A stretch of 64,000 bases of DNA from Siphonodentalium dalli (Eukaryota > Mollusca > Scaphopoda > Gadilida > Siphonodentaliidae): NCBI GenBank assembly GCA_032622095.1, contig CP136062.1:131023282-131087281 (forward strand), in the 5' to 3' direction. Numbering within the stretch: position 1 is the stretch's first letter; each line of letters begins with the position of its first letter. Below, piece after piece: positions 1-64,000 of this stretch. A model generated the notes under the pieces. The model had not been told where the DNA came from, did not search any database, and worked only from the letters and a program-made list of their open reading frames with translations. The translations under genes and the position numbers were made by a program.

Positions 1-236
1 TTTAGTTTGTGTGATCATATCTGAATCAAATTTGGTATATGAGTTTATCAGCCCTATATACAGATCAAGTTCGAATATGGGTACGATCCACCGATTTTTG
101 TCTGGTTGCTCTCAAATTGTTCTGAAATTTAGTATCGGATTTAGGGTCCTTGTTATTTTTTTTCAGAAAAGCTGATGCCGCCAATGAAGCCACTTTTTCG
201 GGGGACACTGTGGCCGGATGGCCTTTTATTTTATCT
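1..236 (+). repeat. Fragment of dispersed non-coding repeat
   Basis: The first ~125 bases (AAATTTGGTATATGAGTTT, ATACAGATCAAGTT, ATATGGGT) recur in diverged form at 23091-23222. Bases ~165-236 contain GCCACTTTTTCGGGGGACACTGTGG followed by GGCCTTTTAT, which matches the right end of the repeats at 6992-7446 and 8857-9328. I read this as the right part of one such element cut by the window edge. There is no coding potential. Confidence 0.6.
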
Positions 237-380
237 TATTTTGACTGGTCTTAGTTTAGTTTAAACATATTTTATTGCCAAAGATGTATAACACACAAAT
301 TACAACGGAATTTGGGCACAAGAGCTGGGCCTGCTGGCCACTTAGTATTGATCTTATCATGATTCTCAGTCTCAGTTAAC

Positions 381-599
381 TACAGTAATGCCCTAATTAA
401 TTGACTCCTTTAACCACAGAAGAATTATGGGTAACTTTTCAGGATTTAGTCGGAAATATGGCTTGTTGCCATTCATCGGAAAGCTCTCGGGGAGAGCTTT
501 CCGATGAATGGCAATAAGCCATATTTCCGACTAAATCCTGAAAAGTTACCCATAATTCTGCTGTGGTTAAAGGAGTCGATTACGTAGGGCATTACTGTA
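381..599. mobile_element. Near-perfect palindrome: inverted dimer of a short MITE
   Basis: Arms 381-488 and 492-599 are reverse complements with only a few mismatches, separated by GGG at 489-491. Each arm holds most of the ~102-bp monomer found at 51084-51185 (shared text includes GGATTTAGTCGGAAATATGG and GTTACCCATAATTCTG). The outer end carries the monomer's terminal repeat (GACTCCTTTAACCACAG here, GACTCCATAACCACAG there) and the inner end lacks it. The structure is therefore two monomers fused head to head at a lost end. No ORF is present; the transposon class is unknown. Confidence 0.75.
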
Positions 600-2155
<1,556 letters not shown>

Positions 2156-2371
2156 TTAACCCTTTTTTTTTTTTTTTTTTTAGATTTAAATTATTTTTTT
2201 TAAATTGTAAAAAATTGTAAAAAATAATAACAAATGATGAAAAATTGTTAGGCCAATGCATTCTCTTATATATGCGAGGTGACCTATGGTCAACTCGCAT
2301 ATATAAGAGAATGCATTGGCACAGGTTATATGGGTTGATACAAAAATCGGACCTGGCACTCAAAGGGTTAA
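2156..2371. mobile_element. Short inverted-repeat element with TTAACCCTT ends and a hairpin core
   Basis: The element starts TTAACCCTT at 2156 and ends AAGGGTTAA near 2371. A T-tract follows the left end. Inside, GCCAATGCATTCTCTTATAT (from about 2252) pairs with ATATAAGAGAATGCATTGGC (ending about 2321) around GGTGACCTATGGTCAAC. The same hairpin occurs twice within the element at 56833-57229. It has no coding capacity and is probably a MITE-type or other non-autonomous element. Confidence 0.65.
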
Positions 2372-2679
2372 CAGAAGCTTAAAAATACACACATTTACAT
2401 TATTGGCTGAGATGCTTCACATCCATATACAATAGTATTGCATGCTCGAGCTGCCAACAGAAAATATAGTCCAATTTGCCTCTTTGTTTTTGTGTCTATT
2501 TTCGTTAGTGCAAAAATAATTTTACTTTAATGAACAAAGTAATCATTTTGCATTGTCTGAAGTTGGTGTCATGCCCGGCTTTTCAAAATAGAATTAATCC
2601 GCCTCAATCAGTGTAAAGATGCGGCACGGTGATTTTGTTGGCACGCTGCCAAGTGATATAACAATATTTACCTTGACTT

Positions 2680-2930
<251 letters not shown>

Positions 2931-3666
2931 TAAAGGATTTATTCGGTCTAGAAACTACAAAACGCAATCGGAAAGCCCTCCCTGTTGTGATTAAAATGAC
3001 CCAAGTCCCATTCCGATCGCATAATAAATAACCCGTAAAATAAATAAATAATACCACCAACGGTATTCGGAGATTTCCGTGACTTGACTACGAGTGACGT
3101 AGTTGTTGGGCGAGCAAATTAAAAACACAGATTCAGAGCCGGAGTTTATTATGCTGACTACGATGACGTAATCGTAAGTCAGCCGATAATAAAATGCGGA
3201 GTGGTATCTGCGCGTGTGGTGTATAGATTACGTAGCTATTCAATGTGTTATCTAATTAAAGAAGATAGTGTGGCCGCTTTGGCCGTTTATCTGGAATAGA
3301 AAACTATAATTATGTGAATAAAGTAATTAGTAGCGCCTAGAATGGTTGTTTTTGTAGCCATTAATAACATGCCGCTTTGTTGAATAGATGGCAGTAGTGC
3401 TTCGATTGTCTCGTAATCACTCGGTGATTTGTAATCACTCAGTGACTATTCATCAGTGTCAGTCGCGAACTTGTTTGCACTGTAAAATGCCCCAAAGTGA
3501 ATAGAAAGGGCGACGGAGGATCCCATTCACCTGGTTATACATAAGAAGTGCCAAAATGTTATATAAACACTGTGCTGAATAATGTTAACTCTATTTAGGC
3601 GCTTTTTTTTTTTTTTTACTTTTGATATAAATATCCCGAGTATCTGTCATCTCAACATATGCCAAG

Positions 3667-3816
3667 ATGCCTAGTAGATGTAGTGTGTTCGGTTGTAGGT
3701 GGGCTAGCGATCCATTATTAAGTACCTCCAAAAAGACAACACAGTGCATAATTAAGAAAGCTCTTTATTGTCTACCGCTTTTGGGAGACGGAAGCATGGA
3801 CGCTCTTTATATTTAA
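3667..3816 (+). pseudogene. Very short ORF with a THAP-like start
   Basis: A 49-codon ORF begins MPSRCSVFGC, which fits the M-P-x2-C-x4-C opening of THAP zinc-finger domains. After that the match fades: no conserved aromatic/proline segment and no downstream C-x2-H pair appear before the stop. Its second half lies in the GCTCTTTAT repeat at 3742-3930, so any exon would be interrupted there. THAP domains are common in P-element-like transposases and animal transcription factors. I give this little weight; chance resemblance is quite possible. Confidence 0.15.
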
Positions 3817-3930
3817 ATGTCACAACACCATACAAAATCACCCATGACATATCGAAATAGAGCATGTTCATAATTGAGAACGCTCTTTATTGTCTATACC
3901 GCGACGAAAACATGGACGCTCTTTATTAGA
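3742..3930 (+). repeat. Degenerate tandem duplication, GCTCTTTAT units
   Basis: The string CATAATT(A/G)AGAA(A/C)GCTCTTTATTGTCTA occurs at about 3749 and 3870, each followed some 30-40 bases on by ACATGGACGCTCTTTAT or a close variant. This is a two-copy tandem repeat of about 120 bp. Similar ACGCTCTTTAT text lies at 41101. Confidence 0.55.
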
Positions 3931-5546
3931 GGAAATCCTTGGATTTGTTCTAGGCTAACAATTAAAAATCCTCTCTAGAAAGTCAATATCTGCATCAAAA
4001 CGTAAAATAAAAATAAACGAACAACAAACTGAAAAACAATGCCAAGCGAGCCTTCAATTAAAAAAAATGTTGTTATGCCAAACTGCAGCCTAATTAATAA
4101 TTATTGTAGTTTCGACAGTCTGTTGTGTATTCGAGTGAATTATTTTGTTTACACACTTATCGATCTTGACTGGAAGGATTTTATCAAGCTGTTCACAGTC
4201 GTGCACTTCTCCACACAATGTGTTTCGTGTGAAGAAACAGACAGGAACATTATTATGACGAATATAAGCCATCATGATACATGTACTAGTATAATAACCA
4301 CCACCTTTTTAATCACACCCCATTTGTGTTTAATTGTACTCCTATAGCGCACAACGGGATGACACTAGTGTGTGAACTAGCTTCCGAAATTGGTACCATA
4401 CAATTAAGAAGAACCTATATGGCCTAACTTGTATTCTTTCAGAAACAGTTAAATTAGTTTCGCACGAAATTCCGCTCGCTCATTGCATTTCTGCATAAAA
4501 CAGTTTTATTCCGTGATCGCTATTTATCATAAAGGCCTAGCTAATTAACCACCGACTGCAATATTTTATATGTAATTTATCAACTCGTTACGCTATTGGC
4601 GGAATTATTTCAAGCTCCACCCACCGCTATCACCGGTAAGCGTCGATGCAGATGATCGGTCATGTGACTGCGTTGTGGTCATGTGATTGCACTCACGTGA
4701 TTTACACTTCGGATATTTCCGCGATTTTTTTAATATCTAATAATAAAAATACTATCTGCTCGATTTTGAATTTTCTTGGCGAAATGGGTCTGTTAGACAT
4801 ATATTATTAGTATTATGACGATAAAAAAAATATTTTTTTGACAGACTAATTCCTTTAACAACAAGATTATTACAGTACATATACTTAATTCAATCAAGGA
4901 ACTATAAATTATGCTGATATGTTGCAAGACTAGCAATTTACAAGAACAAGAACATGAGTTTGCGAAATTCCACGGAATGGAATAAAAAAGATTAAGATTG
5001 GGATATGTATTCATTTGATATACAATCAATATTTTGAGAGAATCTGCCTATATTAAACGCCCACTTAATTTTCGAGTAACCAATTATTTTTTTTGTAGTG
5101 CCTTGATATATGGTCAAAATGTTGATAAACAGGTTTTGGGAAATTTTATACTTCAGTTCACTGTGGTTAGAATTGTTTTTGGGCAACTAATAAATTCTGA
5201 TAAATGAAGCGGTATTTCAAAAAATGTTTGGTTTGAGTATATGTACCTTTAAGTATGCCAAGGCCACTCAATGTATAATTCCCATTTCTCAAGCCATTAC
5301 ATTTTGATTTTATATTTTATTTCTGGGGCACACACAGGTATTGCTGTTAAAATAGTCACATCCGCTAAAACCGCATAAACAGAAAGAATATTAAAATATA
5401 GATATACGTTGTTCTTTTACCATAAAGAACGAGTAAATAGTATGTTATTGTCAAATTCAATCCATCTTTAAATTGGATAAAAAAAATCTTTTTCCCTGTT
5501 TTCATTGTTGTTTCAGTAAGATTTACAGGTTCAAAACATGCCAGAA
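3931..5546. other. No gene recognised
   Basis: AT-rich with several short overlapping ORFs on both strands (for example 4039-4347 plus, 4793-5029 minus). None has recognisable motifs, splice context or biased composition, and I take them as chance. Confidence 0.5.
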
Positions 5547-5732
5547 TACGGAAGCCCATTGCGGTCACATGGGTCACAATAAAACAAAATTATTGCGTTT
5601 AAACGCAATGTTAATGTTTAAACGCAATGTTTAAACGCAATAAATTGTTGCGTTTAAACGCAATAAATTATTGCGTTTAAACGCAATAATTTTTTTATAT
5701 TGTGACTCATGTGACCGCAATGGGCTTCCGTA
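5547..5732. repeat. 186-bp palindrome built around an iterated GCGTTTAAACGC core
   Basis: Outer arms 5547-5580 and about 5699-5732 pair (TACGGAAGCCCATTGCGGTC against GACCGCAATGGGCTTCCGTA). Between them the self-complementary 18-mer ATTGCGTTTAAACGCAAT, or its half, recurs about five times (near 5592, 5614, 5628, 5646 and 5670). The whole can fold into one long stem or several short ones. No ORF of interest. Confidence 0.75.
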
Positions 5733-5801
5733 CCAGAAGGCCTTCAACATAAAATATTATTTTTCACATACTAGAAGTAATACTGATGCTACACTAGTAG
5801 C

Positions 5802-6925
5802 CAGGGCTGGCGGTCTAGAAAATCCAGGAGGGCTATTAATAGCCCTCCTAGATTTGACTAGGAGGGCTATAGCCCTCCTCAACTTTTACAGTTATGATTT
5901 TTTATACCTCAGTTACTACTGTCCTTAGTTTGTCTATTTTTGACGTTTAACTTCATTCTGTTATGTCAAATCCCCAACAGTATGGTATGGTGAATAATTA
6001 ATTATGTTTTATATGTTATGATAATTAAAATGAACCACAAACTAAACGTAAGAGTGTTTGTACTCAACAATTTGTCAGTCAGTGTTCAACCCATGCAACG
6101 AAATTGGGTGAGTTTGTCGATGTTTAAAGCATTTTATACGTTGTGAAATGTTACATAGAATAGACAATCAAGTAGCATATTAAATCCAGTATATGTACAC
6201 TTGAATACAGTGGCAAATGACTGCTTTATTTGTCAAAGTAATCCATATTCCATCACCGATGACAAGACCGCTTTCGCAGATTGCTGCTTCCAGCAGTCAA
6301 GTCGCTCGGTATAGATTTACTGGGTGTTTGCAATTGGGGACATAGAGAATTGTTTCTCAAATTTAATAATTGAATAACATTGTAAACAAGAATATTCACC
6401 ACAGTGATTGATAACTTGGAGACATTAGCTCATTATGTTAAAAGATTGTCAATCGAAGCGAGAAAATTATCGACAGCCACCATTTTAAATAGTGATATAC
6501 AAATTTCTCTGATAGGAACCGGAAACAGAACGAAAGGTTGAACTCAATCGAGACGGTGACATTTGGTTCTCACTATCAACAGTTATATGTTGCTTTTATC
6601 CAGTGAGATATATTGTAAGCTCAATCTTATGAAGAGAAATAATTTATTTTGTCCTTAAAATGTGTGAGAATCAATCAAAAGATCCGATTTACAGAACATT
6701 TTGATCCGGAATTTAATGATTCCGCCATTTGACATTACCATATGTTGCAGAGATCACGCATGCACACACTGTACAATTGAATTTTTTTTAATTTCGATGC
6801 AGTAAAACATGATAAAATAACTTAATAGATTTCCTATTGATGACGAGGCAGGCTATAAAAAGCCCGCCTTGAAAAATTCTAGGAGGGCTGTAGGCGGGCA
6901 GCCCGTCTTGAGATTTCCAGGCCTG
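5802..6925. mobile_element. Possible hAT-like non-autonomous element with GGAGGGCTAT subterminal motifs
   Basis: The left end reads CAGGGCTGGCGG at 5802; the right end near 6925 reads GATTTCCAGGCCTG, giving imperfect terminal inverted repeats. Both ends carry clustered inverted copies of AGGAGGGCTAT/AGCCCTCCT (5825-5880, and AGCCCGCC / GGAGGGCTG / GGCGGGCAGCCCG at 6855-6912). The interior is AT-rich and has no transposase ORF. The architecture resembles 7890-8748 and 52532-53088. I could not find a clean target duplication, so boundaries are approximate. Confidence 0.4.
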
Positions 6926-6991
6926 CACTACAAAGGTCTAACATTGTATACTAAAAAAATATTGATAGAAAAGTGAACTCTAATTTTTATA

Positions 6992-7446
6992 GACTATAGA
7001 AACGGGGTCCGTCCGTCCGTTCGTCTGTTCGTCCATCACACTTTTGAGTACCTTCATGGTGTAATCATCTCCTCCTACAGATTTCATCCCAGAGATTTGA
7101 AACTTCAGAATATTGTTGCCCATATGTTGAAGATGTGCAACATGTATATAGATGACAGAAAAATTATTTTTTGACAGAGTTATTAACCCTTTTGGACTTG
7201 GAAAATTTCTGTATGAGGGTACATTCATGGTGTAATCAACTCCTACTACAGTTTTGATTGTAGATATTTGAAACTTCAGAGTATTGTTACCCACATATTG
7301 GAGATGTGCAACATGTATATAGATGACGGAAATTTGTTTTTTTACGCAGTTATTAACCCTTTTCAACATTTTTTTAAATTTCTTTAACAAAGCGGCATCG
7401 ACTTGCCGCATTTTCGGGGGACACTGTGGTCAGCTGACCTTTTATT
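6992..7446 (+). repeat. ~460-bp dispersed repeat, copy 1
   Basis: Begins GACTATAGAAACGG plus a run of GTCC, ends TTTTCGGGGGACACTGTGGTC followed by TGACCTTTTAT. It contains an internal near-duplication: the segment GTAATCA(T/A)CTCCT...GATGTGCAACATGTATATAG occurs twice (about 7060 and 7230). A near-identical copy lies at 8857-9328. The 143-residue minus-strand ORF across it is a translation of the repeat, not a gene. Confidence 0.8.
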
Positions 7447-7614
7447 CATATTTTAACTGATGTTACTGGCTGGTAAAGACAGAAAAACTTCATCGATTGG
7501 AAACATTGTACTGCATTGTAAAAAAATTCAGAGTATAAATGGTACTGACAAATAAAAGCTATTTTTCAATTAGTTTAAAGCTACATGTATATTAGATTTA
7601 ATTTCTTGTCATGA

Positions 7615-7752
<138 letters not shown>

Positions 7753-7889
7753 TAATAAAAATTGGTATGTAAAATTCTTTTATTTTGTCCAAGTCTTCTG
7801 CACACACACATGGGGTAGAGTAAAATAATCCGCTGTGACGATAAGATGAAATTTATATCAGAAGGGAGCAATTTGGATGTTAATACCTC

Positions 7890-8748
7890 GAGGGACTAGC
7901 CTAGAACTGATTTTCAGGGCGAAGTGAATTCTCCCTGTCACAAAAATAAGGCGAAGTGGGCATTCTCCAGGGCGAAATGGGTTGGCAAAATTGAAATCGG
8001 CCTGCACTGTAGTCTCCTATATAACGAAAATATGAGATATGTAATATTTAAATTAAAATGATGAAACAATGGTTCAAATGTGGACACTTTATGTTCAAAT
8101 CACCACTCTAATATTACTATGAATAATGTCCAAACATATTTGTGAGAGAATGGTAGCATTTTATATAATAATTTTGGAAGAACGGCATTTTTACAACTGC
8201 TTATGAATACAAAAAAAATAAAAATACACAATTCTTATGAATACGAAAAAAATGCTAAACGAAAAGAAATCTTGAACATCCTCACTCATTAAAGGTGACT
8301 ATCCTGGGTACAGATATTAATATGTTGCAAAAATAAATTTGTTTTCAAAGTTATTCTGGCTCTTACAGAATTTAACAAAGGGGTGATGATCTGACGTAAG
8401 GTTTAGAGTTGTAATCTTCAGGTGTGATAATCTCAAAATCACTAGTCACTGTGGACACCTGACGATGTATTCACAGCTGTCTGCAATCAACACTCAGGTG
8501 TGAATATGTTCCAAAGTTGGATTAATACAGATGTTAATAGTAACTGTGGTGTTATCTATGACAGGGTCAATGGATAACTGGGTTCAATCAATGTTGGCAG
8601 TAAATTTGGATGAATATTTTGTCGATTTTCGTCGGTCAACTTCAGAAATTTCAGGGCGTCTTAAACTTAGCCCGGCTGCAAAATTAGGGCAAAGTGAGCA
8701 AGAATAGGGAGACTTCTTCGCTCACATCGCCCTCTCGGCTGGTCCCTG
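7890..8748. mobile_element. Non-autonomous hAT-like DNA transposon with an 8-bp target duplication
   Basis: Target duplication AATACCTC at 7882-7889 and 8749-8756 is exact. The termini are GAGGGACTAGCC on the left and GGCTGGTCCCTG on the right, that is CAGGGACCAGCC inverted, with the left first base changed. Eight-base duplications and CAGGG-type ends are the usual signature of the hAT superfamily. Both subterminal zones hold repeated AGGGCGAAGTG-like motifs (7916-7975 and the inverse around 8690-8735). The 859 bp contain no transposase. TIR matching beyond ~12 bp is weak. Confidence 0.72.
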
Positions 8749-8856
8749 AATACCTCCGACACGAGAGATTTTTCTCTCTGAAAACAGTCACTTGTCCCTA
8801 TTATCGTTGGTGGGCAGTTTATTTTTGTCGGGACCCCGAAAAATTTATTTTTGGGG

Positions 8857-9328
8857 GACTATAGAAACGGGCTCCGTCCGTCCGTCCGTCCGTCCGTCAC
8901 ACTTTTGAGTACCTTCATGGTGTAATCATCTCCTCCTACAGATTTCATCCCAGAGATTTGAAACTTCAGAATATTGTTGCCCATATATTGAAGATGTGCA
9001 ACATGTATATAGATGACGGAAAAAATATTTTTTGACGGAGTTATTAACCCTTTTCGACTTAGACAATTTCAACATTTTTTATAATTTTCTGTATGAGGGT
9101 ACCTTCGTGGTGTAATCAACTCCTCCTACAGTTTTGATCATAGATATTTGAAACTTCAGAGTATTGTTAACCACATATTGGAGATGTGCAACATGTATAT
9201 AGATGACGGAATTTTTTTTTTTTTTAAGGAGTTATTAACCCTTTTCAACTTTTTTAATTTCTTCAACAAAGCGGCATCGACTTGCCACGTTTTCGGGGGA
9301 CACTGTGGTCTGCTGACCTTTTATTTAT
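8857..9328 (+). repeat. ~460-bp dispersed repeat, copy 2
   Basis: Same orientation and order as 6992-7446: GACTATAGAAACGG, a longer run of GTCC, the doubled GATGTGCAACATGTATATAG segment, and the end TTTTCGGGGGACACTGTGGTC. It keeps an internal stretch (about 9061-9095) that copy 1 lacks, so the copies differ by small indels. It lies about 110 bp after the hAT-like element. Confidence 0.8.
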
Positions 9329-9863
9329 TTTACCATTGTGATGGTAATCTAAATTAATGAGTTAGTTGCCGAATTCACAGTACTTGTTCAAATTATATGC
9401 ACTAATATTTGTATTAGAATATGCTTAACCGAGAAAATTTTATTGAAATTACTTATTGTTTTGTCAAGTGAACTGATTGATAGTTCATGTACATGTACCT
9501 AGTTTGCGAATAAGAAAACTACATACTGTGTGTCATCTACACCTATGACACAACCTATACATTTGTGGAAAGGGTCCTCCCACTGGGCAAATGGCAAATG
9601 TTGACAGTTACCTGACCATTATCAATGTGAGACATCCTGTCAACAAATTCTAATATTTTGATAATGAGAAAATGCACAAATGCTCAACACGCGTTGGCTG
9701 ACCTCCGAATCCTCACTGTGCCTGCTGAATCTCTGATTGATTACATCATGTGATTATTTACTCCTAAAATGGCTAAACCCCTCCCGACTGTATTGAAATA
9801 GCCCAGCTGGTTATGTGAATAGCACACCCATAGGTTGGTCGTAAGGGCAATTGACTTCTCTTA

Positions 9864-10397
9864 TTAGCTTGCCTGAGACGAAGTCTCCGGTTGAGCTATA
9901 GTCATCACTCGTCGTCCGTCCATTGTCCGTCCGTCCGTCCATCCGTCAACAATTCTTTGAACGTCTTCTCCTATGGAACCATAATACCGAATGGGTTCAT
10001 ATTTGGTGTGGATGTTCCCTAGGTGACTCTAATTCAGATTTGTTCAAATGAGGTCACTGGGTCAAATAGTTGCGAAGCCAGGGCCATAACTCTTTCCCAC
10101 CATAGTAATTCTTTTAAACATCTTCTTCAGAATGATAAGACCGAATGGTTTCATATTTGGTGTGGATGTTCCCTAGGTGACTCAATTCAGATGTGTTCAA
10201 ATGAGTTCACTTGGTGAAATAGTTGTGAAGCCAGGGCCATAACTCTTTCCCTCATAGTAATTCTTAAAATGACTTCTTCTCAAATACCATCAGGCCATAT
10301 GGGTTCATATTTGGTATGAAGGATCCTTGGGTGACTGGGGTTCAAATCAGGACACTGGGTAAAATGTGGGCAGGGACATAACTCCAAAATTGTTTTT
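9864..10397 (+). repeat. ~580-bp GAGCTATAGTCATCACTC family, copy A
   Basis: Starts TTAGCTTGCCTGAGACGAAG, then GAGCTATAGTCATCACTC and a CGTCCGTC run. It continues with two to three internally related segments of about 160 bp, each holding TTCATATTTGGT, ATTTGTTCAAATGAG, GTCACTGGGTCAAAT and CAGGGCCATAACTC. Other copies are at 18305, 22362 and 25437. It is non-coding; ORFs here are repeat translations. Confidence 0.8.
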
Positions 10398-11691
10398 TTT
10401 TAGATTTAACTGTTTAGCCAAACAAAATAAAAAATTATATATTAAAAAATAAAAGAATATTTAAAAAAAATGTGCAATTGTTTTTTTATTAAAATATTTT
10501 TTTTAAATGAAAAATATGTATTTAACTCCATGATTGAATTGAAAAACTAATGCCATTACATTTCTGAAGGTTGTGTCCCCTGGCCCTTCACTCAAGTTCA
10601 CTACCTCTGGCACCCTGGTCCCAAAAATAATATTTACTCAAATTCTTGACAGAGAATCATTAATAAGAAGCACTTACTTTGGCTCTAACTGTGTGTGGGG
10701 TATGCCTACACTTGTCAAGTGAAATCTGACATTTTTATAAACATTCCCTGGAGATCTGCTAGAGGTCATTAATTCCCAATTACAACAACAATCTATCATA
10801 TGTATTGTTCAAATCTTTCAACAGGACATTTAACACTCCAACATCCACCACCTCACTAGAACATATTTGGCAAACTTGAAAATTGTCATTTGAAAGAACC
10901 ACCAGCTCTATTTAGCTCATATTTAATATTGAGGCTCCTTTGGTGATTGGGATTCAGATTTGTTCAATCAGGGTCACCAGGTCAAGTAGGTGCAAGGCCA
11001 GCTACATTACTCTTTCTCTCCATGGTAATTCATGATATGTCTTCTATGCAAGAACCAAATGGCCTATTTTGCTTATATTTGGTATGAAATTACCTTGGGT
11101 GACAGATTTGTGAAAATTGGATCACAACGTCAAATAAGGGCAGAGCCAGAGACATAACTATTTCACTCCATAGTAATTCTTAATATATGTTTGCAAGAAT
11201 TAGTAGGCTTATATAGCATGGAATGTTCTTGTTTGACTGCAATTCAGATTTTTTTTAAATGGGGTCACCTGGTCAAATAGGGGCCAAGTGAAGGACAGTT
11301 TCTCTCTTAATATGCATCCTTCACAAGGACTATCAGGTCTATTTTACTGATATTTAGTATGAAGGGTTCTTTGGTGTCTGGGATTCAAATTTAATCAGAT
11401 GGGGTCACCAGGTTAAATAGGGTGGGACCAGGGACATAACTATATGTCTCTATAGTAATTCTTAAAATGTCTTCTCAAGAGAGGTTGGACTATTTAGCTT
11501 ACATATAGTATGGAGGATCCTTTAGTGACTGAGATTCAGATTTGTTAAAATGAGGTCAACCTGTCAATAAATGGCGGGGCTATGGGGAGTTAACACTTTT
11601 GTGTCTAATAAAATCATTGAAATACCAAATTCATTAAAACATCTACCTTGGAACCAACTGACTGATTAATCTGACATACATGTATGGTCCA
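10398..11691 (+). repeat. AT-rich spacer then diverged array of ~160-bp segments
   Basis: From about 10900 to 11590 the segment motifs TTCAGATTTGTT, GGGTCACC(A/T)GGTCAAATAG and GGACATAACT recur at least four times, all on the plus strand and diverged from copy A. Bases 10400-10890 are very AT-rich with nothing recognisable. Confidence 0.55.
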
Positions 11692-11967
11692 TTGTGAAAT
11701 TCCAACCTAAGACTTGGGAGTCTGGAGCCCGGTCGGGAGGGGACTTGTTGAGCTGGAGGAGGGGGGTGATCAGTAGTGTACAGTTGGTAATTTCAAGGTG
11801 GATTTTCACCAAACTACATACGTGAAGTCTCTCTAGCCACATATCCTGTTTAGATCTACTTCTTTTAAAGTGATTATGAAAAGTTCTGACTGTTGTGGTC
11901 TCCAGAGTCCCAGTCTTATCAGTCTTTGCAGTCTGGTGAGCGACCCCACAGTCATTGACTGTCTTGT
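11692..11967 (+). repeat. Fixed-right-end dispersed repeat, copy 1
   Basis: Runs from TCCAACCTAAGACTTGGGAG to CCACAGTCATTGACTGTCTTGT. It is nearly the same as 21363-21637, and its last ~114 bases recur at 25983-26096. All three copies end at exactly the same base while the third is shortened at the other end, a pattern typical of 5'-truncated retroposition. No ORF supports a protein. Confidence 0.75.
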
Positions 11968-12096
11968 AATGAATTGCATGTCAGCAAAATTGAATTTCGT
12001 TTTTGAGCAAATGAGTTGCGTTTTGAACAACGTTCATTATCTAAGAAATGTATTGTTTTCCATGCTTATATTTATGACGCCTAATTTACTTTTATT

Positions 12097-13440
12097 AGCT
12101 CAATTTTACTTTGATTTGTCAACAATTTCATTTAGCACTGGCTGCAGGTCGTACCTTTGGTTGGATCATTATGAAATTTGTCATGGACATTGATATGTAG
12201 ATGGGAACGAGTCATTTTGGGGTCATTCGGCAAAAAAACATGGCTGCCGATGGCCATCTTGGATTTCAAAATTCAATCCATTAGCACGGGCTACAGGCCA
12301 GAGTGTTTGTCTGATCATCGTGAAATTTGTTGTGGAAGTTAATTCGGCTGAAAAACATGGCCGCCAGCAGCCATCTTGGATTTTACTCTTTGCATGACTA
12401 AATCTGTTGGCACAGGCTACAAGTCGTACCTTTGGTTGGATCATTATGAAATTTGTCATGGCTGTTCACAGTGGCCATCATGGATTTAAAAATTCAATCC
12501 ATTAGCACAGACTACAGTCCAGATTGTTCGTCTGATCATGATGAAATTTGTTTTGTAAGTTAATATTGACATGTAGATGGGAACGAATCATTTTGGGGTC
12601 AATCGGCCATAAAACATGGCCACCAGTAGCCATCTTGGATTTTACTCTTTGTATGACTAAATCCTTTGACACAGGCTACAGGTCGTATCTTTGGTCGGAT
12701 CATCATGAAATTTGTCATGGATGTTAACATTGACATGTAAATGGGAATGAGTCATTATGGGCTCATTCGGCAAAAAAAACATGGCTGCCAGTGGCCATCT
12801 TGGATTTCAAAATTCAATCCATTAGCATGGGCTACATGCCGTACTGTTTGTCTGATCATCATGAAATTTGTCAGGTATGTTAATATTGACATGCAGATGG
12901 GAACGAGTCATTTTGGGGTCATTCGGCCAAAAAACATGGCCACCAGCAGCCATCTTGAATTTTACTCTTTGCATGACCAAATCCTTTGGCACGGGCTACA
13001 GGTCGTACTTTTGGTCGGATCATCATGAAATTTGTCATGAATGTCAATATTGACATGTAGATGGGAATGAGTCATTTTGGGGTCATTCGGCCATAAAAAA
13101 TGGCCACCAGCAGCCATCTTGGATTTTACTCTTTGCATGACTAAACCTTAGGCACACCCGACAGTCCACTTCCCTCATCCGATCATCACCAAACTTCATA
13201 ATAATCTTGATATTGATCTACTAGATGGAAGCTATCAAATGTTTTTGAATTTCATTGGAAAATATAGCCATCGGCAACCATCTTGGATTTTACTCTATAT
13301 ATCTGTTCATGTTGATAATCTAGTATTACTTAGACCTTTCAACTTTCCGCATTCCTAATCGCTCCATTGACTGTAACACATGAAATTGTTACCTTTCCAT
13401 GTTGAGCTACAGTGTCATTGACACTTTCATTTAGATTCTA
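12097..13440 (+). repeat. Tandem ~165-bp-unit family (CCATCTTGGATTT), plus-strand copy
   Basis: Repeats the module: (A/G)GGCTACAGGTCGTAC, TCATCATGAAATTTGTCATG, ATTGACATGTAGATGGGAA, GAGTCATTTTGGGGTCATTCGG, AACATGGC(C/T)GCCAG, CCATCTTGGATTT. Seven or more units lie before 13300, then a terminal segment ends GAGCTACAGTGTCATTGACA. That terminal segment occurs inverted at 51427 and 59541, so the family has a defined end. A hairpin-forming opposite end is visible in the inverted copies. Non-coding. Confidence 0.8.
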
Positions 13441-13518
13441 GTGTATGAAATAACATGTTTGGAACAAGAGGTGCTATAAGAAAGATGCTATTTTTGTGTG
13501 TTGAATTTTCTAGACATT

Positions 13519-14045
13519 TATTAGCTCAAGTTGTCAGTAATGTCCATTAGCAAGGGCTATAGGTCGTACCTTTGGTCAGATCTTTATGATATGGTTTTTG
13601 AAATCGAAATGTAGATAGGATCGAGGCATTTTGGGGTCATTCGGCAAAAAAACATGACCGCCTGTGGTCATCTTGGATTTCAAGATTCAATCCATTAGCC
13701 GTACATGCCGTATCAGTCATTCCATCATCATGAAATTTGCCATGTATGTTGACATTGGCATGCATATGGGAATGATATGTTTTGGGGTGAATCAGCCATC
13801 TTGGTTTTCAGTATTAAACAACATAAATCGATTAGCACAGGCTACAGGCCGGTACTGTTGGTCTGATCATTATGAAATTTGTCATGGCTGTTGACATTGA
13901 CATGTAGATGGGAATGAGTTGTTTAGGGGTCATTCGTCAAAAAAACATGGACACCAGCGGATATCTTGGATTCTACTCTTTAAATGACTAAATCCTTTGG
14001 CACAACATACAGGCCACATCTTTCATCCGATCATCACCAAACTGC
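13519..14045 (+). repeat. Second plus-strand copy of the ~165-bp-unit family
   Basis: Opens TTAGCTCAAGTTGTCAG and contains three more diverged units with AAAACATG(A/G), CATCTTGGATT and GAAATTTGTCATG. It breaks off about 14045 in AT-rich sequence without the usual terminal segment. Confidence 0.7.
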
Positions 14046-14691
14046 ATACCTTACTCGTATTTAAATTTGTGCAGTACTATTTTTCATGAACCCATCAGTG
14101 TTCAAATTTAAAACTGAGCAAAAAATACATATATTATTACATATATATTACGGAATGTTGGAGTGAATGACAATTAGGCCTGTTTGTGGGCCTATATTTG
14201 ACCATATTTACATGCTTGCGGGCAACCAACATCACAACCATAACACATATGTAAGCAACCAACATGGTAGCATCGTCTTGAAATACTTGTAAGAAATACA
14301 AATGTTCCAGGCGGAAGGTGCATGACTCGCCCTCATTCACAACCCTGGAGTGAGACTGACATAACAGTCAGTTATGTCAAATAACCCAAAGCCAAGTGTT
14401 GATTTTTTTTCGTCAGTTGCCTACCCGGTTGTGGTTTTACTTCTTTCAAGTTATTTCCAATGATGTGTATAACTATTTCAGTATCAGAATAATTATTTGG
14501 AGCGTAAATGTAGAAACATCCATCTTCACAACAAATCGATGATGCAGTTATGTGTTACATGATTGGACAAATAGTTCAGTGCATTTATGGTTTCACCTCA
14601 AAATAATTGCAACACAAAGTTTCTCAGTGGGAATAAGTACTTTAACCCATCACAAATAATACACTAAAAATCAACAAGAATCAAGAAATGC
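14046..14691. other. No gene recognised
   Basis: AT-rich; a 67-residue minus-strand ORF at 14137-14340 has no recognisable features. I see no repeat copy. Confidence 0.45.
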
Positions 14692-16437
14692 AGAACAGAA
14701 AACCTTTCCTAGATATGTTCAGTATTTTTTTAGTTATGTGCCTCCAAAGTTTGGAATTTGTCTAATTTCGGAGGCTCAATTTCTCAAAATTAGTTAAAAT
14801 CCATTTTTTATGGTCTTGTATTTTAAAAAATAAAGGAAAATGAAGGGATTCCTTGTTGTTTTAGTCATTTCCTCTCTAGGTTGTGTACAGAATATGATTT
14901 CTTATGCATCTATGATTGAGAGGACAAAAATATTCTTAAACAAAATGTGTGTTCCACCATTGTATGGACAGCCAAATTTGCCTGTGGTCCAGAACCGGCG
15001 TGATGAAATAGCATATTTGATGTCATACAAATCAATAATTATATATCCATATTCCCTGTCTTTCTCATAATCACTTAAGTATACATCGTTAAACACATTG
15101 TAAAGGAATTTCCCAAATCATGGTGTAGAATATCAAATTATGGCCCTATTAATCTTTAGAATTGACTCATCTAAAAATGCCATTTTGGAGCGTTTTTTTT
15201 TTCATTTTAAAACGTTTTTGTGTATAAATTGTAAAAACTTGTTTAATGTGCAAAATCATTTGAACTTTCCTCCTAAAACACTTCAGTGTTGACATAAATG
15301 CCTTATGTTGGATATGTCAATGAATGTCACTGAATTTCACTAATTTTTCTGGAAACTGATGCCAAATTTGAATATCTGAAAAATGGGGTAGGGGAAACCA
15401 TATTGACAAAATCTAGAAAATATGGACCTTGATGCATAAAACTTTACGAGCCTTATTCTTTCATACAGAGTAAACTGCTTCCTGTTTTGATGTTCATATT
15501 TAGAGCTACGATCCTTTTTGTTGTAACTCAATGGCGAAATGGCGAATCATTATTTCCGGCTGGTTCTATATAACATGCTGATAAAAGTTATAAATAAACA
15601 TCTAATAATTATTAAAGTACCAAACTTTTACCATGCAAGAATAATTTGCACAAACTGGAATAAAACAACCCTTTGTCTCCAATGACTAGAATATGGTGAC
15701 AAGATCATAGCCTTTGTGATTTCACCTACCCCATTATCAACATTCAAATTTGGAGTCAGTTTCTTGAAAAAAATTGTGAAATCCAGTGACTGTTGATTGG
15801 CATAACCAATGTAATCATATTTTCCCCAACACTAAGTGTTTTAGGAGGAACGTTCAAATGATTTTACACATTAAACACTAATTGTATTCATTGTTGCTTA
15901 CTATTTGTGCTAAAAAAAAAATTTAAATGGACAAAAACACCACAAAACAGTCCAAAATGGCATTTTTGGAAAAGAGTCAATACAAAGGATTCATAAGTTG
16001 ATTATGGCACATATGTGTTTAGCAATTCCAGCACAGTGTATTTAACCTAGTATACGTAAGAGGTTATGAGGGCATATGTATATCAATTTATTGAGTTGTA
16101 TGACCTCATATATGGTATATCATCACACCAGTTCTGTGTCACAAGGCAAATTTGGCTAAGTCCATACAATGGAACACACATTTTGTTTAAGAATATTTTT
16201 GTCTTCTCGATCATAGATGCATAAAGAAATCATTTTTTGTGCACAATATAGTGAGACAACTAATACAACAGTAAGATATCCCTTCATTGTTCTCTAGTTT
16301 TTAAAATACTAGACCCTAAAATATGGATTTTAGCTAATTCTTCAGAAATTGAGGCTCCGAAATTAGACAGACTCCCAATTTTGGAGGCACATAACTCGAA
16401 AATTCTCAACGTATCTGGAAAATGTTTTCTGTTCTGT
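14692..16437. mobile_element. 1.75-kb degenerate palindrome (foldback-type element)
   Basis: The halves are imperfect reverse complements about a centre near 15565. GCAGAACAGAAAACC at 14692 pairs with TTTTCTGTTCTGTAATC near 16437. TGTGCAAAATCATTTGAAC at 15247 pairs with GTTCAAATGATTTTACACA at 15852, and GCCAAATTTGAATATCTG with CAACATTCAAATTTGG. The outer ~400 bp of each arm, read inward, holds an ATG followed by a hydrophobic signal-like stretch (MKGFLVVLVISSLGC at 14840 on plus; a related MKGYLTVVLVVSLYC inverted near 16290). The left ORF is only 76 codons and the right one is broken. Function unknown. Confidence 0.7.
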
Positions 16438-17156
16438 AATCAGAATTGTGTACTCAACAAACTGGATATATAAAAGGAAGCACATGTGAAAAGAAGTTTT
16501 TTATAAACATCCTCGAAAAAGCTATACCTATTTTACCAAATTTTACTAAATTTATTTCACAAAATTCATCAATTTCGCCTTTCTTGATCGTTTTTTTATT
16601 TTTAGTATGTTGTTTATAATTGGTTAATAAACTTATTCCTCCTAAGAAACATTGTGTTGCAATTAGTTTGAGGTTTGGCACTTTATTCTCATAAATGCAC
16701 TGGACTAAAACCTTACCAGTCTCTGTACCATTTAAAGGCCCTCGCAAAGGTCAAATAGGCCAATATTCCAGACACTGCATTATATATGGACTTCAAAGAT
16801 AATACATGGTAGGGAGACTGACTTGGAATGAAAATAGAGACATCGGTTGCGAATCAGTGACAACTTTGTCATACCCTCACTTTTCGAAGAAAAATAAGGG
16901 GTATATCGGATTTGAACAAAATTGGACGTTTCCATCGTGACTACTTTAAAAGAGGGTCCAATGACTTGGTTTAAACTTTCCATTCTAGAGTTATAGTTCT
17001 TTGTTTATCTCAAAATATTGGTTTTCTGTCCCTCCATGAAGATATTTTAGGCATGATTTATCGGATCTCACTGAAAATTGGTATGGAGGTTCCATCGCGC
17101 GTGCTTTCAAAAGAGGGTCATAGGACGTCGATTTATCTGTAAATAACAGATATTAG
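16438..17156. other. No gene recognised; weak repeat similarity
   Basis: From about 16880 to 17130 the sequence contains two related stretches (CCATCGTGACTACTTTAAAAGAGGGTC and CCATCGCGCGTGCTTTCAAAAGAGGGTC share most bases), suggesting a two-unit degenerate repeat. The 97- and 67-residue minus-strand ORFs look spurious. Confidence 0.45.
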
Positions 17157-17560
17157 CTCAACTTGAGTCTTGAGATATTGTCATGGTTGTTGTACATCCG
17201 TCCATTAACAATTTCTTCAATTTCTTTGATGCACCCTACAGGCCACATGACTCACCCGATCATCACCAATGGATCTTCGGGATGACCACTAAATTAAACA
17301 TGGCTGCCAGTGGCCATCTTGGATTTACCGTCTATGCATGACTAGTCCATAGCGACACCACACAAACCACATCCCTTATCCGATTGTCACCAAACTTCAT
17401 ATGGATTTTTGGGGTGACCTCTAGATGTGAGTCAATGATTCTCTCCAAAATTCGTTAAAAAATGGCCGTCAGCATCCATCTTGGATTTCACATATTAATT
17501 AATCGGCACACCCTGCATCCCATATTTATTGGATAATTGTTTTGAAAATTTACAGACTTT
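17157..17560 (+). repeat. Fragment of the CCATCTTGGATTT family
   Basis: Opens TTAGCTCAACTTGAGTC and carries two diverged units with ACATGGCTGCCAG, CCATCTTGGATTT, ATCACCAA and CTAGATG. It is shorter than the copies at 12097 or 59541. Confidence 0.65.
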
Positions 17561-17934
17561 TAGGATTACCCCGCTACGCGCATGGCCTGAACTGACTGTT
17601 GTAGACCTGGCAAATACACTATTGTTGCGAGGCGACAACATTCAACTGTAGCTGAACGGTGTAGACCAGTGACTTCCATTCCGTGGGGTTTGTGATACAT
17701 TGATTGAACTGTTTTTAAGTGTCTTACTGTCACTTGTTGTGTCATGTTCGCCATGACACAACTTGATCGAAATTCAATGCAACATATCCCAAACCCTTCA
17801 TGAGACTGAGAGTGAGAATGACTTGCCCATTGCATATAGCCATATACTGACCCAAAACGATATGTTTCAGCCAACTTGAAACTGTCGTATTCGATGTCGG
17901 ATTTTCTCGGGCTTCTCAAAACATAATCAGGGAG

Positions 17935-18304
17935 CCTGCTGGGTTCTATTTGCACAATCGCGTACGAAAGGTTTGATGCCTAAGATTTGTTACACTCCAG
18001 GAAGTTCAAAGAAAAACCCCAAAATTACTTCTATTTGCACTTTTGAGTACAAAGCTGATTTTTGTTTTACTAGTGCTCCAGCAATTACTGATCAACAATA
18101 CACAATTTCTGAAACGAAATTTCCTGGCGTTTTCATTTCAGAAGGGGGGTTTTGAAATTACCCCCAAAACCCCAAAAATGACTTCTATTTGCACTTTCGA
18201 GTACAAAGCTGATTTTCATATTAATAGTGCTCTAATCATCACTGTTCAATAATACACAATTTCTGAAACAGAATTCCCTGGCCTTTTCATTTCAGAATGG
18301 GTTT
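17935..18304 (+). repeat. ~135-bp-unit dispersed repeat, plus orientation
   Basis: Two to three units with CTTCTATTTGCACTTT, GAGTACAAAGCTGATTTT, ACACAATTTCTGAAACG and TTTTCATTTCAGAA. An inverted copy is at 29535-29995: its right end CGTACGCGATTGTGCAAATAGAATCCAGCAGGCT is the reverse of 17930-17965. A diverged copy may be at 21640-21790. The 129-residue minus-strand ORF at 17566-17955 runs into this repeat and is not supported as a gene. Confidence 0.7.
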
Positions 18305-18887
18305 TTAGCTCACCTGAGACGAAGTCTCCGGTGGAGCTATAGTCATCACTCCTCGTCCGTCGTCCGTCCGTCCGTCCGTCCGTCAACTTTTAAAAAACAT
18401 CTTCTCCTCTGAAACCATCATACCGAATTGGTTCATATTTGGTGTGAATGTTCCCTATGTGACTCTCATTCAGATTTGTTCAAATGAGGTCACTGGGTCA
18501 AATAGTTGCGAAGCCAGAGCCATAACTCTATTCCTCCATAGTAATTCTTACAACGACTTCTTGTTCAGAACCATTGGGCCGATTTAGCTAATATTTGGTA
18601 TGGAGGTCCTTGGGTGACTGGTGTTCAGATTTGTTCAAATGAGGTCACCCGGTCAATTAGTTGAGAAACCAGGGCCATAACTCATAGTAATTCTTACAAT
18701 GACTTCTTCTAAAAAAATATTTGGCCGATTTAGCTTATATTTGGTACAGAGAGACCTTGGGTGACTGGGGTTCAGATTTGTTAAAATGGGGTCACTGGGT
18801 CAAATATGGGCAGAGTTAGGGACATAACTTTAAAAACAAAAAATTTAATTTTTGCATTTTCACCTTTAATATTTGTTTAGGACACAT
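18305..18887 (+). repeat. GAGCTATAGTCATCACTC family, copy B
   Basis: Begins TTAGCTCACCTGAGACGAAG and ends about TTTGTTTAGGACACA. It is very close to copy C at 22362-22954 and lies directly after a TTTCAGAATGGG boundary of the 135-bp-unit repeat. Confidence 0.85.
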
Positions 18888-21362
18888 TATGGTCTGCACT
18901 CTGTAGTTTTTCAAAAAACATGCTATGGCCATGCCTATATATACATGTAGACTGATTCTAACACTATCATTGTCAGGTTATAATCAATGTTTGAGGATAG
19001 TTGCTATGTATTTTTCATTTGTGTTGCATTTGTCAATATTAATGGGTCCCAGGAGCCCAGATGGTACTAGTGCAGAGCCCATTTAATTTTCATTAGATGG
19101 TGGACTGCATGTCCATAATCCTAAATAAACATGACTCTTATCAGACCGAGATAGTATAGTGTAGGTTTTCAACAACCGTACTAGAATTATAGTTAAAAAA
19201 GACTCAACCATTATTTTCCACTGCCCTATATGTCACAATATATTCACAATATATTCATATGGCAGTATTCATCCGAAGTTGGGTGATGAAGCTAATAAAT
19301 TTGCTATGATACTGCGGTAGAGCAAAGTGATCTGAACAAATCAAGGATAAGCCACTACATGTAGAAAACATTAAAAAACATGTATATTGTGAAATATTTT
19401 AATAATGGCCGCTGGTTGTTACAAACAGGCCATAATTGAGCTGACCATTCATGTTGTTTACCAAACATCAACGTACACATTACTAAATATTTTGAAATAT
19501 ATATGTTCTTGAATGTTTCAAACAGACTCTGGCTTTTGCACAAAACGCTTGGATTAGCCAAACAATGAAAAAATTACCAACTTTAGGTAAAATAATGGTA
19601 CTCTTTCTTCACACAATCACTTTGACCTACACACATCATAGCAATCCAGCAGTACACATCAGCATGATATTAAATTAGCAGGAGCACTTAACCTGGGGTG
19701 GTATTAAAGATGAAAATATCTTTAAAATGGTAAGTTATGAGGGCTCTTAGCTATTATGAAGAATTATGTTAGTGAAATTATAGACCCTCATCTTCTTCAA
19801 CCTGCAAGTGCTGCAAGTATCATGGCGTACCAAAATTAATCTGGGACTGACAAAGGCTCATTCTACTATTGATTGAATAGTGATGATTCCATCATTTCCT
19901 AAATCTTTTTGTGAGATGAGTTGTCATAGTCATTTTGGAAGAATTGATTACTTCTGAAATTTATTCTGGGATATATGGCCATCTCTCGTCTGATTACAAC
20001 ATGTTTTTACTATGTACAGATAAAATACCCATTTTAAGATCGCAACTTGTGGTTGCTGCATGAAGCAAACAGCTGGTCATTCCATTTAGCAAAAGTGTTT
20101 AGCATGTTCCATAGCTTGGTCACTTAAATCAGCTGCTAAATGTTGTTAACAAATTTTGAAAACCATGTTCAATCTGTACATTTCAGTTGATTAGATCACA
20201 ATCATTACCTGATTTTTGATAAAGCACACCAATTTCCAAGGCATGTCCAAAGTCTGGAAGGGCATTTGTTGTGTGTTGAGGTCAACACATGGTCAGCAGC
20301 GATTTCCAGCTAATCCCATTGTGTGTGGTCAATTGTGCCCAAAGTTGGTCAGAGCATGCGGATAGTTCTTTTCTAGAATAGATCTCGTCCTCGACTCAAT
20401 TGATTCTGGTAAAGAACTATGTTCTATAACCCTCACTTATTAAAAATAAATTTCAAACTAAAATTCAATTCAACATTTGAACCATAAAAGACATAGCTAT
20501 AGTTTTAGCTATAGTTTAAATGAAATGCCACATTGCACTCATTTACAACGATAAAAATGTGATATGTCATCCCATCTATAGCCATTTTGGCAGCCATCTC
20601 ATATCAAAGGCAGTGAAATCAATATAAAAAGGATGAACTACTCATAAATACAAGTATTTATTCATATCATATCATTAGCTACCCTCGTTTGCACTACTAA
20701 TCAATTACCATAAAATTTATGATTTCGTCAAAATCTTGGTTATTGAGAAAATGCCAGTTTTTCATTCTACGGCTAATACATTTCATCCAAAACCTTGTTG
20801 AGCACTCATGAGTGGAAGCACAATGTACTGATACTTTAAAGATGAAAAAAAAATCTATATGTTGCACTATTTTAATTATTGTTGACTTTGCTAAATTTTT
20901 AAGTCGGCCATTTTGGATTTTCAGGGTCAAGAGCTCCTTGAAGGTCAATCCCGTCTTATAATGCTATAGAAAATATCGGAAATGATACCTCTATGTGGCA
21001 TTAATGCATATAGGTCATTAAAATTCTAATTGGGGTCTCAACTTTGAGAAAAAAGGGCTGAACCCCAAAATTGGGGTTCAGGCCCTTAAAAATGGAATTT
21101 GGGCCCCTTTTTAGCAAAAATCGGTCGGCACCACTGAATTCCTCATCGAAAAGTACTCTAGAATCAGTATCAAACAGAAAGTGGTTGGACATTCCCTAAA
21201 GAGCCCAGTTGTGAGACCGACTACCTGACTGATTGGTCTGACATACATGTATTGTGTTTTGGGTCCATGGATAATTGGGCTTCAAACATGTTTAAATGGT
21301 TTTAGAAAAAGGCGCTTGTGAGATTGGAAATTTTCAACAATTGAGAAAGTTTGAGGTGTCAG
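18888..21362. other. About 2.5 kb without a recognisable gene
   Basis: AT-rich sequence. ORFs at 19355-19561, 20697-20948 and 21001-21192, all minus, are short and lack family features. Around 21045-21115 the text GGGGT(C/T)(C/T)A plus CAAAATTGGGGTT is locally self-similar. Nothing else stands out. Confidence 0.5.
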
Positions 21363-21637
21363 TTGTGAAATTCCAACCTAAGACTTGGGAGTCTGGATCC
21401 CGGTCGGGAGGGGAATTGTTGAGCTGAAGGAGGGGGGTGATCAGTAGTGTACAGTTGTCAATTTCAATGTGGATTTTTACCAAGCTACATACTTGAAGTC
21501 TCTCTAGCCACATATCCTGTTTAAATCTACTTCTTTTAAAGTGATTATGAAAAGTGCTGACTGTTTTGGTCTCCAGAGTCCCAGTCTTATCAGGCTTTGC
21601 AGTATGGTGAGCGACCCCACAGTCATTGACTGTCTTG
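21363..21637 (+). repeat. Fixed-right-end dispersed repeat, copy 2
   Basis: Matches 11692-11967 along its length with few changes (for example CTGGATCCCGGTCGGGAGG against CTGGAGCCCGGTCGGGAGG) and ends at the same CATTGACTGTCTTGT. The 106-residue minus-strand ORF here is a repeat translation. Confidence 0.75.
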
Positions 21638-21808
21638 TTTGAAAGTACCCACAAAAACCCTAAAATTTATTTTTATTTGCACATATTGTCGAAGACAAAG
21701 CTGATTTTCTCCTCAATAGTTATCCTCCTATCGCTGGTCATAAAAACCTCGTTTAAGAAACGAAATTCCGTGACGTTTTCGTTTAAGAAGCACAGGTCAC
21801 CAGAACTC

Positions 21809-21893
21809 ACCAGAACAAAAATTGACCCTACCCCAATAATACTTAATTACATATGAATAAGTATAATTGGGGTGGGGTAAGTTTTGTTCTGGT
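21809..21893. repeat. Hairpin around ACCAGAACAAAA
   Basis: ACCAGAACAAAAATTGACCC followed by TACCCCAATAAT pairs with TAATTGGGGTGGGGTAAG then TTTTGTTCTGGT, with a loop of about 25 bases. It lies inside a diverged copy of the 135-bp-unit repeat (21640-21960). Confidence 0.6.
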
Positions 21894-22361
21894 AATATGT
21901 GTTAAGGAGAAAAACCCGAAAAAATAGTTTTATTTGCACTGCCGTACGCACAGATGATATTTTTTCTTAATACTATCTCCACTATCATCTTTGTTCACAG
22001 ACCAAATGGTAAAAAAAAAACGAAAATATCACCCGGAGAATTCATTAAAAAAGGTGTAGAAAATTATGAAATAATAAAATGTTATGGACCCCGTACGTTC
22101 ACTCGCTGTCAAATTTACCTGGCAAGTTTATCGGAATTTCGTTGTAGAAGCCCTGTGGTTAAGATCTGTATGATTCTTGGTCAGAATCAATGGTGCAGTA
22201 ACACCTGGCATTTCATATTATCATATAAGCGATAAAACAATGGAAAACATACAATGTGTAATTGTTTGTGTCATTTTTTCGGGCAGAATCGGGGGAACAA
22301 CATTTTCAAAATCCGCTTTGGGGGAGTTCTTTGAAAAAAGTCCTATTTACGTGTATGGTTT

Positions 22362-22954
22362 TTAGCTCACCTGAGACGAAGTCTCCGGTGGAGCTATAGT
22401 CATCACTCCTCGTCCGTCGTCCGTCTGTCCGTCCGTCTGTCCGTCCGTCAACTTTTTTTTAAACATCTTCTCCTCTGAAACCATCATACCAAATTGGTTC
22501 ATATTTGGTGTGGATGTTCCCTAGGTGACTCTCATTCAGATTTGTTCAAATGAGGTCACTGGGTCAAATAGTTGCGAAACCAGGGCCATAACTCTATTCC
22601 TCCATAGTAATTCTTACAACAACTTCTTGTCCATAACCATTGGGCCAATTTAGCTAATATTTGGTATGGAGAGTCCTTGGGTGACTGGTGTTAAGATTTG
22701 TTCAAATGAGGTCACCCGGTCAATTACTTGAGAAACCAGGGCCATAACTCATAGTAATTCTTACAATGACTTCTTCTAAAAAAATATTTGGCCGATTTAG
22801 CTTATATTTGGTACAGAGATACCTTGGGTGACTGGGGTTCAGATTTGTTCAAATGGGGTCACTGGGTCAAATAGGGACAGAGCCAGGGACATAACTTTAA
22901 AAACAAAAAAATTAATTTTTGCATTTTGACCTTTAATTTTTGTTTAGGACACAT
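22362..22954 (+). repeat. GAGCTATAGTCATCACTC family, copy C
   Basis: Full-length copy with the same start (TTAGCTCACCTGAGACGAAG) and end (TTTGTTTAGGACACA) as copy B, differing by scattered substitutions and the length of the CCGT run. Confidence 0.85.
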
Positions 22955-23090
22955 CACAGCCTCATATTTCTTACCTAGATTTTTCTTAGCATGTTCTTCA
23001 TCTGTATGGATTTTGGTATTGTTTATTTAACCCCTTCCACTCTTGTTTTGATATAGAATTCATCCAAGACAGGATTACTCAAACATTTTT

Positions 23091-23222
23091 CATCTGATCA
23101 ACACCAAATTTGGTATATGAATTTTTGACACTTATATACAGATCAAGTTAAAATATGGGTTTGATCCGATATATTTTAACAGAGTTATGGCCCTTTATAA
23201 TTCACACCCCTTTGCTATGCAC
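23091..23222 (+). repeat. Second copy of the repeat at the window start
   Basis: ACACCAAATTTGGTATATGA, TATACAGATCAAGTT, AATATGGGT and GATCCGAT match 20-125 in the same order, with substitutions. Confidence 0.55.
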
Positions 23223-23399
23223 TATTAATTTTTAAGAGGACACTCTAGCCTGTATTATTGAAAAAGCCAATTTATCATAGTGTGGTCACCGGATCCTCTT
23301 GCTGAATACTGCTTGCTTCAGACCAGTTTACCATCTGTCATTACAAGACATGACATTAGCTAAACAACTACCAGAGTCTACAAGGAATAGTCCATTGTT

Positions 23400-24860
23400 C
23401 ATTTCTCCAAGCCTGGACATAGTGTGTCTGACATTTGCAGAATGAAGTCCCCAGATGGTGAATTTAGTGTTGCTACCCCATACAACAGGCTAGCATCACC
23501 AAATACACCTCAATTACCTTATTCTGCTTAGGCTTCATCTTCTGGGACAATTTTTTTTAAAACATGTTTTAAAATTTGAAAAAAGTGACACCATTATATA
23601 TAACATCTGCAGAGTTATGAAACTTTACTCTTTAATGAAATTATGGAAACATTCCACCCTCCCCCACCCACCCCCTCCCATATGGCCCAGGCCCAACTCT
23701 GCCATCAACCAACATCCCTTCCAAGCCATATCACCTCTCAATTTAATACCTCAGATTCTCACCACAGAGGCATATATATCTGTAAAGGTACAGGTCATTA
23801 ATTATATAAACTGGCCAGATGACATGTATTATTCTAATCTAAACATATCTGTGGCATTTTAATGACTGACATTCAATGATACTGTGAATGGCTTTGATTT
23901 CTTCAAGTCTGGAAATAGTGTGTCTGACATTTACATAGTGAGGTCCCCAGATGGTGAATTTAGTGTTGCTATTCCATACAGCATGCTAGCATCACCAAAT
24001 ACACATGCCAGGGACCTAATTCTGCTTAGTCCTCATCTTCTTGGAAGTATCCTAAGTATCAAATTGACAGTTTGATTTAGTCACTTTTTCCACCTGTTCA
24101 GTTTCAATGTCCCCCTAATTTGCAGAAGATAAAATGCATAATTGAGGTGCTCAATGGGTGTGTATCACCAACTTCAACTGTAGGACTTCAATCTGTTCCT
24201 TGGTTTTATTGGCCATTGAGGCCTAATCAGATTGAGGATGAATTTGGTGATGCTAGCCTGCCTTACAGAATATTGTCATTAAATCCACATTTTTGGGACC
24301 TAATTCTGCAAATGTCAGACATACTAAATTCAGGTTTGGCCATTTCATATTATTGTTTTAATCACCACTTATCCAGATGAAATCATACGACTAATATTCA
24401 AAGAAAAATGGGGGGGGGGGTATATATTGGATTAAATTTGTCTTCTATCTGGCATTTGCAGAATGAGGTCCCCAGAGGGTGAATTTAGTTATGCTACCCT
24501 GCACAGCAGTCTAGCATCACCAAATACACTAGCCAGGGTCCTCATTCTGCTTAGGCCTCATCTTCTGGGAAGTATATAGGCACTTAAATTGACATTTTTA
24601 CTTACTTTAGCCCTTCTGTTTAGTTTCTATATCCCCTAATTTGTGAATATAAAATGCATAATTGAGGTGCCCAATGGGTGCACATCACCAACTTTAACTG
24701 GAGAACTTCAATCTAATGCTATGTCTCCCATAGCAGTTGAGGCCTACACAGAATGAGGTCCCCAGAGGGTGAATTTGGTGATGCTAGCCCGCATTGCAGG
24801 ATTGTGTCATTAAATTCACCCTTTGGTGACCTCATTCTGCAAATGTCAGACACTATGTTC
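23400..24860 (+). repeat. Degenerate tandem array with embedded ~110-bp hairpin modules
   Basis: Modules beginning TTGCAGAATGA(A/G)GTCCCCAGA with GGTGAATTTAGTG, GCTAGCATCACCAAATACAC and ending TCATTCTGCTTAGG recur near 23440, 23930, 24240, 24460 and 24750. In the last the ends are strongly inverted: CAGAATGAGGTC with GGGTGAATTT against AAATTCACCC with GACCTCATTCTG. Flanking text (GACATTTGCAGAATG and CATTCTGCAAATGTC) extends the stem. ORFs here are repeat translations. Confidence 0.65.
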
Positions 24861-24979
24861 AGGCTTGTCTGTTCGAATATTATGTTCTTAACCACCAGTA
24901 TCCAGTTGAACTCATTATACCATGATTTTGCAAAGAAAACTTGGGGGGTATATTGGATTGAATTTGTCAGTCTCTATGT

Positions 24980-25300
24980 CAGACTGTTCTCCCATCCATC
25001 CATCTGTCATTATGTCTCTATCCGTCCATCAATTGTTTTCTTCTCCAGATACATATTAAAGACCAAATGGGTTTATATATTTAGGTGTGGATGTCCCCCA
25101 GGTGACTCACATTCAGATTTGTTCAAATGAGTTCATCAGGTCAAATATGTGAGAAGTCAGGGCCATAACTCTTTCCTTCCATAGTAATTCTTAAAACAAT
25201 TTCTTCTCAAGAACCATCTGGACTATTTAGATTATGTTTGGTATGGATGGTCCTTCGGTGACTGGGGTTTAGATTTTTTCAGATTTGGGGTCATTTTAGG
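24980..25300 (+). repeat. Diverged fragment of the GAGCTATAGTC family
   Basis: Contains TCCATCCATCTGTC runs, TTTAGGTGTGGATGTCCCC, AGATTTGTTCAAATGAGTTC and CAGGGCCATAACTCTTTCC in family order, but with many changes and without the GAGCTATAGTC start. Confidence 0.55.
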
Positions 25301-25436
25301 AAAATCAGTTCAGTTCAACTCTTAAAATCTAATGTCTGAAATTACCAAATGAATGGATCTCATAGATGGGGATTCACGTTTGTTCAAATAGGGGCGGAGA
25401 TAAGAGATTTAATTATCAACCAGCCACCCTACCTGT

Positions 25437-25960
25437 TCTCCGGCGGAGCTATAGTCATCACTCCTCGTCCGTCCATCGTCTGTCCGTCCATCCGTCTGAC
25501 AACAATTATTTGAACATCTTCTCCTCTGGAACCATAAGACCAAATGGGTTCATATTTGGTGTGGATGTTCCCTAGGTGATTCTCATTCAGATTTGTTCAA
25601 ATGCGGTCACTGGGTCAAATAGTTGCGAAGCCAGGGCCATAACTCTTTCCCACCATAGTAATTCTTTTAAACATCTTCAGAACAATAAGACCGAATGGTT
25701 TTCATATTTGGTGTGGATGTTCCCTAGGTGACTCACATTCAGATTTGTTCAAATGAGTTTACTTGAAATAGTTGCGAAGCCAGGGCCATAACTCTTTCCC
25801 TCCATAGTATTCTTAAAGTGACTTCTTCTCAAATACCATCAGGCTATATGGGTTCATATTTGGTATGAAGGATCCTTGGGTGACTGGGGTTCAGATTTGT
25901 TCAAATCAGGTCACTGGGTCAAATGTGGGCGGGGCCAGGGACATAACTCCAAATTTTTTG
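25437..25960 (+). repeat. GAGCTATAGTCATCACTC family, copy D
   Basis: Starts inside the family at TCTCCGGCGGAGCTATAGTC, so the first ~20 bases are missing, and runs to GCCAGGGACATAACTCC. It is closest to copy A. Confidence 0.8.
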
Positions 25961-25982
25961 TTTTAGATTTAACTCTTTAGAT

Positions 25983-26096
25983 ATCTACTTCTTTTAAAGT
26001 GATTATGAAAAGTTCTGACTGTTGTGGTCTCCAGAGTCCCAGTCTAATCAGTCTTTGCAGTCTGGTGAGCGACCCCACAGTCATTGACTGTCTTGT
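25983..26096 (+). repeat. Fixed-right-end dispersed repeat, truncated copy 3
   Basis: Begins at ATCTACTTCTTTTAAAGTG, corresponding to base ~11854 of copy 1, and ends at the same GTCATTGACTGTCTTGT. It directly follows copy D and TTAGATTTAACTCTTTAG. Confidence 0.7.
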
Positions 26097-26629
26097 ATTG
26101 TTAGATATTTCGTACCTTGTGGAATATAAACTTCAATGAAATTTAAATTTAAGTTATAAAGATGGCAGAAACATGCAATAAAAATAAATTATTATTGTTG
26201 TCATTACAAAATCCAAAATAGCGGACAAAATGGTGTCCAGAAGTGGTCAAATTGAAAAAATTTAAATAGATTTAAAACACAATTTCGAAGAAAAATAAAT
26301 TATTATTGTAATGCCCAGAAGGGAATTGAACTCACCAGTGTACTGAATACTGAATACCAATAATATGGCAGATATGAACCATTAATGCCCATTTTAGCAG
26401 AAACGAGGGCGTCAATATCGAAAATAGGGACAAAATGGCGACCGGCAGCAGTAAAATTGGGCAAGTTTGGCTAAAGTTCACCAGACTGTCTCCATGGCAT
26501 CGAAAATAAAAAAAATCTATATTTTCATTGATTTAAATTGTAACCAAATCATCTCATATCGAATATAATGTATAGCCAATAGTCCTATATGCCATGAGAT
26601 GAGTGTCAAAAGCCACCAATCTTGTATCC
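26097..26629. other. No gene recognised
   Basis: Two weakly related stretches contain AAAATAAATTATTATTGT (about 26182 and 26293). Otherwise it is unremarkable AT-rich sequence. Confidence 0.45.
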
Positions 26630-27217
26630 AAACATATGCAATGAGTGTCCAAAACCACTTAACGAGTGTCCCAAGTCATCTAAGGATCTTAAGACCACAC
26701 GTCGGGGGTCTCAAACCACCATCTTAATTAATATAGTATACCAAACCAACCCAGTCCATAGAACGGGCATCCCCAAGTTGCCAACCAGTGTCCCGAACCA
26801 CCAATACGCATCCCAATCGACAAAACTAGTGTCGCAAACCATCCAAATGGTGTCCAAACACGCCCTAATGAGTAATCCAAACCATCCAACGATTGACAAC
26901 ATATCTCATCCAGAGAATGTCCCAAATCATGCACGTGGTGTCCCAAACCTCACAACAAGCATCTCAAACCACCAATTGAGAACACCACACCATCCCATGT
27001 GTGTCCAATAAAAATCAATCAATGAGTGTTCATACCCATCCAATGGCCGTCCCATGCAACATGACGATTGCCTCAAACCACCAGGACCAAGAGTGTCTAA
27101 AAACATCCGCCTGGTGTCTGATACCACCCCATGCAGAATGTCCCAAACCATCGAATGATTGTCCCAACTATTATACAAAACCATCCATCGAATATCTCAA
27201 ACAACACAGCGAGTGTC
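26630..27217 (+). repeat. 21-bp satellite, left block (CCAAACCATCCAATGAGTGTC sense)
   Basis: Degenerate units of about 21 bases built on GTGTCCCAAACCATCCAA. As 21 is a multiple of three, one plus-strand frame stays open for stretches (129 residues at 26622-27011) and reads as diverged heptads such as ECPKPLN, ECPKSSK, VPNHQYA, VSQTIQM. The heptad text is explained by the DNA repeat; no start context, domain or composition argues for a real protein. Confidence 0.75.
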
Positions 27218-28795
27218 TCTTGGTTTGTAAACCCATTGGATGGTTTGGACCACTCATTTGATGGCTGTAGCTTCTTGACAATCCTGTGCCATATAGGGCG
27301 CATCGCATATATAAGAAAATGCATTGGCCTAACAATACTTACATTGGCCATGTGCGCCACGGAATTGTCATAACATACGCAAGACTCCCTATGGGAGAAT
27401 GCATGGCACATGATCGATAAGGCTGTATCAGCACATCACCCACCACGAAAGGGTTAAATACTCGATGGAGGGTTTTGTACACTTGTTTGGGTGTATTGAG
27501 ATGCAAGTTAGTAGATGGTTTGTGACACCATTTGGATGGATTGGGAACTCGCTGGGTGGTTTGTGATACTAGTTTTATGGTTTGGGTCACTCGCTGGGTG
27601 GTTTGTGACACCCATTGCATGGTTTGAGGCACCAGTTGTGTGGTTTTTGGACACTCGACGTGGATATGGGACACACGTGTGATTGAATGGGACAGCAATT
27701 TGTCGATTTGTTCACTGATTGGGCAATTGAATGGATTGAGACGACTTTTGGTGACTTGAGACACCTGTTATTATATGACATAGTACTCTCCCCGGATGAC
27801 GTGGGACTCTAGTTGTGAGGTATTAGGTGCACATATTTTCCATTCGAACACTCGCTGGATGGTTTGGGACACTCATTGTGTGGTTTGTGTCTATCATTGG
27901 ATGGATTGACCCACTCGTATGATTTGGAGCACTCGTTCGATGGTTAGGGACGCTCATTTTGGTAGTTTGGAACACCAGTTGCATTGTTTGGGGCACTACC
28001 ATGCACTGTGGTTTGGAACAATCGTTACAGGGTTGCGACACTGATCGGGTGAATTGATACACTCATTGGATGGCTTGTGATGCTCATTGTGTGGGTTAGG
28101 ACACCAGATGCATGCTTTGTGGGATATCTGTGTGGGTCGGGAATCAGGTGCATATGGTATGGGTCACTACTTAATTGTTTGTGCCACCCATTGGAAAGTT
28201 TGAGACACCAATTGGGTAGTTTTGGACACTAGATGTGCATATGGGACACACGAATGGTGGAATGAGACACCCATTTCTCGACTGGTTCACTGATTGGGCC
28301 GTTGAATGGATTGAGACGAAAGTTTGTGGTTTGAGGCACCTGTTGTATGACACAGGATTCTACTCGGGTGGCCTGGGACACTAGTTTTGGTGCATATTGG
28401 ACACTCTTTTCCTTTCAAACACTCGCTAGATTGTTTGGGACACTCATTTGGTGGTTTGGGGCACTCATTGGATGGATTAACCCACTCGTATGATTCGGAT
28501 CACTCGTTGGATGGTTAAGGGCACTCATTTTGGTAGTTTGGGACAAAACCTGTGTAGTTTGGAACGTACTTGGTGGTTTGGGAAACTCGTTGGGTGGATT
28601 ATTTATCATGCTTCACTCGGGACAATATTTGAATTTGGAGCACCAGAAGTATGGATTGGGATACTCATAGATTGGTTTTGGATACTAGGTGGTGACTCAG
28701 TATATTGTTTGGTACACTCGTTAGGTGGTTTGGGACAATCATTTTATGTATTCTGAAACTAGTTGGTGGCTTTGGAAACTTGTATGATGGCATAC
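27218..28795 (-). repeat. 21-bp satellite, right block in opposite orientation, with a higher-order repeat
   Basis: From about 27218 the consensus is the reverse complement of the left block (GGTTTGGGACACTCGTTGG). The open frame is now on the minus strand (141 residues at 27339-27764, heptads like VSQTTQR, VPQTMQW). Within the block 27590-28062 and 28171-28610 resemble each other at a spacing of about 570 bp, a higher-order repeat. A degenerate hairpin element interrupts at about 27290-27457 (GCATATATAAGAAAATGCAT; right end AAAGGGTTAA). Confidence 0.75.
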
Positions 28796-29534
28796 TTATT
28801 GGCTTTATATTTATTCGATATTTGAAGATTTAGTTTAAAAAGTTAAAAAGTTAGAAATTAAAAAAGCACTTCAATTGTTGACTTCCGATTGCCATTTTGG
28901 TCGTCATTTTTGAAAACTCGGGTCATGACTTATTATTATCGGATTAGGATTGAACATCATGTATGGTGGCGCAACTGGCACCTATGGTGAAAGTTACCCT
29001 AAAATGCTCTTTTTGTTACTTCCGGTTGCCATTTTGTCATTTTCAAATTATGCATGAAATGACAGGCATATGCCATGGAATCAAGAAGAATGGGTTTTTG
29101 TTGTAAATGTATGTAGTGTGTGGGTATAGTATACTCCCGGAAATGGCCGCCATATTACCCGGTACATACACTCACCTTTTAACGTCGAAAGCAGACATCC
29201 TTACAATAAAAAAAAAATGAATGAAGTTTAATCCGGGGAGGGTGCACGTTTGACCGATCTGGTTACCGGACTAAAATTTCAATTTTCATTTTCTTATATG
29301 TTTTTCTGCATTTTTTTTACCCCAAAATAACGATTTTTCCTCCCTGAAACGCGCGGAAATTTAGGCTGTTTGGTCATATTTAGCAGATAGGGAACGTTTG
29401 TGCCTTTGTGGTCAATAGATTTGTATATCTACAGAATTGACACTAAAAACAGCTCATTATAAATTTATTCCGGGTTCACCTTAAAATTGTGCTTTGTATT
29501 CGACAGAATATGCAAATAAAAGTCCATTTTCGGA
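28796..29534. other. No gene recognised
   Basis: Ordinary AT-rich sequence; contains CTTCCGATTGCCATTTTGG and CTTCCGGTTGCCATTTTGTC about 140 bases apart, hinting at a small duplication. Confidence 0.45.
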
Positions 29535-29995
29535 TTTTTTGCGGTACATTCAAAAACCCCTTCTGAAATGAAAACCCCAGGGAATTTCGTTTCAGAAATT
29601 GTGTATCGTCGATCAGTGATGATTAGAGCACTATTAATAAAAAAAATCAGCTTTGTACTCGAAAGTGCAAATAGAAGTCATTTTTAGGGGGGTTTGGGGT
29701 ACTATCAGAAACCCATTTCTGAAACGAAAACGCCAAAACGCCAGGAAATTTCGTTTCAGAAATTGTGTATTATTGGTCAGTGATTGCTGGAGCACTATTA
29801 ATACAAAAATCAGCTTTGTACTCAAAAGTGCAAATATAATTCATTTTTGGGGTTTTTGTGGGGTCTCTGGCCCCTAAACGCCAGGAATGCGGAACTTAAG
29901 AAATCGGATTTCTTTAAACGTTCCTGGGGTGTAACAAATCTGGGTCATTAAACCTTTCGTACGCGATTGTGCAAATAGAATCCAGCAGGCTCTCG
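29535..29995 (-). repeat. ~135-bp-unit dispersed repeat, inverted copy
   Basis: Three units in reverse orientation to 17935-18304: ATTTCGTTTCAGAAATTGTG, AATCAGCTTTGTACTC(A/G)AAAG, GTGCAAATAGAAGTCATTTTT. The right boundary CGATTGTGCAAATAGAATCC matches 17940-17965 inverted. Confidence 0.7.
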
Positions 29996-30976
29996 GACTA
30001 ATAGATGCGAGCTATCTGTTTTTTTAAAAACTGCACAGACATAACTCCTTCGCTATATATAATAGGCAGAATTCGCGACTACGCATAATTATCGATAGTG
30101 GTCAAAACTTGTACAAACATAACCCTGCCACATAAACTCGTTCTCATCGACCCAGTCACATTTTGCTCCTCTACTGTGTCTAATCTAGTCATATGAATTA
30201 CAAAGTTATACCAGTTTGTTTGAAATTAGAGTACGATATCGAATAGAGTGACACGGACATAATAGTACAATCGCGGCAATGAAATGGCTGTCAAAATGGC
30301 CACAACGCCATGCCACGACGAAAGCAACATTCGGTTTAACCACATATAGGAGTGAAAATATGTATTGGTAACATACAAATCTGTTATTAAATATCATTAA
30401 AGGTACACATATCATTAAAACGGATCCGTCTGGAGGATTTATTGGTCACTGTAACGCAAGCCAACCTCAGTGATTTACGTCTTTGAAAGTTCGGGTTTTC
30501 TGCTTACAGCGGACCAGTAATGTTTCGCCACACAGTCCGTAGTAGTTTCATTCGTCATGATGATTAATTGTTGAATGTAACGCAGAAACTGTAGTGTATA
30601 CCCTTGATGTATAAATAGTAGTTAGATTTCCGGAATGTTCAACACTCTCCATGATAATATACCATACACGTGTGTTGCAATGCTTATTATATTCTAAAGA
30701 AACTCACATCTCTTCAACAAATTAGCACTCCATCTATCCGGATCAAAGAGACGTACAGTTTATGTGAGACTAATTTTTGCGCCGCTACCAAACCGGTTTT
30801 GCTTAGTTGACAATTTTGTTCAAATTACTTCAGTCGGCACTTTACAACTGGAGTATGATACCATGCAATGTGCGATATCAGATTTCAGTATCTTGTTGTT
30901 TGAAAATTATCTTACCAATGCTATGCCCACGTGCGTGTGATAAATAACAGGTGATCAGCGTTTAAAACTGTTATTA
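29996..30976. other. No gene recognised
   Basis: Lower repeat content than neighbouring regions and no visible copy of the window's families. This could be single-copy intergenic or intronic DNA. ORF 30206-30415 minus has no features. Confidence 0.45.
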
Positions 30977-31330
30977 ATGGTTTTGTCTGCAGCAGATATG
31001 CATTTATCGCGCTTTTACACAATGTACCCAACGACCACAGCGCCGTATCACACAATAACACACACCCACTACGTTCATTTCTTAAATAAATGCAGTCTCG
31101 ATAGCAGTACCCGAATCTATGTCGTTTACTGTAACGATGACATGTCGTACATTTTGGGTTTGGTGAAAATTAAGGTAGATATGATGATATTCGTTAGAGA
31201 TATATGTTTCGCGAAAGATACCAACGACGCCCTGGTCATAAACGAGGTACATGGATTCTACCGATACATGCAGAAAGAACTCTGGTGTCTTCATGACGAA
31301 TTATTCGGTGAGACAAATGAGGTAGTCTGA
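30977..31330 (+). CDS. Unrecognised 117-codon ORF
   Basis: An uninterrupted ORF in one of the few stretches not covered by repeats. It opens MVLSAADMHLSRFYTMYP and ends LHDELFGETNEVV. There is no signal peptide, transmembrane segment or motif that I recognise; the middle is hydrophobic with acidic residues and the last third is mildly amphipathic. It would be either a single small gene or part of an exon, or a chance ORF: 354 bases open in 64 kb of such sequence is not exceptional. Confidence 0.2.
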   Translation: MVLSAADMHLSRFYTMYPTTTAPYHTITHTHYVHFLNKCSLDSSTRIYVVYCNDDMSYILGLVKIKVDMMIFVRDICFAKDTNDALVINEVHGFYRYMQKELWCLHDELFGETNEVV

Positions 31331-31844
31331 TAGAGGGGTGGGGCGGTTACAATAAATTTTATAAAAACAAATATAACTGAATTTCTTCATAAAAAGTACT
31401 GTATTTGATTAGGGGCAGAATATACCATGAATATGAAAAAATAGTAGATTGCTACCCAAGTAAGGGACTCTGGGATGTTAATACGACAGTTACGGTCGCT
31501 ATACGCGCGACCCCTACAAAAGTTAATTAAGTGGTTCCAGTTTGGTTAGTGTAAACATATTTTTATTTCCAAACCAAATAATTGACATAATACACAGATG
31601 ACATAAATATACAACATATAAGAGTTAATTTTGGAAATGAGGATCAGACAACAAGCCCGATGGCTTATATGAAGTCTTCTCCTCTTTGGCGACATGTCCC
31701 TTCCTCAATAAGTGAGGAAGGGGTATCGAACTATCGATCAAACGGGAAGGGAATGAAATAATGGTTTAGGAGGAGTAGAGATATATAACTACATTTGAGT
31801 TAGGGATGGAAAAAGGAAGAATATAGTGTTAGGAATAGCATGAT

Positions 31845-31846
<2 letters not shown>
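31331..31846. other. No gene recognised
   Basis: Unremarkable sequence leading into the AG microsatellite; purine-rich near its right end. Confidence 0.4.

Positions 31847-31920
<74 letters not shown>
31847..31920 (+). repeat. (AG)37 microsatellite
   Basis: 74 uninterrupted bases of AG. The flanks stay purine-rich (CAAGAGGGTGAGAGAGCAGAAG). The (S-L)n ORF on the minus strand is an artefact of this tract. Confidence 0.98.
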
Positions 31921-31921
<1 letters not shown>

Positions 31922-32449
31922 AAGAGGGTGAGAGAGCAGAAGACATGGGGGACAGATGAATCGTGAAATGATGACAGTGGTGGGGAATAATTGAGTTGTT
32001 GCGTGGTTACAATTATGCTCGTCTATAGTAAGTTGCATGCGCCAGAAGCCATGGGAGGGGGTCAATCACGTTGGCTGTTAACTGGTTCCATTCGTCGAAC
32101 AGTAATTAATTGAACAGACACACACGGCTACGAGTGTTCATAATCAAAGTATGTCGTGGAATATCTATATTTCGTGAGAACAAGTACGTATTCAGCAGCA
32201 CTAACCCGAAACAGGACAATTCCCATTTCAAGGGTGTTCACTGTGAACCAGTTTGGTTCATTCAATGTTGATGAAGGTGAATGGACGTGAGATGGGATTT
32301 CTCGTGTTCATACATGTATATTACACATTTAAAATATATTATGAACCAGTTATAGTGATATAAATTCCGACGTGTGCGAATTTACAATGTCTTTAAGCAG
32401 AACATCTATGGAGGGTTATTAGGGTCACAATCCTAACTTCACATTTTTA

Positions 32450-32700
32450 CTCTAACTCAATACTTTAATTCTTACTTAAAATTTTAATTCTAACTTAACA
32501 TTTTAATTCTTATATTTTAATTCTAACTTTACATTTTAATTCTAACTTAACATTTTAACTCTTATATTTTAATTCTATTTACATTCTATTTACATTCTAT
32601 TTACATTCTATTTACATTCTGTTTACATTCTATTTACATTCTATTTACATTCTAACTTAACATTTTAATTCTTATATTTTAATTCTAACTTAATAGTTTT
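32450..32700 (+). repeat. Low-complexity tandem repeat TTTAATTCTAACTTAACA / TTTACATTCTA
   Basis: Irregular repeats of ATTTTAATTCTAACTTAAC flank a cleaner block at about 32570-32650 of 11-bp units (TTTACATTCTA), seven or so copies with one G variant. Confidence 0.85.
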
Positions 32701-32929
32701 ATTTTAATATTTGAAATCTACTACAAAAAGGTCTAATGTTGGAATTAAAATATTATATTTAAAAAGTTGAAATTGAAATTAGCATAAAACTGATCTCAGA
32801 ATTGAAAGGCAAAAATTAAAACAGACATAAAATGGATTCTAGAAGTTGTAATTGTGACCGTAATAACACGCCTGCACTTCTGTAACAATTATAACGAAAG
32901 GGGTCGCTGCGATCGGACGGAGGAACATG

Positions 32930-33190
32930 ACAAAAAGCGAGATGGGATGGAATATGGAATAGAACGACAATCTGCGGAACAGAATTTCAAATTGCGTGTA
33001 ACGTAACGGCCGATATCTCGAGGAATACAGCACGTAGAGGGCTCCTTTTTGTGACTAACGAAAGGCCCACATTCGCACTATCCACACATATTAACCCCGC
33101 CACTGACCGGACAGCAGAAGTTGCATTATTTGGTCGACAACTGACCTAACATGAAATTGTCGAAATCAAGGCCGTGGGACAGCTGTTTAT
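32930..33190 (+). repeat. Dispersed repeat with CGGCCGATATCTCGAGGAAT
   Basis: GATGGGATGGAATATGGAAT, CAATCTGCGGAACAGAATTT and CGGCCGATATCTCGAGGAAT recur at 58860-58945. The stretch from that motif to TCGAAATCAAGGCCGTGG recurs inverted at 59155-59340. Non-coding. Confidence 0.7.
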
Positions 33191-33344
33191 TTACGATTTT
33201 CATTTGATCCACATCAGTCTGTATAGTTTAGATATTGCCTCTGAGGTGGACCTCATTGCACAATTGACCACTGCTGCAGCTGTAGCAGGTAGGGTTGCAT
33301 GCATCTTGCGCAGCTTGTTTAATTTGACCACTTAATGCGCATAA

Positions 33345-33915
33345 GATTGTCCACTTATAAATGGACAATCGGTACCTAAAATGGTCATTAATAAATGGAC
33401 AATCCGACCACGCGTGGCACGCGAGCTTGCGATTGTCCACTAAATCACGACATATATCGATAATCATGCATGTTAGCTTCATATTAAATATGAAGGGTAA
33501 TAACTCTATAAAGAATGTACTTTTACTAAATGACGGAGATTTGTATAAGAAATTTGCAACACCACAACAGATCAACTTTTGTGAAATATAAGTCAAATTC
33601 TTCCCTTGGGTGGGTGGGTTTGATGGAGGTTTGGGGTACGCTCTTTAAAAACACTTCTTCGAATATTTCCGTTATTTCGTCAAAAACTCTTCTTCAAATA
33701 TCTCCGTTATTTCGTCAAAAACTCTTCTTCTCATACAAATCACCGTTATTTAGCAAATTAACATTATTTATAGAGTTATTGCCCTTCATGCAGGATTAAC
33801 AAAACATGTCTTCATTTAGTGGACAATCCCAAGCTCGCGTGCCACGCGTGGTTGGATTGTCCATTTATTAATGACCATTTTTGGTACCGATTGTCCTTTT
33901 ATAAGTGGACAATCC
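33345..33915. mobile_element. Foldback element, arms ~200 bp
   Basis: GATTGTCCACTTATAAATGG at 33346 pairs with CTTTTATAAGTGGACAATCC ending 33915. The arms continue with GGTACC, ATGGTCATTAATAAATGGAC, GCCACGCGTGG-type centres, and AGGGTAATAACTCTATAAA against TTTATAGAGTTATTGCCCT. The interior (about 33540-33720) holds GTTATTTCGTCAAAAACTCTTCTTC twice. Each arm also contains its own small stem between TTGTCCACTTATAAA and TTTAT(A/T)AATGGACAAT. No protein is encoded. Confidence 0.7.
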
Positions 33916-34584
33916 TTGAAGAATTGCCTGAATTTGACCAGGTATGTTTGAATTACCTTTGTCAATTTATCTTCAACTTTTGGAAGCATTTTCTCATGAC
34001 ATTGTTCCACGAAGACGTCAGAATTTATGGCTGAAGTATCAACTGTTTCGACTAGCCGGCTAGTGATGGTGATTTTTGGGTTGATTCTATGGTTGTTTTG
34101 TCATCTAACAATGGATGCACAATATATTGAATTGACTATAGTAATTACTGTCACCCCACATTAATTGTCACGCCGTGTTTGTTTTAGCAATTTGATGATG
34201 AATTATTCTCTCGAAATCGTATGAATATTGTGAATTCTAGAGAGCTATTTACAACGGAGAATATAGATTTTGATAGTGCACATCCAGTGCAATGGGGAAA
34301 ACGTTCACCGGCCATAATGATGGTTATTTGTTTGACGCTGTTTGTATGGATGCAACCGCTGTCTGCGGGTACGGGGTTTTCCCTGGTACTTAAGGTTTGG
34401 TCGCTATCATATTCAGTATCAGTGAGATAACTTCGACCGGAAAGGTCCCCAACGGAGCCTCTGTGTCTCGGGCGAGCGCTGTTCAAATGGTGATGTGTCA
34501 AATACTGATTTCCTGTTCATAGTGTTTAATTCAGAGCTATCTATATACTGGCGGGGTAATCGACTTGGGGGACTGTGGCCGATG
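33916..34584. other. No gene recognised
   Basis: No repeats or convincing ORF seen; the 105- and 116-residue minus-strand ORFs (34184-34501, 34419-34769) are opposite the LINE start or lack features. Confidence 0.4.
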
Positions 34585-35690
34585 CTTGCTTTACGTTTAC
34601 CATGGGCGATGATGAATTGGAAATCGTGAAAGAGTTTCGGTATTTGGGCATTGACTTCTTCTTTAATGGTAGATTTTGCCGAGCGATTAAAAACACTCTC
34701 ACAAAGGCAACCAAAGCTATACATGTACGGACTACTGTCGAAGCCAAAACTTACCAGTCGATATATCACTCAAGTTATTTTCTTATATGGCTGTGAAGTA
34801 TTGCATGGGATTTGAAAATACGAAAGACATAGAAGTTGTCCATCTGAAATTATGTAAATTACTAACAGGCATGAAATCTAGTACGTCAAACTACCTGGTT
34901 TATGGTGAATTGGGGCGATGGCCCTTTGAACTCCAAATTAATAAGCGAATGTTCTCTTTCTGGTCCAAATTGGTTGCAAGTGACAATAGAGACAGACACC
35001 CCTCGAAAATGTATTCTTTACTATTAGCAATGGACGCTCGCGGAGAAACCCCAACAATAATAGAAATATATTAATCAATTTTATCGGTGACTGGATTCAG
35101 TCGAACCTGGGATACACAGATCCCATTGACAAAATCGATTACATCTTGTCTATATATCAGGCGCTAATTAAACAGTTCCATTTGGGCTGGAAAAACGATG
35201 TTGAGAAATCGACGCATGGTGAGCTATACATCAAATTGAAACATTTACCTCCCCTATCAGCATATTATAATTTGCCCTTTAATATTTATGTTAGCATACA
35301 TAAACTCAGTCGGCGTAAATATCTCCGTAATAATTATAATATTACATCAGATGAATTTATATGATATACTGAGTCGAAATTTATGTCGACTGACATAAAC
35401 TAAGAACTGCTAACCACAGATTGGCCATTGAGGTGAGCAAATGGAAAAAGAATAAAAAGAAAACACAATACAAGCCGACAGTGGATTATGCCTTGCTTGT
35501 AAACATGAACGCGGGGACGAATATCATTTTAGAATGAACTGCACTAATCTGCATGAGCTAAGAACCCGATACATACCTGAAATTATATGGAAAACTGGCT
35601 TCCGTCCATGAAGCATTTTATTATTTTCTCAATGGCACTAACGAGAATAAAATGAAGAAACTGTCAATTTACATCACAAAAGGGGCTTAA
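34585..35690 (+). mobile_element. LINE remnant A: RT C-terminal region and zinc finger, frameshifted
   Basis: Encodes in broken frames the region after the reverse-transcriptase core of a non-LTR retrotransposon. Landmarks: FRYLGIDFFFNGRF (about 34637), FLYGCEVLHG (34773), VVHLKLCKLLTG and YGELGRWPF (34835-34930), and a final zinc-knuckle-like CLACKHERGDEYHFRMNC near 35490-35545. This order matches remnant B immediately downstream (YTYLGI, ITIYGCEIWA, HLNFCKRALG, AALGRYPV, CRKCG...HFILKC). At least three frame breaks and stops show that it is dead. The catalytic domain is missing upstream, so it is 5'-truncated. Confidence 0.8.
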
Positions 35691-35842
35691 GATCAACGAA
35701 ATTAAATAACATCGTTTTTTTTTACTATACCTATACTTGATATTGATTGACATGTCCTTGCAAGTTTACACTGTCACCTATATACTTGCGTTCAGGTCGT
35801 GACTTCCGTCAATTTATATTTATTTGGTTTGCGGTTTAATAT

Positions 35843-36170
35843 ATGTGCACACAATATATTAAACAATATGGGGTGGGACCTAAACAATTATCAAATATTG
35901 GAGTAAGGCAGGGATTAACTGTGTCTCCCACACTATTTAATATTTTTATAGATGACATATCGGAATTTTTTTATCAGTCATGCTCGCCTGTGAATATTGG
36001 GAACACCGCCATCAATCATCTTCTTTTTGTCGATGACCTTATCTTATTATCTGACTCACAGGACGGCTTACAAAACTGCCTGAATAATTTACAAGTATAT
36101 GTAAATAACAACAACCTTGCAATTAATACTGAAAAAAGTAAATGCATGGTATTTCGAAAAAGAAAAATTT
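35843..36170 (+). pseudogene. LINE remnant B: reverse transcriptase core fragment
   Basis: The first part of the 122-codon ORF carries RT motifs in order: GVRQGLTVSPTLFNIFIDDI (residues 20-39, the RQG..SP.LF block) and LFVDDLILLS (61-70, the catalytic block, with FVDD in place of the usual F/Y-A-D-D). It continues NNNNLAINTEKSKCMVF, the block preceding the thumb. The frame is lost around 36165-36180 in an A-rich stretch, where the sense passes to the next frame. The N-terminal fingers and endonuclease are absent. Non-LTR type; clade uncertain (CR1/L2/I-like possible). Confidence 0.85.
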
Positions 36171-37334
36171 CCCTCGTTCAAGATTGGCAGTCTTCCCATT
36201 GCACTTGTTGATGAGTACACATATTTAGGCATTAGATTCTGTGCTAATGGGTCATTGAGAAAAGCACCAAATGAAGTAAGCAACAAGGGCATGAAGGCAC
36301 TCTATTCGCTTGTTAGGTCACTACAACAACACGATATATTCTCAATTAATTTGTGGATCAAACTGTATGATAAACTCATTAAACCCATTACAATATATGG
36401 TTGCGAAATATGGGCCTCTGATATCAACCTCAACAATATAGATACTGCGCCATGTGAATCGTCTCATCTCAATTTTTGCAAACGAGCACTTGGAGTAAAC
36501 AGGAAAGCATCAAATCACGCGGTACGTGCTGCGCTTGGTAGATACCCCGTTGTTTATGAAGCATTATCTCGTGCTACTAAATATGCGTTAAAAATATCGA
36601 CTGCAGAAAAACATTCCCTCGTTCATAAATCAGCCACAATGTCCGATGACCGCATAATCCCAAACAAGTGGTCCTTTAACTTTGACATTCCAAAACTCAC
36701 GGAAATTATTGATAAAACTGATCAGTATTTGAAGAAAATTCAACACACTATTTGTGATAGTTTCAAGGTTGACCATGTGTCGTGTTTCAGAAGAGATATA
36801 TATAACGATGAAAAACCATCAGGTAAGAACAAATTGAGGGTGTATAGAGAAATAATAAGTGATTACCGATTGGAGCCATATTTGGACATAGTAAAAAATA
36901 TCGAAGTAAGAAAGATCTTCAGCAAATTGCGGATTAGCAATCATACTCTAGAAATTGAAAAAGGGCGCCACAAACAACCGAAGATTCCTGTAGACAAGAG
37001 AATATGCAGAAAGTGTGGATTGGAAACGGAAACCGAGGAACATTTTATTTTAAAATGTCCTATTTACAAAAGAATTCGTCTCCGTTTCTTTGACGAAATA
37101 AATAAAGTACATCACACATACTGCGAAATGACAAAACAGAAACGTGCAATATCATCTGTAACATGGTCCGTCTCTTTTTCCACAAAAGGTCTGAAACACC
37201 AGATTTTCAACAACAAACATGAATTTTTTTCCATTTTAATTCTGATTACAATTGTGTATACTTATTGTATCATATATATATTTATTGTTATTTATGTTGT
37301 GACATCGGCCCCGTGTGGGTGTAATAGTCAATAA
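36117..37334 (+). pseudogene. LINE remnant B: 405-codon C-terminal part with zinc finger
   Basis: The longest ORF in the window. The true homologous reading begins about 36170, after the frame change, not at the ORF's ATG. Blocks: DEYTYLGIRFCANGS (start of thumb), KLIKPITIYGCEIWAS, SSHLNFCKRALGVNRKAS, AALGRYPVVYEALS, and a putative zinc finger C297-x2-C300-x8-H309-x4-C314, a pattern frequent near the C-terminus of LINE polyproteins. The last ~35 residues are very hydrophobic. The intact 400-codon frame suggests a fairly recent insertion despite the upstream frameshift. Confidence 0.85.
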
Positions 37335-37679
37335 ACTTATCTTATCTTATCAAACTTGTATATATGTTATTTATCTCATGTTACGCATGTATGTGTCTGA
37401 GAATAAGCCATTACAACAATAAAGTGGTAATGTGACTGGTGCAGTTTGTTAACTGGCCACCATCTTGAAATTAGGAGATGTGTGTTTGTCCTATCCGTGA
37501 ATGGCGATTTCTTATCTCATCTGCTTCATTCAGACATGTCCTCGTTTATTAAAATATTTATTAAATACAGTAGATTCATTACTCTCATTTAAAACCCGAT
37601 ATTAGTTGAACGAAAAAAAAATACGATTTACGTTGAACCATCTCGAATACGTTTTATATTCAGTGCCAAATGACAATAT

Positions 37680-38050
37680 CCTTACATTAAATGCCCACTG
37701 AAGTTTCGAACCTCCAGATCACATTATGTAAAATATATGCCATATTATATACCATTTGAAAGAGAAACCTCCAAAACATGTTTTATCAACGTATCCTCCG
37801 GTGTATAATCACGTGTGAACATGTTGTTTTTGTTGAGCTAGTTACCGACGTGTTTTTTGTGTTCTTAAGTTGCATTTGGATTGTACTGCAAAGCATATTA
37901 TTTTCAATGGAAGGAGAATAACTCTATATCTTAGATTTAATTATGTTGCATTCTGGGAGCGAGACGGGGGAAATGTTTCTATAATTTCAGCTATTATATT
38001 TATTCTATTACTCTATGGGCACATTCTGATGCACAGACGATCCAAATGGT
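37680..38050 (+). repeat. ~370-bp dispersed repeat, copy 1
   Basis: Shares with 54500-54850 the order TTTCGAACC(T/C)CCAGATCACATTA, ATATGCCATA(T/C)TATATACCATT, CGACGTGTTTTT, GGGGAATAACTCTATATCTTAG-like, ATTATGTTGCATTCTGGGA and CGAGACGGGGG. Same orientation, non-coding. Confidence 0.75.
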
Positions 38051-38689
38051 GATGAATTATAGTATTTTAATCATATTTTGTGTCATATATTGTTATTAAA
38101 ACTGTATATCAAGGCACAATAAAAAATAATCGGTGACTCGAAAATTAAACGGGCCTTTAAGCCCATCTTAAATCAAACTTCGATTCATACCTTAACGTGG
38201 TATTTTGTTAACACACTATTATCTTGGCCCACACTTTGAATGAGTTTCCCCGTATATAAAAATGCCAATTTTGACCATTCGCTGACAATCCAGCCGAGTC
38301 CATATCCATTTAAACAATAGAGTATTGTTTTTGCTATATGAGAAAAAATCGAAGAAGTCGCTTTGCACCGGCACAAGCGTGTCACAATTATCGTATGTGT
38401 TCGGTGATGGCCGAACAAGCTAGTTGTTCAGGCATTATATTATAGGTACGTGGCTACCCCGTTATTATATACCACATACCATATAATCTAAAACAGAAGA
38501 AACGTCAAGAACACGTTCGATGTCTCAAGACCACCGCATCGACTTATGTAACGATCGATTTTGTTTCTGGAAAATGTCATATCCTGATAATTACATTGGG
38601 AGAACCCTCAGTATCTATACTTTAAAGCCACATATAATGTTCCAACCTTTATTATAATAAATTATAGCTTTCAATGTTTCTATAAGTAG

Positions 38690-39130
38690 TTATGCCGTGT
38701 GCATTTAAAGGCACTAAATCAGATCAGACGGTCCCCATATAATCAAGTTACAACAACATTTCTCCAACAGACACTTTAGTTATCAGAATCGATTAATTAC
38801 AACAAAATAATGTTAACCACTGTCAACTATTGTATAAAATTTCTAACATGTTGTTCAACGAAATATGGCCGTATTACCACTTGATTTTAGAGTTATCCAT
38901 CTTCATCCGCAATTTTGACCGAGACCTTCGCCTTGACGAATGTTTTTCCGGGCCACAAATAATTGCACATCTCGAGAAATAACACATTTCAAAAATAGAT
39001 ATCTGATCACTCAGAGCTTTGATGGGTGGGTTCCTCGACTCGAATCAAACATTTTTTACACCCGAAGCCAAACAAATAGTAATTTGGGAAGCACTAATAC
39101 GGATTATGCATCTTTAAAGGCATATACATG
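38690..39130 (+). repeat. ~450-bp dispersed repeat, copy 1
   Basis: CAGACGGTCCCCATATAATCA, TTATCAGAATCGATTAATTA, AACCACTGTCAACTATTGTA, ACTTGATTTTAGAGTTATCC, AGCTTTGATGGGTGGGTTCC, CGGATTATGCATCTTTAAA. The same order is found at 46000-46468, and its left half at 53720-53920. Confidence 0.75.
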
Positions 39131-39974
39131 TAAGTCCAGTTGTTTTCAAGCAAGTGCATGGCACAAACTTAGCCAAGTGTTATGGAGTCAAGTGACTTTC
39201 ACTACTATGACCATTGTCAATTAAATTGTCATTGAAAACAATTTAAAATTTAAATGACCGGCCTTTTTAGAATTTGATAGGTAATATTAAAAAAAACACA
39301 CACATTGCATTATCGAGCTTATATATGTGAACACAACTATTTTATGAGCTCTGTCTACCATCTGAAATCATTACTGTCTGCGAGAAAATAAATAAAACAT
39401 TTTTCATTCTATATTTTAGTTTTTTTGTAACCTATTGCAGAGCATTTTTTTTTTTGCAGAAAAACTCACTACAAAACAACATGATGTCTGAAAATTTGAA
39501 CCAGTATTGAATGTTTATATCTGCCATGCAGATTATTGCAAACGTGGTTGAATAAAATATGTTTTTTTAATATTTTTTGTCCTTCACACAAAAAAAGTTC
39601 TGAAAATTACTACCAAACTACTAAAATATGCAATGAAAAATGTTTTATTTATTTTCACGCAGACAGTAATGATTTCAGATGGTAGACTGGGCGCATACAC
39701 TAGTTGTGTTCATATGCTCGATAATGTAGTGTGTTTTTTAATATGTCCTAGAAAACTCTCGGCTGATTTAGGACTTAAAAAACTTTTTTTTATTAAACCA
39801 CTTTTTACACAGTGAGAACGTATCTCTCGTAGTGTGCGCGTGAACAGGTGTTGTTATAGTACTAAATGTATATAATGCATTGGTTATAGGGGATAATGAT
39901 TTTCCCCTTCAAATTTATAGTTGTTTTTTTAATTGACGAATGGGGCGCCTCAATGGCGATATGGTGGATATTAT
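39131..39974. other. No gene recognised; possible loose inverted repeat
   Basis: Around 39340-39430 and 39560-39720 the phrases CTGTCTACCATCTGAAATCATTACTGTCTGCG and ACGCAGACAGTAATGATTTCAGATGGTAGACTG are reverse complements, with AGCTTATATATGTGAACACAACTA matched by TAGTTGTGTTCATATGCTCGATAA. The core is an interrupted palindrome of about 39315-39725. Confidence 0.6.
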
Positions 39975-39977
39975 GGT

Positions 39978-40068
39978 CATGGTTCATGTACCCGAGCGGT
40001 CTGGATCGGTTTCCCATAGATGCTGAATTATGCAGCTTTTGCGTTGTGGGTTGAAGTCTCCTAGCACA
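39978..40068 (+). ncRNA. Degenerate tRNA-like sequence (SINE head or tRNA pseudogene)
   Basis: TACCCGAGCGGTCTGGATCGG resembles the D-arm/A-box of leucine or serine tRNAs, and 40 bases on GTGGGTTGAAGTCTCC resembles the T-arm/B-box with one base missing. ATGCTGAATTATGCAGC between them could be the anticodon region. The acceptor stem does not close well, so I do not call a functional tRNA. A tRNA-derived SINE is the more likely origin. Confidence 0.35.
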
Positions 40069-40159
40069 AGTTCACCACATAATCGCGTGTTTTAGCCACC
40101 AGCATATTACTTACCCACAACAGTTTAGGTGACATGACATCAGTTACTTATTTATTATT

Positions 40160-40405
40160 GGACATTCCAAAAAAAAAGAAGTCCGATTTTCACGGAATAA
40201 ACGGTATTGTATGGTGGCCGTTGACGAATAATTAAGATTCCACCAAAAATATTTACCACCCAACCCACTGGGTTTCCATATCGTAACACCCAAAGTGGTA
40301 AAATGCCCAACATCGCGTTTCTGGTCCGATTTTCACCGAATAAACGTTGCCCTTGACGAATAATTAAGATTCCATCCCGTACCACCCAAGTGGTAAAATG
40401 CTAAA
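40160..40405 (+). repeat. Two-unit tandem duplication
   Basis: GTCCGATTTTCACGGAATAAACG ... TTGACGAATAATTAAGATTCCA ... CACCCAAAGTGGTAAAATGC is repeated at about 40331-40400 as a shorter version with the same landmarks. Confidence 0.7.
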
Positions 40406-40429
40406 TAGCATCATATTGATACTGGGTTG

Positions 40430-40810
40430 CATGTACCGGCCAGTACCGACTGACTGCTGGTGAACTTCACGGTATTGCGTATCGGCCCCGGCCATGTACA
40501 TACTTACTATTAAATTATTCCTTTCCAGAAAATGCTTGAAGACTATTGAACGACATAGTGTTAAAATATGTCAAATAACGTACATTGTCGTGATTGACAC
40601 TGAATAACATGCGTTTGAGTTCGTGTCGACTTGCCGGTTTCTTACTTGCATATATGGCCGGTACCGACTGCCTGCACGGACGATTTGTCATCATGTTGGT
40701 ACTGGTTTCCTATACCGACCGGTGCCGACTGACTGCAGCTGGTAAATTTACTTCACGGCATGCCAAATCGGCACCGACACCGGTCGGTATTAGCTACCAT
40801 GCATCACCTT
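40430..40810 (+). repeat. GC-rich CCGGTACCGAC repeat, copy 1
   Basis: Contains GGCCGGTACCGACTGCCTGC, CATCATGTTGGTACTGG and ACCGGTGCCGACTGACTG, with ATATGTCAAATAA upstream. The same order occurs at 41350-41620. Many local inverted CCGGT/ACCGG pairs make it strongly foldable. Confidence 0.65.
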
Positions 40811-40855
40811 ATTACATACTATAAAATGAATAAATATAAACTTTTCATGACTGTT

Positions 40856-41343
40856 GAAAGGCACGGGCGGCGTTCGTTGCAGAAATATTCATATTTGTTC
40901 AAATCGCCATCAACAGAAGGAATATTAAAATATACATAGTTTTGTTTATTATGCCAAACATAATCTGCGCGTAAATAGTATATTGTCGTCAAGACGTACG
41001 ATGGTGTACGTAAACAAGAGCCTGCTCGTGTTACAGAAGTTTTGCTTCTGTTTACATAACACAGCTCAATTATATTGGTTAATCACACACAAATTAAATA
41101 AACGCTCTTTATTATTTCCATATCAGGAAAACAGTAACAAATAATGCTCTTTATGTTTACCATATCCGGATCTAAACAAAAGCCAGGTTCTGTAACGTTT
41201 TTTGCTTTTGTTTACATAACAAAGGAAAAACATTTGACAATAACATACTGTTTATGCCATATTTCTGATTGGTATCAGAACAAAGTCTTGACGAAGGAGA
41301 ATATTTTAACAGCAGACCCACCGCCAACGCCGCCCGTATCTTG
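40856..41343. mobile_element. Short TIR element, ACGGGCGGC ends, copy 1
   Basis: Left end AAAGGCACGGGCGGCGTTCG and right end ACGCCGCCCGTATCTTGAA are imperfect inverted repeats. Interior landmarks (GTTTACATAACAAAGG, GACAATAACAT, ATCAGAACAA) match 57351-58136. It lies between the two CCGGTACCGAC repeats. Non-coding MITE-like element. Confidence 0.65.
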
Positions 41344-41349
41344 AATGAT

Positions 41350-41620
41350 ATTATGCTAGAATATGTCAAATAATGTTGAACTGTGGTGAATTACTCGGAA
41401 ATAACACCAGGCTGATCTTGTGTTGGCTTGCCGACTTCTTGCATACTTATGGCCGGTATCGACTACCTGCACGAAGTGTTTGCCATCATGTTGGTACTGG
41501 GTTTCCAGTACCGACCGGTGCCGACAGACTGTTGGCATGCTAGTTCCAGCACTGTCGGTATGAACCATAATGCGGCCGGCATCGGCATGTTTACTGGATA
41601 CTTCCAATACCCTGGCGCAC
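41350..41620 (+). repeat. CCGGTACCGAC repeat, copy 2
   Basis: GGCCGGTATCGACTACCTGC, CATCATGTTGGTACTGG and ACCGACCGGTGCCGACAGACTG reproduce copy 1 with substitutions. The TIR element sits exactly between the copies, which may mean a duplication flanking an insertion. Confidence 0.65.
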
Positions 41621-41952
41621 AGCCTTGAACGTATCAAAAGCGAAAAATAAATCAAGGGATATAATTTGATCAAGGAAAGTGTATGTTTGGCCCAATAAAT
41701 AAATCTCTTCACCGTTCCCGTTCATGTGAGCATTACAGAGATTTCGAATAACATGTGCCCATGCACGACACATATATAAATTCATGAACATCCATCCTCG
41801 GGTGTAAATAAGTACAACACGTAAGTGCAAATCAACTTTTAACTGGATCACATACAAAGTAATCAAATAATATTGCATTTTGATTTATCACTGGGTGAGT
41901 TATCAACAAATAACGGTGCAACAAATAACAATATAAAATGACATAATATGTA

Positions 41953-42207
41953 TTAACCCTTTATATTTTAAGACTCATTGACGAGTAGTTATCCCGTAGG
42001 AAATGTTGAGATAATAAGTTCAACAAACGACCATGTTGAACTTATTATCTCAACACCCCCCCCCCCAATAAATAGGACCCCATCTGCACTTTTATTAGCT
42101 GTCGTCTGTTTATTTTCCATGAAAATCCCTCCAGGTGAATAATAGACCATTACAATCTATATATTTATTATTGAATTGGAGAATCCATTTAGTATATAAA
42201 GGGTTAA
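41953..42207. mobile_element. Short element with TTAACCCTTTATAT ends and a 22-bp perfect hairpin
   Basis: Terminal repeats TTAACCCTTTATAT (41953-41966) and its complement (42194-42207) are exact. Inside, a perfect 22-bp stem at 42004-42025 and 42034-42055 (TGTTGAGATAATAAGTTCAA plus CA) has an 8-base loop, followed by a C-run. Same end type as 2156-2371 and 56833-57229 but a different hairpin. No ORF. Confidence 0.75.
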
Positions 42208-42620
42208 ATAATAACATTACAAATTTCAATGCACGAAAGGACTGCATGATTCCGCTTTCATGCTTGCATGGCCAAGTGGGTATATCCTAATACATGTAAT
42301 ATATATGTTAGCCTCTTCGCTGCTGATTGACGTCGTGTACGTGCTAGGCAGTTGACGTTATGGAAATTTTCCAGTGGAAAATATAACAGGAATATCACCA
42401 AAAAAGAGAACACATTAAACTTACTTCGTCAAAAAACGAAACACTGTCATTCACAATTCTGGAACACCATGCATACACGGTTTCAAAAGAGTAGATAATT
42501 TTTTTCTCCAAAAATTATACTTTCGCCGTGTTTCGTTTGATATATAAAGACCTTCGCAGTGCGTACGTGCGAAAAATCATAAAAGTTTATAAAAACCATC
42601 ATAACAAAGAAGAATACGAA
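42208..42620. other. No gene recognised
   Basis: Ordinary AT-rich sequence leading into the minisatellite. Confidence 0.4.
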
Positions 42621-44518
42621 AACTAGATAAAATGTGTTCTTATTTAACTAGATATAATGTGTTCTTATTTAACTAGATAAAATGTGTTCTTATTTAACGA
42701 GATATAATGTGTTCTTATTTAACGAGATATAATGTGTTCTTATTTAACTAGATAAAATGTGTTCTTATTTAACTAGATAGAATGTGTTCTTATTTAACTA
42801 GATATAATGTGTTCTTATTTAACTAGATAAAATGTGTTCTTATTTAACTAGATAAAATGTGTTCTTATTTAACTAGATAAAATGTGTTCTTATTTAACTA
42901 GATAAAATGTGTTCTTATTTAACTAGATATAATGTGTTCTTATTTAACTAGATAAAATGTGTTCTTATTTAACTAGATAGAATGTGTTCTTATTTAACTA
43001 GATAAAATGTGTTCTTATTTAACTAGATAGAATGTGTTCTTATTTAACTAGATAAAATGTGTTCTTATTTAACTAGATATAATGTGTTCTTATTTAACTA
43101 GATAAATTGTGTTCTTATTTAACTAGATATGTGTTCTTATTTAACTAGATAAAATGTGTTCTTATTTAACTAGATATAATGTGTTCTTATTTAACTAGAT
43201 AAAATGTGTTCTTATTTAACTAGATATAATGTGTTCTTATTTAACTAGATAGAATGTGTTCTTATTTAACTAGATAGAATGTGTTCTTATTTAACTAGAT
43301 AAAATGTGTTCTTATTTAACTAGATAGAATGTGTTCTTATTTAACTAGATATAATGTGTTCTTATTTAACTAGATAAAATGTGGTCTCATTTAACTAGAT
43401 ATAATGTGTTCTTATTTAACTAGATATAATGTGTTCTTATTTAACTAGATAAAATGTGTTCTTATTTAACTAGAAAACATGTGTTCTTATTTAACTAGAT
43501 AGAATGTGTTCTTATTTAACTAGATAAAATGTGTTCTTATTTAACTAGATAAAATGTGTTCTTATTTAACTAGATATAATGTGTTCTTATTTAACTAGAT
43601 AGAATGTGTTCTTATTTAACTAGATAAAATGTGTTCTTATTTAACTAGATAGAATGTGTTCTTATTTAACTAGATAAAATGTGTTCTTATTTAACTAGAT
43701 ATAATGTGTTCTTATTTAACTAGATATAATGTGTTCTTATTTAACTAGATAGAATGTGTTCTTATTTAACTAGATATAATGTGTTCTTATTTAACTAGAT
43801 ATAATGTGTTCTTATTTAACTAGACAGAATGTGTTCTTATTTAACTAGATAGAATGTGTTCTTATTTAACTAGATAGAATGTGTTCTTATTTAACTAGAT
43901 AGAATGTGTTCTTATTTAACTAGATAAAATGTGTTCTTATTTAACTAGATATACTGTGTTCTTATTTAACTAGATAGAATGTGTTCTTATTTAACTAGAT
44001 AAAATGTGTTCTTATTTAACTAGATAGAATGTGTTCTTATTTAACTAGATATAATGTGTTCTTATTTAACTAGATAGAATGTGTTCTTATTTAACTAGAT
44101 AAAATGTGTTCTTATTTAACTAGATAGAATGTGTTCTTATTTAACTAGATAAAATGTGTTCTTATTTAACTAGATAAAATGTGTTCTTATTTAACTAGAT
44201 AGAATGTGTTCTTATTTAACTAGATAGAATGTGTTCTTATTTAACTAGATAGAATGTGTTCTTATTTAACTAGATACAATGTGTTCTTATTTAACTAGAT
44301 AGAATGTGTTCTTATTTAACTAGATAGAATGTGTTCGTATTTAACTAGATAGAATGTGTTCTTATTTAACTAGATAGAATGTGTTCGTATTTAACTAGAT
44401 AGAATGTGTTCTTATTTAACTAGATAAAATGTGTTCTTATTTAACTAGATATAATGTGTTCTTATTTAACTAGATATAATGTGTTCTTATTTAACTAGAT
44501 AGAATGTGTTCTTATTTT
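42621..44518 (+). repeat. 25-bp minisatellite, 76 units
   Basis: Unit is AACTAGATANAATGT followed by GTTCTTATTT. I counted 76 consecutive units, one with a 3-base deletion (near 43121). The N position is mostly A, T or G: counts per 19-unit quarter are A 10/9/4/4, T 6/6/6/3, G 3/4/9/11, with a single C. Rare variants cluster: AACGAGAT only in units 4-5, GTTCGTATTT only in units 69 and 71. Since 25 is not a multiple of three and the unit contains TAG, it cannot encode a repeat protein. Confidence 0.97.
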
Positions 44519-45180
44519 TATGATCGATAACTCAAAACTGACGAGATGTTGCGTGTCACTCGATCCGCAGACAATTATCAGCTATTCTTTAAAACCACTT
44601 CTTCGAGAAAAACGATCTTCAAATTTTCTTTAAAATGTTGTTCATTTCTGACTATATCCGTTATTTATTCAATTTAACTTTCTTTTTGGGGGGACGCTCT
44701 TTAATAGAATCGCTTTAAATTGTTTTGTTTTGTTTTTATTTCTGAATATATCCGTTATTTCGTCAATATAATCGTCATGTTATGCCAGTGGTCAGTTCAG
44801 TATTAAAATTTATATAACGTAATGGTGCATGTACTCGATGGGCGTATACGGTATACAATAAAGTATATATAGATGGTATATAATATCCGTAATTGTGTAT
44901 CTATATATATATGATGATATATGCGGATCGGGTGTGCGTGTTGCGTGCTTGTGCTGTAAATAGTTCTGTTACAGTGCCAGTCATTTTATCAACAAACCTC
45001 GACAATAGCAATTATACCGATAATTAAATATTTTTGTTGAAAATCTCTGTTTTGTGTGATATTTTCCATTGCTCTGGTATTTTATAATATAACGTACGTC
45101 TTCATTTGGTTGAAATGTTCTCACCTGTTTATACGACATATAACTGAATCGCGGACATATTGCATCCATCAAGCCCCTTG
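44519..45180. other. No gene recognised
   Basis: Unremarkable; CCGTTATTT(A/C)(T/G)TCAAT is repeated near 44660 and 44755, recalling text in the foldback at 33345. Confidence 0.4.
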
Positions 45181-45316
45181 TTCCGTGTTTTTAGTGCTAC
45201 AGGTCAAAGTTCTGAATTAGCATTCCATATAATTATGGAATTAATGAATATATTCAACAGCTCCATATTTGGAATGCTATTACATAATTTGACATGTGTA
45301 GCACTAAAACACGGAA
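45181..45316. mobile_element. Small TIR/hairpin element
   Basis: TTCCGTGTTTTTAGTGCTAC with AGGTCAAA at the left pairs with TTTGACATG and TGTAGCACTAAAACACGGAA at the right; GCATTCCATA pairs with TATTTGGAATGC further in. About 136 bp, MITE-like. Confidence 0.65.
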
Positions 45317-45600
45317 CTGGGCTGGATGGATCCAATATGGCCGCGCCTAAGTTATATGGTGAATTGATATGGACTGGGGACGTAACAGTAATGTTCACAT
45401 AACAATGGCTCTAACAGACGGGATTTCGTCAATGGAGAGTGATAAATTATACAAATAAGAACAAAGTCTAGCTATCTATAGTTTTCTACGTTCTTCTTAT
45501 AGTGAGGACATGCAGTTTTTTTTACAAACGATTTTTAACAGTTACCCGTTGTGAAGGCCTTATGCCTCTTTAACAAAAAAGAAATAGGTTCGTATATGCA

Positions 45601-45918
45601 CACACTTCGTAATCACTTGAATGCGGTTCGGTGTCAACCAACCTTCTCGGTACTTCGTTCGCCACCGTATTTCAACACAAAATGGAGCTCATTTCAAAGT
45701 AATTATATTATTACTCCATGCTATCAATTAGGCCAGGTATTCATTAATATCGTCATCGATATATAGAAACTGAGCCAAAATGCCGTGTTGTTATGAGAAA
45801 TTTGTCGCACCATAGTTCACCTCTATGAAATTTCTATTCGAATATGGGGGGGGGGGGGTGCCATTACAACTACCGAGAACGTAACATGACACCGAACCGC
45901 ATTCAAGTGATTACAGTG
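45601..45918. mobile_element. MITE with ~36-bp terminal inverted repeats
   Basis: A perfect 28-bp inverted pair at 45609-45636 and 45887-45914 (starts GTAATCACTTGAATGCGG). It extends outward through CACACT/AGTGTG and inward through CTTCTCGGTA/TACCGAGAAC with gaps. Length ~318 bp, including a G12-type run near 45847. No transposase. Confidence 0.75.
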
Positions 45919-45999
45919 TGATATAGCTAGCGCAAGACATGCCCTTTTGCGCCCCTAATAGTTACGGTCGGTCCGTAATGGTTACGAACGTCATAGCAG

Positions 46000-46468
46000 C
46001 GAAGAAGTTAAAGGTACTCAACCCGATTCGATGGTCCCCATATCATCAGATCCCTATAATACAACATTTTTTGAAATGCCGTTTCAGTTATCAGAATCGA
46101 TTAATTGCCCAAAAAATAATGCTAACCACAGTCAACTATTGTATAAAATTGCCCAAAACCTGTTATTTATCAACATTTTGTTCAACGGAATTTTGCCGGT
46201 TTGAAAAATACCTGACACAAAAAAGCCACTTGATTTTAGTGTTATCCATCTTCATCGGCGATTTGGTCCGAAACGGTCTTCTCGTCGACTGTTTATTGGG
46301 CCACTTAATATTATCCGTGATGAAAAATAATTTATTTAAAAAATCGATATCTGATCACTCTGAGCTTTGATGGGTGGGTTCCTCGACTCGAATCAAATAT
46401 TTGTTTACACCCGAAGCCAAGGAAATAGTAATTTGCGAGCGTTAATTCGGATTATGCATCTTTAAAAA
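46000..46468 (+). repeat. ~450-bp dispersed repeat, copy 2
   Basis: Parallel to 38690-39130 up to GGATTATGCATCTTTAAA, where the 4.27-kb palindromic element begins. The 143-residue ORF at 45939-46370 is a translation of this repeat. Confidence 0.75.
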
Positions 46469-47474
46469 TAGTCAGGTTCGAAAATTTAAAAACGCCTCTA
46501 GAAACAAAGGTGCAGGCATTTTTCTTTCAGAAGCTTTTGAGAATTGTTTCTAAAAGTATTTTTTATGCTGATTTCAAAAACCAATGTTGGCAAGTTGACA
46601 AATTATTATTTCTGGTCAAAAATGGCAATTCAAAATGGCCGCCATCAAAACAAAGTCTAACTTTACGTTTGTTGTTATGCGTTGCTCTAAGACGTTCGAA
46701 TATTGAGTATTTCCGTACTTTCGAACGAATTGGAACAAGAAGAATTATACACAGAACATAGGTGGTAATTTAAAGTGAACATGTTTGATATTTAACCCCA
46801 TTTATGGCAAAATACTGACCAAAAACGCGAATTTGATAAATTATTACGGTCTTAAATGGCAGAAAGTGAAATATGCTGGAAACGTATTATTCAAATGGTA
46901 CAGACAGTTGTGTCTAAATGTAATTTGTAACCTGATTCCAAAAAACAATGTTGGCAACTCGACAAATAATTATTCCTGACCTAAAATGACAATTCAAAAT
47001 GGCCGCCATCAGAACAAAGTCTAGATTTTCGTTTACTGTTATATGTTGTTCTAAGACGTTTGAATATTATGCATTTCCGTACTTTCGAACGAATTGTGAC
47101 AAGAGACACTATACACAGAACATATGTGGTAATCTAAAGTGAACATGTTTGACATTTAACCCACTTTATTCCCAAAAATTACAAAAAAACGCAAAAACTT
47201 ATAAATTATTGCGGTCTTAAATGGCAGAAAGTTAATTATATCCTTCAAATGGTTTAGACAGTTGTGTCTAAATGTAATTTGTAATCTGATTCCAAAACAC
47301 AATGTTGGCAACTCGACCAATAATTATTTCTGACCTAAAATGACAATTCAAAATGGCCGATATAATAATCAGTTAAACATTCGAAAATCATCCGTAATAT
47401 TATGAAACTGGTTCATCAACACCCAATGCGAGACAATTTGCCATCATATAGCCAAAAATAGTCACATAAAAGCC

Positions 47475-48490
47475 TTATGTATTATTGCAGTCAGTTCCAC
47501 AGTTGCAGAGTGGTGTGCAGGGTGGCTCTGATTTTCTGCATGTACACCTTGCTGTTACACACCCTTTATTGCACTCACATTTGATTATTTCGAGACATGA
47601 TTTTGGAATGGGTTCTAGTGACCATCTAATCGACCATTTCGGAGATTCAGTCCGAGCCTCCGAGGGAACATCCTGAATCTTGCATTGTTGAGTTTTGCAT
47701 CGGAAACTCCATACAACTTGCATACAACATGTTCAGCACTTTCAATTGTTTCAGTGGATATTGCAATATTACCAGTGCCCTTTAAGAGTTCACAACATTC
47801 CAGGTAAATCTTCCATGCGGATCGTTTAGACACCCAATATATGAACGAAGTTGAATCACACCCCGTTAAAGCATGAAACGCAAGAATATAGTTCAGAGCG
47901 TCGCTCGGTATTTTGGGTGGCAAAATCCCTGATGGGTAAAATTTTAGGGCTTTTGGAAGTTCCAGCCATCATGAACACATCACAATCTGCAGGGAATTTG
48001 TTTTGGTAACCAAGCAATAACACTAGAACATCGACGTCCCTACTTATCACAATAACTTGTTTTAGATTTCACCCCACGTTGGTATAAAGTGAATGAAGGA
48101 TAAGTCTAGTATCAGCCTCTTCGTTATTAGAATCTAACCCTTTCAAGTCTGTTCCATCTACCGAACAATCTACTCTGCAATCTTCGGGGAACCCCCCTGC
48201 AGCGACAACAATAACACCTTCTGTTTTCGCTTTGGTAACAAGTTCTCGAGACAAGAAACTATTCAAATCGGACTTTACATATGGCCACAACAAGGGCATG
48301 ACCGTCAATGACAATACCTGCACGGAGAGATGGTGTCATTCTTGTTAGGCAGGATACTTTCTCGATCAGAGCGTCAATACGAATTGCTTTGTTTCCAGTT
48401 CTAAGTGTTTTATTTGTCTCGCATAATGCAATTGGAACAGGCATGAGTTCATGTTGTAAAACATATCGCAGTGTATTACATCGTCTTGTA
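47475..48490 (-). pseudogene. Broken gene copy 1: possible FEN/XPG-like nuclease with Cys-rich tail
   Basis: Read leftward in shifting frames: HELMPVPIALCETNKTLR and VIDGHALVVA (48290-48460), SRELVTKAKTEGVIVVAAGG, NNEEADTRLILHSL, SRDVDVLVLLLGY, YILAFHALTGCDSTSFI, AWKIYLECCELLKGTGNIA, then KGCVTARCTCRKSEPPC and CTPLCNCGTDCNN at the end. E-E-A-D-T-R, a D-V-D-V block and a G-C-D loop in this order resemble the XPG-I/H3TH part of the FEN1 family; this is inference. The Cys tail recalls CXC (tesmin-like) motifs. It lacks a ~245-bp segment that copy 2 has, and ~130 bp nearer the C-terminus. Confidence 0.65.
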
Positions 48491-48527
48491 ATTGCCCTTC
48501 ATGCCGACAGGGCAGTCAACTTGCAAA

Positions 48528-49728
48528 CACTGCCCTTGTTGTGGCTATAGATAGACCGGAAAAGATAAATACATTTGGAGATTTGGCCGATGTATTCTCA
48601 GTGTGCGTGTTGAAGAAGGGCGAAGGCTATGTCTGGATTGATGTATTGTTCGACAGATACTCGGATAAATCTATCAAGACTGCCACCAGATCGAGAAGAA
48701 GTCGCAATGTACCATTGATCCGAAGGACAATAACAAATCGTGATGTTCCCATCCCACAAAATTAAAAAAGTTTAATTTTGTTGTCTGACAACAAGTCCGA
48801 TTTGAATGGTTCCTTGTCTCGAGAACTTGTTACCAAACCGAAAAAAGAAGGTGTTACTGTTGTTGTTGCAGGGGGGTCCCCGAAGATTGCAGAGTAGATT
48901 GTTCGGTATATGGAACAGACTTGAAAGGGTTAGAGTCTAATCACGAAGAGGCTGACACCAGACTTATCCTTCATTCACTTGATACCAGCATGGGGTGCAA
49001 TCTGAAACAAGTTATTGTGGTAAGTATGGAGGTCGATGTTCTAATGGTATTGCTTGGTTACCTAGACAAAGTTCCTGCATATTGTGATGTGTTCATGATG
49101 GCTGGAACGTTCAAAAACCCTAAAATTATACCCATCAGTGGTGCTGCCACCCAAATACCGAGCGACGCTCTGAACTATATTCTTGCGTTTCATGCTTTAA
49201 CGGGGTGTGATTCAACTTCGTTCATATGGGGTGTCTAAACGATATGCATGGAAGATTTACCTGGAATGTTGTGAACTCTTAACGGGTATAGGTAATATTG
49301 CAATATTCACTGAAACAATTGAAAGTGCTGAACATTTTGTATGCAAGTTGTATGGAGTTTCAGATGCAAAACTCAACAATGCAAGATTCAGGATGTTCCC
49401 TCGGACTGAATCTCCTGAAAAACTTCCACCAACCAGTGACTCATTTCATTACCGGTACCACCTTTTGAGAACAAACTACCAGGTTTTAGTTTGGAAACAA
49501 GCAACCATTCATGTGCAAACATTACCGGATCCTTCAACAATGAGATGGAAAGAAGAAAATGGTCGATTGGATCCAACCATGTCACTAGAAACCATTCCAA
49601 AATCATGTCTCGAAATAATCAAATATGGGTTCAAGAAGGGGTGTGTAACTGCAATGTGTACATGCAGAAAATCAGAGTTACCCTGCACACCACTCTGCAA
49701 TTGTGGAACTGACTGCAATAATAAATAA
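48528..49728 (+). pseudogene. Broken gene copy 2: same protein family, opposite arm
   Basis: Begins with a segment missing from copy 1 (FGDLADVFSVCVLKKGEGY, VLFDRYSDKSIKTATR, RRTITNRDVPIPQN). It continues DLNGSLSRELVTK, HEEADTRLILHSLD, SMEVDVLMVLLGY, YILAFHALTGCDSTSF, AWKIYLECCELLTG and the Cys-rich end KGCVTAMCTCRKSELPC. A one-base loss in the G-run near 48875 and another break near 49228 disrupt the frame. The aspartate before VDV is glutamate here (SMEVDV). The N-terminal block present in copy 1 is absent. Together the two copies span more of the family than either does. Confidence 0.65.
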
Positions 49729-50735
49729 GGATTTTTTTGGACCATTTTTCGCTATAGGATGGCAAATTGTGTCGCATTGGGTAATGATGAACCTGTTTCA
49801 TAATATTACGGATGATTTTCGAATTTTAACTGATTATTATATCGGCCATTTTGAATTGTCATTTTAGGTCAGAAATAATTATTGGTCGAGTTGCCAACAT
49901 TGTTTTTATTTTGGAATCAGATTACAAATTACATTTAGACACAACTGTCTCAACCATTTGAAGGATACATTTCCGGAATACTTCACTTTCTGCCATTTAA
50001 GAGGCAATGATTTATAAAATTCGCGTTTTTTGTCATTTTTGGGCATAAATTAGGTTAAATGTCAAATATGTTCACTTTAAATTACCACATATGTTCTGTG
50101 TATAGTGTCTCTTGTCACAATTCGTTCGAAAGTACGGAAATGCATAATATTCAAACGTCTTAGAACAACATATAACAGTAAACGAAAATCTAGACTTTAT
50201 TCTGATGGCGGCCATTTTGAATTGTCATTTTAGGTCAGAAATAATTATTTGTCGAGTTGCCAACATTGTTTTCTGGAATCAGAATACAAATTACATTTAG
50301 ACACAACTGTCTCAACCATTTGAAGAATATATTTCCGGAATACTTCACTTTCTGCCATTTAAGAGGCAATAATTTATAAAATTCGCGTTTTTTGTCATTT
50401 TTGGGCATAAATTAGGTTAAATGTCAAACATGTTCACTTTAAATTACCACATATGTTCTGTATTTAGTGTCTCTTGTCACAATTCGTTCGATATTACGGA
50501 AATGCATAATATTCAAACGTCTTAGAACAACATATAATAGTAAACGAAAATCTAGACTTTGTTCTGATGGCGGCCATTTTGAATTGTCATTTTGGGTCAG
50601 AAATAATAATTTGTCGACTTGCCAACATTGGTTTTTGCAATCAGCATAAAAAAATACCTTTAGAAACAATTCTCAAAAGCTTCTGAAAGAAAAATGCCCG
50701 CACCTTTCACATTTATTCCATTTCGAACCTGACTA

Positions 50736-51083
50736 AAAGGTAAGAACGTGCATGGGAGTGTTCCCGATATGCAATATAGTCCACACGTGCACATGGGTGC
50801 AAGTCAACTATCGTGGATACAACTTAGCCCTTGATCGTCTCAATAACAAAGTATGCATGGTCCTCTCGATCATAGCCACGAAATATGCCAATTGCGCTCA
50901 CAAACGTCATTATTTGTCGCATGCATGCAGGAGGGCTTCACCCCCTACCCCCATGCATTCTGAATACCAGTTAATAGGCTGGGGTGAATTATGCATACTG
51001 GTTAAGAAAATATAGAATACAAATCATGGTTATTTCATCCCAATATGATACTTTTCACACATTTGCTGAAATAATGCACATTA
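50736..51083. other. No gene recognised; small partial palindrome
   Basis: CCCATGCATTCTGAATACCAGTTAATAGGC resembles TGAATTATGCATACTGGTTAAG and later CTGAATACCGGTCA, GAATACCAGTTA at 51308-51355, so short diverged repeats flank the MITE. Confidence 0.4.
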
Positions 51084-51185
51084 ATCGACTCCATAACCAC
51101 AGCTTTCCGATGAATGGCAACAAGCCATATTTCCGACTAAATCCTGAACAGTTACCCATAATTCTGTTGTCGTTATGGAGTCGAT
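51084..51185. mobile_element. 102-bp MITE monomer
   Basis: Perfect 14-bp ends ATCGACTCCATAAC (51084-51097) and GTTATGGAGTCGAT (51172-51185), extended by CCACAG/CTGTTG. Internal text GATGAATGGCAACAAGCC and CCGACTAAATCCTGAAC identifies it as the single-copy form of the palindrome at 381-599. Confidence 0.8.
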
Positions 51186-51426
51186 GCATAACTTCAACAC
51201 ATCAAGATGTACGCGACTGAATTATACATCATGCAACATATGACATTTTGGCTAAGAAATAATCAAAATTTGATGCTATAAAAGCTAGGCACAACCCTTG
51301 TTGTTGAATCCTGAATACCGGTCAAAATGGGCATACGAATCCGGAATACCAGTTAGCAGAGGGGTATAATATATGGATCCTCGCAAGCTGCGTATACACT
51401 TCAAAATCACCCGAGTCCCGCGTACC

Positions 51427-52268
51427 ATAAATGAAAGTGTCAATGACACTGTAGCTCAACTTGGAAAGGGAATAATTTAATGTATTACAGTCAATGGAGC
51501 GATTAGGAATGTGGAAAGTTGAAAGTCTAATACTAGTTTATAGACATGAAGAGAAAAGTAAAATCCAAGATGGCTGCTGGTGGCCATTTTTTCGGCCGAA
51601 TGATCCCAAAATGAGTCGTTCCCATCTACATGTCATCGTTAACATCCATGACAAATTTTATGACGATCAGACTAAAGGTACGACCTGTTGCCCATGCTAA
51701 AGAATTTAGTCATACAAAGAGTAAAATCCAAGATGGCTGCTGGCGGCCATGTTTTTCGACCGAATGACCCTAAAATGACTCGTTCCCATCTACATGTCAT
51801 TATTAACATTCTTGACAAATTTTATGATGATCAGACTAAAAGTACGACCTGTAGCCCGTGCTAAAGAATTTAGTCATACAAAGAGTAAAATCCAAGATGG
51901 CTGCTGGCGGCCATGTTTTTGGGCCGAATGACCCCAAAATTACTCGTTCCCATCTACATGTCAATATTAACATCCATGACAAATTTCATGATGATCAGAA
52001 TAACAGTACGACCTGTAGCCCGTGCTAATGGATTGAATTTTGAAATCCAAGATGGCCGCTGGCGGCCATGTTTTTTTTACGAATGACCCCAAAATTAATC
52101 ATTCTGGTCTAAATGTTGATGTCAACATCTATGACAAATTTCATAATGATCCGACCAAAGGTACGACATGTAGCCTGCATTGTTGACGCCTTACGTACAC
52201 ACGCACACACGGACGACGGACGACAAAGCCATGGCAATAGCTCAAACTTTACAAAGTAAAGTTGAGCT
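51427..52268 (-). repeat. ~165-bp-unit family, inverted copy 1
   Basis: Read on the minus strand: terminal hairpin AGCTCAACTTTAC / GTAAAGTTTGAGCT (52238-52268), GTCGTCCGTC, then four units with CCATCTTGGAT(T/G)T at about 165-bp spacing. It ends with the segment ACAGTGTCATTGACACTTTC. Same element as 12097-13440. Confidence 0.8.
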
Positions 52269-52531
52269 GAAAGGAAGACACCCTCACGCAGTGCATCTGG
52301 TGTCTATACATGTATGGATCTATAGCATTCTGGTTCCAAACAAATCGATTGTTGACCTATTTTCTTTCACGCAAGCGTTCATAAATTGAATGGATTTATT
52401 GCCGTGTGGGCTGCGGTTACACTTAATCATGTTTAGGCACAGCAACAAGTTTACATCGAATTGGAGGATTCCAAGCCAGCAAGAAATATCCGAAATGACC
52501 ATTACAAAATAAGCTACAAGCGTGTCATCGA

Positions 52532-53088
52532 CCGGGCTCGCGCTGCCACTTGCCAAATTTGCCAATGGCAAAAAATATTTTCATTTGGCAAAAGTTTTGG
52601 CAAGTTACTTTTTAATTGCTCAATAAAGTTGAAAATTATCGGTCAATCAATACCATTCATTTCAGGAAACTATTACAAGAGAATCTTATTAGTGGTGTTT
52701 ATACGGTTTCGGAAAAGTTAACACCTCCTATAAGATGCAGTTAATCTGGTAACATTATTATCAATTGGTGGAGGGATTACCAATATTTAGTGTGATTGTG
52801 GTGTTTACATAGCTAATGCTCTTGTGATGTTCACTTCTGATGAAGCAACTCTTTTATCATTTTATTGTTCGGTGATTGTTATGTGATCATAATTATTAAC
52901 TAACTCCTTTCCTATCGATATCAAACGTCGTTCAAACCGCGAGTGTCGAAATATAAAACTTAATCAAGGTTGCATAAAATGATACTATCAGGGATAAAAT
53001 TTGGCAAATTCTAATATAATTTGGCAAAACATAGTTTCACTTGGCAAATTATTTGGCAAAAGTAAATTTCGATCCAGCGCGGACCCTA
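52532..53088. mobile_element. Possible hAT-like element with TTGGCAAA iterons
   Basis: Ends CCGGGCTCGCGCTG and CAGCGCGGACCCTA are imperfect inverted repeats of CAGGG type. TTGGCAAA or its complement occurs about nine times, five at the left (52549-52605) and four at the right (52998-53060). The 557 bp hold no transposase. GTCATCGA before the left end resembles TTATCGAC beyond the right end but is offset, so no clean target duplication. Confidence 0.5.
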
Positions 53089-53167
53089 GAACTTATCGAC
53101 TCCCCTCCATACTATCATATATGTTCATTATATTGTAATTATGTTGTTATGAATTATATGGATAAAA

Positions 53168-53241
53168 TACTGTTTCTACCAAACAGTTATCTCTACCAAA
53201 CAGTTATCTCTACCAAACAGTTATCTCTACCAAACAGTTAT
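53168..53241 (+). repeat. 17-bp tandem repeat, four units
   Basis: CTACCAAACAGTTATCT repeated four times without change, the first preceded by TGTTT. Confidence 0.95.
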
Positions 53242-53719
53242 CGGGAACACTCACATTTTGAGGCAGGGAAATATTTAATCTCTAATATTATCTGAAGTTA
53301 TTCTCTCGTGTTTCATTGCATTGCCAATTGTGTGGGGGGGGGGGGGGGGGGGTATAGAACTCAAACTTTTACCGCCTTAGAAGTGTAGAAGTTTCCTAGT
53401 ATTTACCCCAGGTTTCAAACCAAATGCCTGTGTTCTCCAATCTTGCGACGAATATTGTAATTCGTATTTCAGGACATATGTATACCAAAGGCAACTTCAT
53501 TGTCATTTCTTAAATCAATTATATTGGCCTACGTTTTCAAAGTTATATCGATCGATTTTCATAAAAAGAAAAACATGCTTTATCCAACATCTCAAAGAAC
53601 AAAGAAGCCCCAGCTCTTACCGGAACCATTGCAAGCAACACATATTCTAAGAAACCTGTTTTGAAGGCACGTTTTCATTTTTCACAAAAAAGAGTAACAT
53701 CTGGTTTTAGGTATATTTC
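53242..53719. other. No gene recognised; G-run
   Basis: Contains an uninterrupted G-run of about 18 at 53333-53352. Nothing else identified. Confidence 0.5.
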
Positions 53720-53920
53720 ACTTAAAGGTACACAATCCGATTCGGTGGTCCCGTATCATCAGATTCCAACAACAAAACAAACAACATTTCATAAAAAGAC
53801 GCTTTTTATCAGAATCGATTAATTACCAAAAAAATAATTCTAACCACTGTCAACTCAAGTATAAAAAATTCCAAAACGTGTTATATATTAACATTTTGTT
53901 CAACGAAATTTGGTATCGAG
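53720..53920 (+). repeat. ~450-bp dispersed repeat, copy 3 (left half)
   Basis: AAAGGTACACAATCCGATTCGG, TATCAGAATCGATTAATTA, AACCACTGTCAACT and TTTTGTTCAACGAAATTTGG match 38690 and 46000. Homology fades after 53920. The 184-residue minus-strand ORF (53850-54404) overlaps it and has no recognisable domain. Confidence 0.65.
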
Positions 53921-54499
53921 AGTATGTTGGTCGGGCTCGTCGAATATTCCAGCTATAGGTGAACAATAACAGATTACACAAATCGATATCTGATATGTCG
54001 AGAAATCGGGCCATTTTCCTGTAACCAATAGCACAGAGTTGGCCTTCACTGAAAACGAAAATCCTGTTACGTATCCAAAGTTTCCATGTAAACAATACAT
54101 TAAACGATTGTATCATCACAATACCTGTTTCTATCACGGTAAATGATATATCATTTTGAAGACAGATTAATCGCGGACATGTCAAATGATTACTCACATT
54201 TTGAATGCCCGGGCTCCACGTATATATATGTAGTACGTCTTTTGAATGAAAGTCCGTTACAATATAGAAGGGCAAAGGGACGAGACTCGATCCAAAACAG
54301 CTCCATCCCAACGATATCCCAAGCTGTTGTGGACCGAGAGATTGGTCTACCGATGAGGTAGACCCGAAAATGATGGCCTCAAAGCTAATTAGTTTTGATT
54401 TCATTAGTATATATATATATATTACAATTCAATAATATGACGAGTGCCAGAGTGAATCGTTGAGCTTATTTTTTTAGCTGGGATCCGTTCTACTTGCTT

Positions 54500-54850
54500 T
54501 AAAAGACCACTGAATTTTCGAACCCCCAGATCACATTATATTAAATATATGCCATACTATATACCATTCGAAAGAGGAAGCTCCAAAACATTGCATGTAT
54601 TATCAACATATCTGGTGTAATAAACTGTGCTTTAAACATGCTGTTTCTGTTGAGGTACCGACGTGTTTTTGTTCCTAAGTTTTATCTGGTTTGCACTGCA
54701 AAGTCTATAAATTTCACTGGAAGGGGAATAACTCTATATCTTAGTTCGAATTATGTTGCATTCTGGGAACGAGACGGGGGGGGGGGGGGAATGTTACTAT
54801 GATTTAAGCTATTTTCTATAACTCTATGCGCGCCTCCTGAAACACAGACG
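54500..54850 (+). repeat. ~370-bp dispersed repeat, copy 2
   Basis: Direct counterpart of 37680-38050 with a longer G-run (G12) after CGAGACGG. Confidence 0.75.
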
Positions 54851-55199
54851 CTAAGGGTGGATACACACGTGCATGTAATCTCTGTAATTATCGTGCATTT
54901 GGCGTTTTATATGGATCATACAGACAATGTAATATGTGTCAACTGACAACCCAATCATTGCCGACGTGCTGACCGCAATGAGTTCTAGTTCCAATTAAGT
55001 CGGAATGTAGAGAAGCCGATATCTTGGACCCAGGGATGTGGCTAGAGGGGGTTGTGGGGTGTCTCATCCCCCAACAGAGAGCTATATTTTCAATAGTTGG
55101 AAATTCCTAATTTCAGGTAAAAACAATTTATTGGGGGGAATTTATTGTTTTTCGACCAATATTTGCATATGTTCCTATTTTTGGTCAAAAATTTTGACA

Positions 55200-55655
55200 G
55201 AAATGGTCATCAGTTGGAAATTTTCCAACCTTAAGGAGGTGACAGGTTGGAAATTTCCAACACTTGGAAAGCTTGTGTCCTGGTCCCTCCCCCGTGGCCA
55301 GTCATTTTAGGTGTTAGGATTTTGCGATTTTCTTGTTCAGATTTCAAAATTTTCGCACACCGGGCCGAACCATGGTCGGCCCGGTGTGTCATTGCCCCAT
55401 CCACATGGCAAAGACAAAACTGCTAATTAGTTTAGCAAAACAATATTTTACTACATTTGGTCAAACTTGTAGACATAAATGGCCATCGGTTGAAGAATTT
55501 TCCAACCTGAGGGGGAGCATGAGGTTTGAAATTTCCAACACTAGGAAAGCTTCAGTTGAGGCCAGTCTAGATGCTAGGATTTGCGATTTTCATGTATAGT
55601 TTTCAAAATTTTCTCACACCGGGCCGAACAACCATGGTCGGCCCGGTGTTTCCTG
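55200..55655 (+). repeat. Two-unit tandem repeat with a GC-rich hairpin
   Basis: Each unit holds TTGGAAATTTTCCAACC-like palindromic text, GGAAAGCTT, TTGCGATTTTC, then a hairpin CACACCGGGCCGA / TCGGCCCGGTGTG (55356-55388; second 55614-55648 with a longer loop). Both loops contain the palindrome CCATGG. Confidence 0.75.
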
Positions 55656-55794
55656 GTCTGTTGTCGGTAGCTGTGTGCATTTGTCTGGAATTAGATCACT
55701 AGTTGTTTTTTTGGGGGGCAATTTTCAGGTTAAAATATCTTAATGTTCTCATACTGGGAAAATAGAAGCATGGCTTATGAATATTAGGCCTGAG

Positions 55795-55965
55795 CATGAG
55801 GAACAAGGGGGGGGTTGCAAATGGAATTATGCAAAAAGTTGTGTAGGTGCGATTCCGACTCAAGGGGGGGGGGGGTGTAAATGGAAATTATGCAAAAAGT
55901 TGTGTTGGTGTGATTCCGACTCAAGGGGGGGGGGTGCAGTAGTTGGAAATTCCCAAGGTGGACAC
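55795..55965 (+). repeat. ~66-bp tandem repeat with G-runs
   Basis: Two units of TGCAAATGGAATTATGCAAA, AAAGTTGTGT(A/T)GGTG, GATTCCGACTCAAGG followed by runs of 9-12 G. Glycine/proline-rich ORFs here are artefacts. Confidence 0.85.
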
Positions 55966-56832
55966 CCCCCCCCCAGCGGAGACCATCTAGCCACATCCCT
56001 GCTTGGACAGAGTCGCCAGGTCACTTAAAATAATTGTTCGTGGGATAACCCATGGTGTACGTTCTATCTAAATAATTACCAGTCCTCTCTTGATATTTAT
56101 AGCAGTGGTGGATCAGGATTTCCCCGACGCAGGGGCTATATATGATCCCCGACTTGGGGCTATATATGATCCCGAAAGCTACCAGTCTGGGTGGCTAACT
56201 CTGAGCTATTTAAGTAAATATAATATATTGTACCTTCTTGCCCAGATTATTCCGACCGATACATTCAACTAAGTCCTTTAGCGATTTGAAGTTTTCGAGA
56301 CCACTCACTTGTCTGGCTTGTTAACAATGAACCGCTCGCGCGCAAGTGATTAATGTTGTCAACTATTGGTGTGGCCATGTAAAAATACATGTAATACATG
56401 TATTTTACATACAGGAATTACATGAATGTATGTATCCACCCTAATTCAGAAACAAATTAGGGTATACTTTCATCGTGCACTCTCTTGACAAACACGACAG
56501 ACTGATACTCATACTCGTGTGTATACTGTATATATCTATTCGGGGATCCAGGCCAATTTTAGGGGCACTGTATTCAAATGTTGTTGTAACTGGAGACCTG
56601 GAACCCTGAATTAATCTTTAACAGAAGAAATAACCGACTGTTTTTTCATCAAAGTTTGCTAAAACTCTCATATTTCACTACTATACATTTCAACATAACA
56701 ACTGTAGGATATATTACGTTACACTGGCTGTTTGATGTTGATGAACGAATCACGTGACATGCTGACATTGGTGATGTTCGATATGTTAGATAACCACTGT
56801 TTCTACTGAAGACACTCACACAGGTTATCCAC

Positions 56833-57229
56833 TAACCCTTTACCCAACAGAACGGCCCTGTGCCAATGCATTCTCTTATATATGCGAGTCGACCATAGGT
56901 CGCCTCGCATATATAAGAGAATGCATTGGCTTAACACATTAAAAATTATAAAATTGTTAAAGAATGTAAGAAAAAATGGTAAAAAGTGTTAAAAAAATAT
57001 TTTGTTTAGGCCAATGCATTCTCTTATATATGCGAGGCGACCTATGGTCGACTCGCATATATAAGAGAATGCATTAGCACAGGGCATAACTGTAACTATC
57101 ACAATGTGGTCAAGGAGCCGGTTCCAATGATATCCATATTTGTATGGTTCTATTGAGACAGACCGAAGATATTTTAGGCTGTTGAAGCTTTATTTGGCCG
57201 GTTTTGGCCGGTTTGTTGGGTAAAGGGTT
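56833..57229. mobile_element. 397-bp TIR element carrying two copies of one hairpin in opposite orientation
   Basis: Exact 17-bp ends TAACCCTTTACCCAACA (56833-56849) and its complement (57213-57229), bounded by TA within the repeat and AC on both outer sides. Hairpin 1 at about 56860-56932 and hairpin 2 at about 57009-57076 share CCAATGCATTCTCTTATATA arms. Their centres, GTCGACCATAGGTCGCC and GGCGACCTATGGTCGAC, are reverse complements, so the two hairpins are themselves inverted. No ORF. Confidence 0.8.
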
Positions 57230-57350
57230 AACTCCATATTTACACATATTGCTGATTACGCGGACAAAATTTGACCACGCAGTTCATTCACATGGACGTA
57301 GCAATAGGGTCATAACTTGGAGTGTCCAACTTCAAATTTCAAAATGTATC

Positions 57351-58136
57351 CCTTAAAGAGACGGGCGGCCTTCGTTGTAGGTTATAATTTAGAAATAACA
57401 TTATCAAATTGTGATCATTTCCTCAAGAACATACTAATAGTATAGCATAATGATGAAACGAATGCGATAATATTCACAAAACACGCTTTGTGTCAGAGAA
57501 AATACAGGTCGACTGTTATTTTGTTTCTCGCAAAAAGCGCAGTAGATTGTTTATAAGCAGAATCACGATATTGCGCCATTTCCTTCGCGCGCTTTAAATG
57601 TCGGTTGTAAAACCCCTAATTTGGTGCGCCTACAACTTACAACTCACAATACGACTCATAGTAATATTCCTTATGTGGTATGTATGACCATATATAGGTT
57701 AGGAGAAAATACTAACTGGGTTGAAAAATATTCATCTCTTTGCAAGAACAATTATATTATGTACACGTGTTCTGTCTGATCATTTCCCAAATCATGAAGT
57801 ATTGTGGATTAAATTGATTTTGAACTGACAGCGGGTCGATCAAAATAAAATTTGGTGTGATTTGAATGCGACTGTTGATTGCTCCAATAATTTTGATACG
57901 GTAGTTCCAAGTGTTTGTCGATAAACAATCGTAACGTATATACGTAACGTTTTTGATGTTTGTTTACATAACCAAGGGTACAAACGTGACAATAACATGC
58001 AATGTACGCGATATTTATTATTTGTATAAGAACAATATCTGTCTATTATATAATATTCTTTCTGTTTATGGCGGTTTTAGTGGATGTAACTATTTAAAAC
58101 CTATACCCACAGGGAAGGCCGCCCGTATCTTTAAAG
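57351..58136. mobile_element. TIR element, ACGGGCGGCC ends, copy 2
   Basis: Left end CCTTAAAGAGACGGGCGGCC and right end GGCCGCCCGTATCTTTAAAG are inverted repeats of 23 bp with two mismatches. Interior GTTTACATAACCAAGGGTAC and GACAATAACATGCAATG match 40856-41343. 786 bp, no transposase. Confidence 0.75.
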
Positions 58137-58387
58137 ACATAACAACCATTTCACGATTTGACAATGCAACGTTTTGAGTTTAAAATTCAATATTAATCCA
58201 AAAAAGGAAAATGTTCCATTCTTTGTCTACAAAATATATGTCTACAATAAATATTGTTTCAGACATGCATGAAATTTCCATCCATGCAAATTTTTCCCCA
58301 AGAGTTCCCTGTCCATAACCCCATATGGACACTTGCCTGCTATCCATATTCAATTTAGCTGTATTGTTGCTCCATTCGCTCGAATCA

Positions 58388-58666
58388 TCAGCTTGGTGCC
58401 ACTTTATTCGTGGAATTTTGTTTTAGAATTCCAGCAATTTTCTTGCCTTTGACATACTGATTTATCATTTTCGATTCGTCCTCAATGATATGTACTTTAG
58501 GCTTCGCGACTTCACGAGCTTTGGGTTCGAAAAATAGATCCATATTAATATCTTCACGAATTGTACTGTCGGACTGAACAGATTCCAATCCAGAGTCTGA
58601 TTCGGCTGTTTCCATAGCTGTCTTCGATTCGTCTTTGCCGTTCAAGAAATAACTCGGAGGTACATT
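58388..58666 (-). CDS. Likely terminal coding exon of an unidentified gene
   Basis: The best candidate for host coding sequence. On the minus strand a strong acceptor (pyrimidine-rich GCTTCTCTGTTTCAG) ends just before 58666, followed by 92 codons open in phase 0 and a stop at 58388-58390. The peptide runs NVPPSYFLNGKDES, TAESDSGLESVQSDS, EDINMDLFFEPKAREV, KPKVHIIEDESKMINQ, YVKGKKIAGILKQNSTN. It is hydrophilic, with an acidic serine-rich segment and a basic end, like a disordered C-terminal tail of a cytoplasmic or nuclear protein. Function unknown. Upstream exons would lie beyond 58.7 kb on the minus strand; I found none inside the window. A short single-exon gene starting at the Met at 58645 is the alternative. 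Confidence 0.5.
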   Translation of the reverse strand, partial: NVPPSYFLNGKDESKTAMETAESDSGLESVQSDSTIREDINMDLFFEPKAREVAKPKVHIIEDESKMINQYVKGKKIAGILKQNSTNKVAPS

Positions 58667-58849
58667 CTGAAACAGAGAAGCAAATTGTAAAATACAAGAT
58701 TTTATAGCAATAACACCTCAGTGGGCACCTGCAAACATATAGCATATAATATAAAACATATATGTACAATAATAGCATGAATTAAACAAAACCCCGACTC
58801 AGTCAAAATTTATATTCTGTATACTCACTCATATATATAAGTTGGGGAC

Positions 58850-59350
58850 ATGACAATCTGCGAGATGGGATGGAATATGGAATAGAATGACAATCTGCGG
58901 AACAGAATTTGAAATTGCGTGGAACGGCCGATATCTCGAGGAATACAACACATATAGGGATCATATTGGCGTCTAACGACATCAATGTTTCGAATTTAGA
59001 TTTCTCGATGAATACACTGGCAAACAGCAAGTCACCACTTCCCTCGAATTAATAGATTGCTGTTGTGCAATAAATGATAAACTTCATTTTAATACCAAGT
59101 CTGTACTTGTGGGCATAGCGTTATTGCTGTAAAAATACATTCTACAGATGTTCCACGGCCTTGATTTTGACAATATTATGTTAGGTCAGTCGTCGACCGA
59201 ATAATGAAACTTCCGGTGTCCGGCCAGTGGCGAGGTTAATATGTGTGGCTGGGGCGAAAATCGGCCTTTCGTTAGACACCAAAAGAAGCCCCCCCTGCGT
59301 GCTGTATTCCTCGAGATATCGGCCGTTCCAAGCAATGTCAAATTCTGTTC
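58850..59350. repeat. Two oppositely oriented fragments of the TATCTCGAGGAAT repeat
   Basis: 58860-58950 matches 32935-33025 directly; 59155-59350 matches 32975-33190 inverted. The facing copies give an inverted pair around CGGCCGATATCTCGAG / CTCGAGATATCGGCCG. Confidence 0.7.
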
Positions 59351-59540
59351 CGCACTGTTGACGGACGCAAACACGTACGGACGGACTAATGGAGGATTCA
59401 AAACGAGCAATGCTGACATCATGTATATTTTCGTAATTAAATCTAACATTTTTTAAAAGTGTTTTGTCAGTTACAATTCATCCTGGCTTTAACTAAATGA
59501 ATATGGACAGAATGCATTATCCATAACCGACAAATGTCAC

Positions 59541-60604
59541 AAATGAAAGTGTCAAAGACACTGTAGTTCAACTTGGGAAGGAGTTAATATTTTGCCGAGC
59601 AATGAATAGAATGATAAAGAAGAAGGAAAGTAAAGTAGAGGTCACCTCGAAAATCCATATGACGTTTGGTGATGATCGGATGGGGGATATGGTCTGTATG
59701 GTGCGCCAAAGGATTTAGTCAAACAAAGAGTAAATTCCAAGATGGACGCTGGCGGCCATGTTTTTCAACAAATTTCGGTCAAAATAGGAGGCTCCCATCT
59801 AGAGGTCATCCCGAATATCCAATGAAGTGGTCATCAGATGAGGTCTGTGGGCTGTGAACAAGGATTTAGTCATGCAAAGAGGAAAATCCAAGATGGCTGC
59901 CCGCGGCCATGTTTTTCGTCGAAAACTGTTAAAATTTGATAGCTCCCGTCTAGAGGTCATTCTAAACATGCCTGTAAATTTTCAAATTAATTATCCAATA
60001 AATGCGGGCTGCGGGGTGTGCTGATAGATTCAAATTTGAAATCCAAGATGGCTGCTGGCGGACATGGTTTTTAACAAATTTCGGTCAAAATAGGAGGCTC
60101 CCATCTAGAGGTGATCCGTATCCATCTAGAGAAGATCCGTATGATGTTTGGTGAAGTCGGTGAGAGATGTGGCATGTATAGGGTGTGCGGAAGGATTTAG
60201 TCATACAACGAGTAAATTAAAAGATGGCTGCTGGCGGCCATATTTTTAAACAAACTTCGATCAAATATGAGACTCCCATCTAGAGGTCACCTTGAAGATC
60301 TAAATGATGTTTGGTGATGTTCGGATGAGGAGTGTGGTCTGCAGGGTGTGCCGACGGATTTAGTCATGCAAAGATTAAAATCCAATATGGCTGCCGGCGG
60401 CCATGATTTTCATCAAAAATCGTTCAAATTCGACAGCTCCCATCTATAGGTCACCCAAGAGCTACATATGGATTTTGGTGAAGATTGGATAAGGGATGCG
60501 ACCTGTAGAGCGTGGCGAAGGAAATTGTTGACGCACGCACGCACACACGGACGACGGACGCCAACCCATGGCAATAGCTCAAACTTTACGTTGTAAAGTT
60601 GAGG
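59541..60604 (-). repeat. ~165-bp-unit family, inverted copy 2
   Basis: Begins (plus sense) AAATGAAAGTGTCAAAGACA and ends with hairpin AGCTCAAACTTTACGTTGTA then AAGTTGAGG at 60571-60604. Between these are five or more diverged units with TCCAAGATGG(C/A)(T/C)GC and GGCGGCCATG. It is longer and more diverged than 51427-52268. Confidence 0.8.
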
Positions 60605-60764
60605 TAACATGAGTGATTTCCTCTCATTATGTGCACTAGATGGCAGTGTTCAATCCTGCCTTCCAGTTTGCACCAGTCTTAGTAAACCGAGACAGAGTGA
60701 TCACTCTAATTGACTATCCTAATTATGCTGTTACAGATTGTATTTGTCTCTCTACGGTATACTA

Positions 60765-61110
60765 TTATTAACTTGTTAGAAATAGATATAAATGAGGACA
60801 TAATTAAGATCGATAAGTGGACACGCAAATGGCTTGTAAATTTCAATCCGAATAAAAACAAAGTAAAATGTTGTTCTCACTGACTCCCAGCAATGTGTTC
60901 TTAAATATCAGTTTTCAAAACAAAATAGTGGACTTTATTGATTCTCATAAACAACTCCGTCTTGAAATTCAAAGCAATTTAATCTGGAAACGCCCATTGA
61001 GCGTATCGCCACCCCCCCCCCCCCCCCGGGTTGTCAATCCTCAGAAAATATAAATATAAGCTTGATAAACTAAACAGTGCCTATATTCTACAAATAATTG
61101 ATTATACTGA
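60765..61110 (+). mobile_element. LINE remnant C: RT palm/thumb fragment
   Basis: Broken frames read EIDINEDIIKIDKWTRKW then LVNFNPNKNK (post-catalytic block), FIDSHKQLRLEIQSNLIW (the hKhLGl..s.nl.W block), and after a C-run LRKYKYKLDKLNSAYI (the lRkLKykldR..Le.iY block). These are in the order found in CR1/L2/jockey-like LINEs, a different family from remnants A and B. Stops and a C17-type run show that it is dead. Confidence 0.7.
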
Positions 61111-61694
61111 TGGTATAAGGTCTCCTATATAATATGTATTTTTTCGACCAAAAACGTGCTTGGGGGAGGGGCAGCTAAAATCCAGTATCTCGCAAACCGT
61201 TCAAAATTCTGTTAACTTCTTTCTTCATATGGTTGTCAGATAACTACTACACCATTTGAATTAAATATTTCAGCATTATTGCAATGTCCGTTTGAATGAT
61301 AATGTTTGAAAAAAATTATTTTTGCGAAAAAGAGCGATTTTTCAGCAAAAAATAAATGTTTCGGCTCCAAATGGAAGTAAAATCTAAATTAACCAACACT
61401 TTTTGCATATCATGTAGAGATATGGGGTGATGTAGACATTTTAACGCCAACAATGTTGGCAAATAATTTAGGACATAACCGCAGGGCATGCACGCTTTAC
61501 CAAAATCGTTCATTTCTGGAAAAATTCACTGGACAGGTGGGTATCGTTCATCGTCGATTTGACAACAGCCACCACCAATTCCGTTATTTTTCACTATCAT
61601 TTTCGTCAAGAATATATATTTCTGCTTCAAAAAATGTTGGTTTCAACTTGTTCTACCGTGGGTAGGGGTACCCGACCACTTTTGGCCGCTTCAC
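61111..61694. other. No gene recognised
   Basis: AT-rich; likely inserted or eroded sequence between LINE remnant C and its presumed 3' end. Confidence 0.4.
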
Positions 61695-62628
61695 TATCGT
61701 CATTCATATATTTTCATTCAATGCAATGACTCTCGATGGGGAATTCATTTTCGTTCGTTTATCGCCGATAATTGCGTCCCGAATCTGATGTTAATATTTA
61801 CAATTGAGCGTAGTTCAGATGATGTTTTCTATGGAGTATACTTATGGTCGATTTCTTTTCAATTTTCGGCGATGTTAGTAAAATGCTACATTCCCCATGT
61901 TGGCATAGCGGCTGATTAATAACTTGTAACTTCCACGCACCCGAATAAGTCCATAATATGTCTATAAACCCATCTTAATTACCTGACGCCCTAAACTCTC
62001 GTTATATATATCTGCGATGTCCGTATATTTCCGTTGGAACACTTCAAGGTGTAGAAATTAGAAAATAAATAGATTTAACAAAAATAAATCTAATAGCTCT
62101 GAGATTTGGTGGGGGAAGAAATAGTAATTTAGGGGTGTTAAATTGGACAGGGTATATCTTTAAACATTCATGCAAAAAAAAAAAAACCCACCAAAACGGA
62201 CCTTTTCAGGGCCACCAAATTTATATCTATGTGGCATCAAAGTTAAATGGACTTTCTATTGATTTCCTGGCGCTATCCAGCCTATTATTCTACACACCAA
62301 CACATGCAAGGCATTAGGTTAGATAAAATATTTTACATTTACTTATATATCATGCAATTAAAGATATATTATGGACTTGTTCAGGTGTGTAGAACTGACA
62401 AGTCAGTACCCAGGCGCTATGCCAACTTTGGGAATGTAGCATTATACTAACATCGCCGAAAAACTCAAAGAAATCGGCCATACCACTCCACAGAAATCAT
62501 CGTCTGAAATACGATTAATTGTAAATATTTACATCTCGATTCGGGACGCAACAATCGGCGATAAACTAACGCAAATGATTTCGCCATCAAGAGTCATTGC
62601 ATTTCATTAATATATAAGAATGACGATG
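61695..62628. mobile_element. Foldback element, ~216-bp arms
   Basis: Arms 61695-61910 and 62414-62628 are reverse complements with interspersed mismatches: AATGCAATGACTCTCGATGG, TTTATCGCCGAT, TGCGTCCCGAATC, TTCGGCGATGTTAGTA, GCTACATTCCC and TTGGCATAGCG all find partners. The ~500-bp interior is unrelated, and ORFs inside lack features. It lies between the two parts of a LINE. Confidence 0.75.
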
Positions 62629-62958
62629 TGTGCTATAAATTTTGATTAATATTCGTAAAAATAACTACCTTGAGCAAGATTTTCTCCATTTCTGTTTGAT
62701 TACCCAACCGGAGTGTTTCATATCACTCATCATGCGAATGCATGTGGTTACCAAGGAGGGAAACTGTGTTACAGTTAGTACATAAAGTCGAAAATGTGGG
62801 GCCATTGTCGACTGGCTAATTGTCATACGGGGTTCAATAAACACGAGTAAAACCATGCTTGGTCATGCATGGGACATATTGATCACAACTTAAAACGAGC
62901 CATAACACATTTACACTGCAGTGAAATATCGCGTTTGTCAAGAAGATAGTCTCTCTCA
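62629..62958. other. No gene recognised
   Basis: A 63-residue minus-strand ORF (62665-62856) has no recognisable motif. Confidence 0.4.
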
Positions 62959-63258
62959 GTGCAAGTCTACCATCGAAAATATCGACAAAGTATGAAGACC
63001 TTGGCATATATTCTTATGTCTCCACTACGCACCAGAATTCTCTCGCTTAACAATGGGACTCAAACACCCTCATGTCCAGTGATCGATCATCTTTGTGCTT
63101 TTCTTTTTACAGCAACACTTCAGTATCTTGTTATTTGTTGTTTTGTATACCTAACTTACCATTGGGAGTTAGGGGGAACTCTTGACGTAGACATATTCGA
63201 CCCCAATTATCCCGTAAGCAGGATGCTGAGACGACAGCATCCACAGTATAATCAATAA
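62959..63258 (+). CDS. Unrecognised 99-codon ORF with one hydrophobic segment
   Basis: Starts MQVYHRKYRQSMKTLAYI and contains a hydrophobic stretch of about 24 residues around residues 47-70 (FLFTATLQYLVICCFVYLTY) that could span a membrane. It ends in a charged tail (SRMLRRQHPQYNQ). It lies between two LINE pieces and may be chance. No homologue comes to mind. Confidence 0.2.
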   Translation: MQVYHRKYRQSMKTLAYILMSPLRTRILSLNNGTQTPSCPVIDHLCAFLFTATLQYLVICCFVYLTYHWELGGTLDVDIFDPNYPVSRMLRRQHPQYNQ

Positions 63259-63394
63259 CTATTCAGTTAACTATTGGGGAAAAATCCACCTATTATCTTA
63301 AAAGGGTGCTTCTGTTAGTACACACGGAATTAATATAATATAATTACCAATAAAATATAACACAACTAGTTAAAACATGCTCCCTTCGGAAACT

Positions 63395-63690
63395 ATATAA
63401 GGTCTTTAGAAACGTTAGCAGAATATAAAGGAAACATTAAAACTGGTCGTTCAAAGATTACTAAATTTTATTACCATAATTATTCTGGCAAAGCACAAGT
63501 CTATCAGAAAATTAGATCCGGATGCGGTAACAGAGACCTTGTCACAAATCACCCAAAAAGAGCCCCTGATGTGACCATGTGGTGCCTTTGAAATTGAATC
63601 TGCATATCATTTTCTCTTGAAATGTCTATTATATTCTCAAGCTAGCAAGAACTGAATGTTAGCTGATCTGCATTCAATTAGAATATAAAC
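63395..63690 (+). mobile_element. LINE remnant C, presumed 3' end with zinc-finger-like motif
   Basis: In broken frames it reads KFYYHNYSGKAQVYQKIRSG, CGNRDLVTNHPKRAP, then CGAFEIESAYHFLLKCLLYS. The last matches the C-x-C-G...HF(L/F)(L/F)(K/E)C motif that closes many LINE polyproteins. Same strand and expected order relative to 60765-61110. The C preceding CG is lost to a frame change. Confidence 0.6.
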
Positions 63691-64000
63691 TGATGTACTA
63701 ATGTATAGGTCGCGCGAACTCCCTGGTGATTTGAACTTAAATTTTTCGAACGACGTAGTACAGAAGTTCGTTATCCATACTGGGCGTTTCTAACTAACTG
63801 GTAAAGTGGTTGACGCCGAATCACGCATAGTAATAAATTATATGTAAAGACACGTCTTAAATAATAGTTACTGCATGAACGTGTTTTTTAGCCCAACCGC
63901 CTCGCCCTTCACACATGAATAATTAATATGATACATATACGCATTTGTCACTTATTAAATACATATTAAGTATATTAATTTAACAGCTCCTTAATGAAAT
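63691..64000. other. No gene recognised
   Basis: AT-rich window edge, nothing identifiable. Confidence 0.4.

Follow-up and report, generated by a model that had tools for sequence, protein, structure and literature searches.

The window analyzed here is a 64,000-nt stretch of contig C2 in the nine-contig, 2.23-Gb assembly of Siphonodentalium dalli, and the feature under study is a palindromic, non-autonomous element of 4,267 bp at positions 46469–50735 (no strand assigned). It is bounded by 15-nt terminal inverted repeats, an L tip (46469–46483, + strand) and an R tip (50721–50735, − strand) delimited by tip alignment, whose sequences, TAGTCAGGTTCGAAA and TTTCGAACCTGACTA, match exactly at 46469 and 50735. 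The trinucleotide AAA flanks the element on both sides as a target site duplication (46466–46468 and 50736–50738, unstranded). Inward of the 15-mer, the tip alignment separated two unrelated blocks, an L-specific block of ~22 nt (46484–46505, +) and an R-specific block of ~13 nt (50708–50720, −), neither with homology to the other end, beyond which the homologous arms begin. Arm against arm, identity was 86% over 1,996 aligned columns, with 275 gapped columns, far above chance. Both arms contain a subterminal array in which a 362–364-bp unit is repeated about 2.3 times: ~2.3 units of ~362 bp on the left (46526–47377, +), found in a separate analysis, and 2.3 units of 362 bp on the right (49843–50676, −), the only array that the tandem-repeat program reported. 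The preliminary description of this DNA had claimed exact 15-bp ends, near-continuous inverted arms, and three ~370-bp subterminal repeats per arm; the ends and arms were borne out, and an array was indeed present in each arm, but not as three full units.

Each arm also carries a broken gene piece. The left piece (47475–48460, −) has the block order A-C-D-E and lacks block B, and the right piece (48532–49728, +) has the order B-C-D-E and lacks block A. Both contain frameshifts and in-frame stops, and their terminal stop codons, at 47475–47477 (−) and 49726–49728 (+), point outward. Block B (VLFDRYSDKSIK; 48590–48760, +) is present in the right arm and absent from the left according to the block maps; block A (HELMPVPIALCETNK; 48301–48460, −), absent from the right arm, is a single-copy segment that we read as the loop of an ancestral hairpin. 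The earlier observations of one gene copy per arm with outward stops, and of a different block missing from each copy, were thus confirmed, and the pattern of missing blocks proved to be common to other copies of the element. Across the family, the gene pieces are mostly broken, yet some long open frames persist; the first part of the longest of these, 406 aa at locus L028, is block A read antisense.

When the genome was searched with the left arm, at least 135 matching pieces were obtained from the 40 scored of 386 candidates. The exact 15-mer occurred at 309 sites genome-wide versus 2 for the reversed control, so the search with the 15-bp ends that had been proposed recovered a repeat family, and the linkage of the gene to the terminal repeats was likewise supported. 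When the tips of the fetched copies were aligned, the 15-mer was common to them, in some cases with one or two mismatches, and two kinds could be distinguished, with 183 L-type and 198 R-type sites genome-wide (≤2 mismatches) and none for the controls. Pairing was examined among the exact tips listed for contigs C1 to part of C6, which comprise 80 of 100 L tips and 99 of 100 R tips. Among these listed sites, 42 adjacent facing pairs lay within 12 kb of each other, with a median length of 4.06 kb; 41 were L–R, one was R–R, and none was L–L, where only ~0.25 chance neighbors of any kind would be expected in the sample. An L tip lies 152 bp beyond the sole R–R pair, and five more neighboring pairs within 12 kb were non-facing. 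No exact facing partner was found next door for 95 of the 179 tips, indicating that solo or decayed ends are common and that many partners are mutated, lost, or absent. Dozens of loci, spread over eight of the nine contigs, had the two-tip structure; none of the two-tip copies examined came from the ninth, C7.

Target site duplications were examined in 41 stretches, 19 of which had both tips at ≤2 mismatches. An exact 3-bp duplication flanked 13 of these 19 two-tip copies (5,000 shuffles gave 1.4 on average and 7 at most), and duplications of 2, 4, and 5 bp did not exceed chance in the same 19 copies. The search for target duplications that the preliminary description had advised therefore yielded a 3-bp signature, including the AAA of the window copy. 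The exact 3-bp duplication was absent from L011, L013, L018, L019, L023, and L028. Loci L029 and L030, both counted among the 13, represent one duplicated copy, the two having the same flanks on both sides but lying in opposite orientation, and the 12 nt next to one tip were identical between L026 and L033, between L027 and L031, and between L041 and L047.

Block maps were compared for 40 fetched loci, the window copy included. Block A was readable at 26 loci and never occurred twice, for which reason it is read as the hairpin loop; the other 14 loci, which lacked it, were truncated or too short. One block A and one block B lay on opposite arms at 23 of the 40 loci, as in the window, and block B was present in both arms at three (L018, L024, and L046). 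This distribution, with A single in 26 of 26 loci and B one-armed in 23 and two-armed in 3 of these 26, runs against the earlier view that the two arms of the window copy eroded separately. At L018, 182 bp separate the arm ends, and this copy is basal for both arms in the gene-piece tree. At L009, the B-bearing arm lies under the L tip and the interior is inverted relative to the tips, and at L024, the orientation of block A is opposite; the former probably represents a flip of the interior and the latter a flip of the loop, as would be expected from recombination between inverted arms.

A FastTree phylogeny of 57 gene pieces (27 labeled L and 20 labeled R by their tip, 10 unlabeled), rooted at the midpoint, separated an L side from an R side: 39 of the 47 labeled pieces (20 of 27 L and 19 of 20 R) grouped according to their label, and the branching within one side matched that within the other. 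The local support of the two sides was only 0.75 and 0.80, and their stems were short. Eight pieces were exceptions: the L-tip pieces of L009, L020, L024, L025, L041, L046, and L047 and the R-tip piece of L009. Both pieces of L009 were swapped between the sides, and the other six L-tip pieces took near-basal positions on the R side. Interior flips were considered for L020, L025, L041, L046, and L047 and were rejected, since the readable loci L020, L025, and L046 keep block B in the L-tip arm, an arrangement that we take as an older state; L009 and L024 are thus the only flips left. The L and R distance matrices were correlated (r = 0.73, p = 1e−4) across 21 of the 23 two-armed loci, L009 and L024 being left out as rearranged, and the correlation persisted when the duplicates L030, L031, and L033 were removed (r = 0.69, 18 loci, p = 1e−4). 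Mean differences in the gene part were 5.4% between L arms, 5.4% between R arms, and 7.3% between the L and R arms within an element, whereas the L and R consensus sequences, derived from 16 and 14 sequences, differed at only 12 of 616 sites. Because the consensus sequences are so similar despite ~7% difference between single arms, the arms must have been nearly identical when the spread began. The L–R pairing of the tips, the grouping in the tree, and the correlated histories of the arms together make it most likely that the palindrome had a single origin and was then multiplied as a unit. These results support the suggestion, made from the window copy, that an element duplicated its 3′ half in inverted form, but this was no event peculiar to the present locus: pairing, tree, and distances indicate that the palindrome is ancestral to a large family.

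To characterize the gene, a transposase-like domain motif was used as a query, and 150 of 1,460 candidate matches were scored, with open frames of up to 1,532 aa among them. One of these matches, from the same genome, was completed to an intact ORF of 1,286 aa. The gene pieces of L030 and L022 matched the C-terminal part of this ORF (30% identity over 275 aa, E = 4.6e−29, and 27% over 282 aa, E = 1.8e−21, respectively), the hhalign probability for the gene against the ORF was 99, with the match reaching into a cysteine-rich tail, and blocks A and B of L046 matched the protein in order (tblastn E = 2e−6 alone and 8e−5 among the fetched loci). L028, compared with the ORF while this was still incomplete, gave no significant match (E = 0.48). 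The match to the 1,286-aa ORF suggests that the gene pieces correspond to the C-terminal half of a transposase-like protein, and the gene is predicted to derive from the C-terminal half of an AcademX-like protein combining transposase-like and nuclease-like parts; the preliminary description had recognized no superfamily for it. Searches of Pfam, NCBIfam, PHROGs, and PDB sequences gave no accepted match for the gene, and the cysteine tail matched the Tesmin/TSO1 CXC domain below threshold (E = 0.083). By tblastn, viral contigs, prokaryote genomes, and phages yielded no relatives. AcademX nucleases are of the XPG type, and the VFDG/VFDR, SxDxD, and GCDS motifs are presumably comparable with those of FEN1. 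A helix-hairpin-helix-like motif scored 27.8 against FEN1/XPG, above the maximum of 23.4 in 100 shuffles; the HHsuite probability was only 6, two further FEN1 profile comparisons gave probabilities of 1.3 and 8.2, and a predicted structure of the 121-aa piece from the window was uninformative (pLDDT 36). Of the proposed FEN1/XPG affinity, a weak motif match above shuffles has survived, with no accepted family or PDB sequence match, and the link of the predicted nuclease part to FEN1/XPG is suggestive only.

Substitution frequencies at codon positions 1, 2, and 3 were 6.3%, 5.6%, and 5.1% among L arms and 4.7%, 6.8%, and 5.0% among R arms. Singleton substitutions at these positions numbered 48, 44, and 40 in the L arms and 38, 47, and 48 in the R arms, with no third-position excess. 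The gene piece therefore looks like a passenger, and the element appears to have been moved in trans by a protein from elsewhere. Third codon positions hold 6 of the 12 differences between the L and R consensus sequences, so selection before the spread is possible.

Taken together, we consider it likely (probability of about 0.8) that the element descends, as a non-autonomous DNA transposon, from an AcademX-type element encoding a transposase plus a nuclease, that a single inversion of the 3′ half produced it, and that it spread as a palindrome moved in trans. The data support one inverted duplication of the 3′ half, consisting of the subterminal repeats and the C-terminal part of the gene, which generated the palindrome and left a single-copy loop of ~180 bp (block A). 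This may have happened during repair after excision, if a strand that was nascent or broken folded onto itself and used its own 3′ half as a template, the original 5′ tip, with its 15-nt repeat and its own block, staying in place. The data also support a later deletion of block B from the L arm, inherited by the main wave of copies, and the spread of the palindrome as a unit, generating 3-bp target duplications. An intact transposase of the same lineage probably recognizes the tips in trans and moves the element by cut-and-paste, with the gene pieces carried as passengers, and recombination between the arms could flip the interior (as in L009) or the loop (as in L024).

Possible progenitors were sought in the same genome. 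The L block was found at 176 sites and the L block joined to the arm also at 176 (≤3 mismatches), a comparison of totals rather than of individual sites; given these equal totals, the genome-wide counts revealed no progenitor in which the L tip is joined to other sequence, and no non-palindromic progenitor. L020 and L025 were considered as such progenitors and rejected, as other sequence follows soon after block B (a minisatellite in L020). A tip pair 10.3 kb apart on C1, considered as an autonomous element, proved to be the same palindrome with inserted sequence. No autonomous element with L and R tips was found among 150 of the 1,460 transposase matches and 159 tips, the nearest match lying 69 kb from a tip.

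Instead of inverting its own 3′ half, the palindrome could have arisen from two elements inserted head to head, with deletion of both 5′ halves leaving a composite that moved as one. The different blocks behind the 15-mer at the two tips and the unequal inner ends of the arms are in line with such an origin, which we nevertheless consider improbable: two old elements would have brought older differences with them, and arms that were nearly identical at the start of the spread favor self-inversion over the joining of two old elements. Two very young, identical insertions are compatible with near-identical consensus arms. Palindromes are also a known form of assembly failure, and this locus could in principle reflect a foldback read error. 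The arms of the window copy are ~14% divergent, however, and divergence had already been held against a simple foldback artefact in the preliminary description. Two tips are also found together at dozens of loci across eight contigs, and many of these loci have target duplications of their own; for the family an artefact is thereby refuted, and for the copy at this locus it is extremely improbable.

A different question is whether the palindrome, however formed, acts as a hairpin silencer. Mu killer, a derivative of maize MuDR, is described as a silencing locus that carries a partial inverted duplication of the transposase gene and two copies of one terminal region (PMC3440606), a layout resembling the present one. 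By analogy, read-through transcripts of the palindrome could form long double-stranded RNA and give rise to small RNAs against autonomous relatives, as a mobile counterpart of Mu killer; unlike that locus, the palindrome belongs to a family that has moved, with 183 L and 198 R tips. We regard an active silencer of this kind as very unlikely: the gene-part arms of the present copies differ by 5–10%, and the sole intact relative that was read is ~30% identical in protein, too distant for RNA pairing. Scarcely more probable is a variant in which the palindrome would parasitize an Academ-like transposon for its movement while its hairpin transcript, in which the parent's gene and terminal region would be present in both sense and antisense, would feed small-RNA silencing of that parent. 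If such silencing were real, the spread of the palindrome would help to explain why no matching autonomous copy lies near the compared tips.

The proposed origin by a single inversion of the 3′ half can be set beside known systems. AcademX elements are reported to have 3–4-bp target duplications and a nuclease (PMC10045372). The exact 3-bp duplication at 13 of 19 copies falls within that range and fits the AcademX lineage, and a nuclease-bearing protein may be common to AcademX and to the gene lineage of the element, whereas the window element lacks the transposase part. The element is here provisionally classed as AcademX-like. Galileo, a P-superfamily transposon of Drosophila, appears to be the closest published precedent, with the same type of foldback-like extension of the terminal repeats (PMC4168063). 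Its inverted repeats were extended into the end of the transposase ORF, as each arm here consists of a subterminal array plus a C-terminal gene piece, and this kind of rearrangement is therefore already known. Galileo differs in its 7-bp target duplication, as opposed to 3 bp here; the gene of the present element matches a different, 1,286-aa protein and gave no accepted Pfam match; and the inversion here is so complete that the single-copy part is only a loop of ~180 bp. The Muta1 type 2 foldback element of Aedes likewise has long, complex terminal repeats composed of tandem subterminal units, and many non-autonomous derivatives, but is a MULE with 8–9-bp target duplications and 12-bp units, and the excerpt considered reports no duplicated gene halves (PMC5225508). 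No description of a palindromic Academ-like family was found in the titles and abstract openings of the open-licence PMC literature, and as far as this literature was searched, the lineage, the completeness of the inversion, and the amplification as a palindrome appear to be new.

Several stages of inverted-repeat extension, with block B two-armed, block B one-armed, and a flipped interior, are preserved within one genome, and the tips, the loop, and the arm divergence are all readable, in what we judge to be a little-studied transposon lineage. The family indicates that a near-complete palindrome was no bar to heavy amplification in a genome of 2.2 billion bases, and with it the question whether such mobile hairpins contribute to small-RNA silencing can readily be put to the test.

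Two fetched loci carrying the palindromic transposon family, L029 (C8:84.73 Mb) and L030 (C8:85.88 Mb), lay about 1.15 Mb from each other on contig C8 and contained one element copy that, together with its identical short flanks, was oppositely oriented at the two sites, reflecting either a segment duplicated in inverted orientation or an assembly effect. On contig C4, three R-type tips (element ends combining the shared 15-mer with an R-specific block) were located at positions 220074174, 220075199, and 220076229, all in one orientation and spaced about 1.03 kb apart; these are perhaps one element end arrayed head-to-tail. In L020, a broken copy, a minisatellite-like array adjoined the downstream side of block B, the gene segment missing from the left arm of the window copy.

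In the window itself, a minisatellite with a 25-bp unit (76 copies, 95% matched) occupied positions 42621–44517, where the GC content dropped to 25%. Arrays with units of ~163–164 bp at positions 12469–13228, 51557–52175, and 60141–60455 were partly alike in sequence and apparently constitute a further dispersed repeat family, separate from the palindrome.

Protein-level matches of transposase-like and nuclease-like kind were abundant across the whole genome assembly, with 1460 and 2622 candidates, respectively. When 150 of each kind were scored, open frames exceeding 1000 aa were found in 13 matches, and eight of the transposase-like matches had one best score in common. This suggests that the lineage has been active recently in this genome.
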